From positions 1 to 45,078 of the forward strand of contig CAKZTD010000265.1 of the NCBI GenBank assembly GCA_937921595.1: DNA of 45,078 bases. The letters are read 5' to 3'. Positions 1-45,078 of this stretch are shown piece by piece. A program made the translations under genes and the position numbers. The notes beneath the pieces are model-generated. The model did not search any database, was not told the origin of the DNA, and saw nothing but the letters and a program-made list of their open reading frames with translations. Origin of the DNA: an uncultured Saprospiraceae bacterium (GTDB lineage: Bacteria > Bacteroidota > Bacteroidia > Chitinophagales > Saprospiraceae). Each line of letters opens with the position of its first letter. The stretch's first letter is position 1.

Positions 1-178
1 TTAAGCATTTTATGAGATGCTTTTAAATTTATACTTCGTTAGAAATTTTCGCCATAGCGAAGGCTATGTCTCAATTTTCTGCCTTGCCTAACTCTAAAAT
101 CCTCATCCTAAAATACCGAATTACTTTTTCTACAATACTTAAGTGCTGTAGAAAAAGTAATTTTATAAAATGCTTTAG
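1..178. repeat. Hairpin-rich intergenic segment upstream of the PHP gene
   Basis: No gene is visible in the first 261 bases. The segment is highly structured. A perfect 16-bp stem (AATTACTTTTTCTACA and its complement) spans 119-162. An 11-nt sequence AAGCATTTTAT at 3-13 recurs inverted at about 167-177, so the whole block is bounded by an inverted repeat. Around 49-75, TTCGC/GCGAA and CATAGC/GCTATG offer competing small stems. The 119-162 stem could terminate a gene to the left of the window, but there is no long T run after it. Function unknown. Confidence 0.5.
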
Positions 179-261
179 TATTTATTCTTTTGCAATTATC
201 TCTTTCCCTTTGAAGAAATTCTAAGGAAATATCCTTTTGTTTTTGAGCCTAACTGAAAATT

Positions 262-2991
262 ATGAGATTAAATATTTTTCTTTTTCTGTTTCTTTTTTGC
301 TGTCAAATAAACAACCTTGCTGCTCAGTCAGCAAAGATTAACTTTCAAATCATTGATAAAACAAATGGAGCATTAACTCCTGCACGTTTGACTATTTTGA
401 AAGAAGGAAAACCGATTGTATTAGAATTGGAATCGAAATTGAATATCGTAACCAGAAGTAATATTATTTATACCGCAAGTGGTACGGGGACCTTTTCGCT
501 GGAAACAGGAGACTATGAATTTTGGTTTTCTAAAGGAATGGAATATACCATTGATGTTCAGCAGATACATGTAGAAAATGAGAAAGAATATTTTCTCTCT
601 TCTTATCTCGAAAGAGTTATTAATACAGATGGATTTATTTGTGGCGACATGCACTTACACACCTTAACCAATTCCGGTCACGGAGATGCCAACTTGATTG
701 AACGTGTAATTTCTTGTGCTGCGGAAGGTTTGGAATGGGTAGTAGCTACTGACCATAATTATGTTACTGATTATACTCCCTATATGGAACAGGCTGGGCT
801 TCTTGGTAAGATGGCCACAACCGTAGGGAATGAAGTAAATAATAATTTTGGGCATTTCAATATTTTTCCAATTGATACACTTGCAAAACAGATTGATAAA
901 AAGACTAGCGACGCAAATGTCTTTTTTGAGAGTATTAGATTTGCAGTAGGCAACGAAGTACTTATTCAGGCCAACCATCCGCGTGAATACGATCCATTTT
1001 TTAGTTTAAAAGGTCTTGATATTTATTTTGGAACGGTAAAGGATCCAGAGTGGAGTTGGGATTTTGATGCCTTGGAAGTCCTAAATGCAAATAGTCAAAA
1101 AGGCTGGGTGAGGTCTCGAGGAAATCAGCATTCAGTGGTAAGGGATTGGTATAATATGCTCAATCATAATATTAGAATTTCAGGCGTTGGGAATTCAGAT
1201 TCTCATAAAGTGATTAACAATTTTGCAGGTGTTCCTCGTAATTATATTAGAAGTAGTTCTGATTCTCCTACGGGAATAAACGAAAAAGAAATTATAATGA
1301 ATATAAAAGCACAACAAGTGGTCGTAGCTTGTGGCTTATTTCCACGCATATTGATAGAGGGTAAGGATGCAATGGGGAAGACCTTTTCCGTAATAAATAA
1401 ACCTGTAAATTTGCAGTTGCAGGTACAAGCGGCTCCCTGGCTTGATTGTTCGAGAGCAGAGTTGATCAGGAATGGAGTCGTTGTTCAATCTTTTGATTTG
1501 AGTGATGGGAGGCATGGAAAAGGGGTGATGCGACTAGATACGATTGTATCGTTGAAACCAGAAAAAGATAGCTGGTATTTACTCGTTGCGCATGGCGATA
1601 AAGACATGTATCCTTTAGTCGGTACGCCGGAAGAACCTTCGTATCCAAGTGGTTTTACCAACCCTGTTTGGATAAAAGCAAACAATGAAAAAAACTTTCA
1701 GTCACTCTTTGATTTAGCTAAAATAAAAACTCAAGAAAAGGGCAAGGATAAAAAAGAGCTGGTGACCTTACTTAAAAAAGAACCGGAGTTTATTCCTTAT
1801 GTTTTTTTTCATTTGTTCGATAGCAAACACAAAAATGCTCTAAATATTGTGGAAGCCTTTTTTGATCAAGCAAGCACAGAACACCGATTGATACTTTTTA
1901 GAGAATTAGCAAAAACAGATTTACCTGGTGCACAAAAAGCCTTAGAAAAGCTTCAGGAAAATGATTTGACCGCTTATGAAGAAGTTACCTTGGGGTCTTA
2001 TATTCATTTTCCAATTCGGGAATCTCGGGTCAATCAATTCAAAAAACGAAATTTAGCCCATTTAGATGATTTTCTTAATTTTTTGGAAATAGAGCTTTCT
2101 TATATTCATTCTAAAGGGTCGATACAAAAAGCGAAAGTTGGTTACAGTATCAATGAAACTCAACCAGATATCTGGGTTGAAAAAGCAGCTGACTCAAAGG
2201 CAGTATTTAACTTTTCTAAGAAAGGAAGTGGAAATAATTTTTTGAAAACAAACTGGCGAATGATAAAAGACACTAGCCTTATCTTTTATCTAAAGACAGA
2301 TCAACAAGTACAAATTTGGGCAAATGGAGTACTGACTCAAACTATTTTTTCAAATACCTCAAGGCCTGTTGAAGAGAAGTTGATAAGTCTTCAATTAAAA
2401 AAAGGAACGAATGAAATCATACTACAATGTTCAGCTGAAAAAGAGGCACATATTTCTTTTCTACATGCTAGCAAAGCATTGTTAATTGATCCAAATATTA
2501 AATTAGACGAGGTCGAACATTTGGCACTTAATGCGGACGCGGAATATTTGACAGAATACAACTATAAGTATCATGGTCATGGTGTTGCATTAACTGATGG
2601 ATACAGAGGAACAACTGATTATTCTAATCAATTATGGCAAGGTTGGTTTGGTGAGAATGCAGAAATAATAATAGACCTTGGAGCGGAGCAATTGGTTGAA
2701 GAAGTTTCTATTGGGCTATTATCACGACAGAGTTCATGGATATTCTTCCCAAAGAAAATTGAATACTTTACATCAGTAGATGGGATTAATTTTGATGCTG
2801 TTTATGAGGAAACGTTTGATAAAATAACGAAAATCGATGCGACGGTATTGAAGACGCATACAGGCAAAATTAAATCGCATGTAGCAAAATATGTAAAAGT
2901 ATTGGTTACTCCGATAGTTGCTTTGCCGGAGTGGCATAAATCTAAAGGAGCGAAAGCTTGGGTATTCCTAGATGAAATTATGGTCAAATAA
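262..2991 (+). CDS. Secreted CehA/McbA-like PHP-domain metallohydrolase with C-terminal discoidin-like domain
   Basis: This 909-residue protein starts with a signal peptide (hydrophobic residues 4-20, then AAQS). The motif GDMHLHT (His131, His133), ATDHN (Asp164, His165), Glu191, His198, an ANHPRE stretch and GNSDSH fit the metal ligands of the PHP superfamily, CehA/McbA type, whose members hydrolyse phosphoester or ester bonds. A middle region of about 300 residues is unassigned. The last 150 residues (about 755-909) look like an F5/8 type C (discoidin) carbohydrate-binding domain, with a LTDGYRG stretch, a GENAEIIIDLG strand and SVDGINF. The protein is probably exported and acts on glycans or phosphorylated substrates. 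Its neighbours, a secreted esterase and an alpha-glucuronidase, support a role in polymer breakdown, but the substrate is not shown by the sequence. The first ATG places the signal peptide correctly. Confidence 0.8.
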   Translation: MRLNIFLFLFLFCCQINNLAAQSAKINFQIIDKTNGALTPARLTILKEGKPIVLELESKLNIVTRSNIIYTASGTGTFSLETGDYEFWFSKGMEYTIDVQQIHVENEKEYFLSSYLERVINTDGFICGDMHLHTLTNSGHGDANLIERVISCAAEGLEWVVATDHNYVTDYTPYMEQAGLLGKMATTVGNEVNNNFGHFNIFPIDTLAKQIDKKTSDANVFFESIRFAVGNEVLIQANHPREYDPFFSLKGLDIYFGTVKDPEWSWDFDALEVLNANSQKGWVRSRGNQHSVVRDWYNMLNHNIRISGVGNSDSHKVINNFAGVPRNYIRSSSDSPTGINEKEIIMNIKAQQVVVACGLFPRILIEGKDAMGKTFSVINKPVNLQLQVQAAPWLDCSRAELIRNGVVVQSFDLSDGRHGKGVMRLDTIVSLKPEKDSWYLLVAHGDKDMYPLVGTPEEPSYPSGFTNPVWIKANNEKNFQSLFDLAKIKTQEKGKDKKELVTLLKKEPEFIPYVFFHLFDSKHKNALNIVEAFFDQASTEHRLILFRELAKTDLPGAQKALEKLQENDLTAYEEVTLGSYIHFPIRESRVNQFKKRNLAHLDDFLNFLEIELSYIHSKGSIQKAKVGYSINETQPDIWVEKAADSKAVFNFSKKGSGNNFLKTNWRMIKDTSLIFYLKTDQQVQIWANGVLTQTIFSNTSRPVEEKLISLQLKKGTNEIILQCSAEKEAHISFLHASKALLIDPNIKLDEVEHLALNADAEYLTEYNYKYHGHGVALTDGYRGTTDYSNQLWQGWFGENAEIIIDLGAEQLVEEVSIGLLSRQSSWIFFPKKIEYFTSVDGINFDAVYEETFDKITKIDATVLKTHTGKIKSHVAKYVKVLVTPIVALPEWHKSKGAKAWVFLDEIMVK

Positions 2992-2995
2992 TTCA

Positions 2996-3047
2996 CTGGT
3001 CGATTACTTAGCATTACTGGCTTGTCAACAGAATCAAAACGATTTTA
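2996..3047 (-). pseudogene. Remnant of a duplicated esterase 3' end
   Basis: The DNA at 2996-3045 closely resembles 3182-3231, which is the coding end of the neighbouring minus-strand esterase. Read on the minus strand it encodes FDSVDKPVMLSNRPV, against LDYDGKPVMLDNRPV in the intact gene. Upstream in the same frame there are TAA and TGA stops, so this is a decayed fragment and not a gene. It points to a former tandem copy or a local duplication. Confidence 0.6.
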
Positions 3048-3143
3048 AACTCATGGTTAATCAGAATTCAATCAGCTTGAGAAACTTGACTCTATGTCAG
3101 TTCTTATAATATTCTTGCGGAACACAGATTTTTTTTAGGCAGA

Positions 3144-4451
3144 CTATTTCTTCTGAGCCGCCATCCATTCCATTACCGTTACCGGTCGATTATCTAGCAT
3201 TACTGGCTTGCCATCATAATCCAATTTGGAATCATTCACATGCGAATAAATCCAAGACCAGTGGCCATTGAAATGATACTGGTCACCACCGTAAAATCCT
3301 GAAAGATCAACCACATGGTCATAATACGAAAAATGAACATTAGTAGCACCTGCTTTTTTTAAGCGTTGGTAAATAGGGACGACGGTTTTCTCCGGTTTGG
3401 TGACTCCATCGTCTTTTGAATGGATAAACCAGATCGGGACATTTTTGATTGCATTAATTTGATCATCAGAAACAAATTCCGAATGATAGGCCAATGCACT
3501 GATGTATCCTGCTGCAAAATATTCAGGATACAAGAGGATCAACTTTAAACTCATGTATCCGCCATTGGAACAACCACCTACATAAATTCGATCAGTGTCA
3601 ATATCTGGATGCTTCGCTACAAAATCTTTGATCAAAGCCATCAAACCTTGATTGTGCATATCATCAACTTTACCTCGGGTGATAACACCTTCGGAGGTAC
3701 GCATCCATGCGGTAGGACATTGAGGTGCCAGCACATAAGCTCCTCCGAAGTAATCCTGCCTTTCTGGTGATGCATAATTAGCCGCTTTGTTGGCTAGTAA
3801 AGGAATCGTTGAATTGGTTCCGCCTTCACCGCCACCGTGGAGCCAAATAATTAATGGAGACTTTTTGTTTTTTGTTTTTGGTGTGAAATGAGCGTAGGAC
3901 ATCGTCAAATTATGGTGTGTAAAAGATCCGGTGAGATCAAATTCATCTAGTAGAGGCATGATGCGATTTGCTTCTTTGTCCCAAATTTGATGACTAGATT
4001 TGTCAACGATTAATATTTTGTATTCTACCCATTTGTTACCGCTACATTTATCATTTCGGGTATATTGTAATGGACTGCTGATAGGAATGTTTGGTCCAAC
4101 ACTTAGTACCAATGTTGTATGATTTCCTTCTTCTAAAAGATTTCCTTTTTCATCCGAAACATAGGCATGGACGACGCTTCTTTCTCCTTTCGCTTGTGCT
4201 CCTTTCAATTCCATACACTCGGTACTTCTTTCAACTAAGACCGTGAAATTATCTTTGTTAATATTCGAAATAGATGACTCATTAAAAAGTATGACTTTGC
4301 TGACTGCGGCTCCCCAATCATAGCCTTCGACTACCATTGTGTATGTGCCTTTAGTCATTTTTCTTTCAGTTATTTTTTTTAATGTTGATTGTTGTCCTAT
4401 AGTAAAAAAAGATACTAACATCAGAAGGGACAATAAACTTAGTTTTTTCAT
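3144..4451 (-). CDS. Secreted alpha/beta-hydrolase esterase (PHB depolymerase / prolyl-oligopeptidase-like)
   Basis: This is a 435-residue exported hydrolase. I start it at the ATG at 4451 because that gives a clean signal peptide (MKKLSLLSLLMLVSFF, then IGQQ); an upstream ATG at 4481 would add ten residues in front. Residues about 25-160 form an N-terminal beta-rich domain seen in secreted esterases of this kind. The catalytic domain shows an oxyanion motif HGGGEGG (about 205), the nucleophile elbow GGCSNGG (Ser about 295), an acid region HSKDDGVT (about 345-350) and C-terminal His candidates in the segments DHVVDLSG and QYHFNGHW. The family cleaves acyl or feruloyl esters or short polyesters; the exact substrate is unknown. 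It is transcribed divergently from the GH67 alpha-glucuronidase, which suggests removal of side groups from a hemicellulose. A decayed copy of its 3' end lies just downstream. Confidence 0.75.
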   Translation of the reverse strand: MKKLSLLSLLMLVSFFTIGQQSTLKKITERKMTKGTYTMVVEGYDWGAAVSKVILFNESSISNINKDNFTVLVERSTECMELKGAQAKGERSVVHAYVSDEKGNLLEEGNHTTLVLSVGPNIPISSPLQYTRNDKCSGNKWVEYKILIVDKSSHQIWDKEANRIMPLLDEFDLTGSFTHHNLTMSYAHFTPKTKNKKSPLIIWLHGGGEGGTNSTIPLLANKAANYASPERQDYFGGAYVLAPQCPTAWMRTSEGVITRGKVDDMHNQGLMALIKDFVAKHPDIDTDRIYVGGCSNGGYMSLKLILLYPEYFAAGYISALAYHSEFVSDDQINAIKNVPIWFIHSKDDGVTKPEKTVVPIYQRLKKAGATNVHFSYYDHVVDLSGFYGGDQYHFNGHWSWIYSHVNDSKLDYDGKPVMLDNRPVTVMEWMAAQKK

Positions 4452-4971
4452 TTTATTTATTTTAATAGCAAAAGGATTCATTATCCTTTTAATTAGTTCA
4501 ATTGTTGTTTTTTAAACAGGTAATCGTTGGATACAAAAACTAACGACAACGAAGCGTCATATTCTAAAACTAATATTTCAAGATCATTTTATAAAAATGA
4601 ATCCCATTAACGACCAATTCTTTCTGGTGAACAACAAGTGTAATCAATTAAATAAAAGCTTTGCCGTTTAAAGGGAGATTTTAGCCGTTCAAAGAAACTA
4701 TTTCTTTTTCCATCAAATCACTGCTTATTTTTTGTATTATTAGAAACTGAATTGTTTTAATAGATAAGATAGATTATTTAGAATACTTATGCGAGTCAGG
4801 TTTGAAAGGAGTTAATATGATACTTCGTAATTCAATTTTAAGCTGAGTGTAAACGGTATTAGGAGAGCCCGAAAACCTAATGCCGAATGCCGTTTTTTAT
4901 AGTTTGGAGCAAATTAAAAACTAAAAATACTTAGCTCTGATTGGAATAGTCTATTTTAAAAAAAAATATTC
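4452..4971. other. Divergent intergenic region, esterase / alpha-glucuronidase
   Basis: About 520 bases separate the divergent starts. No gene is visible. The right half (4794-4925) is a copy of interspersed repeat family A, described separately. The rest is AT-rich and presumably contains both promoters, but I see no clear TTG/TAnnTTTG pair that I would commit to. Confidence 0.6.
4794..4925 (+). repeat. Interspersed repeat family A, copy 1
   Basis: This copy carries the blocks TCAGGTTTGAAAGG, CTGAGTGTAAACGGTATTAG, AATGCCGAATGCCGTTTTTT and TTTGGAGCAAATTAA in that order. The same blocks recur in inverted orientation at 16148-16290 and in partial or degraded form at 13240-13302 and 26531-26665. 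All four lie between divergent genes. The function is unknown. Confidence 0.75.
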
Positions 4972-7149
4972 ATGATGATTAATAACAAAATATTAGTGAT
5001 ACTATTCTCCGTTTTTATTTCTACTTCTTGGGGACAAATTCCACAGGGATATGATCTTTGGATGACTTATTTGAAAATAGAAAATGAAGGAATATTGACA
5101 AATTATCGCAACGGTCTTTCATCTGTTTATTTTGAAAAAGGGAGTCGTGTATTAGAAGCAGCTCAAACGGAGTTAGGTAGAGGTTTAAAAAGTATGTTGG
5201 ATCAAAGTCCTGAAATTTCAGATAACTATGTAGATGCTAAGGTGATGCTTGTCGCAAAGAGATTAAATCTCGATAAAACAATATTAAAAGTCATGACTTC
5301 CGATATCAATCAGATCGAAGAAGAAGGGTTTATTATCGAGACGATTAATCACAATGGAAAAGAAAAGGTGGTCATTACTGCAAATGATGATGTCGGAATA
5401 TTGTATGGAGTATTTAGATTTCTGCAGCTGATCCAAGCCGGAAAAAGATTAGACGATTTGAAAGTTTTAGACGCTCCGAAGATAGACCTACGCATGCTTA
5501 ACCATTGGGATAATCTTGACCGTACTGTCGAAAGAGGTTATGCTGGTTTTTCACTTTGGAATTGGCAAAAATTACCGGAGTATATTGATCAGAGGTATAT
5601 CGATTATGCTCGGGCAAATGCATCTATTGGAATCAATGGAACGGTGCTAACCAATGTAAATGCGAATGCGCTGGTACTCACACCTATGTATTTGGAAAAG
5701 GTAGCGGCATTAGCAAATGTTTTTAGAGCTTATGGGATTAAGGTGTATTTAACCGCTCGGTTTTCTGCTCCTATGGAAATCGGAGGATTAGCAACAGCAG
5801 ACCCATTGGACGAGGAAGTCCAAAAATGGTGGAAAGAAAAAGCGGTAGAGATTTATAAATACATTCCTGACTTTGGAGGTTTCTTAGTCAAGGCTAATTC
5901 GGAAGGTCAGCCTGGACCACAAAATTATAATAGGACGCATGTTGATGGAGCAAATATGCTGGCAAAAGCATTGCAACCTTTTAATGGTGTCGTCATTTGG
6001 AGAGCCTTCGTTTATTCCGAACATGATGCGACGGATCGGGCAAAACAAGCTTTCGCGGAGTTCGTTCCATTCGATGGAAAATTCATGGACAATGTTTTAA
6101 TCCAATCGAAAAATGGACCCATTGATTTTCAACCCAGAGAACCATTTCATCCGATGTTTGGTGCTATGCCTAATACGCCACTGATGATGGAGTTTCAAAT
6201 AACACAGGAATATTTAGGCTTTAGTACACACCTGGTTTTTTTACCCAAATTATACGAAGAAGTACTTCAGTCGGATACTTATACCAAGGGGAAAGGATCT
6301 ACTGTGGCAAAGGTGATTGATGGATCTTTTTACAATAATAAATTAACAGGAATGGCGGGTGTTTCTAATATTGGAAACGACCTGAATTGGACTGGACATC
6401 CTTTTGCCCAAGCCAATTGGTATGGCTTTGGTCGATTGGCATGGAATCCGAATCTCCTTGCCGATGAGATTGCGGATGAATGGTTGAAGCTTACCTATTC
6501 TACTGATCCTGATTTTATTTCTTTGATAAAACCGATGATGCTTAATTCAAGAGAAGCGGTCGTCAATTATATGAATCCGCTTGGTCTTCATCATATATTC
6601 GATACCGGCCATCATTATGGCCCTGGTCCGTGGGTTGGAAATTTGAGCAGACCTGAATGGAATCCTACTTATTATCACAATGCTGATGAAGGTGGAATTG
6701 GTTTTGATCGTACACCAGGTGGTAGTAATGCGACTGCTCAGTATGCCAAAGAAATTAGTACTTTGATAAACAATCCTAAGACTTGTCCTGAAGAATATCT
6801 TTTATGGTTTCATCACCTTCCTTGGGATTATCAATTGAAAAATGGGGAGACACTTTGGAATGGTTTAGCACTGCATTATCAAAAAGGAGTAGAGGAGGTA
6901 AAGGACATGTGCTCAACTTGGGAAAGTGTAAAACCTTACATTTCAAAAGATCAACATGAGGAGGTTCGTATGCTTTTGGAAATCCAATTAAAAGAAGCGA
7001 AATGGTGGCGAGATGCTTGCTTATTATATTTTCAATCTTTTTCAAAAATGAAACTTCCAGCTGGTGTAGAAAAACCTAAACATACTTTAGAATATTATCA
7101 ATCCTTAAAGTTTCCATTTGCTCCAGGGATTCGACCTCGATGGGACTGA
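4972..7149 (+). CDS. aguA: Alpha-glucuronidase, glycoside hydrolase family 67
   Basis: This 725-residue exported enzyme releases 4-O-methyl-glucuronic acid from the non-reducing end of glucuronoxylan fragments. It has a signal peptide (ILVILFSVFISTSWGQ) and the family 67 blocks in order: DAPKIDLRMLNHWDNLD, GFLVKANSEGQPGPQ, NGPIDFQPREPFHP, FQITQEYLG, NDLNWTGHPFAQANWYGFG, FDTGHHYGPGPWV and WFHHLPWDY. By comparison with the Cellvibrio enzyme, Glu311 would be the acid, and Asp385 and Glu413 the carboxylates serving as base; their spacing agrees. Length is normal for the family. Two adjacent ATGs (4972, 4975) are both possible starts. It follows repeat A copy 1 by about 45 bases. Its neighbours on the left are a secreted esterase and a PHP hydrolase, consistent with xylan side-chain processing. 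Confidence 0.93.
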   Translation: MMINNKILVILFSVFISTSWGQIPQGYDLWMTYLKIENEGILTNYRNGLSSVYFEKGSRVLEAAQTELGRGLKSMLDQSPEISDNYVDAKVMLVAKRLNLDKTILKVMTSDINQIEEEGFIIETINHNGKEKVVITANDDVGILYGVFRFLQLIQAGKRLDDLKVLDAPKIDLRMLNHWDNLDRTVERGYAGFSLWNWQKLPEYIDQRYIDYARANASIGINGTVLTNVNANALVLTPMYLEKVAALANVFRAYGIKVYLTARFSAPMEIGGLATADPLDEEVQKWWKEKAVEIYKYIPDFGGFLVKANSEGQPGPQNYNRTHVDGANMLAKALQPFNGVVIWRAFVYSEHDATDRAKQAFAEFVPFDGKFMDNVLIQSKNGPIDFQPREPFHPMFGAMPNTPLMMEFQITQEYLGFSTHLVFLPKLYEEVLQSDTYTKGKGSTVAKVIDGSFYNNKLTGMAGVSNIGNDLNWTGHPFAQANWYGFGRLAWNPNLLADEIADEWLKLTYSTDPDFISLIKPMMLNSREAVVNYMNPLGLHHIFDTGHHYGPGPWVGNLSRPEWNPTYYHNADEGGIGFDRTPGGSNATAQYAKEISTLINNPKTCPEEYLLWFHHLPWDYQLKNGETLWNGLALHYQKGVEEVKDMCSTWESVKPYISKDQHEEVRMLLEIQLKEAKWWRDACLLYFQSFSKMKLPAGVEKPKHTLEYYQSLKFPFAPGIRPRWD

Positions 7150-7380
7150 TTGATTTTATTTTTAAAATAAATCTAAATTAATGATCGATTTTAAAGCTAA
7201 AGATGTTTAATATTCGTTTGAGTATTAAAACATAGTCTTATCTCAGGGCTTCTCATTTGCTCTAGGGTAAGTGTACAAACCGCTCAGGAAATGAAGATAC
7301 GCAGACTACAATTTTTTTATAAAATAGACTCAACCTAATTCTTTATTCTATTTATTTGAAATATCAATTTGATTAATTTT

Positions 7381-8988
7381 ATGCGAATATTAATTACCCA
7401 TTTTTTAGTTCTTATTTTTCTTAGTCCGCTCAAAGCTCAAGATTGGAATTGGGCGGAGCGTTTTGGAGGAATGGAAAGCGATGCTGTAGCTTCGATGAAA
7501 ATTGATGCGAATGGAGATATTGTAATTGGCGGGAGTTATAGAGGGATCGTGGATTTGGGAAGTGCAAATCTTGAAGCCTTGCAAGGGAGTGATGCTTTTT
7601 TGTCTAAACTAAATGATGAAGGAGAAGTACTTTGGGCATTGAGTGGAGGAAGTTTGAATAATGATGTTTCGATCGATGTAGAAATTGATGAAGATGGAAA
7701 TATTATCTGGCTCGGGCAATTTTGGATAAGTGCATTTTTTGAAGGCGACACCATTCAGGCGGGATCTAATTCCAAAGCTTATTTTGTTGCAAAATATTCA
7801 TCCACTGGCGATTTGATTTGGGTAGAAAGCATTGGAGGTTCTGCTACTAAAGTGGTCAACGATTTGACGGTAAATGAAGAAGGCGATATTTATTTGACCG
7901 GTTATTTTAATGATAGCCTTATTGTGGATGATGTGGTGTTGGTTACTGAAAACGAAGGTGATGGCTTTTTAATGAAAATGACTACAAATGGAGAAGCACT
8001 TTGGGGGAAGCAATATGGAGAAAGCGGTGATGTACGTCTAAATAAAATTGAAATGACTTCGGGGAATCAACTGGTAGTTGCTGGAGATATTATTGGAAGT
8101 GTGGCTTTTGGGAATGATACTTTAATCTCGGTGACGACAGCTTTTGATATGTTTGTTGGTTTGCTAGATGGGGATGGTATTGGTCAATGGGGTAGGATAG
8201 GAACGGGCGTTTTTAATAATTTACTAAGTGCTATTGAGCTTGATGAAGCAGATAATATTTATTTGACGGGTGGTTATATTGGAGTATTAGGAATTGGTGG
8301 GGAGGAGCTCATGACACCAGGGTTTCAAGATAATTTATACCTCATCAAATTAGATGTTCAAGGGAATGTTATTTGGGCTAGAGGATTAGTTGCGGAAACT
8401 TTTAATGATCCAAGTTATGCTTTTGATCTTACGATAAAAGATAACTTGGTCATGATGATTGGACAGTTTGAAGGTCTCTTACAAATTGATGATTTATCAG
8501 TAAATGGAGGCGGACAAACCAGCGCATTTATTGCTGGTTTTAATGCTGTAGATGGTGTAGTGGATTTGTTGTCTAAGATATCGGGTACTGGTCAAGTCCT
8601 TGGATTTCAAATCGCAGTTGATGCCAATGACTTGATTCATATAGCTGGCTTGTTTTTAGGAGAAGTTGGTTTTGATGATTCAATGTTGGTGGCTTCAGGA
8701 GGGATTGATTTTTATATTGCTCAAGCTAATGAATTGTTTACTGGAGAAGAAGATTTATTTGGTGAAAAAAAGTCATTGGGTTTGTATCCGAATCCTGTAG
8801 ATGAAATTTTATATGTGGAAACGGGAAATGAATTGTTTGAGCTTGAAATTTTTGATACTTTTGGCCGTCTGCTTCTTTATTTTGAAAATCAAAAAGAATT
8901 AGATGTTGGCAGTTTAAATTCAGGGATGTATTTTGTGCGCTATCGGGATGGTGGTTTTTTTAAAATATTATCTTTTATAAAAAAATAA
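7381..8988 (+). CDS. Secreted beta-propeller-like (SBBP-type) protein with T9SS C-terminal sorting domain
   Basis: This is a 535-residue secreted protein. The ATG at 7381 gives the signal peptide MRILITHFLVLIFL followed by SPLKAQ; a TTG 12 bases upstream is less likely. Residues about 20-440 carry repeating units of the form W.. GG ...D....D..GN....G.F....., typical of SBBP/propeller repeats in Bacteroidota surface proteins. The last 80 residues are a type A type-IX secretion sorting domain: LYPNPVDEILYVET, an FDTFGRLL strand, SGMYFVRY and the basic end SFIKK. Export would be through the Sec system and then the type IX machinery, with cleavage of the tail and surface attachment or release. 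The binding partner is unknown. The gene stands alone with about 220 bases upstream. Confidence 0.85.
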   Translation: MRILITHFLVLIFLSPLKAQDWNWAERFGGMESDAVASMKIDANGDIVIGGSYRGIVDLGSANLEALQGSDAFLSKLNDEGEVLWALSGGSLNNDVSIDVEIDEDGNIIWLGQFWISAFFEGDTIQAGSNSKAYFVAKYSSTGDLIWVESIGGSATKVVNDLTVNEEGDIYLTGYFNDSLIVDDVVLVTENEGDGFLMKMTTNGEALWGKQYGESGDVRLNKIEMTSGNQLVVAGDIIGSVAFGNDTLISVTTAFDMFVGLLDGDGIGQWGRIGTGVFNNLLSAIELDEADNIYLTGGYIGVLGIGGEELMTPGFQDNLYLIKLDVQGNVIWARGLVAETFNDPSYAFDLTIKDNLVMMIGQFEGLLQIDDLSVNGGGQTSAFIAGFNAVDGVVDLLSKISGTGQVLGFQIAVDANDLIHIAGLFLGEVGFDDSMLVASGGIDFYIAQANELFTGEEDLFGEKKSLGLYPNPVDEILYVETGNELFELEIFDTFGRLLLYFENQKELDVGSLNSGMYFVRYRDGGFFKILSFIKK

Positions 8989-9045
8989 TATTAAATAAGC
9001 GTTTAGAATGTTGAGCTAGTGAAACAGAGATCATAAATGTAATAA

Positions 9046-10188
9046 ATGGATAAATTTTCAATAATAGGAATCATCACTTTAATGATTCTATTTGTGGCGG
9101 TACTTTTTACATTTTTTCTTTTAACCGTAAAAACGAAAAATAAAACAAGCAACAATCTGTTAGCAGGATACTTTATTGTTTTTGCCCTGCATATTAGTGT
9201 CTTTGCTTATGCGCCATATATTGAATTGCCACAAGTCGTAGAAATGTTGCGAGACCAGATTATTAGCTTCTCCAGTCCCTTGCTCTTTTTATATCTGATA
9301 TCAAATATATATTCTGACTTCAAGTTTCGTCCTGTTCATCTTTTACATTTTTTGCCTTTTATTATTCGATTTTTATTATTTGTACCTGGATTTTATAGTG
9401 CAAGTGAAGAGGAAAGAATTGTTTTCAGCGAAAATTTTAATGATCAAATTGAAGTAAAAATATCTGTAATCATTGGTGTCCTTATTTCCATGCTCTATTT
9501 GGTTTTAATGTTTGTCGAATTAAAAAAGTATAAAGAAATACTAACCGAAAATTATTCGAGTACTTCATCTTTTAATTATAAATGGCTATATCAATTGACC
9601 GTGTTTGTTTTAGTCCTTTTTATCTTTTCTCAAATTAAACAATGGTATAAATTTGTAGGTGATGATTTGGACGTATTAAACATAATGAGGTTGGTTTTGA
9701 TCCTAATGTTATTAGGCTTTCTAAGTTGGATCGTGTTGAAAAGTATGTACCAGCCGGAGTTGTTTAAAGCTATAGATTCTAAGCATCAATTGGTTAAAAC
9801 ACTTGTAAAAGAAGAGGTTCAAAATTCAGCAGACATAGGAAAGGACGATGATGTTCAGTTGCAAATAAAGCAGCTACAAGAATTTATGGAAAAAGAAGAA
9901 CCTTATCTTGATTCGTCTTTGAATATTCAGAAATTAGCCTATCAGTTTAAGATGCCTTCGCGAGACTTTTCAATACTGATTAACCATCATTTGAACCAGC
10001 ATTTTTTTGATTTTATAACAGCATATCGTATTAAAAAGGCCATCGATTTGTTAGAAGATCCAGCTAATAAAAAGATGACAATTTTAGAAATCCTGTATCA
10101 TGTAGGGTTTAATTCTAAATCTCCTTTCAATAAAGCTTTTAAAAAACACACTGGATTAACTCCGACGGCATATCGTGCAAAGCTTTGA
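9046..10188 (+). CDS. Membrane-anchored AraC-family transcriptional regulator
   Basis: This is a 380-residue protein. The N-terminal 240 residues contain about seven hydrophobic segments (first near 5-27, last near 215-235), separated by short loops with charged residues. After a linker with acidic residues, the last 105 residues form an AraC-type double helix-turn-helix: LNIQKLAYQFKMPSRDFSIL, then ILEILYHVGFNSKSPFNKAF and HTGLTPTAYR. This layout is common in Bacteroidota, where a membrane sensor is joined directly to the DNA-binding domain. The signal it senses is unknown. The serine hydrolase gene downstream is a possible target, although a strong terminator separates them. The next gene on the left ends 57 bases upstream. 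Confidence 0.88.
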   Translation: MDKFSIIGIITLMILFVAVLFTFFLLTVKTKNKTSNNLLAGYFIVFALHISVFAYAPYIELPQVVEMLRDQIISFSSPLLFLYLISNIYSDFKFRPVHLLHFLPFIIRFLLFVPGFYSASEEERIVFSENFNDQIEVKISVIIGVLISMLYLVLMFVELKKYKEILTENYSSTSSFNYKWLYQLTVFVLVLFIFSQIKQWYKFVGDDLDVLNIMRLVLILMLLGFLSWIVLKSMYQPELFKAIDSKHQLVKTLVKEEVQNSADIGKDDDVQLQIKQLQEFMEKEEPYLDSSLNIQKLAYQFKMPSRDFSILINHHLNQHFFDFITAYRIKKAIDLLEDPANKKMTILEILYHVGFNSKSPFNKAFKKHTGLTPTAYRAKL

Positions 10189-10230
10189 TAATGAGTTGTT
10201 TGGAATAAAGTGATACGCTTGTCTATAAAG

Positions 10231-10272
10231 GTTGAACTCATTCTCAAGAAAGAAATGAGTTCAACTTTTTTT
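10231..10272 (+). terminator. Rho-independent terminator after the AraC-type gene
   Basis: A perfect 12-bp stem GTTGAACTCATT / AATGAGTTCAAC closes an 11-nt loop and is followed by seven T. It ends transcription of the regulator gene before the serine hydrolase gene. Confidence 0.9.
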
Positions 10273-10335
10273 AGTTGTACGCTTCTTTGATTGAATCTCT
10301 TCACTTTTGTTTTGAATCTAAAAACAATACAAAAA

Positions 10336-11985
10336 ATGAAGAATTTTATTTTAACAATCGTTGCATTAATTACTTTTTACTTTCCTGCTTCTGCTCAGAA
10401 AGAATCATCCGAAATCATAGCCCAGAAAATAGAGGCGCTATTAAGCGAATACCCCATTGATAATGGTCCGGGAATATCTATTACTGTGGTGAAAGAAGGA
10501 GAAATGATCTTTCAAAAACATAATGGATTTGCGAATTTAGAGCATATGGTACCTATCGCAGATTCTACAAAATTTGTAGTAGGATCGATCTCCAAGCAAT
10601 TTACTGTTTTTGCAATATTGCTGTTAGAGGAGGCTGGTAAATTATCAATCGATGATGATATCGCTAATTATCTGGGTGAGACTTCCGAATTAGAACATAA
10701 GGTGACGATAATGCAGCTCATGAATCATGCTAGTGGGTTTAGGAATACCTCTGATTTATATAATTTGAAAGGGAAGTCAGAGGAAGATCTTGTCACGCAA
10801 AAAGAAATAGTTGATCTTTTGCTTAGGCAAAAAGGGTTGAATTTTATTCCTGGGACTAAATTTCAATACTGTAATTCAGGTTATGTGTTGCTGGCCGAGA
10901 TCGTAGAAAGAGTTTCAGGGATGACCTTTGCTCAGTTCACTCAAGAAAAAATATTCAAGCCTCTAAAAATGAACAATAGTCTTTTTTTAGATGACCTTAG
11001 TTTGGTCGTGAAAAATAAGGCTCATTCTTATAGTGAGCAAGAAAATGAATATCAATTAATTTCTTTGAATCGATCGATAGTTGGGTCGACCGGATTGAAT
11101 ACGACGACTTACGATCTAAGCCTTTGGGCGATGAATTTTGATGATCTAATAATTGGAAACAATCGAATATTTGATAAAATGAAAGAGCAAGGGGTGTTGA
11201 ATTCAGGAGAAATAATTCCGTATGCGCTTGGTCAAGAATTGAAAAAATATAAAGGATTGGATGTTATCTTTCATGGAGGAGGAGATGCCGGTTTTAGGTC
11301 TTATTTGTTGAGAGTACCGGAGCATAGATTTGCAGTTATTATTTCAGGTAATTTTGAATCTTTTAATCCCTTAAATATTTCCTACGGATTATTGGATGTG
11401 TTTTTATCTGATTATATCGAAGAACCTAAAGAAAAGGAAATACCGGAATATACGAACAAAGACCTTAGGAGGTTTGAAGGAGATTATCAGGTTTTTCCAG
11501 GTTTGTATATCTCCATATTTACGGATCAAGATTCTTTATATTTTAAAAGTTATGGATCAAGTGGTAAAGTGAAATTACCGGTGATCGGCGAAAATGAATT
11601 TGAGTTTCCTGATAGACAACACTCTAAGTTTAGGTTTGTGGAAAATGGTCTAGTGTGGCATTTTTCAGATTTCTATTATAGAGGTAAAAAGGTGGATCTA
11701 AATCCGCCAACATATGCGTCGATAGATTTGGCCGAATATGAGGGCATTTATAAAAGTGCTGAAGTGGAGACTTCTTATGAGTTTGTAATAAAAGACAATG
11801 AAATATTTATCACACATAATTTTAATCCTGATGTAAAATTACGCCCAATAGGTAAAGATGCTTTTGTAACTGACCAAGGATATATTGGGAGGATAGTATT
11901 TTTGAGAAATGCAAAAGGAGAAATAATTTCTTGTGAAATTTCTGGACAGGCTTCTTATGATGTATCTTTTTTAAAAACTGAATAA
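10336..11985 (+). CDS. Exported serine hydrolase, beta-lactamase class C / PBP-like
   Basis: This is a 549-residue protein. I choose the ATG at 10336 because it starts a signal peptide (MKNFILTIVALITFY, then PASAQ); a TTG 45 bases upstream would spoil it. The catalytic core has SISK (Ser84, Lys87), the YxN motif as YCN (Tyr178, Asn180) and HGGG near residue 313 as the third motif. These mark the serine beta-lactamase / D-Ala-D-Ala peptidase fold of the widespread class C-like hydrolases. The final 180 residues form beta-rich modules (one near YEGIYKSAEVETSYEF) like the C-terminal lipocalin-like domains of this family. The natural substrate, whether peptide, ester or cell-wall fragment, cannot be told from the sequence. 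It is convergent with the next gene. Confidence 0.85.
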   Translation: MKNFILTIVALITFYFPASAQKESSEIIAQKIEALLSEYPIDNGPGISITVVKEGEMIFQKHNGFANLEHMVPIADSTKFVVGSISKQFTVFAILLLEEAGKLSIDDDIANYLGETSELEHKVTIMQLMNHASGFRNTSDLYNLKGKSEEDLVTQKEIVDLLLRQKGLNFIPGTKFQYCNSGYVLLAEIVERVSGMTFAQFTQEKIFKPLKMNNSLFLDDLSLVVKNKAHSYSEQENEYQLISLNRSIVGSTGLNTTTYDLSLWAMNFDDLIIGNNRIFDKMKEQGVLNSGEIIPYALGQELKKYKGLDVIFHGGGDAGFRSYLLRVPEHRFAVIISGNFESFNPLNISYGLLDVFLSDYIEEPKEKEIPEYTNKDLRRFEGDYQVFPGLYISIFTDQDSLYFKSYGSSGKVKLPVIGENEFEFPDRQHSKFRFVENGLVWHFSDFYYRGKKVDLNPPTYASIDLAEYEGIYKSAEVETSYEFVIKDNEIFITHNFNPDVKLRPIGKDAFVTDQGYIGRIVFLRNAKGEIISCEISGQASYDVSFLKTE

Positions 11986-11995
11986 AATGTGCTTG

Positions 11996-12034
11996 GTGAC
12001 AACACAGACACAAGTTAAGGTTTGATGTTGTCGC
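11996..12034. terminator. Hairpin between convergent genes
   Basis: A stem GTGACAACA / TGTTGTCGC (one G-T pair) lies in the 68-base gap between the convergent serine hydrolase and lectin-OmpA genes. There is no long T run, so it is a weak or bidirectional terminator candidate. Confidence 0.4.
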
Positions 12035-12053
12035 GAACAAGTTCTTAATAATT

Positions 12054-13142
12054 TTATGCTCTTGGATTATACAAAAGGATATCAACTCGCCGATTTGCCT
12101 TCCTGTTTTGGTCGGAGTTGTTTTTAAATTTCGGAGATTTTTCACCATGTCCATTTGAGATGATTCGATCTTTAGAAATACCATTTTGGATTAAATAATT
12201 TGCTACTGCGTCGGCACGTTTTTGAGAGATCGCTTGATTACTGCTACTGCTTCCAATGTCATCAGTGTGTCCGTTTATGGAAATGTTGTAATCAGGTTTT
12301 TCTTTTAATAAGCGAATCAAGCGGTCTAATTCTTTTGATGCTCCAGGAGGTAATGTTGATTTTCCAGGAAGGAAATTATGATCTTTTAAAGTGTATTCTT
12401 TTCCTGTTGAAATATGCGTTTTTGTTGGAGTGTCAAATAGGCTTATTGTAGAAATATCTAATTTTTCAAGGCAGGCCATATGTTGATTTGATTCTCCTCC
12501 TGTAGCAGATGAAATGCCCCAGAATACTTCAGGGTTACCCTTGAATATTTTTCCTATGATGTCGTATTCGGTGTTTAGTCTTCTATTTCCATCAATAAAA
12601 ACTTGCAATTTTTTTGTCTCAGGCTTCCAAGTAATTTTAACTCGATGAGCTTTGCAATCTTCAATATTTCTTTCATTAGGAAGCAATGAAACTGGTTTGG
12701 AGATACCTCTGTCATGATGCATCAATCCATTTTTCATAAGTGCTAAATGATCGTAATGCGGATCACCTAAATGTGGATTATGATAAGTATCCATTTCGAT
12801 TCCCAAGGCAGGTCTCAATCCACCAAAGCCAATGCCTTCTCCTTGAAAACCGTTTTTTAGTTTTGGATGAAAAATAAAAACCATCCCATCTGCTCCCTCT
12901 GCATCAGCGCAACCGAATTTCAAATCCAATTCCATTTCGAATGGATCATCAAGGGTGATTGGTTCTTTATACCAGATGGTTCCACCTTGCCAGAGTTGAT
13001 TTGGTGTTAATTCAAAACATTGATCACCAGCAGGTTTTGCTGTCCCTGTTGTGAGGAAAGCATCATGCTGAAGCTCGGCACTCTGTGCATATAAGCTGCC
13101 AGAGAAAACCCAAATGATAAAAAGGAGCTTTAGATATTTCAT
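12054..13142 (-). CDS. Secreted L-type-lectin-like domain fused to OmpA-family C-terminal domain
   Basis: This is a 362-residue protein with a signal peptide (MKYLKLLFIIWVFSGSLYAQ). Residues about 25-225 resemble a legume/L-type lectin jelly roll: CFELTPNQLWQGGTIWY, DPFEMELDLKFG, ADGMVFIFHP, LGIEMDTYHNPH, and VKITWKPETKKLQVFIDG. After a short linker, residues about 255-360 are an OmpA-like peptidoglycan-binding domain with SINGHTDDIGSSSSNQAIS, KRADAVANYL and NRRVDILLY, retaining the Asp and Arg that bind diaminopimelate. The protein would thus tie a sugar-binding domain to the cell wall or outer membrane. Similar fusions are seen in Bacteroidota. The ligand is unknown. Confidence 0.82.
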   Translation of the reverse strand: MKYLKLLFIIWVFSGSLYAQSAELQHDAFLTTGTAKPAGDQCFELTPNQLWQGGTIWYKEPITLDDPFEMELDLKFGCADAEGADGMVFIFHPKLKNGFQGEGIGFGGLRPALGIEMDTYHNPHLGDPHYDHLALMKNGLMHHDRGISKPVSLLPNERNIEDCKAHRVKITWKPETKKLQVFIDGNRRLNTEYDIIGKIFKGNPEVFWGISSATGGESNQHMACLEKLDISTISLFDTPTKTHISTGKEYTLKDHNFLPGKSTLPPGASKELDRLIRLLKEKPDYNISINGHTDDIGSSSSNQAISQKRADAVANYLIQNGISKDRIISNGHGEKSPKFKNNSDQNRKANRRVDILLYNPRA

Positions 13143-13239
13143 GATTTAAAATTAAAAAATGAAAAGGAAGAGTTTTATTTCTTTCGACTAAAAGGCTTTT
13201 TTTAGGGACGCGGCATAAATAAGTATATTCTTTATTAAT

Positions 13240-13302
13240 TGGAGAATCCAAATGCCGAACACCAAATGTCGCTTTGTATAAGCTTAGAGCTAATTTAATT
13301 TT
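13240..13302 (+). repeat. Interspersed repeat family A, copy 3 (partial)
   Basis: Only the right-hand half is recognisable: GGAGAATCC, AATGCCGAAC, AAATGTCG and GCTTAGAGCTAATTTAA, in the same order as the end of copy 1 (4861-4917). It lies between the divergent lectin-OmpA and acetyltransferase genes. Confidence 0.5.
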
Positions 13303-13399
13303 ATCATTATTTTTGCCCATTAACTTACTTTAATTTATCCTTGTTTGCTTTAGAATCAAAATCTTTGAATACCTTAGAACTTTAAAAAAATAATTAACC

Positions 13400-13849
13400 A
13401 TGATTAAAATACAAGAAGCGAACCTCGAAAACTTAGATGCATTAGTTCAATTATTTGAAGCTTATCGAGTATGGTATGGTAAATCTGCTGATCAGGAAAC
13501 GGCGAAACTATTTTTAAAAGAAAGAATGGAGCAAAAAGAATCCATTGTTTATATGGCTTTCGATGGAACAGAAGCGGTGGGTTTTACACAATTATATCCT
13601 TTGTTTTCTTCAACTCGAATGAAAAGAATGTGGTTACTCAATGATCTTTTTGTAGATGAAGTGCATCGAGGAAAAGGGATTTCGAAATTATTGATTGGGG
13701 CTGCTCAGGATTTGGCTCGTAGCACCAATGCTGCTGGCGTCTTATTAGAAACGGAGCAGACAAATGATATCGGAAATCAATTATATCCCGCTACGGGTTT
13801 TGAATTGGAAGAGAATAATTTTTACTTTTGGACGAACAAATCAAGTTGA
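13400..13849 (+). CDS. GNAT-family N-acetyltransferase
   Basis: This is a 149-residue single-domain cytoplasmic enzyme. It has the GNAT fold order: an N-terminal segment with LVQLFEAYRVWYG, a strand VYMAFDGTEAVGFTQLYPLF, the motif A strand WLLNDLFVDEVHRGKGIS with the acetyl-CoA pyrophosphate loop (RGKGIS), a helix KLLIGAAQDLA, and the motif B end AAGVLLETEQTNDIGNQLYP followed by TGFELEE. These enzymes move an acetyl group from acetyl-CoA to an amine on a small molecule or protein; the acceptor is not predictable here. The gene precedes two DinB-type genes on the same strand with a gap of 72 bases and may share their transcript. Confidence 0.9.
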   Translation: MIKIQEANLENLDALVQLFEAYRVWYGKSADQETAKLFLKERMEQKESIVYMAFDGTEAVGFTQLYPLFSSTRMKRMWLLNDLFVDEVHRGKGISKLLIGAAQDLARSTNAAGVLLETEQTNDIGNQLYPATGFELEENNFYFWTNKSS

Positions 13850-13921
13850 TAAATTAACAAGTTATTAAGCGGACAAATGAGCGCGATAATTTGATGACTT
13901 TAAAAAATAAAACATAAAGAG

Positions 13922-14455
13922 ATGAAACCTACAAGACCAGAAGCACATGAATCGCATGATTATTATAAACTTTATATTAATCAAGTCGAAGGCGATGACT
14001 TTTTGCAAGTGCTTAAAGATAATTTGATATCAACGGTTAGTCTGTTGAGTAATTTGGAATCTGAGAAATGGGATTTTCGATATGCGGAAGGGAAGTGGTC
14101 GATCAAAGAAGTCATGATTCATATTATGGATACAGAGCAAGTTTTTGCTTATCGGGCAATGAGGATTTCTAGGAATGATAAAACACCGCTTCCTGGTTTT
14201 GATCAAAATGATTATGTGCCTTTTTATGATGCGGGAAATCGAAGCCCAGAATCGATCATTAATGAGTTTACTGCTTTTCGTCTTGGGACTATTGAGATGT
14301 TCGAAAATTTCAATGATGATATGATGGGACGAATGGGAAAAGCTAGTGATTTTGATGTTTCGGTAAGAGCGCTTGCTTTTATGTTGACAGGGCATGAGAT
14401 TCATCATGTTAGGATTATTAAGGAAAGGTATTTGGGTATGAGTGATGAGGGATAG
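13922..14455 (+). CDS. DinB-family protein
   Basis: This 177-residue protein belongs to the DinB/YfiT-like four-helix-bundle superfamily, whose members bind a divalent metal through three His and act as putative metal-dependent hydrolases or thiol transferases. Visible landmarks are WSIKEVMIHIMDTEQVF (first His), the tail GHEIHHVRIIKERYLG (two further His) and the typical LSNLESEKWDFRYAEGKW lead. There is no signal peptide, so it is cytoplasmic. Its last codons and stop (GAG GGA TAG) lie inside the linker of a repeat family C array, so the repeat appears to have shaped the end of the gene. Followed after about 80 bases by a second DinB gene fused to a cupin. Confidence 0.88.
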   Translation: MKPTRPEAHESHDYYKLYINQVEGDDFLQVLKDNLISTVSLLSNLESEKWDFRYAEGKWSIKEVMIHIMDTEQVFAYRAMRISRNDKTPLPGFDQNDYVPFYDAGNRSPESIINEFTAFRLGTIEMFENFNDDMMGRMGKASDFDVSVRALAFMLTGHEIHHVRIIKERYLGMSDEG

Positions 14456-14493
14456 ATTGCCTGTGGCAATAGAGGGAGATCACTTGCGATGAT
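14448..14493 (-). repeat. Repeat family C (triloop hairpin array), array 3, two units
   Basis: On the minus strand the order is an imperfect 6-bp unit ATCATC-GCA-AGTGAT, a linker CTCCCTCT, a perfect 6-bp unit ATTGCC-ACA-GGCAAT and then CTATCCCT. This is the same design as the arrays at 28530 and 33338: short stems, three-base loops and a pyrimidine-rich linker. The CTATCCCT linker overlaps the DinB stop codon. Confidence 0.6.
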
Positions 14494-14536
14494 AGTGGGG
14501 GAAAGAGTCAAAAGTTAATATTAAAAATTGCTAATA

Positions 14537-15361
14537 ATGGAAAATCCTTTTATAGAAAGAATGCGGAAGCATTTGAAAGCGGTACCTGTGCTTCTGGTGG
14601 CGATTGAAGAAGAAGTGGTAAGCAGGAAACCGGAATCAGGGAAATGGTCAAAGAAAGAAATATTAGGGCATCTTGCTGATTCTGCTTTGTATAATTTGGG
14701 GCGTTTTACACAGATTCGTTTTTGTGAACCACCCTATGTGATTGTTCCTTATCCGCAGGCGGAATTGGTATCAGCGAACAATTATCAATCTCAGAATCTT
14801 GGAGAAATCTTACGACTTTGGATGACTTTGAATCAGCAAATCCTTTCTGTTTGGGAATCTTATTCTGATGAAGAGTTGAAGATTCCAATAGAAAATCCAA
14901 AGTTTGAAAATAAAGGAGATTTGGAATGGTGGATTGAAGATTATACGGAGCATATGGAACATCACCTGAACCAGATTCTCGGAGCGCAATACAAAGATTT
15001 AAACTTATGGCTGACTACAGCCGATGAAGGTTTAGATATGCTTTCGAAAAGTGAAAAGCCTTTTGTAAAATTATTGGAGCACGGTAGTATGTCTGTGGAA
15101 TATTATGTTCCTGAATTTGAGGATCTACAAACACCTCATGATCAAGATGAACTCTATGTAATCGATCAAGGGCAAGGGGTCTTTTTTAATGGAGGCGTTC
15201 GCCATGCTTTTGAAGCAGGAGATGTGCTTTTTGTTTCCGCAGGAGTAGAACATCGCTTCGAATTGTTTTCTGATGACTTTGCGACTTGGGTTATTTTTTA
15301 TGGACCAAAAGGAGGAGAGAATGGAAATTTGGGGAGCTTAGAAAGAGTGAATGAAAATTAA
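14537..15361 (+). CDS. DinB-like domain fused to a cupin
   Basis: This is a 274-residue protein starting at the ATG at 14537 (a TTG nine bases earlier is unlikely). Residues 1-155 are a DinB-type four-helix bundle with SGKWSKKEILGHLADSAL and YTEHMEHHLNQIL, giving the expected metal-binding His. Residues about 170-274 form a cupin: HDQDELYVIDQGQGVFF, then GDVLFVSAGVEHRFELF, with the His/Glu and His positions of the metal site. A fusion of two metal-binding folds suggests a small-molecule enzyme whose two steps are coupled, but the substrate is unknown. It is probably co-transcribed with the DinB gene upstream and is convergent with lspA. Confidence 0.82.
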   Translation: MENPFIERMRKHLKAVPVLLVAIEEEVVSRKPESGKWSKKEILGHLADSALYNLGRFTQIRFCEPPYVIVPYPQAELVSANNYQSQNLGEILRLWMTLNQQILSVWESYSDEELKIPIENPKFENKGDLEWWIEDYTEHMEHHLNQILGAQYKDLNLWLTTADEGLDMLSKSEKPFVKLLEHGSMSVEYYVPEFEDLQTPHDQDELYVIDQGQGVFFNGGVRHAFEAGDVLFVSAGVEHRFELFSDDFATWVIFYGPKGGENGNLGSLERVNEN

Positions 15362-15458
15362 GCACTTTTGAATGCCAAAAGAAATGAGCGAATTTTATTA
15401 ATGAGTGAATCCCCTCCAAAGTGTAAAAAGAAATAAAATTTGGATTTCTTGTTTTTGG

Positions 15459-15510
15459 AAAACCATCATGATTTAACATAGCTTTTGCGTTGCAAAATCA
15501 TGATGGTTTT
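15459..15510. terminator. Bidirectional terminator between DinB-cupin and lspA
   Basis: A perfect 16-bp stem, AAAACCATCATGATTT and its complement, with a 20-nt loop, lies between convergent genes. A and T runs on the two sides allow termination in both directions. Confidence 0.8.
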
Positions 15511-15555
15511 AACTAGGTTAGTGTATGGGACTTAATTTCGATCTCAAATTCAAGT

Positions 15556-16077
15556 CTAACTTTCTGTAGCCGGAATTTCCTCTACAGGTTTCTTTTTATT
15601 TCCAAAGAAGTTTGAAGCAATAAAAATCCCAATTCCTACCATGATGGACACATCTGCGAAATTGAAAATTCCTGTTCGCAACTCACCGATTCCCATATTC
15701 ATAAAGTCGACTACCTCACCATATAGTAAACGATCGTAAATATTACTAATCCCTCCGCCCAGAATAAAACTAAGCGCAAAAATCTGGTACTTGTTTAATT
15801 CTTTTGAGAAAAAAGTATAGAAAGTAAGTAGCAAAAGCATCACTACGGGTAGTGCTTTTAGTAAAATGAACTGTAGAGTAGGATTAAAATCAGAACCGAG
15901 ACTTAGAAAAGCACCATCGTTTTTTGCAAAAGTCAAAACAAACATATCATTCATATAATAAGTTGCTGCCTTATCTTGGAGCTGTTCAATAGCCATAGAC
16001 TTAGTTATTTGGTCGAGACCAATATTCGCGACTACTATAATTATTACAATTGCTATCCGCTTTATCATTGTATTCAT
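15556..16077 (-). CDS. lspA: Lipoprotein signal peptidase (signal peptidase II)
   Basis: This is a 173-residue inner-membrane aspartyl peptidase that cleaves the signal peptide of lipid-modified prolipoproteins ahead of the lipobox cysteine. Four membrane segments are visible. Family motifs are LDQITK near the N-terminus, AKNDGAFLSLG, GGGISNIYDRLLYGEVVDFM and FNFADVSIMVG. The catalytic pair is Asp124 (in VVDF) and Asp142 (in NFAD). Length is normal. The ATG at 16068 (MIKRIAI) is an equally good start. The window encodes several lipoproteins that would be substrates (15-33 residue leaders ending in Cys at 18869, 22589, 26404 and 42187). Confidence 0.95.
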   Translation of the reverse strand: MNTMIKRIAIVIIIVVANIGLDQITKSMAIEQLQDKAATYYMNDMFVLTFAKNDGAFLSLGSDFNPTLQFILLKALPVVMLLLLTFYTFFSKELNKYQIFALSFILGGGISNIYDRLLYGEVVDFMNMGIGELRTGIFNFADVSIMVGIGIFIASNFFGNKKKPVEEIPATES

Positions 16078-16147
16078 GTGCTATCGTATTTTGAAGCTGT
16101 AAATTTAATATAAAATGCCAATCAGGGCTTAAAATATCGTTATTTTT

Positions 16148-16290
16148 TAATTTGTTCCAAGCTAAGAAAAAACAGCATTCGGCATTTAGAATTCGGTCTC
16201 TCCGAATGCCGAATACCTAATTCCGTTTACACTCAGGGAAAATTAAGTTGTTAGTGATTTTGTAAATACCTTTCAAACCTGATTCTGAGA
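16148..16290 (-). repeat. Interspersed repeat family A, copy 2
   Basis: Read on the minus strand this contains TCAGGTTTGAAAGG, CTGAGTGTAAACGGAATTAG, AATGCCGAATGCTGTTTTTT and GCTTGGAACAAATTAA, matching copy 1 block for block. It lies between divergent lspA and the DUF819 gene. An extra CATTCGG motif is present in the middle. Confidence 0.75.
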
Positions 16291-16343
16291 TAAAATACTA
16301 TCTTAGTGAGTACTTAGTTAATTGAAAAACCAATTTTAATAAT

Positions 16344-17744
16344 ATGGAACCCTTTTTTACGAATGATGCTGTTGTTTTAGGTTTGTTGATGATCGTTTTG
16401 GCAGCTGTTTTTTATACTTCTAATTTGGATTCTCCAGGCTGGAAAAAATTCTACACTTTTGTTCCAGCGCTTTTGCTTTGCTATTTTATTCCGGCATTAT
16501 TGCATTGGCCCTTGAATCTCATAGCAGCACATTGGTATGATCCGAAGTTGTTTGCTCATTTGGCAGATTTAGGTTTGAGTCTACCAGAAGAAGGGATGTC
16601 TTTTTCAGAAATTCAGCAATGGATAAAGGATGAAAGCATACCCGGAACCAAAGGTTTTGAAGGGCATTCTCAGTTGTACTTTGTGGCTTCGAGGTATTTA
16701 TTGCCAGCGAGTTTGATTCTGCTTTGTGTCAGTATAGATTTCAAAGGCTTGATCAATTTGGGGCCAAAAGCGTTGATTATGTTTTTTGCAGCGACGCTGG
16801 GTATTGTGATTGGAGGGCCGATTGCTTTGTTTATAATATTGGAAATCGCTCCGGGAATTATTGCAGCCGATAACGACCAATTGTGGAGAGGACTTTCCAC
16901 GGTTGCAGGAAGCTGGATCGGAGGAGGAGCGAATCAAAATGCGATGGCAGTGATTTATGAAGTAGAAGAAGCGCCAATCTTTCCAACGATGATTATTGTC
17001 GATGTGGTGGTGGCGAATATATGGATGGGCTTTTTGTTGTATGGAGCGAATGTCTCGGGTCGAGTTGATAAATGGTTGAATGCGGATAGCTCGATGATTG
17101 AAGAATTGAAAGCTAAGATGGCAGATTATAAAGCGAGTGTATCGGAAATACCAACGACGACAACTTTGTTTGTGATGCTGGCCGTTGCTTTTGGTGGTGT
17201 TGCACTTTCGCATTTTGGAGCAGATGTTATGACTCCTTTTATGAAAGGGTTTGAAGAGACTTTGTCATCTGTAGGTTTGCATTCTCTGATGTCAGGATTC
17301 TTTTGGTTAATTGTCATTGCTACAGCAGTCGGAGTAGGATTGTCATTTACTAGAGCCAGGAAATTGGAAGGAGTAGGTGCGTCAAACTGGGGGTCGATAT
17401 TTATATTTATTCTCGTTGCAACGATTGGAATGAAAATGAATCTTGGAGAAGTCTATAAAAATTTAGGTTTGTTTGCCATCGGAATCATCTGGATGTTAGT
17501 TCATGTAATTATTCTATTGATTGTTGCGAAAATAATCAGAGCACCATTCTTCTTTGTTGCAGTGGGGAGTCAGGCTAATGTTGGAGGTGCAGCTTCTGCT
17601 CCGGTAGTAGCTTCTGCCTTTAGTCCTTCGTTGGCACCGGTAGGAGCTTTGATGGCGGTCTTAGGTTATGGAATTGGAACCGTGGGGGCAATTGCTTGTG
17701 CAGAGATTATGAAATGGATCGCTGTAGGAAGTGGAGGAGGGTAG
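16344..17744 (+). CDS. DUF819-family integral membrane protein
   Basis: This is a 466-residue protein with about ten or more membrane segments across its whole length. The pattern fits the DUF819 (YjcL-like) family: VLGLLMIVLAAVFYTSNLDS at the N-terminus, WIGGGANQNAMAVIYEV in the first conserved block, and a C-terminal block VGSQANVGGAASAPVVASAF with VGALMAVLGYGIGTVGAI. Small-residue-rich loops of this sort often line a transport path, and family members are thought to be transporters, but no substrate has been established that I know of. It has no signal peptide and a single ATG start. It is convergent with the GH113-like lipoprotein gene. Confidence 0.85.
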   Translation: MEPFFTNDAVVLGLLMIVLAAVFYTSNLDSPGWKKFYTFVPALLLCYFIPALLHWPLNLIAAHWYDPKLFAHLADLGLSLPEEGMSFSEIQQWIKDESIPGTKGFEGHSQLYFVASRYLLPASLILLCVSIDFKGLINLGPKALIMFFAATLGIVIGGPIALFIILEIAPGIIAADNDQLWRGLSTVAGSWIGGGANQNAMAVIYEVEEAPIFPTMIIVDVVVANIWMGFLLYGANVSGRVDKWLNADSSMIEELKAKMADYKASVSEIPTTTTLFVMLAVAFGGVALSHFGADVMTPFMKGFEETLSSVGLHSLMSGFFWLIVIATAVGVGLSFTRARKLEGVGASNWGSIFIFILVATIGMKMNLGEVYKNLGLFAIGIIWMLVHVIILLIVAKIIRAPFFFVAVGSQANVGGAASAPVVASAFSPSLAPVGALMAVLGYGIGTVGAIACAEIMKWIAVGSGGG

Positions 17745-17762
17745 CGAAGAATTAGATGGAGG

Positions 17763-17796
17763 AATAATGAATATCCAATATTGAATATTCATTATT
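17763..17796. terminator. Bidirectional terminator after the DUF819 gene
   Basis: A 16-bp stem with one internal mismatch (AATAATGAATAT pairs with ATATTCATTATT, and CAAT with ATTG) has essentially no loop and is followed by a T-rich run. It lies between convergent genes. Confidence 0.8.
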
Positions 17797-17816
17797 CTTT
17801 TTCTTTTAAACATTCA

Positions 17817-18869
17817 TTATTCCTTTATCTTCTTCCCATACCATTCCTTCAAAACAGTTTGCCCTTCTTTTCCTTGAGGTGTGTAATCTCGATTATTATA
17901 ACCTTCACCTCCTCTCATATTTGGAAACCATTTCCAAATAAATCCACCATACCAATAAGGTTCATCCCAGAATGTTTCTAGTAGTGCATTGATTGCATTG
18001 GCTTGTGCTTTTTCGTTTATGTCTAAACTTTTTACTTTACTTTCTAACTCCCATGTATTGTATGCGCAACCATCAACACTTAGGTATCCATATTCTGTAA
18101 AGACGATTGGTTTTTTTATTTTATTATAAAATTTTCGAATTGCTTTTTTATGAGGTTGCCAAGAATTTTTAAGTGCATCGACGGAAGGTGTTTTGTCAGA
18201 ATTTAATGGAAAATAAGCATTGATACCTGCGTAGTCCAGATCATCCCAAAAAGGAACATCCATGTATTCGTCCCAGTTGGCGGCATAGGTTATTTTTCCT
18301 TGATATATTTCTCTGACCTGTTTGATTAAGTCTCTCCAGTATTGCTCTCTTTTTCTAGCACCGATTTTAAATTCTGTACCGATACAAAAAACGGGGATTT
18401 CAAATTCTGTAGCGACCTTGGCAAAAGTCATAATGTATTTAGTATATCCTTCTTCCCAACTCTGCCATTCTTCGTCGGTTTTATAATCAAGATCTCCGGT
18501 CCAACTACCTGGAATATAAATTTGTGGTTTTAAAAGAATATTGATGTTTGCTTCTTGAGCTAATTTGATGGTTTCTCGAACACCCTCTTCTCTTTCACCC
18601 CACCATTGTCTATTGGTATTAAAGAAAACTTTTGGTTCTCCCACAACGGAAAAGCCGTAAGGAATAACTGCTATCCAATCTGCATTCACGGCATTCACGG
18701 CTTTCATTGGACTTTCAGAAAAAGCTTTTGGAGGAGCAACGAAACTAAGTCCTTTTAGCATCTGAGTTTTTTTTGGCGCATCCACTTCAGGCATTGAAAT
18801 CCGAGCTGCTTGATCGCAGGATTTAAAAAAGATGAGAAAAAGTAGAGCGGAAAAGATTGTTTTAATCAT
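17817..18869 (-). CDS. Lipoprotein, glycoside hydrolase family 113-like TIM barrel
   Basis: This is a 350-residue lipoprotein. I start at 18869 because this ATG gives a short type II signal (MIKTIFSALLFLIFFKSC, lipid on Cys18); the longer reading from 18923 hides it. The body is a TIM barrel close to GH113 beta-mannanases: ADWIAVIPYGF, a WWGEREEGVRETIKLAQEAN stretch, ILLKPQIYIPGSW, FCIGTEFKIG (acid/base candidate Glu166), LDYAGINAYFP and IVFTEYGYLS (nucleophile candidate Glu259). The family hydrolyses beta-1,4-mannan; whether this one does is an inference. It would sit in the outer or inner membrane facing the periplasm or the outside. Confidence 0.78.
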   Translation of the reverse strand: MIKTIFSALLFLIFFKSCDQAARISMPEVDAPKKTQMLKGLSFVAPPKAFSESPMKAVNAVNADWIAVIPYGFSVVGEPKVFFNTNRQWWGEREEGVRETIKLAQEANINILLKPQIYIPGSWTGDLDYKTDEEWQSWEEGYTKYIMTFAKVATEFEIPVFCIGTEFKIGARKREQYWRDLIKQVREIYQGKITYAANWDEYMDVPFWDDLDYAGINAYFPLNSDKTPSVDALKNSWQPHKKAIRKFYNKIKKPIVFTEYGYLSVDGCAYNTWELESKVKSLDINEKAQANAINALLETFWDEPYWYGGFIWKWFPNMRGGEGYNNRDYTPQGKEGQTVLKEWYGKKIKE

Positions 18870-19017
18870 AATCAAATATATGGATTTGTATTTATTAAAT
18901 GATGATACACTTTTGAAAAGCAATATCGAAATTCACTCATTCACTCGCTCATTCTGATAAGAATATTGATTAAAGAACTAAAAATCAAATTCTTATTCGA
19001 AAAGTATATAGTAAATT

Positions 19018-19143
19018 ATGTATTTAAAAATTCAGAGAGAAGCCTTTGCTTATGATTTTTTGAAATATGTAAAGGTATTCCTTAGTTTGATTGCTATATT
19101 TTTATTATTATCTTTATTTTTTGTGAAAATGATAGATATTTGA
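19018..19143 (+). CDS. Possible 41-residue membrane peptide
   Basis: An ATG at 19018 opens a short frame ending in TGA at 19143. The peptide starts with a polar segment (MYLKIQREAFAYDFLKYVK) followed by one hydrophobic stretch (VFLSLIAIFLLLSLFFV) and the end KMIDI, which is what a single-pass membrane peptide looks like. The region is very AT-rich, so a chance ORF cannot be excluded. No homologue is recognised. Confidence 0.3.
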   Translation: MYLKIQREAFAYDFLKYVKVFLSLIAIFLLLSLFFVKMIDI

Positions 19144-19292
19144 TGGTTTAAGTATTGTTTATTCAATAAAATCGTTATTTATTGATATAATTTTAAAAAC
19201 AGGTTTGATTTTTATGTTGATTTTTAATTATTTGCTTTGATTTTGCGTTTTTGTTGCGAATATTGTAATAATATTAATAAATGTTTAAATTA

Positions 19293-19325
19293 TTTGCATC
19301 ATAAGTCGATTTTAGTGTAAATTTG
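19293..19325 (+). promoter_or_regulatory. Bacteroidota-type promoter for the tRNA-like pair
   Basis: TTTG at 19293-19296 is followed after 21 bases by TAAATTTG at 19318-19325, matching the TTG / TAnnTTTG promoter known for this phylum. It lies about 125 bases upstream of the first tRNA-like gene, with no gene between, so the pair has its own start site. Confidence 0.6.
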
Positions 19326-19448
19326 TATTGTAACAATGAGGGAGTGATAACGATCAATCCAAAATTTATTGAAGCATTAAGATTTAGAATTTGAGATTAA
19401 ATAGAAGACGAAAATCTTCAATCCTAAATTTAGAATCTTAAATAAAAT

Positions 19449-19562
19449 TGTAAGATGACGAAATAGGCAGCCGTGCCCTCCTGTCTCGGGGGTGGAGAAA
19501 CGGGGATAAAATCTGGCAACAGATCTAACCCCTCCTTGGAGGTTCGAATCCTTCTCTTACAG
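19449..19562 (+). tRNA. tRNA-like gene, copy 1, with 45-nt variable region (anticodon position GUC)
   Basis: The sequence folds as a cloverleaf. The acceptor stem is TGTAAGA / TCTTACA (7 bp, 19449-19455 with 19555-19561). T8 and G9 follow, then a D stem ACG/CGT with loop AAATAGGCAGC (G18 G19 present). The anticodon stem is CCCTC/GGGGG with loop CTGTCTC, giving anticodon position GTC. The variable region 19493-19537 is 45 nt. The T arm is GGAGG-TTCGAAT-CCTTC. The next base, a discriminator, is G; CCA is not encoded. The long arm folds again: GGA..GGGG pairs with CCCCTCC, capped by ATCTG-GCAA-CAGAT, a GNRA loop. The D arm resembles tRNA-Leu, but a GUC (Asp) anticodon on a long-arm tRNA is not normal, so I do not assign an amino acid. 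It could be a specialised, regulatory or decayed tRNA. Confidence 0.75.
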
Positions 19563-19567
19563 CGAAA

Positions 19568-19647
19568 GATTTAGAAATTAGAAATACGGAAATATCATTC
19601 TTTAACGAAATTCGGGTGACGTTTTAAAATTTCAAAATTTCTAAATC
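19568..19647 (+). repeat. Inverted repeat bounding the spacer between the two tRNA-like genes
   Basis: A perfect 12-nt inverted repeat (GATTTAGAAATT at 19568-19579 and its complement at 19636-19647) encloses the spacer. A looser inverted repeat of similar sequence lies in the leader (about 19379-19440). In the RNA these would fold back and could mark cutting sites that release the two units. Confidence 0.55.
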
Positions 19648-19660
19648 AAAATTGAAAAAT

Positions 19661-19774
19661 TGTGAGATGACGAAATAGGCAGCCGTGCCCTCCTGTCTCG
19701 GGGGTGGAGAAATGGGGATAAAATTTGGCAACAGATCTAACCCCTCCTTGGAGGTTCGAATCCTTCTCTTACAG
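19661..19774 (+). tRNA. tRNA-like gene, copy 2, with 45-nt variable region
   Basis: This copy has the same 114-nt length as copy 1 and differs at three places, all transitions that leave the fold intact. The acceptor strand is TGTGAGA rather than TGTAAGA, giving a G-T pair. The variable-arm bulge has T for C at 19713. The top stem has ATTTG for ATCTG, giving a T-G pair with CAGAT. Anticodon loop, D arm and T arm are identical. A terminator follows 23 bases on. Retention of the fold in a tandem copy argues for a working RNA and against decay. Confidence 0.75.
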
Positions 19775-19797
19775 CAAAGCCACAATTGGTGGCATTA

Positions 19798-19832
19798 AAA
19801 AAGGTCTTTGGATTTGTTCCAGAGACCTTTTT
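19798..19832 (+). terminator. Terminator of the tRNA-like pair, also facing the helical-repeat gene
   Basis: A 15-bp stem with one G-T pair (AAAAAGGTCTTTGGA and TCCAGAGACCTTTTT) closes a 5-nt loop and is followed by a T-rich run. It can end the rightward RNA, and in the other direction the minus-strand gene whose stop is at 19837. Confidence 0.85.
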
Positions 19833-19836
19833 GTTT

Positions 19837-21357
19837 TTAGTGGAATTTATTGTGCAGCGAGTCTAGTACAAATTCCCAGAGCATTTCGTAAGGGATGATT
19901 TCTATCTCATCATCTTGCCCCGAAATTTCAAGAGGGGTGTTTTTTAATTGGTCATAATATTTTTCTGTCTTACGGATAACGGCTTGCTTGTGGAAGTTTG
20001 CTTTTGGTAATTGTACCAGCATTTTGATAAAACAATTACTTCTAAAATTTTCATCATTTCGTAAATAACGATAGGTGTATTGGTTGATCGCCTCGACACG
20101 GTCGATCACTGCAGCATATTTTTTTTGTTGTAATAAAAATAAAATATGAATAATTAATACCGGAATATTCATTCCTCTTTTGTCTTTGGAAAATACAGGA
20201 AGCTCGTTTAAGAATTTATTGATTCGGAATTTTTTGAGTTTATCTTCAGTAGTTACTTTGATTTCTCCATTTGAAATAAGGTAGTTAATATAAGCTTCAA
20301 ATGTTTTCCATCTTTCGGTAGACTTAGCATAAAGGCGGTCAAAGTTTTGATGTTGAGAAACTTTTAAATACAAATTAAGAGCCTCTTTGAATTTTTGAGT
20401 GTGTATGCAAAGTATTAGATACATGCTATTTGCTTGGAACCAATTTGGAGAACCTTCAGGCATATCTCTCAGACCTTTTTCAGCGATGGTCTCTCCCTTT
20501 TCGAATTGTTTGAGTTGGATATGGCAAGCTAGAATTTTAATGAGAAAAATATGGATTGCGACTTTTGAGGCTTGATTGTTATTTGACTCAAAAAAGTGAA
20601 TCGCTTTCTCGGATTCTTTGATGATGTTTTTATAATCATTTATAACTTGATATTGATAAATGTAAACCATCCTCGCATAAAGATTCAGTCGATAAGAATG
20701 TAAGCCCTTTGTTTTTTTCTTTAAATTATTTGAGTATTTTTTAAATAGTTCGAATAGTTCAGTTTTTGACAATTTTGAAATACCAAAATTACTCGTCATA
20801 ATTGAATAATATTCTTCAGCCAATAATTCCGCAGCTAATATTTTTTCATGTTTTTTAATATGGGTATTAATTTCTATATATTTTTTTTCATTTTTATCCC
20901 ATAAGGCATAATGAATCCTAAGCATTCTTAAGATGTCTAAAGCAAGTTGGCTGAATTCAAATCGTTCGGCCTTTTTTAAGATTTTTTCTCCAATGGCAAT
21001 TGCAGTAGATCGAGCTCCTTTTCCGATCAGTATTTTTACGGCAGCCCAGTCTTTATAAGAGGAATAATAAGCGAGTTGAATATCATTATGGGATGATTTA
21101 TTGATGTCAATAAAAAAGGCAGTATTAATCAATCTTTGCTGCAGTCTTGATTTGAGTTTAGCATATTTTGTTATACTTGTTTTTGTGTTTTGATATAAAG
21201 CCAAGCATGCCTCTTCGTCGGTAGAAAATTGTCCTGTTTGAATACCTTCATACAGTTTTTGAAGCTTAGTATTGGAAAAACCAGTACCGTCAATGACGTT
21301 AAGCCCCTTAGTTTTATGCCGAGTAATAAGTCCTGCTAATTCTTTTAATTGGTCCAT
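19837..21357 (-). CDS. Uncharacterised helical-repeat (TPR-like) cytoplasmic protein
   Basis: This is a 506-residue protein with no signal peptide or membrane segment. It is almost all alpha-helical, with TPR-like spacing of paired helices in the middle (for instance QLKQFEKGETIAEKGLRDMP, then AYINYLISNGEIKV later). The N-terminus (MDQLKELAGLITRH) and C-terminus (IIPYEMLWEFVLDSL) look like conserved ends. I do not recognise a family name. A 45-residue ORF starts 220 bases away on the other strand. It may be a scaffold or regulator, but nothing in the sequence gives a reaction. The gene stands alone after the tRNA-like pair, and its stop codon abuts their terminator. Confidence 0.7.
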   Translation of the reverse strand: MDQLKELAGLITRHKTKGLNVIDGTGFSNTKLQKLYEGIQTGQFSTDEEACLALYQNTKTSITKYAKLKSRLQQRLINTAFFIDINKSSHNDIQLAYYSSYKDWAAVKILIGKGARSTAIAIGEKILKKAERFEFSQLALDILRMLRIHYALWDKNEKKYIEINTHIKKHEKILAAELLAEEYYSIMTSNFGISKLSKTELFELFKKYSNNLKKKTKGLHSYRLNLYARMVYIYQYQVINDYKNIIKESEKAIHFFESNNNQASKVAIHIFLIKILACHIQLKQFEKGETIAEKGLRDMPEGSPNWFQANSMYLILCIHTQKFKEALNLYLKVSQHQNFDRLYAKSTERWKTFEAYINYLISNGEIKVTTEDKLKKFRINKFLNELPVFSKDKRGMNIPVLIIHILFLLQQKKYAAVIDRVEAINQYTYRYLRNDENFRSNCFIKMLVQLPKANFHKQAVIRKTEKYYDQLKNTPLEISGQDDEIEIIPYEMLWEFVLDSLHNKFH

Positions 21358-21576
21358 AATTGCAATTTTTTTTGGGGAATCTAAAAAAAGAAAATTACAT
21401 TGTTATAGCTTTAGTTTTTTGTATAAAATACTGATTTACAAAGTGTTAGTGGTTTATTAAATTATTTAATATGTAGAATTGAATGTCTTATATTGCTGTT
21501 TTTTGTAATGAATGTAAAGTCATTGAAGCATGAATTTTGAATTGTGTTTAGATTATTTAACTAAACCACTTTAAAC

Positions 21577-21714
21577 ATGTTAGGAATAATCATTTCAGCA
21601 CTATTAGCTTTGGGATTTATTACGGATGGAGACCAAGCTACTCCAGAAATCTATAATCAACATCAAACAGAAGTAAACCAATACATTATTGATATGGACA
21701 CTGATCAAATGTAA
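21577..21714 (+). CDS. 45-residue putative membrane or secreted peptide
   Basis: An ATG at 21577 opens a 45-codon ORF with a clear terminator 270 bases downstream. The peptide has a hydrophobic start (MLGIIISALLALGFI), then a polar tail with TDGDQATPEIYNQHQ and an acidic end (IIDMDTDQM). It is either a small one-helix membrane protein or a secreted peptide with an uncleaved leader. The divergent position to the helical-repeat gene suggests a pair. I do not recognise a family. Confidence 0.45.
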   Translation: MLGIIISALLALGFITDGDQATPEIYNQHQTEVNQYIIDMDTDQM

Positions 21715-21983
21715 TCAGTGGCTATAATTAATTGGTATACAGTGTTTTAAGGTTTTACAACTCAGATTTATGCCTAAAATGAAGGTCATAAATTACAAAA
21801 AAAAGTTATAAGGTTTGCATTAATCACTACCTATCTTGTGATAGCTTTAGTGTTAACGAACGGAAAAATATAGTGGGATTAAGATATTATTATCTTAATT
21901 CCATCTTTTTCACTTAAAGACGACAATATTTCGCCTTCGAGATAACCTTATAAAAGAAATTTAATTTTAATTGCTTTGTCTGT

Positions 21984-22017
21984 CCTTGGTTGCTTAATGT
22001 GACCAAGGGCTTTTTTT
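21984..22017 (+). terminator. Rho-independent terminator (rightward)
   Basis: The stem CCTTGGT / ACCAAGG with an 11-nt loop is followed by GC and seven T. It most likely ends the transcript of the 45-residue ORF. The stretch from 21715 to 22109 holds nothing else but this hairpin and the next. Confidence 0.8.
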
Positions 22018-22055
22018 ATGAAGGGGAAATAGATCTTTGGGAAGGATAAAAAAAG

Positions 22056-22098
22056 GTACGTCATTAATCCTGATTTTGGGATTGAATTAATGACGTAC
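22056..22098 (-). terminator. Terminator of the DUF4920 gene (leftward)
   Basis: A perfect 13-bp stem (GTACGTCATTAAT and its complement) lies just past the stop of the minus-strand DUF4920 gene. In that direction it is followed by CCTTTTTTT, an intrinsic terminator. Confidence 0.85.
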
Positions 22099-22109
22099 AA
22101 TCGGGGTTT

Positions 22110-22589
22110 TTAGTCTAATAATAAAACACCGGACGCTAGGAAGTTGTAATCTGCTTGAGGCTCAGTAATCGCAGCGATTTCTTCTTTAGTTTTTCCAGCA
22201 TCTTCTGCATAATGCTGAAGATCTGCAACAGAAGTCATCTCTTTGTAGGCCTTTCCTTCAAAAATTACAGTTTTGCCTTCAATATCCATAGGCATGAAAA
22301 AGCCGTAATCTTTAAATTTAACGCGCATTTCTTGATCGCTACCTTCTGACACGATCGTCATCCAACAACCTTTCTTTTTACATACCGCACTTACGGTACC
22401 TTTAACTTTTGTATTGACCGAATCAACAGCGGAAAGTTTATTCAATAAATCGTCATATGAAATACTTCCTTTCGCATTGATGGCTTCACCGAATTGATTC
22501 GTGCTTACTGCACTATTCGACGTTGCTTGTTGAGAGCAAGATGCAAGTATAAAAATTGCAAAAACTCCAAGTAAAATATTTTTAAGCAT
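22110..22589 (-). CDS. DUF4920-family lipoprotein
   Basis: This is a 159-residue protein with a lipoprotein signal (MLKNILLGVFAIFILASC, lipid on Cys18). The mature part is a small beta-barrel with the family blocks VKGTVSAVCKKKGCWMTI, MRVKFKDYGFFMP and KTVIFEGKAYKEMTS. The CKKKGCW motif, with two cysteines four apart, could bind a metal or form a disulfide; the fold resembles OB-type domains. DUF4920 has no established role that I know of. It lies divergent from the MORN-caspase gene, with a 332-base gap, and has its own terminator. Confidence 0.88.
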   Translation of the reverse strand: MLKNILLGVFAIFILASCSQQATSNSAVSTNQFGEAINAKGSISYDDLLNKLSAVDSVNTKVKGTVSAVCKKKGCWMTIVSEGSDQEMRVKFKDYGFFMPMDIEGKTVIFEGKAYKEMTSVADLQHYAEDAGKTKEEIAAITEPQADYNFLASGVLLLD

Positions 22590-22921
22590 AATTTTGTGGT
22601 GTAAATGATTTAAAATGTAAAGTTGTTCAAAACAACTTGGACTACAAATTTACAGAAAATTATTTTTTTGATATAAGAAAAAAGAACTTAAAATAGTTGA
22701 TTTAAATCAATGGAAAAGCTTTGTGCCAAATTAATCCTCTGTAAGCGGGTATTTGCCTTCGTAAAAAATAGTGAAAAATAAGCGAATACACAATATAAAT
22801 TGCCTAATTTAGTTTTATCCTTATCTGTTTCATTTTTTAAAAATAATCACGCCTATAAAGATCAGCCACTACATTTCTTAATTCATGTTTGAGACATTCA
22901 GACGAAAAAAACCTTTGAGAG
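22590..22921. other. Divergent intergenic region, DUF4920 / MORN-caspase
   Basis: 332 bases without a gene. One short inverted repeat, AAGTTGTT...AACAACTT (about 22620-22637), lies near the DUF4920 start. I find no repeat family A copy here and no promoter that I would commit to. Confidence 0.5.
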
Positions 22922-24589
22922 ATGAAACAGCTAATGAGCCTCGTAGTGGTGGTAATGATGATCGGTCTTCCACAAAATTTAATTGCACAATGTCTTAGTG
23001 GTTCCTGTTGGGATGGAAAAGGTGTATACCTTTATCCAAGTGGAGCCAAGTATGTCGGTAAATTTCGCAATGGAAAAATCCACGGGAAAGGGACACTTCA
23101 TTTTAGTAATGGAAACAAATACTCTGGTGAATGGGTCAACCAATATCGTGAAGGTAGAGGAAAACTTGAATTTAAAAATGGAGATGTTTATTCCGGAGAT
23201 TTTAAATCTGGAAAAATGAAAGGGACAGGGACGATGGTTTTTGTGAAAGGGGATAAATATGTGGGCAGTTGGTCAGACGATTTGCAGAATGGAAAAGGCA
23301 AATATTATTATGCGGATGGTGATCGATATGAAGGAGATTTTCGAAAAGGAAAATTGGAAGGAACAGGAACTATGTTTTATGGGGACGGATCGAAGTTTAG
23401 TGGAACATGGAAGGACAATAAGAAAAATGGAAAAGGTACTTTTTATAAAATCGATGGATCGGCTGTAGATGGAAAATGGGCTTCTGGAAAATTTCAAGGT
23501 AAAGAAAATAACGTAGCTCAAAGTAATGAATTCGAAAATCAGGAATCAATAGTTGTGGCGAGTAGCGATGAGTTTAAAAATTGTAACAACAATTTTTGTG
23601 ATAATGAAAGGGGAATGTTTAAATACGGAGACGGTTCTCAATGGATCGGAGATTTTGAAGATGGAATTCCGGAAGGTGCAGGAACTTGTTACTACTCAAA
23701 TGGGGATAAGTATGTTGGTAGTTGGAAAAAACATGCACCGCATGGTGACGGAATTATGTATTATAAAAATGGTCGAGTGATTGGAGCGGTTTGGGATTAT
23801 GGAAAACCAGTGGATGATTTGGAAGAACCAGATGACATCATTGCTCAAGAGCACATTTCCGTTGATCGAGATGATGAGATAAAAGTTTGGGCAGTAGTGG
23901 TAGGAGTCGCTCGTTATGTTCACATGCCGGTTTTAAAATATACCGATGATGATGCTTACCATATTTATGCATTTCTAAAAAGCCCAGAAGGTGGAGCCTT
24001 ACCAGATGATCAAATTCGAGTTTTAATCGATGAAGATGCGACACGTACAAATATCATGAGTGCCATGCGACAAACATTTTTAAAAGCAGATGAAAACGAT
24101 GTCGTATTATTATACTTCTCAGGTCATGGCTTGCAAGGTTCTTTTTTACCTGTAGATTTTGATGGATATAATAATAAGTTGTTGCATGATGAAGTGCAAA
24201 GTCTTTTCAGCGAGTCTAAAGCAAAACATAAAATCTGTTTCGCCGATGCTTGCCACTCAGGAACCCTTACGGCAATGAAAACTCCAGGAAATATCTTGAC
24301 CAATTATTATGATGCCTTCTCTGGTTCACGAGGAGGAACAGCTCTGCTATTGTCTTCAAAAGGCGATGAATTTTCTTTAGAAGATCAAGGATTACGTCAA
24401 GGTATTTATAGTCACTTTTTGATTCGTGGATTGAAAGGCGAAGCAGATAAAAATAAAAATAAAATCGTTACAATTCAGGAGCTGTTTGATTTTGTTTCTA
24501 AAAAAGTGACGACCTACACGGCGAATGTTCAGACGCCAACGATCACTGGAAATTATGATGAAAATATGCCCGTGGCGGCAGTGAGATAA
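22922..24589 (+). CDS. Exported MORN-repeat protein with C-terminal caspase-like (C14) protease
   Basis: This is a 555-residue protein with a signal peptide (MSLVVVVMMIGLPQNLIAQ). Residues about 27-290 hold some eight MORN repeats of the GxxYxGxWxxGxxxGxGxxxxxxG type, interrupted near 195-230 by a Cys/Asn-rich stretch. MORN modules bind lipid or protein partners. Residues about 318-555 are a caspase fold: VWAVVVGVARYVHMPVLKYT, the catalytic LYFSGHG (His402) and the catalytic FADACHSGTL (Cys444), followed by LLLSSKGDEFSLEDQG and GIYSHFLIRGLKGEAD. The dyad is intact, so it should be an active cysteine protease, probably with Arg/Lys or Asp specificity that cannot be read off. It shares the caspase core with the TPR-caspases further right but not their middle region. 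Confidence 0.88.
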   Translation: MKQLMSLVVVVMMIGLPQNLIAQCLSGSCWDGKGVYLYPSGAKYVGKFRNGKIHGKGTLHFSNGNKYSGEWVNQYREGRGKLEFKNGDVYSGDFKSGKMKGTGTMVFVKGDKYVGSWSDDLQNGKGKYYYADGDRYEGDFRKGKLEGTGTMFYGDGSKFSGTWKDNKKNGKGTFYKIDGSAVDGKWASGKFQGKENNVAQSNEFENQESIVVASSDEFKNCNNNFCDNERGMFKYGDGSQWIGDFEDGIPEGAGTCYYSNGDKYVGSWKKHAPHGDGIMYYKNGRVIGAVWDYGKPVDDLEEPDDIIAQEHISVDRDDEIKVWAVVVGVARYVHMPVLKYTDDDAYHIYAFLKSPEGGALPDDQIRVLIDEDATRTNIMSAMRQTFLKADENDVVLLYFSGHGLQGSFLPVDFDGYNNKLLHDEVQSLFSESKAKHKICFADACHSGTLTAMKTPGNILTNYYDAFSGSRGGTALLLSSKGDEFSLEDQGLRQGIYSHFLIRGLKGEADKNKNKIVTIQELFDFVSKKVTTYTANVQTPTITGNYDENMPVAAVR

Positions 24590-24600
24590 AAAGTCTATGT

Positions 24601-24637
24601 CTAGGTTTACTAAACATTCAAAGTTTAGTAAACCTAG
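24601..24637. terminator. Hairpin between convergent MORN-caspase and M48-like genes
   Basis: A perfect 15-bp stem (CTAGGTTTACTAAAC and its complement) closes a 7-nt loop. No T run follows, so it may terminate weakly in both directions. Confidence 0.55.
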
Positions 24638-24658
24638 AACCTAGATCAAAACTTATTC

Positions 24659-26404
24659 TTATGAAGGCTCCTCATACCGAAAAATTCCAACCTTAGACAC
24701 CTTCCCTTTTCGATCTAAATGAAATAGCATTTTATCGTTAAAATAAACAAGAATTCTTCCATTGTTCAATTCAAGGCTTTTACTAGGAGTGCCATAAGCC
24801 TGAGCAATTTCCTCATAACTACTTCCAATATTAATTCCTTTACTCGTAGGTTTTGTTGCATTAGGTTTTGCAATTTGGAAAACGTAGTAATGATCTTCAC
24901 CACTATCTTTTTCGTTTATGTATACCAACGATTCAGGTTTGTCCATGAATCGACAAAAGGTAGATTTGTCAACCGAGATAGCTTTATCTGAATTTAAATT
25001 TCCTTGCAAAATACCATTGACTGCCTTATTAATATTGAAGTCGTCAAACTTATCCTTTCCGCCAAAACCACGAGAAGCAATGGCTTCTCCTCCTAAAGGT
25101 TCATCATTCAATAGTTTTAAATTCAAAGCAGCAAGGCTACTTCCGGCGGTTGCAGCTTTTTTAAAATAACGAGCTGCAGCTTCATTATCTTTTTGTCGAG
25201 CTGCGATAATTCCTTGAAGGATGACAATGTCATTTTTTGTCTTAGTCCATTTTTTATCAACGCAAAGCTTCTTGGCTTTTCGAGCATAAAATTCTGCATC
25301 ATCATAAAGGTCTATTTCATCATGAGAAAGGAGGACATTAACGCATGCAAGATTAAGCATAGAAATTGGATATTCTTTATCCATTTGATTGGCTTGTTCA
25401 AAATAGGAAAGAGCTTGTTTGAGTAATGTTTCTGCAGTAGTAGACCACCCGAAGCCTCCTCGAGTACCACCATCCAACCTGCTCTCTGCATCCATTTCAA
25501 GTGGAAATCCAAAATAGACATCATTTGCATTCATATGTTTCATCGCTGCCTGAGTCGCTAAAACTCCCAGATTATTATACAGCTCCCGACTTTGAAAATC
25601 CTTAAGAATATACTCATAATATAATTTAGCTTCCGCATAACTTCCTAAAGCCGTAAGGTAATTTGCGGTTTCAAAAACATGTACGAGCTCTTTTAATTTA
25701 TCCGAAGACTTTGTTGAAATATTTTTCCTCTCGCTAAGGCTAGGGTAGCCACTGATGTTCTCCGTCAAACCATATTGATCATAAACAGCTTGGAGTATTT
25801 TAGGCATTACATCTAGCGTGTTGTAGCCGGCAGAATACCCCAGGAAGCCGCCTAAATAATCAGCTTGTGTTTCTAATCTCAAGGCTTCGTCTAGGCTACG
25901 AAGCTTGGCCCCCGTTTTCATATCCTTGTGTTGGCGAGCGAAGTGATTGGTCCAGTTATGTTTTTCATAATAGTGAACCAGCTCATGGCCAAGCAAAGCA
26001 GCAATCGCATTTAATGAATCCTTTCCTAAGGAGCGACAAACTTCGTAGGCTTTCATTTCGAGTGTGATTTCTGCTTTTCGAGGTTTAGCGATTGCTACTC
26101 GTCTTTCCGCATTACTCATGACAAAGGTCGGAACTCGCATCCGGAAATCTCCACGAGCTTCAACCAATTTGTCGAATACTTTTTTGGCTTCTTTGTATTG
26201 GAAAGTTTTTTGATAAGCTGCTTCTTTTAGAAATACAATATTCCCGTTTTTGCCTTTTACATTTTCGATGAAAGCGAATCCGGACTCTTCATCCGTATGA
26301 GTATGACTGTCAATGTTAGTGTTGGTATCTGCCTCCGTTTGAGTAGGGGCGGGGGTGGAGCAAGAAAGTATAAAACTTAGAATGATAAAAGGTAAGAATT
26401 TCAT
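24659..26404 (-). CDS. M48-like zinc metallopeptidase lipoprotein with TPR-like repeats
   Basis: This is a 581-residue lipoprotein (leader MKFLPFIILSFILSC, lipid on Cys15). A His/Thr/Asp-rich linker follows. The peptidase core has LGHELVHYYEKH (His140, Glu141, His144) and, 34 residues on, LETQADYLGG with Glu178, matching the HExxH plus ExxAD zinc ligands of M48 gluzincins. Residues about 240-430 contain TPR-like helix pairs. The last 60 residues include GSSYEEIAQAYGTPS and a beta hairpin, similar to the small repeat seen in SmpA/OmlA-type domains. It probably works in the periplasm on envelope proteins. It is divergent from the sigma factor gene, with repeat A copy 4 in between. Confidence 0.83.
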   Translation of the reverse strand: MKFLPFIILSFILSCSTPAPTQTEADTNTNIDSHTHTDEESGFAFIENVKGKNGNIVFLKEAAYQKTFQYKEAKKVFDKLVEARGDFRMRVPTFVMSNAERRVAIAKPRKAEITLEMKAYEVCRSLGKDSLNAIAALLGHELVHYYEKHNWTNHFARQHKDMKTGAKLRSLDEALRLETQADYLGGFLGYSAGYNTLDVMPKILQAVYDQYGLTENISGYPSLSERKNISTKSSDKLKELVHVFETANYLTALGSYAEAKLYYEYILKDFQSRELYNNLGVLATQAAMKHMNANDVYFGFPLEMDAESRLDGGTRGGFGWSTTAETLLKQALSYFEQANQMDKEYPISMLNLACVNVLLSHDEIDLYDDAEFYARKAKKLCVDKKWTKTKNDIVILQGIIAARQKDNEAAARYFKKAATAGSSLAALNLKLLNDEPLGGEAIASRGFGGKDKFDDFNINKAVNGILQGNLNSDKAISVDKSTFCRFMDKPESLVYINEKDSGEDHYYVFQIAKPNATKPTSKGINIGSSYEEIAQAYGTPSKSLELNNGRILVYFNDKMLFHLDRKGKVSKVGIFRYEEPS

Positions 26405-26841
26405 TTTGCTAGTTTTTTGGTTTGAAGATACAATCGAAGATAATGGTTTCTTAAAATATATTCGTTCATTTGGTTGATCAGACTGAGGTTACCTTTTTTA
26501 GAAATTTTTTATAATAAGGTAGATCTACGAATCAAGTTTGAAAATTACCACGGAACCTAAGAGTCTAATTTCAATCGGAGTGTCGTCGATATTAGGTACT
26601 TGGCAATAGGGAAGCTCGAATTCTTAAATTCCGTTTTTTCTTAGCCTAGAGCAAATTAAAACTAATATTATTAAAAACCTGATTGATATTAGGAATCAAT
26701 GTATTTAATTTTGAAAATCCGCACATCTATACATTGTTGAGTTAGATAGCTACTTTCCATCATTTAGTCCTAATCCAATATATAAAGAAAAACTAATTCG
26801 CTATATTTGAAAAAAGATTCCTAGTTAAATTTTACGATTTA
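26405..26841. other. Divergent intergenic region, M48-like / sigma factor
   Basis: 437 bases without a gene. It holds repeat A copy 4 and a TATATTTG element (26802-26809) in the position of a minus-7 box for the sigma gene; a matching TTG upstream is not evident. Confidence 0.5.
26531..26665 (+). repeat. Interspersed repeat family A, copy 4 (degraded)
   Basis: It has TCAAGTTTGAAAA, AATTTCAATCGGAGTG, TATTAGG, TTCCGTTTTTTCTTAGC and GAGCAAATTAAAA in the order of copy 1, with several changes. It lies between the divergent M48-like and sigma factor genes. Confidence 0.6.
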
Positions 26842-27405
26842 GTGAAAGACCAAAATATCAAAGCGATTCAAGAAGGTGACTCAAAAGGCTTGCAACAAAT
26901 CTATACTGATTTTTTGCCTCGAATCCGGCGTCTGATTACCAATAATGGTGGTCGTGAAGAAGATGCACAGGATATATTCCAAAATGCGATTATAGTGATT
27001 TATGAAAAAGCCAGCAGTAAGGATTTTAAACTGACTAGTGGCTTTTACACCCTCCTTTACGGAATTTGCCGAAATCTATGGGGCAACCGATTGCAAAAAA
27101 AATCCTTTAAAGAGGTAACCATTCCGGAAGACATTAAATATAAGAGTGATGACAACATAGAAGCTGATCTTGAAAAGATAGAAGAACAGAACCTTTTTTG
27201 GTCTTCTTTCAAAAATCTTGGGGAAGATTGTCAAAAGCTAATGCGCTTATTTTTCGATAAAGAAAAAATGGAAAAAATTGCTCAAATGATGGGCTATTCC
27301 AGCGTTAGTTATGCCAAAAAGAGAAAGTTTCAATGTAAAGAAAAGTTGGTCGCTTTAGTAAAAGCGGACGATCGATTTGATGAATTGAGTAATCGAGATC
27401 ATTAA
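26842..27405 (+). CDS. ECF-type RNA polymerase sigma factor
   Basis: This is a 187-residue sigma-70 family factor of the extracytoplasmic-function group. Region 2 is visible in YTDFLPRIRRLITNNGGREE and DAQDIFQNAIIVIYEK, including the core-binding and minus-10-melting helices. Region 4 is in FKNLGEDCQKLMRLFF and MEKIAQMMGYSSVSYAKKRK, the minus-35 helix-turn-helix. It begins at GTG; no ATG gives a full region 2. A TATATTTG element lies 33 bases upstream. It is followed after 60 bases by a membrane protein with anti-sigma architecture, so the two probably form a sigma/anti-sigma pair. Which promoters it reads is unknown; the nearby caspase genes are candidates. Confidence 0.92.
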   Translation: MKDQNIKAIQEGDSKGLQQIYTDFLPRIRRLITNNGGREEDAQDIFQNAIIVIYEKASSKDFKLTSGFYTLLYGICRNLWGNRLQKKSFKEVTIPEDIKYKSDDNIEADLEKIEEQNLFWSSFKNLGEDCQKLMRLFFDKEKMEKIAQMMGYSSVSYAKKRKFQCKEKLVALVKADDRFDELSNRDH

Positions 27406-27465
27406 TGACGCAACAACGATTCACGAAAAACAAAACGAGTTCAAAACTTCAATACACCTAAATTA

Positions 27466-28416
27466 ATGTCTAGAGAGGAATTATACCATACCATCGAACA
27501 ATACTTGGATAAACAATTAGATGCTAAATCTATTGCAGCATTTGAAGATCGTTTGTCTAAAGAGCCTGAGTTAAGACAGGAAGTCGAACTACATCGAAAG
27601 ATGCAGGAAGAGCTTGGTGACCCTATCAAGCGTAATCTCCGAAGTAAATTAGATCAGTTAAGAATTGAGCATACTCTTGAAGAGTCCGATCATAAGATTG
27701 TCCCTTTAAAACCAAGAGTAAATTGGATGAAAGTCGTTTCTATTGCTGCAGGGGTTTTACTATTTGGCTTTTTGATTTGGTTGCTAGTAATTAAGGAGCC
27801 CGTGAATAATGAGATCGTTGAGCAACCTAAAGAAGAGGAAGAGCAGAAAGTACCACCTTCAAAAGAAATTATAAAAGAAGAGCCTAATCCAATCGTCCAA
27901 GACGAAACACCGGAACCTAAAGAGAATGAAAAACCTTCAATCAAAGATCCGATAAAAACACCTGTTCAAGATGCCATGGCAAGCTTGATACCTAACCCGT
28001 TATTTGAAAATCTAGTGAGTCAAAATGGGATTCAGAAAATATTTGAATTTAGTTTAAAAGATCCAAAAGATTGGAAGATTCCTGTTCAGGCAGATCAAAG
28101 TATCGCTTTTCATATTAGCGGTGATTTAAAAACGACCAATCCCGAAGAAGAGACTAAAGTCATGGTGAATGTTTTTAATAATAAAGCTATTGATTCAGAT
28201 ATAGCTCAAGCTACTACCAGCTTTTCATTACCAGTGGTAAAGGAAGTAATAGATGATAATGATGAAGAGGAACTCGCCTTTGCTGAAAAATCAACCTACT
28301 ACTTCAATCTAGATAAAAATTTAAAACTCACTCCAGGTTTATACTATTATACTCTTATCTTAGAAGACAACCCAAGAGTCCTCTACTGCAATAAATTTAC
28401 AGTAACAAAAGAGTAG
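27466..28416 (+). CDS. Anti-sigma-like single-pass membrane protein
   Basis: This is a 316-residue protein in three parts. Residues 1-80 are a helical cytoplasmic domain (EELYHTIEQYLDKQLDAKS, AFEDRLSKEPELRQEV) typical of Bacteroidota anti-sigma proteins that lack zinc ligands. Residues about 86-108 form one membrane helix (VVSIAAGVLLFGFLIWLLVI). The remainder lies outside the cytoplasm: a Glu/Pro/Lys-rich spacer (about 110-165), then a beta-rich domain with WKIPVQADQSIAFHISGD and LTPGLYYYTLILEDN. It would hold the sigma factor at the membrane until a signal, possibly proteolysis, frees it. The exposed spacer is a plausible protease target. It ends in a good terminator. Confidence 0.82.
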   Translation: MSREELYHTIEQYLDKQLDAKSIAAFEDRLSKEPELRQEVELHRKMQEELGDPIKRNLRSKLDQLRIEHTLEESDHKIVPLKPRVNWMKVVSIAAGVLLFGFLIWLLVIKEPVNNEIVEQPKEEEEQKVPPSKEIIKEEPNPIVQDETPEPKENEKPSIKDPIKTPVQDAMASLIPNPLFENLVSQNGIQKIFEFSLKDPKDWKIPVQADQSIAFHISGDLKTTNPEEETKVMVNVFNNKAIDSDIAQATTSFSLPVVKEVIDDNDEEELAFAEKSTYYFNLDKNLKLTPGLYYYTLILEDNPRVLYCNKFTVTKE

Positions 28417-28438
28417 TTTTTATTATTTTGTTATAAAT

Positions 28439-28482
28439 AAAAAGACTTAATTAGCTGTTTAACAGGTGGTTAAGTCTTTTTT
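28439..28482 (+). terminator. Terminator of the sigma/anti-sigma operon
   Basis: The stem AAAAAGACTTAA / TTAAGTCTTTTT closes a loop of 19 nt and runs into a T stretch. It closes the sigma/anti-sigma operon. Confidence 0.85.
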
Positions 28483-28529
28483 GTTTTTGCTAAATCCATC
28501 AACACTCAAAGGTTTTTACTACATCCACT

Positions 28530-28651
28530 ATTCCGATTCATCGGAATTTATCCCTCAGCACTATCGTTCGAAGAACGATCTATCCCTATCACCGCAGGTG
28601 ATCTATATCCCTCAATCACCTCAGGTAATTTCCCTCAAAAGGTAACCTTTT
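28530..28651 (+). repeat. Repeat family C (triloop hairpin array), array 1, five units
   Basis: Five short palindromes stand in a row: ATTCCGAT-TC-ATCGGAAT, ATCGTTC-GAA-GAACGAT, ATCACC-GCA-GGTGAT, an imperfect AATCACC-TCA-GGTAATT, and AAAAGG-TAA-CCTTTT. The linkers contain TATCCCT (TTATCCCTCAG, CTATCCCT, CTATATCCCTC, TTTCCCTC). Stem sequences differ from unit to unit while the loop size and the linker are kept. It lies between the operon terminator and the next gene. This is not CRISPR: the conserved part is the linker, and units are only 15-25 nt. Confidence 0.65.
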
Positions 28652-28712
28652 TAAACTTCCCCAAATAGATATAGCAACAGTCATTATTGTAAAACTCCAA
28701 AAGAACTACCAA

Positions 28713-29204
28713 ATGAAAAATTTAAAAAAATTATCCATCGTCCTTGCATTAAATATATTTGCAAGCTTGCTATTTGCGCAAAATAATACCTCAGAAACCT
28801 ATTATACATCGATCAATCCGAACGAAGCGAACACCGTTTTTTTAGACCTGAAAGGAGAAGTAGAAATGGAAGTTTGGGAAGAAGATTACATTTTACTTTA
28901 TATGGAAATCGATGCACAAGTTACTAGTGAAAAAGTTTTAAATCAGTTAAGAGATGATGGCAGATATCTTCTTAAAAAAGAAATGAGTTTAAATAATTAC
29001 TTAATGATCAGCCAGCCAAATATCAATAAGCTCATTAGTATCAATGGGAAGGCATTTGAAGAAAATTTAAAATACAAAGTGAAAATTCCAATGTACCTCG
29101 ATGTTGAGATTTCTACGAAAAACAACATGGTCGTTTATCAAGAAAGTTCACTTTTTGAAGAAACTGAGGGTAACCTTTTATCAATGACTCAAATAAAACA
29201 GTAA
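28713..29204 (+). CDS. Small secreted protein, beta-rich, unrecognised
   Basis: This is a 163-residue protein with a signal peptide (MKNLKKLSIVLALNIFASLLFAQ). The mature part alternates hydrophobic and polar residues as in a beta sheet: NTVFLDLKGEVEMEVWEEDYILLYMEIDA fits a strand pair, then KYKVKIPMYLDVEIS. This is somewhat like the putative adhesin folds in DUF4097-type proteins, but I would not name it. It lies between the anti-sigma-like gene and the caspase genes and may belong to the same function. Confidence 0.65.
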   Translation: MKNLKKLSIVLALNIFASLLFAQNNTSETYYTSINPNEANTVFLDLKGEVEMEVWEEDYILLYMEIDAQVTSEKVLNQLRDDGRYLLKKEMSLNNYLMISQPNINKLISINGKAFEENLKYKVKIPMYLDVEISTKNNMVVYQESSLFEETEGNLLSMTQIKQ

Positions 29205-29266
29205 CACACTTTCATGTTTAGCAGGAGTGTTACGAGTAGGTAACTTGAAAGGATAGAATAATGACA

Positions 29267-29299
29267 GTTGTCATTCCGAGTAAAGTCGAGGAATGCAAC
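29267..29299. repeat. Short REP-like palindrome
   Basis: GTTG-T-CATTCC ... GGAATG-CAAC forms a stem. The form GTCATTCCGAG...CGAGGAATG is like short palindromic repeats known from intergenic DNA of many Bacteroidota. One copy only was noticed in the window. Confidence 0.45.
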
Positions 29300-29395
29300 T
29301 TGTTCTCTACGATCTTTAATAGTCAGAATAATTAAAAATATTTAACCCGATTGACCAAACTTGTTAATCAAGTAAAGTCAAGAAAATCCATTAAA

Positions 29396-29842
29396 ATGAA
29401 AAATCTAAAATTAATATTATCTAGCACATTCTTATCCTTTTTTATTCTAACAAACATGAATGCTCAGAACACTTGGAAAGGAGGAACCATCGGAAATGAA
29501 ACAGATTGGAATACGGCAAAGAACTGGAGTAAAAACCAAGTGCCAGATTGGAAAGAAAATGTCATCATCGCAGATGTCAGTACACAGTCAGGACACTTTC
29601 CAGTCATTGATGAAGAGATAGAAGCTATTCCTCATCTTGTTATTCAAAGCAATGCTATTCTAAAAGTATTGTCAAAGGGAACACTAAATATTAACGGGCA
29701 CACAACGATTGATTCAGGGATTATTTTGGTAGGAGATTTAATCGTAGAAGGAGAAATTAGGATTGCAAATACTATTCTTGAAGATATTGACGAGCAAGGA
29801 GGTAAGTTATTTATTTCAAAAGAGTATTTAGCCAAAAATTAA
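29396..29842 (+). CDS. Small secreted protein with an adhesin-like N-terminal repeat
   Basis: This is a 148-residue protein. The ATG at 29396 (MKNLKLILSSTFLSFFILTN, MNAQ) starts the signal peptide; the 15 residues from 29351 are not part of it. The mature start WKGGTIGNETDWNTAKNWS followed by VPDWKENVIIAD matches the short module often found at the N-terminus of Bacteroidota surface adhesins (W.G....W....NW...). The rest is a beta-helix-like set (LNINGHTTIDSGIILVGDL). It may be a reduced surface protein. A terminator follows before the first caspase gene. Confidence 0.65.
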   Translation: MKNLKLILSSTFLSFFILTNMNAQNTWKGGTIGNETDWNTAKNWSKNQVPDWKENVIIADVSTQSGHFPVIDEEIEAIPHLVIQSNAILKVLSKGTLNINGHTTIDSGIILVGDLIVEGEIRIANTILEDIDEQGGKLFISKEYLAKN

Positions 29843-29938
29843 AAACAACAAAATTCTCTTTGTCGTAATTGATACACCTGTATAATCCCAAAATAACACT
29901 ATTAGAATTCCAAATTAAGATTGCATAACTTATGATTC

Positions 29939-29975
29939 AGGTCAACGAATATTAGAAGGTTCGTTGACCTTTTTT
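29939..29975 (+). terminator. Terminator before the first caspase-TPR gene
   Basis: The 11-bp stem AGGTCAACGAA / TTCGTTGACCT closes a 10-nt loop and is followed by a T run. It separates the small secreted gene from the caspase-TPR gene that starts at 30027. Confidence 0.85.
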
Positions 29976-30026
29976 ATTAATCAATTTTTTTTTATAATTT
30001 AGAGTATAACTCCAAAAAAGACAAAC

Positions 30027-33000
30027 ATGAGAAAATACTTCTGGCTCTTTCTAGCCTTTCTTTACAGTGGCCCACTCAAGGCTCAATCTTTCGGTTCTAA
30101 AGCCAATACCTATGCCTTGGTAATTGGTATCTCTGATTATGAAGATGAGGGTATAAAAGATTTGAATTATGCACACCGGGATGCTCAAATATTTGCGAAC
30201 TTTCTAACAACAAAGCCAGGTGGTTCCGTTCCTGAAGAAAATATTATTTTGCTCACAGATTCTTTGGCAACATCGGGAGCTATAGTAGATGGATTGGATG
30301 TTTTAAAAAAGAAAATAAAAAAAGGAGATAAGTTTATATTTTACTTTGCAGGACATGGACGAGTTGAGGAAGAGGAATTTGAGCCGCTTGGTTTTTTATT
30401 AGCTTATAATACCTTGCCAAATAACTTTCAAAGAAACGCTTTGGCATTAGAGAAATTAAATAAATTTTCTAGAAGAATCACACTGGGAACGAAAGCAGAA
30501 ACACTTCTTTTATTAGATGCTTGTCATGCAGGAGAATTAGCAGGACTCAATAATAATGGAGTAGCACTTACCGAGGATCAGCGAGAAGAAAAGAATGCAA
30601 GAGAGGTAAGAATTATGGCTTGTAAAAAGAATCAAAAATCCCTGGAACTATCTTCATTAGGAGGAGGAAGAGGGTTGTTTTCTTATTATTTGGTAAAGGG
30701 CTTGAGTGGCGAATCCGCAGATGAAGACGATGAAATTGTTTCTTTAGATGAACTAAAAAGCTATATCAAAAAGAATGTAAAAAGAACTGCAGAAGGGCTG
30801 AACCACCCAGGAGGGCAAACGCCAGAGTTTAGCGGAGAAGAAGAAATTAAACTAGCCTTTTTTGATCGCGAATTATTGGAAGCCGAAAAGGCAAGATTAG
30901 CTTTGACGGATTTATCTAATGAACCTACAGAAGAGGGGGAGGTCGTTGTAGCAAGAGGTTTTTCTAATAAAGGTATTTACAAACCTTTTGATGAGGCAAT
31001 CGCTCAAAAGAATCTATTGTCACCGAAAGGAAATTCTGCTTATGATATTTATAAAAAATTGTTGAAAAAGAATAAAAAAGACAAACGATTATCGGCTATG
31101 AAGAGCAAGCTGATTATCAAATTGCAAGATGAAGCACAGCATGCGATCAACGGATATCTAAAAGGTGATCAAAAAGAATTAAACAATCGACTGTTTGTTG
31201 AAAAAGCAAAAGTGTATAAAAAATATCCGCAATATTTAGCAAAAGCAGCAGACTTAGCAGGGAAGGATTACATCAATTACGATGGAATCAAAGCTAAGCA
31301 ATATTACTTCGAAGGCGTGAATGCTCGATTAGAAAATTCTTTAAAATCGAGGTCAAGAAAGAACCTCAATGCTGCAATGAATCTACAAAAGAAAGCATTA
31401 AGTTTTGAAGATAAAGCAGCCTACATTCACAATGAAATTGGAGTTCTTAATATTTACTTGGAGGATTTTGAAAAAGCAAAATCATCTTTCCAGTATGCAA
31501 TGAAATTAGCACCGTCCTGGGTAATTCCTTATTCCAATTTGTGTGTCCTTAATAATGTGAAAAAGGATTTTGAAGAAGCTCGAAAATGGGGGCAAAAAGC
31601 AGTAGACCTACAACCTACTTATGTCAGAGGACAAGCTAATTTGGGAACTACTTTAGAAGCAACGGGTAATTATTTACAAGCTGAACACCATTACCGAAAA
31701 GGGATTTATCATAATTGGGACTTTTACTTAGGTTTTGAAAAACTAGCTTACCTCTATACCAAATACGGAGATTATGAATTAGCAAATCACCTCTATAGAG
31801 AAATGGAGATTAGGAAGAAAGGAGTTTTTCCTAATTTTTCGTCTGTGGAAACAGATTTTTATCCAGTAGATCCTTCGGTTGGTTTTTTGCCAACGCTCAT
31901 CTCTTCAGAGAAAGAATTATTAGAGCGAATAAGAGTGAATCCAAAGGATGATGAAGCTTGGCTATTGTTAGGGAAACTGTATGAAGCGAAGAGTCGATTT
32001 GAGGAAGCAGAAAATTGTTTTTTAAAGGTAATTGAAATAAAGCCTACTGCTTATAAGGTATATGAATCTATTGGCGATCTTTATGCTGGTAATAACAAAT
32101 ATGCGCAATATATTGTCAATCCTGCTCCTCCTAATTCTTATTCAGTAGATACAACTGGGTATGTCATAGATAAAAATGGAGACCTTGTTACTGGTGGTGT
32201 TATTAGTCAACAAACCTCCAACTGGAAACGCTATGAAGAAGCGATTTCGATGTACCGTGTTCCGATAGATTCCCTGAGGAGTTTCAAAGGTGTAGCGAAA
32301 AGTTGTGTGAAAAAAATATGGGATTTATATGAAGAACTGGAGAGAAATGAAGAAGCAGAAGATTTGAAAGAGCTTTATGTTTTTGAACATGAAAAGGAGA
32401 ACGAATTGCTCTATGGGTTTTATAATCGAATGAAGGATCAATATCCTGAAAATCCAGACTATTGGTACAAGCAAGGACTATGGCTTTATAAGTATAGAAA
32501 TTCTGAATGGAGGGAAATGATCACTCATTTTGAACAAGTAATGTCTCTTGATTCTTTGCATCCATCTCGAGCAGATATGTTTTTAAAATTAGGAGAACTA
32601 TATGCTTATACTGGAACCCTCGAACAGGAGATAGCTTTCCGTGCTTCAAGTATGAAAACGGAGACTGACGATAATAGACAGATTGAAATATATAATAAAT
32701 TCATACAAGGATATCAAAAAGCAATCGCTTATTCTAAAGCTTCCAGTGAACTGCGTCCGCTCCAAACGGGGCCAAAGTATCAACTCATAAATCAATATCT
32801 CGAATTTTTTGAACCACAAAAAGCTTTAAATATCTTAGAAGAACTAGTAGATAGTAATCAGTTAAATGTTGAAACCCGTCGCCAACTTATACATACCTAT
32901 GCCTGGACTGGACAGCTCGAAAAAGCACAGACTTACCTAGATTGGTTAATCAAAAAACCAATAGGGATGCTCCAAGAAGATCATCACACCGCAGCCCTAT

Positions 33001-33281
33001 TTTATCTAGCAAAAGAAGAATCTTCAAAAGCAATAGATAGCTTCGAAAAAGTACTGGAATACAAACCTGATGATAAAAATATCCAATACCAAATCGCCAC
33101 CTTACATGCCCTCAATAACAAAAATGACAAGGCATTGACTTGGTTAGAAAAATCAATCAATAATGGCTTTAGATTCGAAAAAGTAATCGCTTATGATCCC
33201 GCATTAAAAGATCTCAGAACCACCCCGGATTTCCAAGCCCTCATCAAAAAATACAATCTCAAAACAGAAACAATCCCATAA
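30027..33281 (+). CDS. Exported caspase-TPR protease 1
   Basis: This is a 1084-residue protein with a signal peptide (MRKYFWLFLAFLYSGPLKAQ). Residues 25-280 are a caspase-like (C14) domain: TYALVIGISDYEDEGIKDLN, the dyad FYFAGHG (His110) and LLDACHAGELAG (Cys166), then VRIMACKKNQKSLE and GLFSYYLVKGLSG. Residues about 330-430 are a helical middle region shared by all five caspase-TPR proteins (MKSKLIIKLQDEAQHAIN, YPQYLAKAADLAGKDY, KQYYFEG). From about 445 to the end run many TPR units, including the family mark LAPSWVIPYSN near 491 and the end PDFQALIKKYN. The longest of the set. It resembles the partial copy at 43234 most. The catalytic residues are present, so activity is expected; the target is unknown. 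Confidence 0.88.
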   Translation: MRKYFWLFLAFLYSGPLKAQSFGSKANTYALVIGISDYEDEGIKDLNYAHRDAQIFANFLTTKPGGSVPEENIILLTDSLATSGAIVDGLDVLKKKIKKGDKFIFYFAGHGRVEEEEFEPLGFLLAYNTLPNNFQRNALALEKLNKFSRRITLGTKAETLLLLDACHAGELAGLNNNGVALTEDQREEKNAREVRIMACKKNQKSLELSSLGGGRGLFSYYLVKGLSGESADEDDEIVSLDELKSYIKKNVKRTAEGLNHPGGQTPEFSGEEEIKLAFFDRELLEAEKARLALTDLSNEPTEEGEVVVARGFSNKGIYKPFDEAIAQKNLLSPKGNSAYDIYKKLLKKNKKDKRLSAMKSKLIIKLQDEAQHAINGYLKGDQKELNNRLFVEKAKVYKKYPQYLAKAADLAGKDYINYDGIKAKQYYFEGVNARLENSLKSRSRKNLNAAMNLQKKALSFEDKAAYIHNEIGVLNIYLEDFEKAKSSFQYAMKLAPSWVIPYSNLCVLNNVKKDFEEARKWGQKAVDLQPTYVRGQANLGTTLEATGNYLQAEHHYRKGIYHNWDFYLGFEKLAYLYTKYGDYELANHLYREMEIRKKGVFPNFSSVETDFYPVDPSVGFLPTLISSEKELLERIRVNPKDDEAWLLLGKLYEAKSRFEEAENCFLKVIEIKPTAYKVYESIGDLYAGNNKYAQYIVNPAPPNSYSVDTTGYVIDKNGDLVTGGVISQQTSNWKRYEEAISMYRVPIDSLRSFKGVAKSCVKKIWDLYEELERNEEAEDLKELYVFEHEKENELLYGFYNRMKDQYPENPDYWYKQGLWLYKYRNSEWREMITHFEQVMSLDSLHPSRADMFLKLGELYAYTGTLEQEIAFRASSMKTETDDNRQIEIYNKFIQGYQKAIAYSKASSELRPLQTGPKYQLINQYLEFFEPQKALNILEELVDSNQLNVETRRQLIHTYAWTGQLEKAQTYLDWLIKKPIGMLQEDHHTAALFYLAKEESSKAIDSFEKVLEYKPDDKNIQYQIATLHALNNKNDKALTWLEKSINNGFRFEKVIAYDPALKDLRTTPDFQALIKKYNLKTETIP

Positions 33282-33337
33282 ATTATGTAGTCATATAGTT
33301 ATATGACCACATAGCTACATCACCACATCACTCTCTA

Positions 33338-33497
33338 TCGCTGCAGGCGAACGATTCCTATTTCGCTTTAGTGAAATCTATCCCTATCATCGAAGATGAT
33401 ATATCCCTTCAAAAGAGCAAAGCGATTTTGAATAACCACTATCACTTCTGGTTCGACCACAGGGAGAACCTATCTCTCAAAAAAGGTAACCTTTTTT
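33338..33497 (+). repeat. Repeat family C (triloop hairpin array), array 2, six units
   Basis: Units in order: TCGC-TGCAG-GCGA, ATTTCGC-TTTA-GTGAAAT (one G-T pair), ATCATC-GAA-GATGAT, a unit at 33410-33430 and one at 33450-33470 that share a 5-bp stem, paired GA/GA, 2 bp and a triloop, and AAAAAAGG-TAA-CCTTTTTT. Linkers include CTATCCCT, ATATCCCTT and TATCTCTC. The last unit matches the last unit of array 1 in sequence. Confidence 0.65.
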
Positions 33498-33535
33498 ACC
33501 CCTATCAAATTAATAAGCAAATAGGAAATAAAGAG

Positions 33536-33587
33536 AGGACTGGTGCATTTTTTAGTAAAGGTTTAAAATAATCCAGTCCTTTTTTTA
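33536..33587 (+). terminator. Terminator-like hairpin after repeat array 2
   Basis: AGGACTGG pairs with CCAGTCCT over a 29-nt loop and is followed by seven T. It is a plausible end for the caspase-TPR 1 transcript or for an RNA spanning the hairpin array. Confidence 0.65.
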
Positions 33588-33634
33588 ATGTCCTCCAAAT
33601 TCGATTTCATAACTATAGAACTTTAAGTGTTGTC

Positions 33635-33674
33635 AAAGGTCAGCGAATTCGTCGGGTTTTCGCTGATCTTTTTT
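33635..33674 (+). terminator. Second terminator after caspase-TPR 1
   Basis: A 13-bp stem with one G-T pair (AAAGGTCAGCGAA and TTCGCTGATCTTT) closes an 11-nt loop and runs into T. It lies 50 bases after the first terminator-like hairpin. Confidence 0.8.
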
Positions 33675-33680
33675 AACTAA

Positions 33681-33744
33681 CACTGTTTCAAGTTTAGCGT
33701 AGCGTAACTTGAAACTAGCAAATAAAGCAAGTTTCCAAACTTGC
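33681..33744 (+). repeat. Repeat family B (double hairpin), copy 1
   Basis: The first hairpin is GTTTCAAGTT / AACTTGAAAC with an 11-nt loop TAGCGTAGCGT. The second is GCAAGTTT-CC-AAACTTGC. The pair recurs at 33763 and 36659. The copies differ at stem positions in ways that keep pairing. Confidence 0.7.
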
Positions 33745-33762
33745 CCCTTGGCAACCAAAACT

Positions 33763-33826
33763 CACTGTTTTAAGTTTAGCGTAGCGTAACTTAGAACTAA
33801 TAAATAATGTAAGTTTGCAAATGCAG
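33763..33826 (+). repeat. Repeat family B (double hairpin), copy 2
   Basis: The first hairpin is GTTTTAAGTT / AACTTAGAAC with the same loop TAGCGTAGCGT. Compared with copy 1, one C-G pair is replaced by T-A and one T-A by T-G, so the stem is kept. The second hairpin is degraded. Confidence 0.65.
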
Positions 33827-34184
33827 ACCGAGGATGGAAATCACTTAGCTACCTGGCCACTTTATAAAAAAAAACACCATCGAATTTAAATTTATACCAA
33901 CAAATCATTACTTTTAATAACAGTATATTTTCAACCCCGAAAAAACAAAACAATGAATAACAGCACAAAAGCTAAGCACCCATCTTCAAAACAGTACTCC
34001 ATTCTTATCCAATTTTTTTCAATTAAAAACCTCTTTCGACCAATTGCTAATCACATTGTCCAGTGATCTATTCAATACAATATCAGCATAGATTTATCCA
34101 GAAGTTTTAGTTCCGACAAAGCAATTATCATGAAAAAAATCAATGCTCATTGAGCTGATTCTCAATACTCCAAAAAACAAAAAA

Positions 34185-36584
34185 ATGAAAAACAATTTTC
34201 TAATCATCCTTGCACTATTCCTGGGAACCCTAAATCTCTATTCCCAGAACCTAAATAAAAGCAAGACCTACGCCGTCGTCGTCGGTATCTCCGATTACCA
34301 AGATGAAGCCATCCCTGATCTCAACTTCGCTCATAAAGATGCTCAAGCTTTTGCAGAATTTCTACGCTCACCAGCAGGAGGAAATTTAGACGAAGAGCAC
34401 TTAAAAGTCCTCATCAATTCGGAAGCCACCATGGCTCAGTTTGCCATTGCACTCGATTGGCTCATGGAAGTCGCCAAAGAAAACGATCAAGTCGTCATCT
34501 ATTTTGCCGGACACGGTGATGTAGAAAAAAAGACAATCACCCAACCAGGGTTTTTATTATGTTGGGACGCTCCGGCAAAAGTCTATATGGCTGGCGGAAC
34601 TTTTGCGCTCCCGTTTTTGCAAGAAGTAGTATCCACTTTGTCTTTGCAAAATAAATCAAAAGTAGTCGTAGTCACTGACGCCTGCCGCTCCGGTAAATTA
34701 GCCGGAAGTTCTGTCGGAGGTTCATCAATCACCAGTTCCAATCTCGCAAAGCAATACGCCAACGAAATAAAAATTCTTTCTTGTCAACCCGATGAATACA
34801 GTTTGGAAGGTACACAATGGGGTGGTGGCCGTGGTGTTTTTAGTTATCATTTGACAGATGCATTATACGGGATGGCTGATAAAAACGAAGACCTTTCCGT
34901 TACGCTGATGGAAGTGAGTCGTTACTTAGAAGATAATGTCATAGCAGAGGTTGCACCAAATAGTCAGATACCGATTGTCGTGGGAAAAAGAACAGAGCGG
35001 CTAGCTTTCGTTTCAGAAGATATCTTGACCAAATTAAAAAAGAACAGAGAAGAGAATACTCGGTTTTTTGCTTCCACAGAAAGCAGAGGATTGGAAGAAG
35101 ATGTTTTATCTACAGTAGATTCTGCGACTAATGAGATCTATGAATTATTTAAAAAAGCCATAGCCGAGAAAGTATTTTTGGAACCCGTTGATGCTTGTGC
35201 AGAAACTTATTACACACAACTAATTGCAGATCCAAAATTGAAAAAACTTCATTCAAATATGCGGAGAACTTATGCCGCTGCTTTACAAGATGATGCTCAG
35301 CAAGTATTGAATCGGCTCTTGGATTTTGATCCTAATATCTGTTATGCTACGAAAGAAACATTCCTTAAAAATTACGGAAATACACCAGCCCAGATTAAAA
35401 GAGCAACCGAGCTTTTAGGTGAAAATCATTACATGTTTCGAACCTTGAAAGCTCGCCAATATTGGTTCGAAGGATACCTCAAAGATTTAGGCGTAGAAGA
35501 ATTTGAAGGCGAAGATTTGTTGAAAGCTAGTAGAGAAAAATTGAGACTAGCTCTTGAGTATTTACCAAATATGCCGCAAGCATATTTGTCATTAGGTAAA
35601 ACATTTATTTTTTCAAATGAACCAGATTCAGCAGATTTCTATTTTCGAAAAGCGATGGAAAGTGCTCCCGCTTGGATTTATCCTTACACTGCAAGTTATT
35701 ATAACCAACGAAAAAATGGAGATATCGAAATTGGTAAAAAAAGACTTGATGAGGCATGGGCGATCGATTCTAACCAAATCGTTTTGATGGTAAGTCGAGC
35801 CAGTTATTTTGAATTAACCAATCAGCCTCTTAAAGCAAAAGAAATGTTGGAAGCTTCGATAGCCATGGACTCTACTATTTTTTGTACCTGGAATAATTTA
35901 TCTCTTTTGTATATGAACTATTTCGGCGATTTTGATAAAGCCGAAGAAGCTATAAAAAGAGCTTCGGAATTAGATGCATCCAATGTTAAAGCCATTTTCA
36001 ATCTTGCCATCATAAAAGTGAATACTGGAAAACCAGATACTGCAATCCATTATTTGAAAAAAGTGCTAGAAATGGAACCTTCCTTAACGATGGCATATAC
36101 GGTTTGGGGGTCAGCTCTTGCTACCAAAGGGCAAATTGAAGAAGCCGAAGCCATGTATTTTAAAGGTATAAAAGAAGGTCCGGAATTATTTCAACCCTAT
36201 ATCAATTTAGCCTTCCTTTATATCGAAACAGATCGTTTTGTAGAGGCAGATTCGTTTATTTTAAAAAGTATAGACTTAGCTGTAAATAAAGCTGGGATTA
36301 GTTTTAGTGCAGGGCAAGACTTTTTAAAATATGAACAATTCTCTTATGCCGAAAAGTATTTTAACCTATGTATTGAATATGGAGGAATGAGAGGCAATGC
36401 TCGTTTATTTTTAGCAGTAATCAAAGCACAACAAAACAAGCCAGCGGAAGCACTCCAGTTTTTAGAACAAGCCATCGAAAACGGAATGAAAGATCCAAAT
36501 GGTATTTTACAAAACCCCGCTTTCGAATCGTTAAAAGATCGAGACGATTTCAAAGCATTGGTAGAAAAACATTTTCCAGAATAA
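34185..36584 (+). CDS. Exported caspase-TPR protease 2
   Basis: This is a 799-residue protein. The ATG at 34185 gives the signal peptide (MKNNFLIILALFLGTLNLYSQ); an earlier ATG at 34143 adds 14 residues that do not fit. The caspase domain (about 25-300) has TYAVVVGISDYQDEAIPDLN, the dyad IYFAGHGDVE (His110) and VTDACRSGKLAGSS (Cys167), then ILSCQPDEYSLEG and WGGGRGVFSYHLTDALYG. The middle region lies at about 316-430 (LQDDAQQVLNRLL, ATELLGENHYMFR, RQYWFEG). TPR units fill the rest, with APAWIYPYTASYY, and the end is DDFKALVEKHFPE. It groups with copies 3 and 4. It starts after repeat B copies 1 and 2. Confidence 0.88.
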   Translation: MKNNFLIILALFLGTLNLYSQNLNKSKTYAVVVGISDYQDEAIPDLNFAHKDAQAFAEFLRSPAGGNLDEEHLKVLINSEATMAQFAIALDWLMEVAKENDQVVIYFAGHGDVEKKTITQPGFLLCWDAPAKVYMAGGTFALPFLQEVVSTLSLQNKSKVVVVTDACRSGKLAGSSVGGSSITSSNLAKQYANEIKILSCQPDEYSLEGTQWGGGRGVFSYHLTDALYGMADKNEDLSVTLMEVSRYLEDNVIAEVAPNSQIPIVVGKRTERLAFVSEDILTKLKKNREENTRFFASTESRGLEEDVLSTVDSATNEIYELFKKAIAEKVFLEPVDACAETYYTQLIADPKLKKLHSNMRRTYAAALQDDAQQVLNRLLDFDPNICYATKETFLKNYGNTPAQIKRATELLGENHYMFRTLKARQYWFEGYLKDLGVEEFEGEDLLKASREKLRLALEYLPNMPQAYLSLGKTFIFSNEPDSADFYFRKAMESAPAWIYPYTASYYNQRKNGDIEIGKKRLDEAWAIDSNQIVLMVSRASYFELTNQPLKAKEMLEASIAMDSTIFCTWNNLSLLYMNYFGDFDKAEEAIKRASELDASNVKAIFNLAIIKVNTGKPDTAIHYLKKVLEMEPSLTMAYTVWGSALATKGQIEEAEAMYFKGIKEGPELFQPYINLAFLYIETDRFVEADSFILKSIDLAVNKAGISFSAGQDFLKYEQFSYAEKYFNLCIEYGGMRGNARLFLAVIKAQQNKPAEALQFLEQAIENGMKDPNGILQNPAFESLKDRDDFKALVEKHFPE

Positions 36585-36595
36585 AACCCGCGAGC

Positions 36596-36626
36596 TTCAG
36601 TTGGTGACTTCCCGTCACCTTCTGAA
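36596..36626 (+). terminator. Hairpin just after caspase-TPR 2
   Basis: TTCAG-TT-GGTGAC-TTCCC-GTCACC-TT-CTGAA is a two-tier stem with a symmetric TT/TT internal loop, 11 bases after the stop. There is no T run. It may be a weak terminator or a 3'-end stabiliser. Confidence 0.4.
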
Positions 36627-36658
36627 TTAGCGAGTACAAGATAAAATTATAAAAGCCA

Positions 36659-36720
36659 ACTGTTTCAAGTTTAGCGCAGCGTAACTTGGAACTGGCCAAT
36701 AAAGCAAGTTTGTAACTTGC
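36659..36720 (+). repeat. Repeat family B (double hairpin), copy 3
   Basis: The first hairpin is GTTTCAAGTT / AACTTGGAAC (one T-G pair) with loop TAGCGCAGCGT. The second is GCAAGTT-TGT-AACTTGC. It is in the same place relative to a caspase-TPR gene as copies 1 and 2. Confidence 0.7.
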
Positions 36721-36888
36721 ATTCAGCGGAAAACATTTTTAGATAGATTGTAAAAATACAGGCTCACCGATCCTAGAAGAAGTATTTTAAATAATAAAAC
36801 AAAAAAAGAAAAATGAATTGTTTAATTTTACTAAGAATTATTCAAAAAGGTGCCAAGCGATAGCTTGACCTTACCTCATAATACTACG

Positions 36889-39702
36889 ATGATGAAAACC
36901 AAGATCCTCCTTTGTTTTATACTATTCTCTTTTCATTTGTCTGCACAAAATTTCCTATCTAACAAAAGCACAACACGTGCTGTAGTTGTTGGTATTTCCA
37001 ATTACGAAGACGAAAACATCAGCAAACTTAAATACGCTCATAAAGATGCCATCGAATTTTCCAGATATCTTCAAACTCCAGCAGGAGGCAGTGTGGATAG
37101 CAATGATATAAAATTACTGATTGATGAAAATGCAACATCAGGAGATGTTTATAAAGCTTTGTTTTGGTTAAAGCGAGCATCTCATCCAGGAGATAGAGCC
37201 ATCATTTATTTCAGTGGTCATGGAGATGTAGAATCTAATGTACCAGATGTTCCCGGGTTTTTATTGTGTTGGAATTCTCCTCCAGAAGTTTACATGGCTG
37301 GAGGTACGATCGAGATTGGAATGTTGAAAAAAATAGTATCCAATATCTCAGTAGATTCCGCAGCTCAGGTCATACTCGTGATCGATGCTTGTCGATCAGG
37401 CAATTTAGCAGGGAGTACCAATGGCTCGCAAATCACGGGAGCTAATCTCGCGGAAAAAGTAGCAAACGAAATTTTAATTCTCTCTTGCCAACCCGATGAA
37501 CTGAGTTATGAAGGAGAGCAATGGGGTGGTGGACGAGGAGCATTTAGTTATCATCTGATTAATGGGCTATATGGAAAAGCAGATGAAGACGATGATCTAA
37601 AAATAAATCTAGATGAAATCGCAACCTATCTCAAAAATAATGTCAGAAGAGAGGTGGCGCCAAACAGTCAATGGCCAAATGTCGTTGGTGATCCAAGAGA
37701 AAATCTAGCCTTTGTAGATTCTGATTTTTTAGCATTGGCAGATGTTGGAAATAATAATCCGATCCAGATTTCTGAAAATGGCTCTAAAGGTTTTGAAGAA
37801 AATTTCATAGAGACTTTGGATGCTGAAATCAAATCGAAATACGATGCCTTTTTAAATGCTTTGGAAGAGCAGCGTTTTTTATTACCAAAAGAAGATTGTG
37901 CTGATTTTTATTTTGAAGAATTGATGAAGGAAACAAAGTTGGAAAAACTCTTCCCGAGCTTGCGTCGTCATTATGCTTTCAAGCTTCAAGATGGTGCACA
38001 AACCGTTTTGAATAAATGGCTAAAAACTGATATCAACGAAATTTTATTATCACAAACCAGTCAAAAGCTTAAGTATCAAAACTATCCACTTTATTTGGAA
38101 CGTGCCGCGACATTGCTAGGGGAGGATCACTATATGTATCCGGTTTTTCAAGCTCGAAAGAATTATTTTGAAGGACGCCTTTTGGCCTTGAGTAGTGAGA
38201 AATCGGATAAAAAAATTGACCAAGGTATTCTGGATAAATTTAAAGAAGCTTTAAAATACCAATCGCATCAACCACACGTGAACTTATCCATCAGCACAAC
38301 TTTTGGTTATAATCTGCTTCAGCCGGATTCCGCAGAACATTACGCCCGACTTGCATCAGCTGATGCACCAACTTGGCTATTACCTTATACTTATACGGCT
38401 TATATGTTTTCTGATAAGTATAAAGATTTTGAAAAAGCAGCATCTTATCTCAGAGAAGCGAATCAAATTGACTCGACTGATATTCTAGTTTTAAATGGCT
38501 GGGGAAATTATCATTTTCATAAAAAAGAATACGATAAAGCTGAATTATATTATCAGAGATGTCTGACTTTAGATTCGACTTTTTTTTATACATATAATAA
38601 CCTGGGAAGCGTAAATGCGAAAGCTAAGAACTTCTCGGAAGCGGAACGATTTTATAAAAAAGTCATCCAAATAGATTCCACTTTTGTCGATGCATACATC
38701 AATCTTGGGATTATTTATGGCGATATGCGAGATTTTAAAAAAGCAGAATCCAGTTACAAAAAAGCATTACAATTTAATCCGAAATCTGCTCATGCATTCC
38801 GTGGACTTGGAGCGGTATATATCAATACAAAACGATACGATGAAGGGGGAAGTAATCTTTTAAAAAGTATTGAAATAGATTCTGGTTTCGCAGGGGCTTA
38901 TCATAATCTCGGTGTCCTTTATATGAGGACAGAGTTTTATTCTGATGGAAAAGATCAATTGCTTAAAGCTGTTGAATTGGATTCAACAAGGAGGAATTCT
39001 TACTACAATCTTGGGACTGTTTGTAATACACTGGAACAGTATGATGAAGCGGCATCCTATTTCGAAAAAGCATTAGCCATGCGCCCTTCATTTAATACTT
39101 ATCTCAATTTAGGAAATACTTATTTTTTTCAAAAAGAATATGAGAAAGCAGAAGAGAATTATAGCAAAGCAGCCCAGTTAAAACCTGAAAATGTAAATGC
39201 GATTTACAATATTGGATTTGTTCAAAACCTTAGAAATAATTATACTGATGCAGAATTGAATATGCAGAAAGTAATCGAATTAGATTCAAACCATATTATG
39301 GCGTATTATACTTTAGGTGGAATATATTCGAATACTCAAAAATATGAAAAAGCAGAAAAATATTATCAGACTTGTATTCGGTTAGATTCTGATTATATGG
39401 TCGATGCACATCTTGGACTTTTAGAAAGTTATTACAAAACTCAGCGATTTGATGAAGCGGAATTATACTTTAATAAAATTGTTGAAATCATCCCGGATGA
39501 TCCAAAGCCTTATTACCACATGGCACGTGCCCGTTCCTTGCAAGGCAAAAAAGCTAAAGCCAATAAATGGCTGGAGCGTGCACTCAAAAAAGGATTGAAT
39601 AACAAAGAACTCATCCTTAAAGAAAGTGATTTTGACAATATAAATGAGACCGCTAAATTTCAGAAAGCTTTGGATAAATATTTCCCGTTGACTGATACTT
39701 AG
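36889..39702 (+). CDS. Exported caspase-TPR protease 3
   Basis: This is a 937-residue protein. I start at the ATG pair at 36889/36892 (MMKTKILLCFILFSFHLSAQ), which gives a signal peptide; the GTG at 36850 does not. The caspase domain (about 28-290) has TTRAVVVGISNYEDENI, IYFSGHGDVE (His111) and VIDACRSGNLAGST (Cys168), then ILILSCQPDELSYEG and WGGGRGAFSYHLINGLYG. The middle region lies at about 314-430 (KLQDGAQTVLNKWL, ERAATLLGEDHYMYP, RKNYFEG). Some twelve TPR units follow, with ADAPTWLLPYTYTAYMF, ending in FQKALDKYFP. The TPR array is the most regular of the set. Confidence 0.88.
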   Translation: MMKTKILLCFILFSFHLSAQNFLSNKSTTRAVVVGISNYEDENISKLKYAHKDAIEFSRYLQTPAGGSVDSNDIKLLIDENATSGDVYKALFWLKRASHPGDRAIIYFSGHGDVESNVPDVPGFLLCWNSPPEVYMAGGTIEIGMLKKIVSNISVDSAAQVILVIDACRSGNLAGSTNGSQITGANLAEKVANEILILSCQPDELSYEGEQWGGGRGAFSYHLINGLYGKADEDDDLKINLDEIATYLKNNVRREVAPNSQWPNVVGDPRENLAFVDSDFLALADVGNNNPIQISENGSKGFEENFIETLDAEIKSKYDAFLNALEEQRFLLPKEDCADFYFEELMKETKLEKLFPSLRRHYAFKLQDGAQTVLNKWLKTDINEILLSQTSQKLKYQNYPLYLERAATLLGEDHYMYPVFQARKNYFEGRLLALSSEKSDKKIDQGILDKFKEALKYQSHQPHVNLSISTTFGYNLLQPDSAEHYARLASADAPTWLLPYTYTAYMFSDKYKDFEKAASYLREANQIDSTDILVLNGWGNYHFHKKEYDKAELYYQRCLTLDSTFFYTYNNLGSVNAKAKNFSEAERFYKKVIQIDSTFVDAYINLGIIYGDMRDFKKAESSYKKALQFNPKSAHAFRGLGAVYINTKRYDEGGSNLLKSIEIDSGFAGAYHNLGVLYMRTEFYSDGKDQLLKAVELDSTRRNSYYNLGTVCNTLEQYDEAASYFEKALAMRPSFNTYLNLGNTYFFQKEYEKAEENYSKAAQLKPENVNAIYNIGFVQNLRNNYTDAELNMQKVIELDSNHIMAYYTLGGIYSNTQKYEKAEKYYQTCIRLDSDYMVDAHLGLLESYYKTQRFDEAELYFNKIVEIIPDDPKPYYHMARARSLQGKKAKANKWLERALKKGLNNKELILKESDFDNINETAKFQKALDKYFPLTDT

Positions 39703-39846
39703 GTCAGCTTGCTACAAGCTTTAGATGATGGCTTCCTTTAGAATGTTGCCGCGTTAGAATCTTGTTTATTCTGTCTAAACGAATATAAGACTTAGGTGAA
39801 ATGCCAAGTAAACAATTGATAGTCAGATAAATATGACGTAAAAGTA

Positions 39847-39876
39847 TTGTGTTGTAAAATAATTTTGCTATCTTTA
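39847..39876 (+). promoter_or_regulatory. Candidate promoter of caspase-TPR 4
   Basis: TTG at 39847-39849 is followed after 19 bases by TATCTTTA at 39869-39876, one base off the TAnnTTTG box of this phylum. It is 35 bases upstream of the ATG at 39912. Confidence 0.5.
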
Positions 39877-39911
39877 AATAGGTACTCAATATAACCCCCA
39901 AGAAAACCTAA

Positions 39912-42113
39912 ATGAAAAACAAACCTTTCCTCGGTTTGCTTTGCCTCGTATTTTGTATCCAGGCTCATCTCTTGTTCTCCCAACAAGGAGTTACGAGAGC
40001 TGTGGTTATTGGAATCTCAGATTATCAAGACGAAGAAATACCAGATTTAAATTTTGCACATAAAGATGCAGCTGCTTTTGCTACCTGGCTCCGCTCTTCA
40101 GCCGGAGGTCAAGTTCCGGAAAATCAAATCCAAATTTTACTAAATAAAGATGCAACGATTGGAAAGATTGTAGAATCTCTTGGCTGGCTAGTCGAAGAAA
40201 GCGAAGCCAAGGATAAAGCCATTATTTATTTCTCCGGTCATGGCGATGTAGAAACGATTACGAAATTTAATCGTGGTTTTTTACTCACGCATAATGCACC
40301 ACCTCGGAGTTATATGACGGGAGGTGTACTTGCACTGAGAGACCTTGAAGATATCACCAACACCTTGTCTGAGATTGGCGTAGAAGTTGTCATTATCACC
40401 GATGCTTGCCGAGCAGGAAAGTTAGCAGGAAGTAGTGTCAACGGATCACAATATACCAGTTCCCAATTAGCTCGACGATTTGCCAATGAAATAAAAATAC
40501 TCTCTTGTCAACCAGAAGAATACAGTTCTGAAGGAGAACAATGGGGTGGAGGACATGGTGCATTTTCTTATCATCTGCTCGACGGATTATATGGTTTGGC
40601 TGATCGAAATAATGACCTCCAGGTTAGTCTCTCCGAAGTAGATCGTTACCTAGAAGATCATGTCCCAACCGAAGTCGCGCCATTGAATCAAACTCCAATG
40701 TCCTTTGGAAATCGAAATACCCGACTAGCATTTGTCGATGAAGACCTGATGACGAAAAGGAAAGAAAAGAAAGCCACGACCTTACCCTCAATGGCGGCTG
40801 TCGGAGGAAAGCATTTAACCAATGATTTTTTATCCTCCCTAGATTCGAATGCTTTAGAACTCTATACTTCTTTTCTCCAAGCACTCGAAGAAAAAGTTTT
40901 TTTTGAACCAGCTCATGCCTGTGCGGATACTTTTTATAAGCAGCTGGTTCAAGAAGAATCGATGGCTAGTTTGCACTCAGCAATACGGCGAAAGTTTGCT
41001 GCATATTTGCAGGATGATGCGCAGGGGGCTTTGAATGCGATGTTGAAAATGGAAGCAGAAGCAATCTCTAGGTCAAGGATAGTTTTAGCCGAAAAGTATA
41101 AGGACTATCCTAGGTATTTGAAACGTTCCGCAGAGTTGTTAGGTAAGGAACATTACATGTATAGAAGCTTAGTGGCAAGGTCACTTTTTTTTGAAGGTCT
41201 TGTTGATTGGTTTATCTATTTCTTGTCTGGAGATGAAGTAATTGCAACAAGGATCATGAACAAATATCGAGCATCTTTAAAAGAAGAGCCTTTTGCTCCG
41301 CATACGAATTATTATATGGGTTTGGGCTATGTTACTTTATTTAATGAACCAGATTCTGCGTTGCATTATGTTGACATTGCGATGAGTCAAGCACCTACTT
41401 GGATATTACCTTATACGGAGTTAGCTTATTTTTATATTCAGAAATATAAAAGATTTGAACAGGCGAAAGTTTTATTGGAAAAAAGTAAACTTATCAATGA
41501 AGAGCACTCTTTAGTCTTACAAGGATTTGCTGCTTGGCATTATTATCAAAATCAATTTGAGGAAGCCATCTCTTATTTGAGTTTAGCTATACAAAAAGAT
41601 AGCATAAATGCTATAGTCCGATTGAATCTAGGGCTTAACTATTTGAAGACTGGAAAGAATCGGGATGCAGAAAGATATTTTTTATCAGCAACAAAAATCG
41701 ATTCATCTTTGTATATCGGATATTACTTTTTAGGTCATTTATACCAGACAGAAGGCAGGGTAGCTGATGCTGAAATGGTCTACCAGAAATCTATAAAAGC
41801 CAATCCTGTATTTATTAGTGGACGAAAAAAACTAGGCGTTTTATATTATCGTCAAAAACGATTTAAGGAAGCTAAATCTATCTGGTTGGATGCACATTTA
41901 TTAAAACCAAAAGATATAGATCTTTGCTATAATTTGGCTACGGTTCTATTGGATTTAGATGAAAAAAAACAAACAATTATTTTTTTAGAAAAAGCTTTTG
42001 AAAACGGACTGAAAGATTACAAAGAGGTGGTCATAGATTTTGATGCTCTAAAAGAGATAGAAACTTATCAAGATTTATTAAAAAAACATATCCCTAATGA
42101 AAAGAAGGACTAG
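39912..42113 (+). CDS. Exported caspase-TPR protease 4
   Basis: This is a 733-residue protein with a signal peptide (MKNKPFLGLLCLVFCIQAH, LLFSQ). The caspase domain (about 27-295) has VTRAVVIGISDYQDEEI, IYFSGHGDVE (His110) and ITDACRAGKLAGSS (Cys166), then IKILSCQPEEYSSEG and WGGGHGAFSYHLLDGLYG. The middle region lies at about 315-428 (YLQDDAQGALNAML, RSAELLGKEHYMYR, RSLFFEG). Fewer TPR units follow than in copy 3, with APTWILPYTELAYFY, and it ends LLKKHIPNEKKD. It has its own promoter. The next gene is a lipoprotein 73 bases on, probably in the same transcript. Confidence 0.88.
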   Translation: MKNKPFLGLLCLVFCIQAHLLFSQQGVTRAVVIGISDYQDEEIPDLNFAHKDAAAFATWLRSSAGGQVPENQIQILLNKDATIGKIVESLGWLVEESEAKDKAIIYFSGHGDVETITKFNRGFLLTHNAPPRSYMTGGVLALRDLEDITNTLSEIGVEVVIITDACRAGKLAGSSVNGSQYTSSQLARRFANEIKILSCQPEEYSSEGEQWGGGHGAFSYHLLDGLYGLADRNNDLQVSLSEVDRYLEDHVPTEVAPLNQTPMSFGNRNTRLAFVDEDLMTKRKEKKATTLPSMAAVGGKHLTNDFLSSLDSNALELYTSFLQALEEKVFFEPAHACADTFYKQLVQEESMASLHSAIRRKFAAYLQDDAQGALNAMLKMEAEAISRSRIVLAEKYKDYPRYLKRSAELLGKEHYMYRSLVARSLFFEGLVDWFIYFLSGDEVIATRIMNKYRASLKEEPFAPHTNYYMGLGYVTLFNEPDSALHYVDIAMSQAPTWILPYTELAYFYIQKYKRFEQAKVLLEKSKLINEEHSLVLQGFAAWHYYQNQFEEAISYLSLAIQKDSINAIVRLNLGLNYLKTGKNRDAERYFLSATKIDSSLYIGYYFLGHLYQTEGRVADAEMVYQKSIKANPVFISGRKKLGVLYYRQKRFKEAKSIWLDAHLLKPKDIDLCYNLATVLLDLDEKKQTIIFLEKAFENGLKDYKEVVIDFDALKEIETYQDLLKKHIPNEKKD

Positions 42114-42186
42114 AGGAAGAACTCTTACTTGATTAATTAAATGCTCTTAAATTCCATGATAATTTTTTAACCTCAAAAGCAAAACC

Positions 42187-42921
42187 ATGTTAAAACTTAA
42201 TCCAAACCTCAAGCTTAAATCGGAAAAAAAATCTTTTCCTACTGTTCTATTTTTTATGATGCTTACATTTTTAATGTACTCTTGTAAGGGAGATAAGGTG
42301 AAAGGGCCTGTAGTGGATAAACCAGACCCGGTAGTAGGCTCTGCTTCAGGTGTACAATTGCCTGGTGTGATCAAAAGTATGCAAACCAAACAACCTTTGT
42401 CTGGGGTGTCAATACTTGTGATCAATAATCAAAGAAGTGTAACGCTTCTTTCTGAACCAGATGGATCATTCGTAGTCGATTATGATGCAGGCACGACTCT
42501 AGATGTTTTATATACTATGGCTAATTATCAATCTCTTCACCAGAAGTATGAGGATTTTCAGGCTGTTAGAGGGATTACCATCTATTTGGAAGAATTACTG
42601 ACACGGGAAAATTCTTCAAAAAAGATACATGGCTTAACACTCAAGCAAGATAGTCTTGGTAGTAGTACAACCATTCCCGTCCCAGATGTTGAAGTATCGG
42701 AATTACCTGGAGGGAATTCTATGAAATCTGAAGGTACTGGCGATTATAATTTATCTTTTACAGATAATAAACCAATATTTGAATATCAATTTAAAATAGG
42801 GAAAAATACTCAAATCGCTACTGTTAGAAATCTTTCAGGAATTAGAGATAGTACCCAGCTAGATATGGTACTTTCAACTAATGCTGTTGGTATTGATATC
42901 AAAGAAGATAAGAAAGAATAA
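42187..42921 (+). CDS. Lipoprotein with carboxypeptidase-regulatory-like beta domain
   Basis: This is a 244-residue protein. The N-terminus (MLKLNPNLKLKSEKKSF) is followed by a hydrophobic stretch and Cys33 in MYSCKGD, a lipoprotein signal with an extended n-region. A Gly/Pro-rich spacer (VKGPVVDKPDPVVGSASG) leads into a beta-sandwich near residues 55-135 (IKSMQTKQPLSGVSILVINN, LSEPDGSFVVDYDAG) with the pattern of CarboxypepD_reg-like modules. The tail with NSMKSEGTGDYNLSFTDN may be a second such module. Placed between two caspase-TPR genes, it is a candidate partner or substrate, which is inference only. Confidence 0.72.
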   Translation: MLKLNPNLKLKSEKKSFPTVLFFMMLTFLMYSCKGDKVKGPVVDKPDPVVGSASGVQLPGVIKSMQTKQPLSGVSILVINNQRSVTLLSEPDGSFVVDYDAGTTLDVLYTMANYQSLHQKYEDFQAVRGITIYLEELLTRENSSKKIHGLTLKQDSLGSSTTIPVPDVEVSELPGGNSMKSEGTGDYNLSFTDNKPIFEYQFKIGKNTQIATVRNLSGIRDSTQLDMVLSTNAVGIDIKEDKKE

Positions 42922-42940
42922 ATAATACAATAGTAAAAAT

Positions 42941-42976
42941 ATCGTCAAAACTTGACCAGAGTCAGGTTCTGACGAT
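42941..42976 (+). terminator. Terminator-like hairpin after the lipoprotein gene
   Basis: ATCGTCA/TGACGAT continues after one mismatch into AACTTG/CAGGTT (one G-T pair), closing an 8-nt loop; a short T run follows some bases later. Confidence 0.5.
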
Positions 42977-43010
42977 TATCAACTTTTTAGTCATTGTCAC
43001 TAAGCCCATT

Positions 43011-43042
43011 TTGAATTTCTACTTTTAAAAAATGAAATTCAA
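43011..43042. repeat. Perfect 9-bp hairpin
   Basis: TTGAATTTC / GAAATTCAA with a 14-nt AT-rich loop. Purpose unknown. Confidence 0.4.
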
Positions 43043-43233
43043 TCACGATTACAAATGTTTGTAAATCAGTTTTTTATATGATTTTATGTACTGGGATTAT
43101 ACTTTTTTTATAAATTATTAATGACAATTTTCTGCCAAAAAAAGTCCCTTGATACTGAAAATCTCCAAAGTAAATAGCTACTTTTAATTGCTGTAATACT
43201 ACAGTATATTCCATATATGGAAAACCCCAGAAA

Positions 43234-45078
43234 ATGAAAATCAAACTGCTCTCTGCTCTTCTTTTGTTGAGTGTCTGTTGCACTGCACAGAACTTTGGTT
43301 CTAAGACCTATGCCTTAGTGGTTGGTATTTCTGAATATCCTGATTCTTCTCGACGATTAGATTATGCTCACAAAGATGCGATCGCATTTTATGATTACCT
43401 CATCTCTAAAGCAGGAGGCGCTGTTCCTCCCGAACACATAACATTACTTACCGATAGTTTAGCAAAAGTTGGAAGAATCTATGATGCCCTTTATGATTTC
43501 CGTCTGAAAGTAAAACAGAACGATAAAGTCTATTTTTATTTTGCTGGTCATGGCGATGTAGAAACTGATACGATTTATGATTTGGGATATCTGTTGGCTT
43601 ACGATACCCCTTCCAAATGTTATTCCCATAATGCGATTGCCATGCGTATCCTTAATGAGGAAGCTGCTCGCCTAAGTGTAAATGTTGGTGCCAAAGTAGT
43701 TTATATTTTAGATGCTTGTCGAGCTGGTGAACTGGCAGGTGATGCCAATCAAGGAAGGATTTTAGCTAGACAAAAAATGCGCGAACGGGAAGCCAAAGAA
43801 GTAAGAATTATGTCTTGTGGACCAGACGAACTTTCTTATGAAGATAAAAGTTTAAAACGTGGAATATTTTCTTACCATTTTATTCGAGGCTTGCAAGGAA
43901 TGGCGAAAGAAGAGGAAATAGATTCGCATGTTACCTTAAGGGGAATAGAGGATTATCTAGATGACGCAGTAGGTGATATTGACCTTAATGGAAAATCACA
44001 AAATCCTGAAGTGGATGGAGAAGATGATTTTAAATTAGCAAAAGTAAATGAAGAGATTCTCGCTGCGATCCGAATGCAAGATGGTCCTAGAGATGAAACA
44101 TTGGTCATGGCTTCTCCAATAATACCTCGAAGTGCAAATGTACAAGGAAGAGGAAACGTTTCAGCCAACCCTGCAAGAGTAGTTGTAAAACCGAGCCTTA
44201 CAGATTTGGTGAGTGGCATTCAACACAGCGGTATTTTAGATCATCCAGACTTTCTTAAAAAGCTAGATGGTAAGGATGTAAGTTTTTATCGATTTATTTT
44301 TAAAGCATTAAAAGATTCTACTGCAAGGCTTAATCAAAAGGAACAATTAGCTTTTGAATATTATTCTAAGCAAGCTGGGGACTTGGAAAAAGATAAAACC
44401 CAAAGAGGAAAACTAAATCGAGAGCTGGCACTTTCCTTAAACGAAATCGGACAAGAAGCGATCAATGCTTATCTCGATACTGATTTTAAAGAATTAAACA
44501 ATCGACTATATACTGGACTAGGAGCGAGTTATACCAAGTATCCTTTGATCATGAAAAGGGCGATGGAATTGCTAGAAGAAGATCACCCTTTGTATCTGGA
44601 TTTAAAAATCAAGTACCATTATTATAATGGCGTTGTGAAACGACTTCAATTAGGGACGATAACTACCTCTGAATCTTTTCAAGCTTTGATTCAGGAAGCG
44701 ATGGCTGAACAACAAAAAGCTTTCGAACTGGATCAGAATATCCCTTATGTTCATAATGAAATGGGTATTCTTTACGGTTTTTTAAATGATAAAGAAAAGT
44801 CAGAAAAACATTATAAAAAAGCAATCCAATTGGCTCCTTCCTGGGCATTACCTTATTCCAATTTGAGTAGTTTTTATAATGGCAAAAAAGAATTTGAAAA
44901 GGCTATACATTATGCGGATACAGCAATTGTTTTTCGACCCGATTATTTCAATGCATATATTAATTTAGGAAACAGTTATCTCCAACAACAAAATTTGTTA
45001 AGCGCAGAGGTCAATCTGAAAAAGGCGATGGATCTCAATAAGGACTTTTATTCTTCTTATGAAAAAATGGGACATTTG
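43234..45078 (+). CDS. Exported caspase-TPR protease 5 (runs off the window)
   Basis: This frame is open from an ATG at 43234 to the last base, 615 codons so far, with the C-terminus missing. It has a signal peptide (MKIKLLSALLLLSVCCTAQ). The caspase domain (about 22-275) has TYALVVGISEYPDSSRRLDY, FYFAGHGDVE (His106) and ILDACRAGELAG (Cys162), then VRIMSCGPDELSYEDKSL and GIFSYHFIRGLQG. A spacer with a run of Asn/Arg/Gly leads to the middle region at about 349-465 (LSLNEIGQEAINAYLDTD, YPLIMKRAMELLEEDHP, YHYYNGVV). TPR units follow, including LAPSWALPYSNLSS. It pairs with copy 1 rather than with copies 2-4, so the cluster alternates two subtypes. Confidence 0.85.
   Translation, partial: MKIKLLSALLLLSVCCTAQNFGSKTYALVVGISEYPDSSRRLDYAHKDAIAFYDYLISKAGGAVPPEHITLLTDSLAKVGRIYDALYDFRLKVKQNDKVYFYFAGHGDVETDTIYDLGYLLAYDTPSKCYSHNAIAMRILNEEAARLSVNVGAKVVYILDACRAGELAGDANQGRILARQKMREREAKEVRIMSCGPDELSYEDKSLKRGIFSYHFIRGLQGMAKEEEIDSHVTLRGIEDYLDDAVGDIDLNGKSQNPEVDGEDDFKLAKVNEEILAAIRMQDGPRDETLVMASPIIPRSANVQGRGNVSANPARVVVKPSLTDLVSGIQHSGILDHPDFLKKLDGKDVSFYRFIFKALKDSTARLNQKEQLAFEYYSKQAGDLEKDKTQRGKLNRELALSLNEIGQEAINAYLDTDFKELNNRLYTGLGASYTKYPLIMKRAMELLEEDHPLYLDLKIKYHYYNGVVKRLQLGTITTSESFQALIQEAMAEQQKAFELDQNIPYVHNEMGILYGFLNDKEKSEKHYKKAIQLAPSWALPYSNLSSFYNGKKEFEKAIHYADTAIVFRPDYFNAYINLGNSYLQQQNLLSAEVNLKKAMDLNKDFYSSYEKMGHL

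Follow-up and report, generated by a model that had tools for sequence, protein, structure and literature searches.

A family of tRNA-like RNAs in Bacteroidota and viral contigs, and a possible role as carrier for asparagine synthesis

A tandem pair of tRNA-like units with a giant variable arm was found in a stretch of 45,078 nucleotides from an uncultured Saprospiraceae bacterium (GenBank assembly GCA_937921595.1, contig CAKZTD010000265.1; hereafter the window). The pair belongs to what is a real RNA family, seemingly undescribed. From the positions that the family conserves and the genes with which it occurs, we propose, with a probability of roughly 0.6, that it is a dedicated non-decoding tRNA on which aspartyl-tRNA synthetase (AspRS) and GatCAB would make asparagine. 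It is almost surely not an ordinary decoding tRNA.

Standard tools pass over this RNA. ARAGORN reports no tRNA in the window, and Rfam yields no match there at gathering score; a laxer Rfam search of the window gave weak matches only, the best at 21.6 bits where the gathering score is 68. The Rfam tRNA model has 56 matches in the same genome, none of them on this contig. No paper on this RNA was found by title or abstract opening in the open-access literature.

The array and its surroundings

The features of the array, all on the + strand, are as follows.

19293..19296, +, Bacteroidota-type -33 promoter element TTTG (as TTTGCA), read in the sequence
19318..19325, +, -7 element TAAATTTG, 21 nt past the -33 element, read in the sequence
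19449..19563, +, tRNA-like unit 1 (T1 to C74; G73 at 19562), covariance model match of 128.2 bits
19481..19487, +, anticodon-type loop CTGTCTC of unit 1 (G34 U35 C36 at 19483-19485, C38 at 19487), from reading and conservation
19494..19535, +, giant variable arm of unit 1, covarying helices 4, 5 and 6
19661..19775, +, tRNA-like unit 2 (T1 to C74; G73 at 19774), covariance model match of 125.9 bits
19693..19699, +, anticodon-type loop CTGTCTC of unit 2, read in the sequence
19706..19747, +, giant variable arm of unit 2, from unit alignment and covariation
19798..19832, +, intrinsic terminator past the array

Each unit is 115 nt long, C74 included. Both belong to the covariance model's own alignment.

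The initial annotation had given the array a promoter and a terminator of its own. The terminator stands, and the promoter stands only as a Bacteroidota-type pair: a scan for E. coli-type promoters found no plus-strand site 5' of unit 1 and two sites between the units. The number of such sites is about the same as in shuffles. We take TAAATTTG to be a Bacteroidota-type -7 element. Of 96 distinct intergenic regions of relatives, 48 contain TTTGCA, where shuffled sequence would give 4.4, and the relatives show, by eye, the same TTTG / TAAATTTG layout upstream.

The neighbours shared inside the window's family (GH113, DUF819, lipoprotein signal peptidase and MORN-caspase) are read as inherited gene order. 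The MORN-repeat caspase-like protein lies at 22922-24589 of the window and has relatives near the array in eight other same-family regions. Just past the array, on the opposite strand, 19837-21357 encodes a 506-aa protein that has no Pfam match; its relatives lie near arrays in five other regions.

A conserved fold

Both units have a 7-bp acceptor stem (UGURAGA/UCUUACA), U8, a 3-bp D stem, G18G19, A21, the 7-nt loop CUGUCUC and a T arm with UUCGAAU, and their variable region of about 45 nt forms its own stem with a GCAA cap. In unit 1 the arm is made up of a basal helix, a 3-bp helix, an internal loop GATAAA (19505-19510) / CTAA (19525-19528) and the GCAA-loop hairpin. The cloverleaf with a structured variable arm of about 45 nt that was first described at this locus is confirmed, since its features can be read in both units and its helices covary. 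The copies differ at three places, namely one acceptor pair, one variable-arm pair and one unpaired base, and both pair differences are changes to G-U. The earlier remark that the differences preserve pairing or fall in a bulge agrees with this.

Selection on the fold, also claimed at the outset, is borne out by strong compensatory changes, though the folding energy of the single units does not reach significance (z -1.17 and -0.32) and the D stem is absent from the fold of lowest energy. A covariance search, proposed with that claim as its check, found homologues with paired changes in Bacteroidota. When 42 units were aligned independently with MAFFT, 94.4% of the cells pair, 17 of the 32 pairs change on both sides and covariation amounts to 0.359, against at most 0.143 in slid controls. 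On 100 distinct rows (98 true units and two ordinary tRNAs) the corresponding values are 95.1%, 27 of 32 and 0.479, against at most 0.127 when slid; this alignment was fitted to the covariance model and so leans towards it. All seven helices, those of the variable arm among them, are supported on the 100 rows, and the 42-unit alignment agrees. Pair counts from a 150-row alignment were left aside because 72 of its rows match more weakly, are cut or are ordinary tRNAs. The comparative evidence for a conserved RNA fold is decisive.

Within the arm, the internal loop RAUAAA/CUAA is conserved and the terminal hairpin is variable. The former resembles the UAA/GAN motif. Long forms additionally carry GGGUUGACCAC. 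Though a common feature of the family, the giant arm is dispensable. Genome G268 has a 77-nt form that does without it (L425, G268:C23:55337-55413), with the loop CTATCTC and a terminator-like hairpin 3' of it. In its genus mates G360 and G580 the forms are 116 nt long, and the AsnC-side region of G360 resembles that of Hymenobacter perfusus. Forms of 93-94 nt occur in three viral contigs (L301:10609-10702, L319:1193-1286 and L264:7107-7199); they have A1-U72 in place of U1-A72, and ARAGORN calls them tRNA-Asp. In three unit sets, only 14 of 104, 11 of 97 and 4 of 78 units have an encoded CCA.

Distribution in Bacteroidota

A DNA search matched 102 of the 199 genomes of the window's family. 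The covariance model, built from 42 units, matches something in 185 of these 199 genomes and in 391 of the 395 genomes of a phylum sample since class II tRNAs of the ordinary kind, some 85 nt long, are picked up as well, with scores reaching about 63 bits; ordinary tRNA-Leu is among these background matches. True units are longer and mostly reach at least 88 bits, a few divergent ones lying at about 60-75 bits. In the window's family, 98 of 199 genomes have matches at E <=1e-20. Together with G123, which has pieces at two contig ends, and with G031, G061 and G134, found true on inspection, this brings the family to at least 102 of 199. The phylum sample of 395 holds 39 genomes with a match of at least 88 bits, whose best E is 1.5e-20 or less; G287 (long form) and G268 (77-nt form), which are also true members, raise the count to 41 of 395. 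Multi-copy arrays occur in the family.

A pattern scan of named hosts returned at least 120 stretches. Among the matches listed, 77 of the first 80 and 39 of the other 40 hold up against the covariance model; the three stretches of the first 80 that do not are from Streptomyces, Jidongwangia and Propionibacteriaceae. The confirmed hosts among these matches include Chitinophaga, Hymenobacter, Dyadobacter, Spirosoma, Pedobacter, Algoriphagus, Cyclobacterium and Neolewinella, and also one Ignavibacteriales MAG. A search of plasmids gave no match.

Conserved positions

The covariance model, with no loop pattern imposed, found 98 distinct host units, in 97 of which the loop could be parsed. U1-A72, G2-C71, G73 and C74 are each present in all 98. 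U35, C36 and C38 are each present in all 97 units with a parsed loop, as is GGNAG (no 20a), and G34 is present in 94 of them. Uracil 33 and a purine at 37, which a decoding tRNA would be expected to keep, are found in only 81 and 3 of the 97 respectively, position 37 being U in 88, C in 6 and G in 3.

Named-host and viral units were found by a pattern that fixes the last loop bases, so only the counts for 1-72, 73, 74, 33 and 34 are informative there; one named-host and three viral units were left out as cut or misaligned. Among the matches listed, U1-A72 is present in 142 of 143 named-host and 91 of 95 viral units, the other four viral units having A1-U72. Likewise among the matches listed, G34 is present in 124 of 143 named-host and all 95 viral units; one of the 19 named-host exceptions is a parsing slip.

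According to the account in PMC9976931, the strong aspartate determinants are five (G73, G34, U35, C36 and C38), U1-A72 permits amidation of Asp-tRNA-Asn, and G1-C72, conserved in bacterial tRNA-Asp, blocks it there together with U20a. The host units carry both the aspartate determinants and the GatCAB signature (U1-A72, no U20a). With these determinants fixed and positions 33 and 37 drifting, it appears that the marks of AspRS and GatCAB alike are retained in the RNA while the needs of decoding are relaxed. Because its U1-A72 departs from the G1-C72 of tRNA-Asp, charging may be weaker. The two distinct tRNA-Asn genes read in the window's own assembly, among 30 of its 56 tRNA places, have G1-C72, and by the same 1-72 rule their products would be no substrate for GatCAB.

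The initial annotation had regarded the GUC anticodon as out of place in a tRNA with a long arm. GUC is indeed present, and in most units, but it reads as an AspRS recognition element and is not simply misplaced.

Co-occurrence with GatB and asparagine synthetase B

The distributions of GatB and asparagine synthetase B (AsnB) were predicted before searching 41 genomes that have the RNA and 39 that do not: GatB was expected to go with the RNA and AsnB to be missing where the RNA occurs, and both expectations held. The absence of the RNA is defined by filtered searches; nine of the 28 RNA-negative genomes of the window's own family were searched more deeply, and no RNA was found in them. GatB (GatB_N) is present in all 41 RNA-positive genomes and in 1 of 28 same-class RNA-negative genomes (G238). 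It is also present in all 11 RNA-negative genomes of other classes, which indicates that GatB does not need the RNA.

E. coli-type AsnB shows the opposite pattern, with 0 of 41 RNA-positive against 16 of 39 RNA-negative genomes; the genomes share ancestry, and Fisher values for either gene thus overstate their independence. Inside the window's family the AsnB counts are 0 of 22 against 9 of 28, and elsewhere 0 of 19 against 7 of 11. Of the 16 AsnB matches, 12 score 841-957 bits, three 502-505 and one (G073) 494.5, which was counted though it is just under the curated cut-off of 499 bits. If only matches of at least 841 bits are taken, the RNA-negative counts become 5 of 28 in the window's family and 7 of 11 elsewhere. 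AsnB-like paralogues of at most 238 bits are present in RNA-positive genomes and were left out of the AsnB counts.

Three genomes (G200, G318 and G552) retain the AsnC orthologue and possess AsnB, and neither the RNA nor GatB was detected in them, as if one asparagine route had replaced the other. It must be noted that 23 of the 39 RNA-negative genomes are also without E. coli-type AsnB. For G205, regular expressions for AsnRS and AspRS and an AsnA query gave no match in 1.2 of 2.85 Mb, which has no bearing on the whole genome. Some Bacteroidetes are named in PMC4206432 among genera that have GatCAB and AsnRS and no asparagine synthetase, and their tRNA-Asn has U1-A72. Given that pair, the ordinary tRNA-Asn route described there may serve some hosts.

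The AsnC-type neighbour

Neighbouring genes were clustered within 8 kb of 61 regions. Outside the window's family, 27 of 31 regions have an AsnC-type gene (Lrp/AsnC) that lies divergently, 122-214 nt upstream of the RNA; inside it, none of 30 does. The same divergent arrangement is seen in 97 of 176 host loci, at 121-252 nt (median 155); some of these loci overlap and some end short upstream. An AsnC orthologue (at least 155 bits) is encoded by all 41 RNA-positive genomes against 3 of 39 RNA-negative ones, and that of the window's own genome is on another contig. In E. coli, AsnC controls asnA.

At loci L412, L415 and L416 no RNA was found beside AsnC, upstream of which there is instead a hairpin and a shared AACCAATTATAA stretch. 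At L136, L142, L174 and L193 (Algoriphagus, Cyclobacterium, Echinicola) the upstream stretch examined shows no AsnC, and two units lie about 0.4-3.5 kb apart.

Viral contigs and a drifting palindrome

A scan of viral contigs, the virus label being that of IMG/VR, matched at least 120 stretches. Among the matches listed, 78 of the first 80 loci are supported by the covariance model with at least 64 bits, as is L290, which is cut by a contig end, and so are 38 of the other 40 at E <=1e-13. In some of these contigs the RNA sits inside tRNA arrays. Of 27 viral loci given to ARAGORN, picked for hints of nearby tRNAs or for variety, 9 hold at least 14 tRNA/tmRNA genes; an ordinary tRNA-Asp is present in 7 and a tmRNA in 8. 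In INPHARED, the window query had one partial DNA match (71 of 341 bases, E 5e-5), to a 636-kb uncultured phage, and two viral queries had none. The window's own assembly contains a dense phage-like tRNA cluster (contig C33 of G000; L378, L395), in which tRNA-Asp has the loop TTGTCTA.

Most viral long forms (L242-L361) carry a perfect palindrome of 6-12 nt and of changing sequence, directly 3' of GGGUUGACCAC / GACCAC. A palindrome of at least 8 nt is present in 76% of 58 distinct viral units, against 12.5% in shuffles, a count made after the pattern had been seen in those same units. Among 38 further viral units, 12 repeat an earlier sequence and 5 are without GACCAC; 18 of the 21 held-out units tested have such a palindrome, against 13% expected. 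The host values are 27% of 30 against 7%, 17% of 35 against 10% and, held out, 2 of 25 against 11%. The drifting palindrome is mainly a viral trait. Since its middle four bases are also palindromic, pairing between two molecules would fit better than a hairpin, which suggests that it may serve dimerisation of the RNA. We take these palindromes to resemble retroviral dimer-initiation loops.

Proposed function and alternatives

We envisage that the array transcript would be cut like a pre-tRNA and CCA added. AspRS would charge the RNA with aspartate through G34, U35, C36, C38 and G73, as its conserved determinants predict, and GatCAB, to which U1-A72 is acceptable but G1-C72 and U20a are a bar, would then amidate it to Asn-RNA, a step suggested by determinants and co-occurrence alike. 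After a putative release, the freed asparagine could charge ordinary tRNA-Asn or enter metabolism. Asparagine may be kept from Asp codons by the missing U33, the non-purine at 37 and the sheer size of the variable arm. The divergent AsnC-type regulator probably sets the level of the RNA in many hosts, much as E. coli AsnC acts on asnA. Phages may carry it as an auxiliary metabolic RNA, with the palindrome perhaps holding two copies together. To this fuller picture, an RNA carrier that has no other task, replaces asparagine synthetase, is controlled by AsnC, is borne by phages and pairs with itself through the palindrome, perhaps so as to set up a two-RNA transamidosome, we give even odds.

Three options had been raised for the pair at the outset: a non-translational tRNA, a mistranslating tRNA and a regulatory RNA. 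The drift at 33 and 37, the fixed determinants and the GatB/AsnB pattern favour the first; the second is unlikely. A purely regulatory role is improbable to our mind; its likelier form is a decoy that mimics tRNA-Asp or tRNA-Gln and binds AspRS or GatCAB, no asparagine being made. The same conserved determinants and the same link with GatB would be expected of it, and the AsnC neighbour and the multi-copy arrays would suit it as well. Its effect would be to tune AspRS/GatCAB activity or to report amino acid status under AsnC. However, a decoy alone leaves the mutual exclusion with asparagine synthetase B unexplained.

A small regulatory RNA that pairs through the GUCUC loop, or a Y-RNA-like scaffold for a Ro60/TROVE protein, is considerably less credible. 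The loop is strongly conserved, and the GGGUUGACCAC of the long forms is reminiscent of the 3' strand of Y RNAs. Against the scaffold, TROVE is encoded by 5 of 41 RNA-positive and 3 of 39 RNA-negative genomes and not by the window's own genome; for want of a TROVE link in that genome or across the 80, identity as a Y RNA was rejected. Pairing with the AsnC leader, the sole pairing target searched, was rejected too, as GAGAC occurs there in 0 of 96 distinct intergenic regions, and the variable positions fit recognition by AspRS better than pairing.

Least credible of all is a ribosomal tRNA that reads Asp (GAY) codons with aspartate or, once amidated, asparagine: the tRNA core is intact, GUC is present in most units and some viral copies lie inside tRNA arrays, but U33 and purine 37 are not kept, an ordinary tRNA-Asp is already there in 7 of the 27 viral loci scanned and in the phage-like cluster of the own assembly, and a mistranslating tRNA retained over so many genera is implausible.

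Relation to known systems

A precedent for metabolic dedication is the cell-wall tRNA-Gly of Staphylococcus, a non-translational tRNA that serves metabolism outside the ribosome; it differs in amino acid and enzymes and has no giant arm. Bacterial Y RNAs (YrlA) are noncoding RNAs with a tRNA-like module, whereas the present RNA has no TROVE link and ends at the acceptor stem. The resemblance of the D arm to that of tRNA-Leu, pointed out in the initial annotation along with the discriminator G, is seen by eye, and G73 is indeed invariant in the host units; the anticodon loop, acceptor, G73 and arm size set the RNA apart from tRNA-Leu and other class II tRNAs.

A close biochemical parallel is tRNA-dependent asparagine synthesis on tRNA-Asn by ND-AspRS and GatCAB, which, as described in PMC4206432, can serve cells without AsnA/AsnB. 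As in Deinococcus, Thermus and Bdellovibrio, AspRS would charge the RNA and GatCAB, recognising U1-A72, would amidate it, here as judged from sequence. There, the carrier is the decoding tRNA-Asn; here, it would be a separate RNA that has an Asp loop and an outsized variable arm and in which the positions for decoding are degenerate. Allo-tRNAs (Mukai et al. 2017), as presented in PMC7609411, are likewise long-arm, Sec-like tRNA genes with diverse anticodons, GUC among them, and some are unusable for translation in E. coli. In that account, they have 8/4 or 9/3 acceptor/T stems and occur in Clostridia, Proteobacteria and Acidobacteria, whereas the present RNA has 7/5 stems and occurs in Bacteroidota and viral contigs.

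Implications

If the RNA is indeed a carrier for asparagine synthesis, many Bacteroidota would make an amino acid on a purpose-built RNA and not with asparagine synthetase, and the apparent gap in asparagine synthesis of these genomes would be filled. It would be a rare case of an RNA that acts as a metabolic carrier outside translation, and phages would gain a new kind of auxiliary gene, an RNA. Questions about the origin of tRNA and about RNA cofactors would then become testable at the bench with existing E. coli strains.
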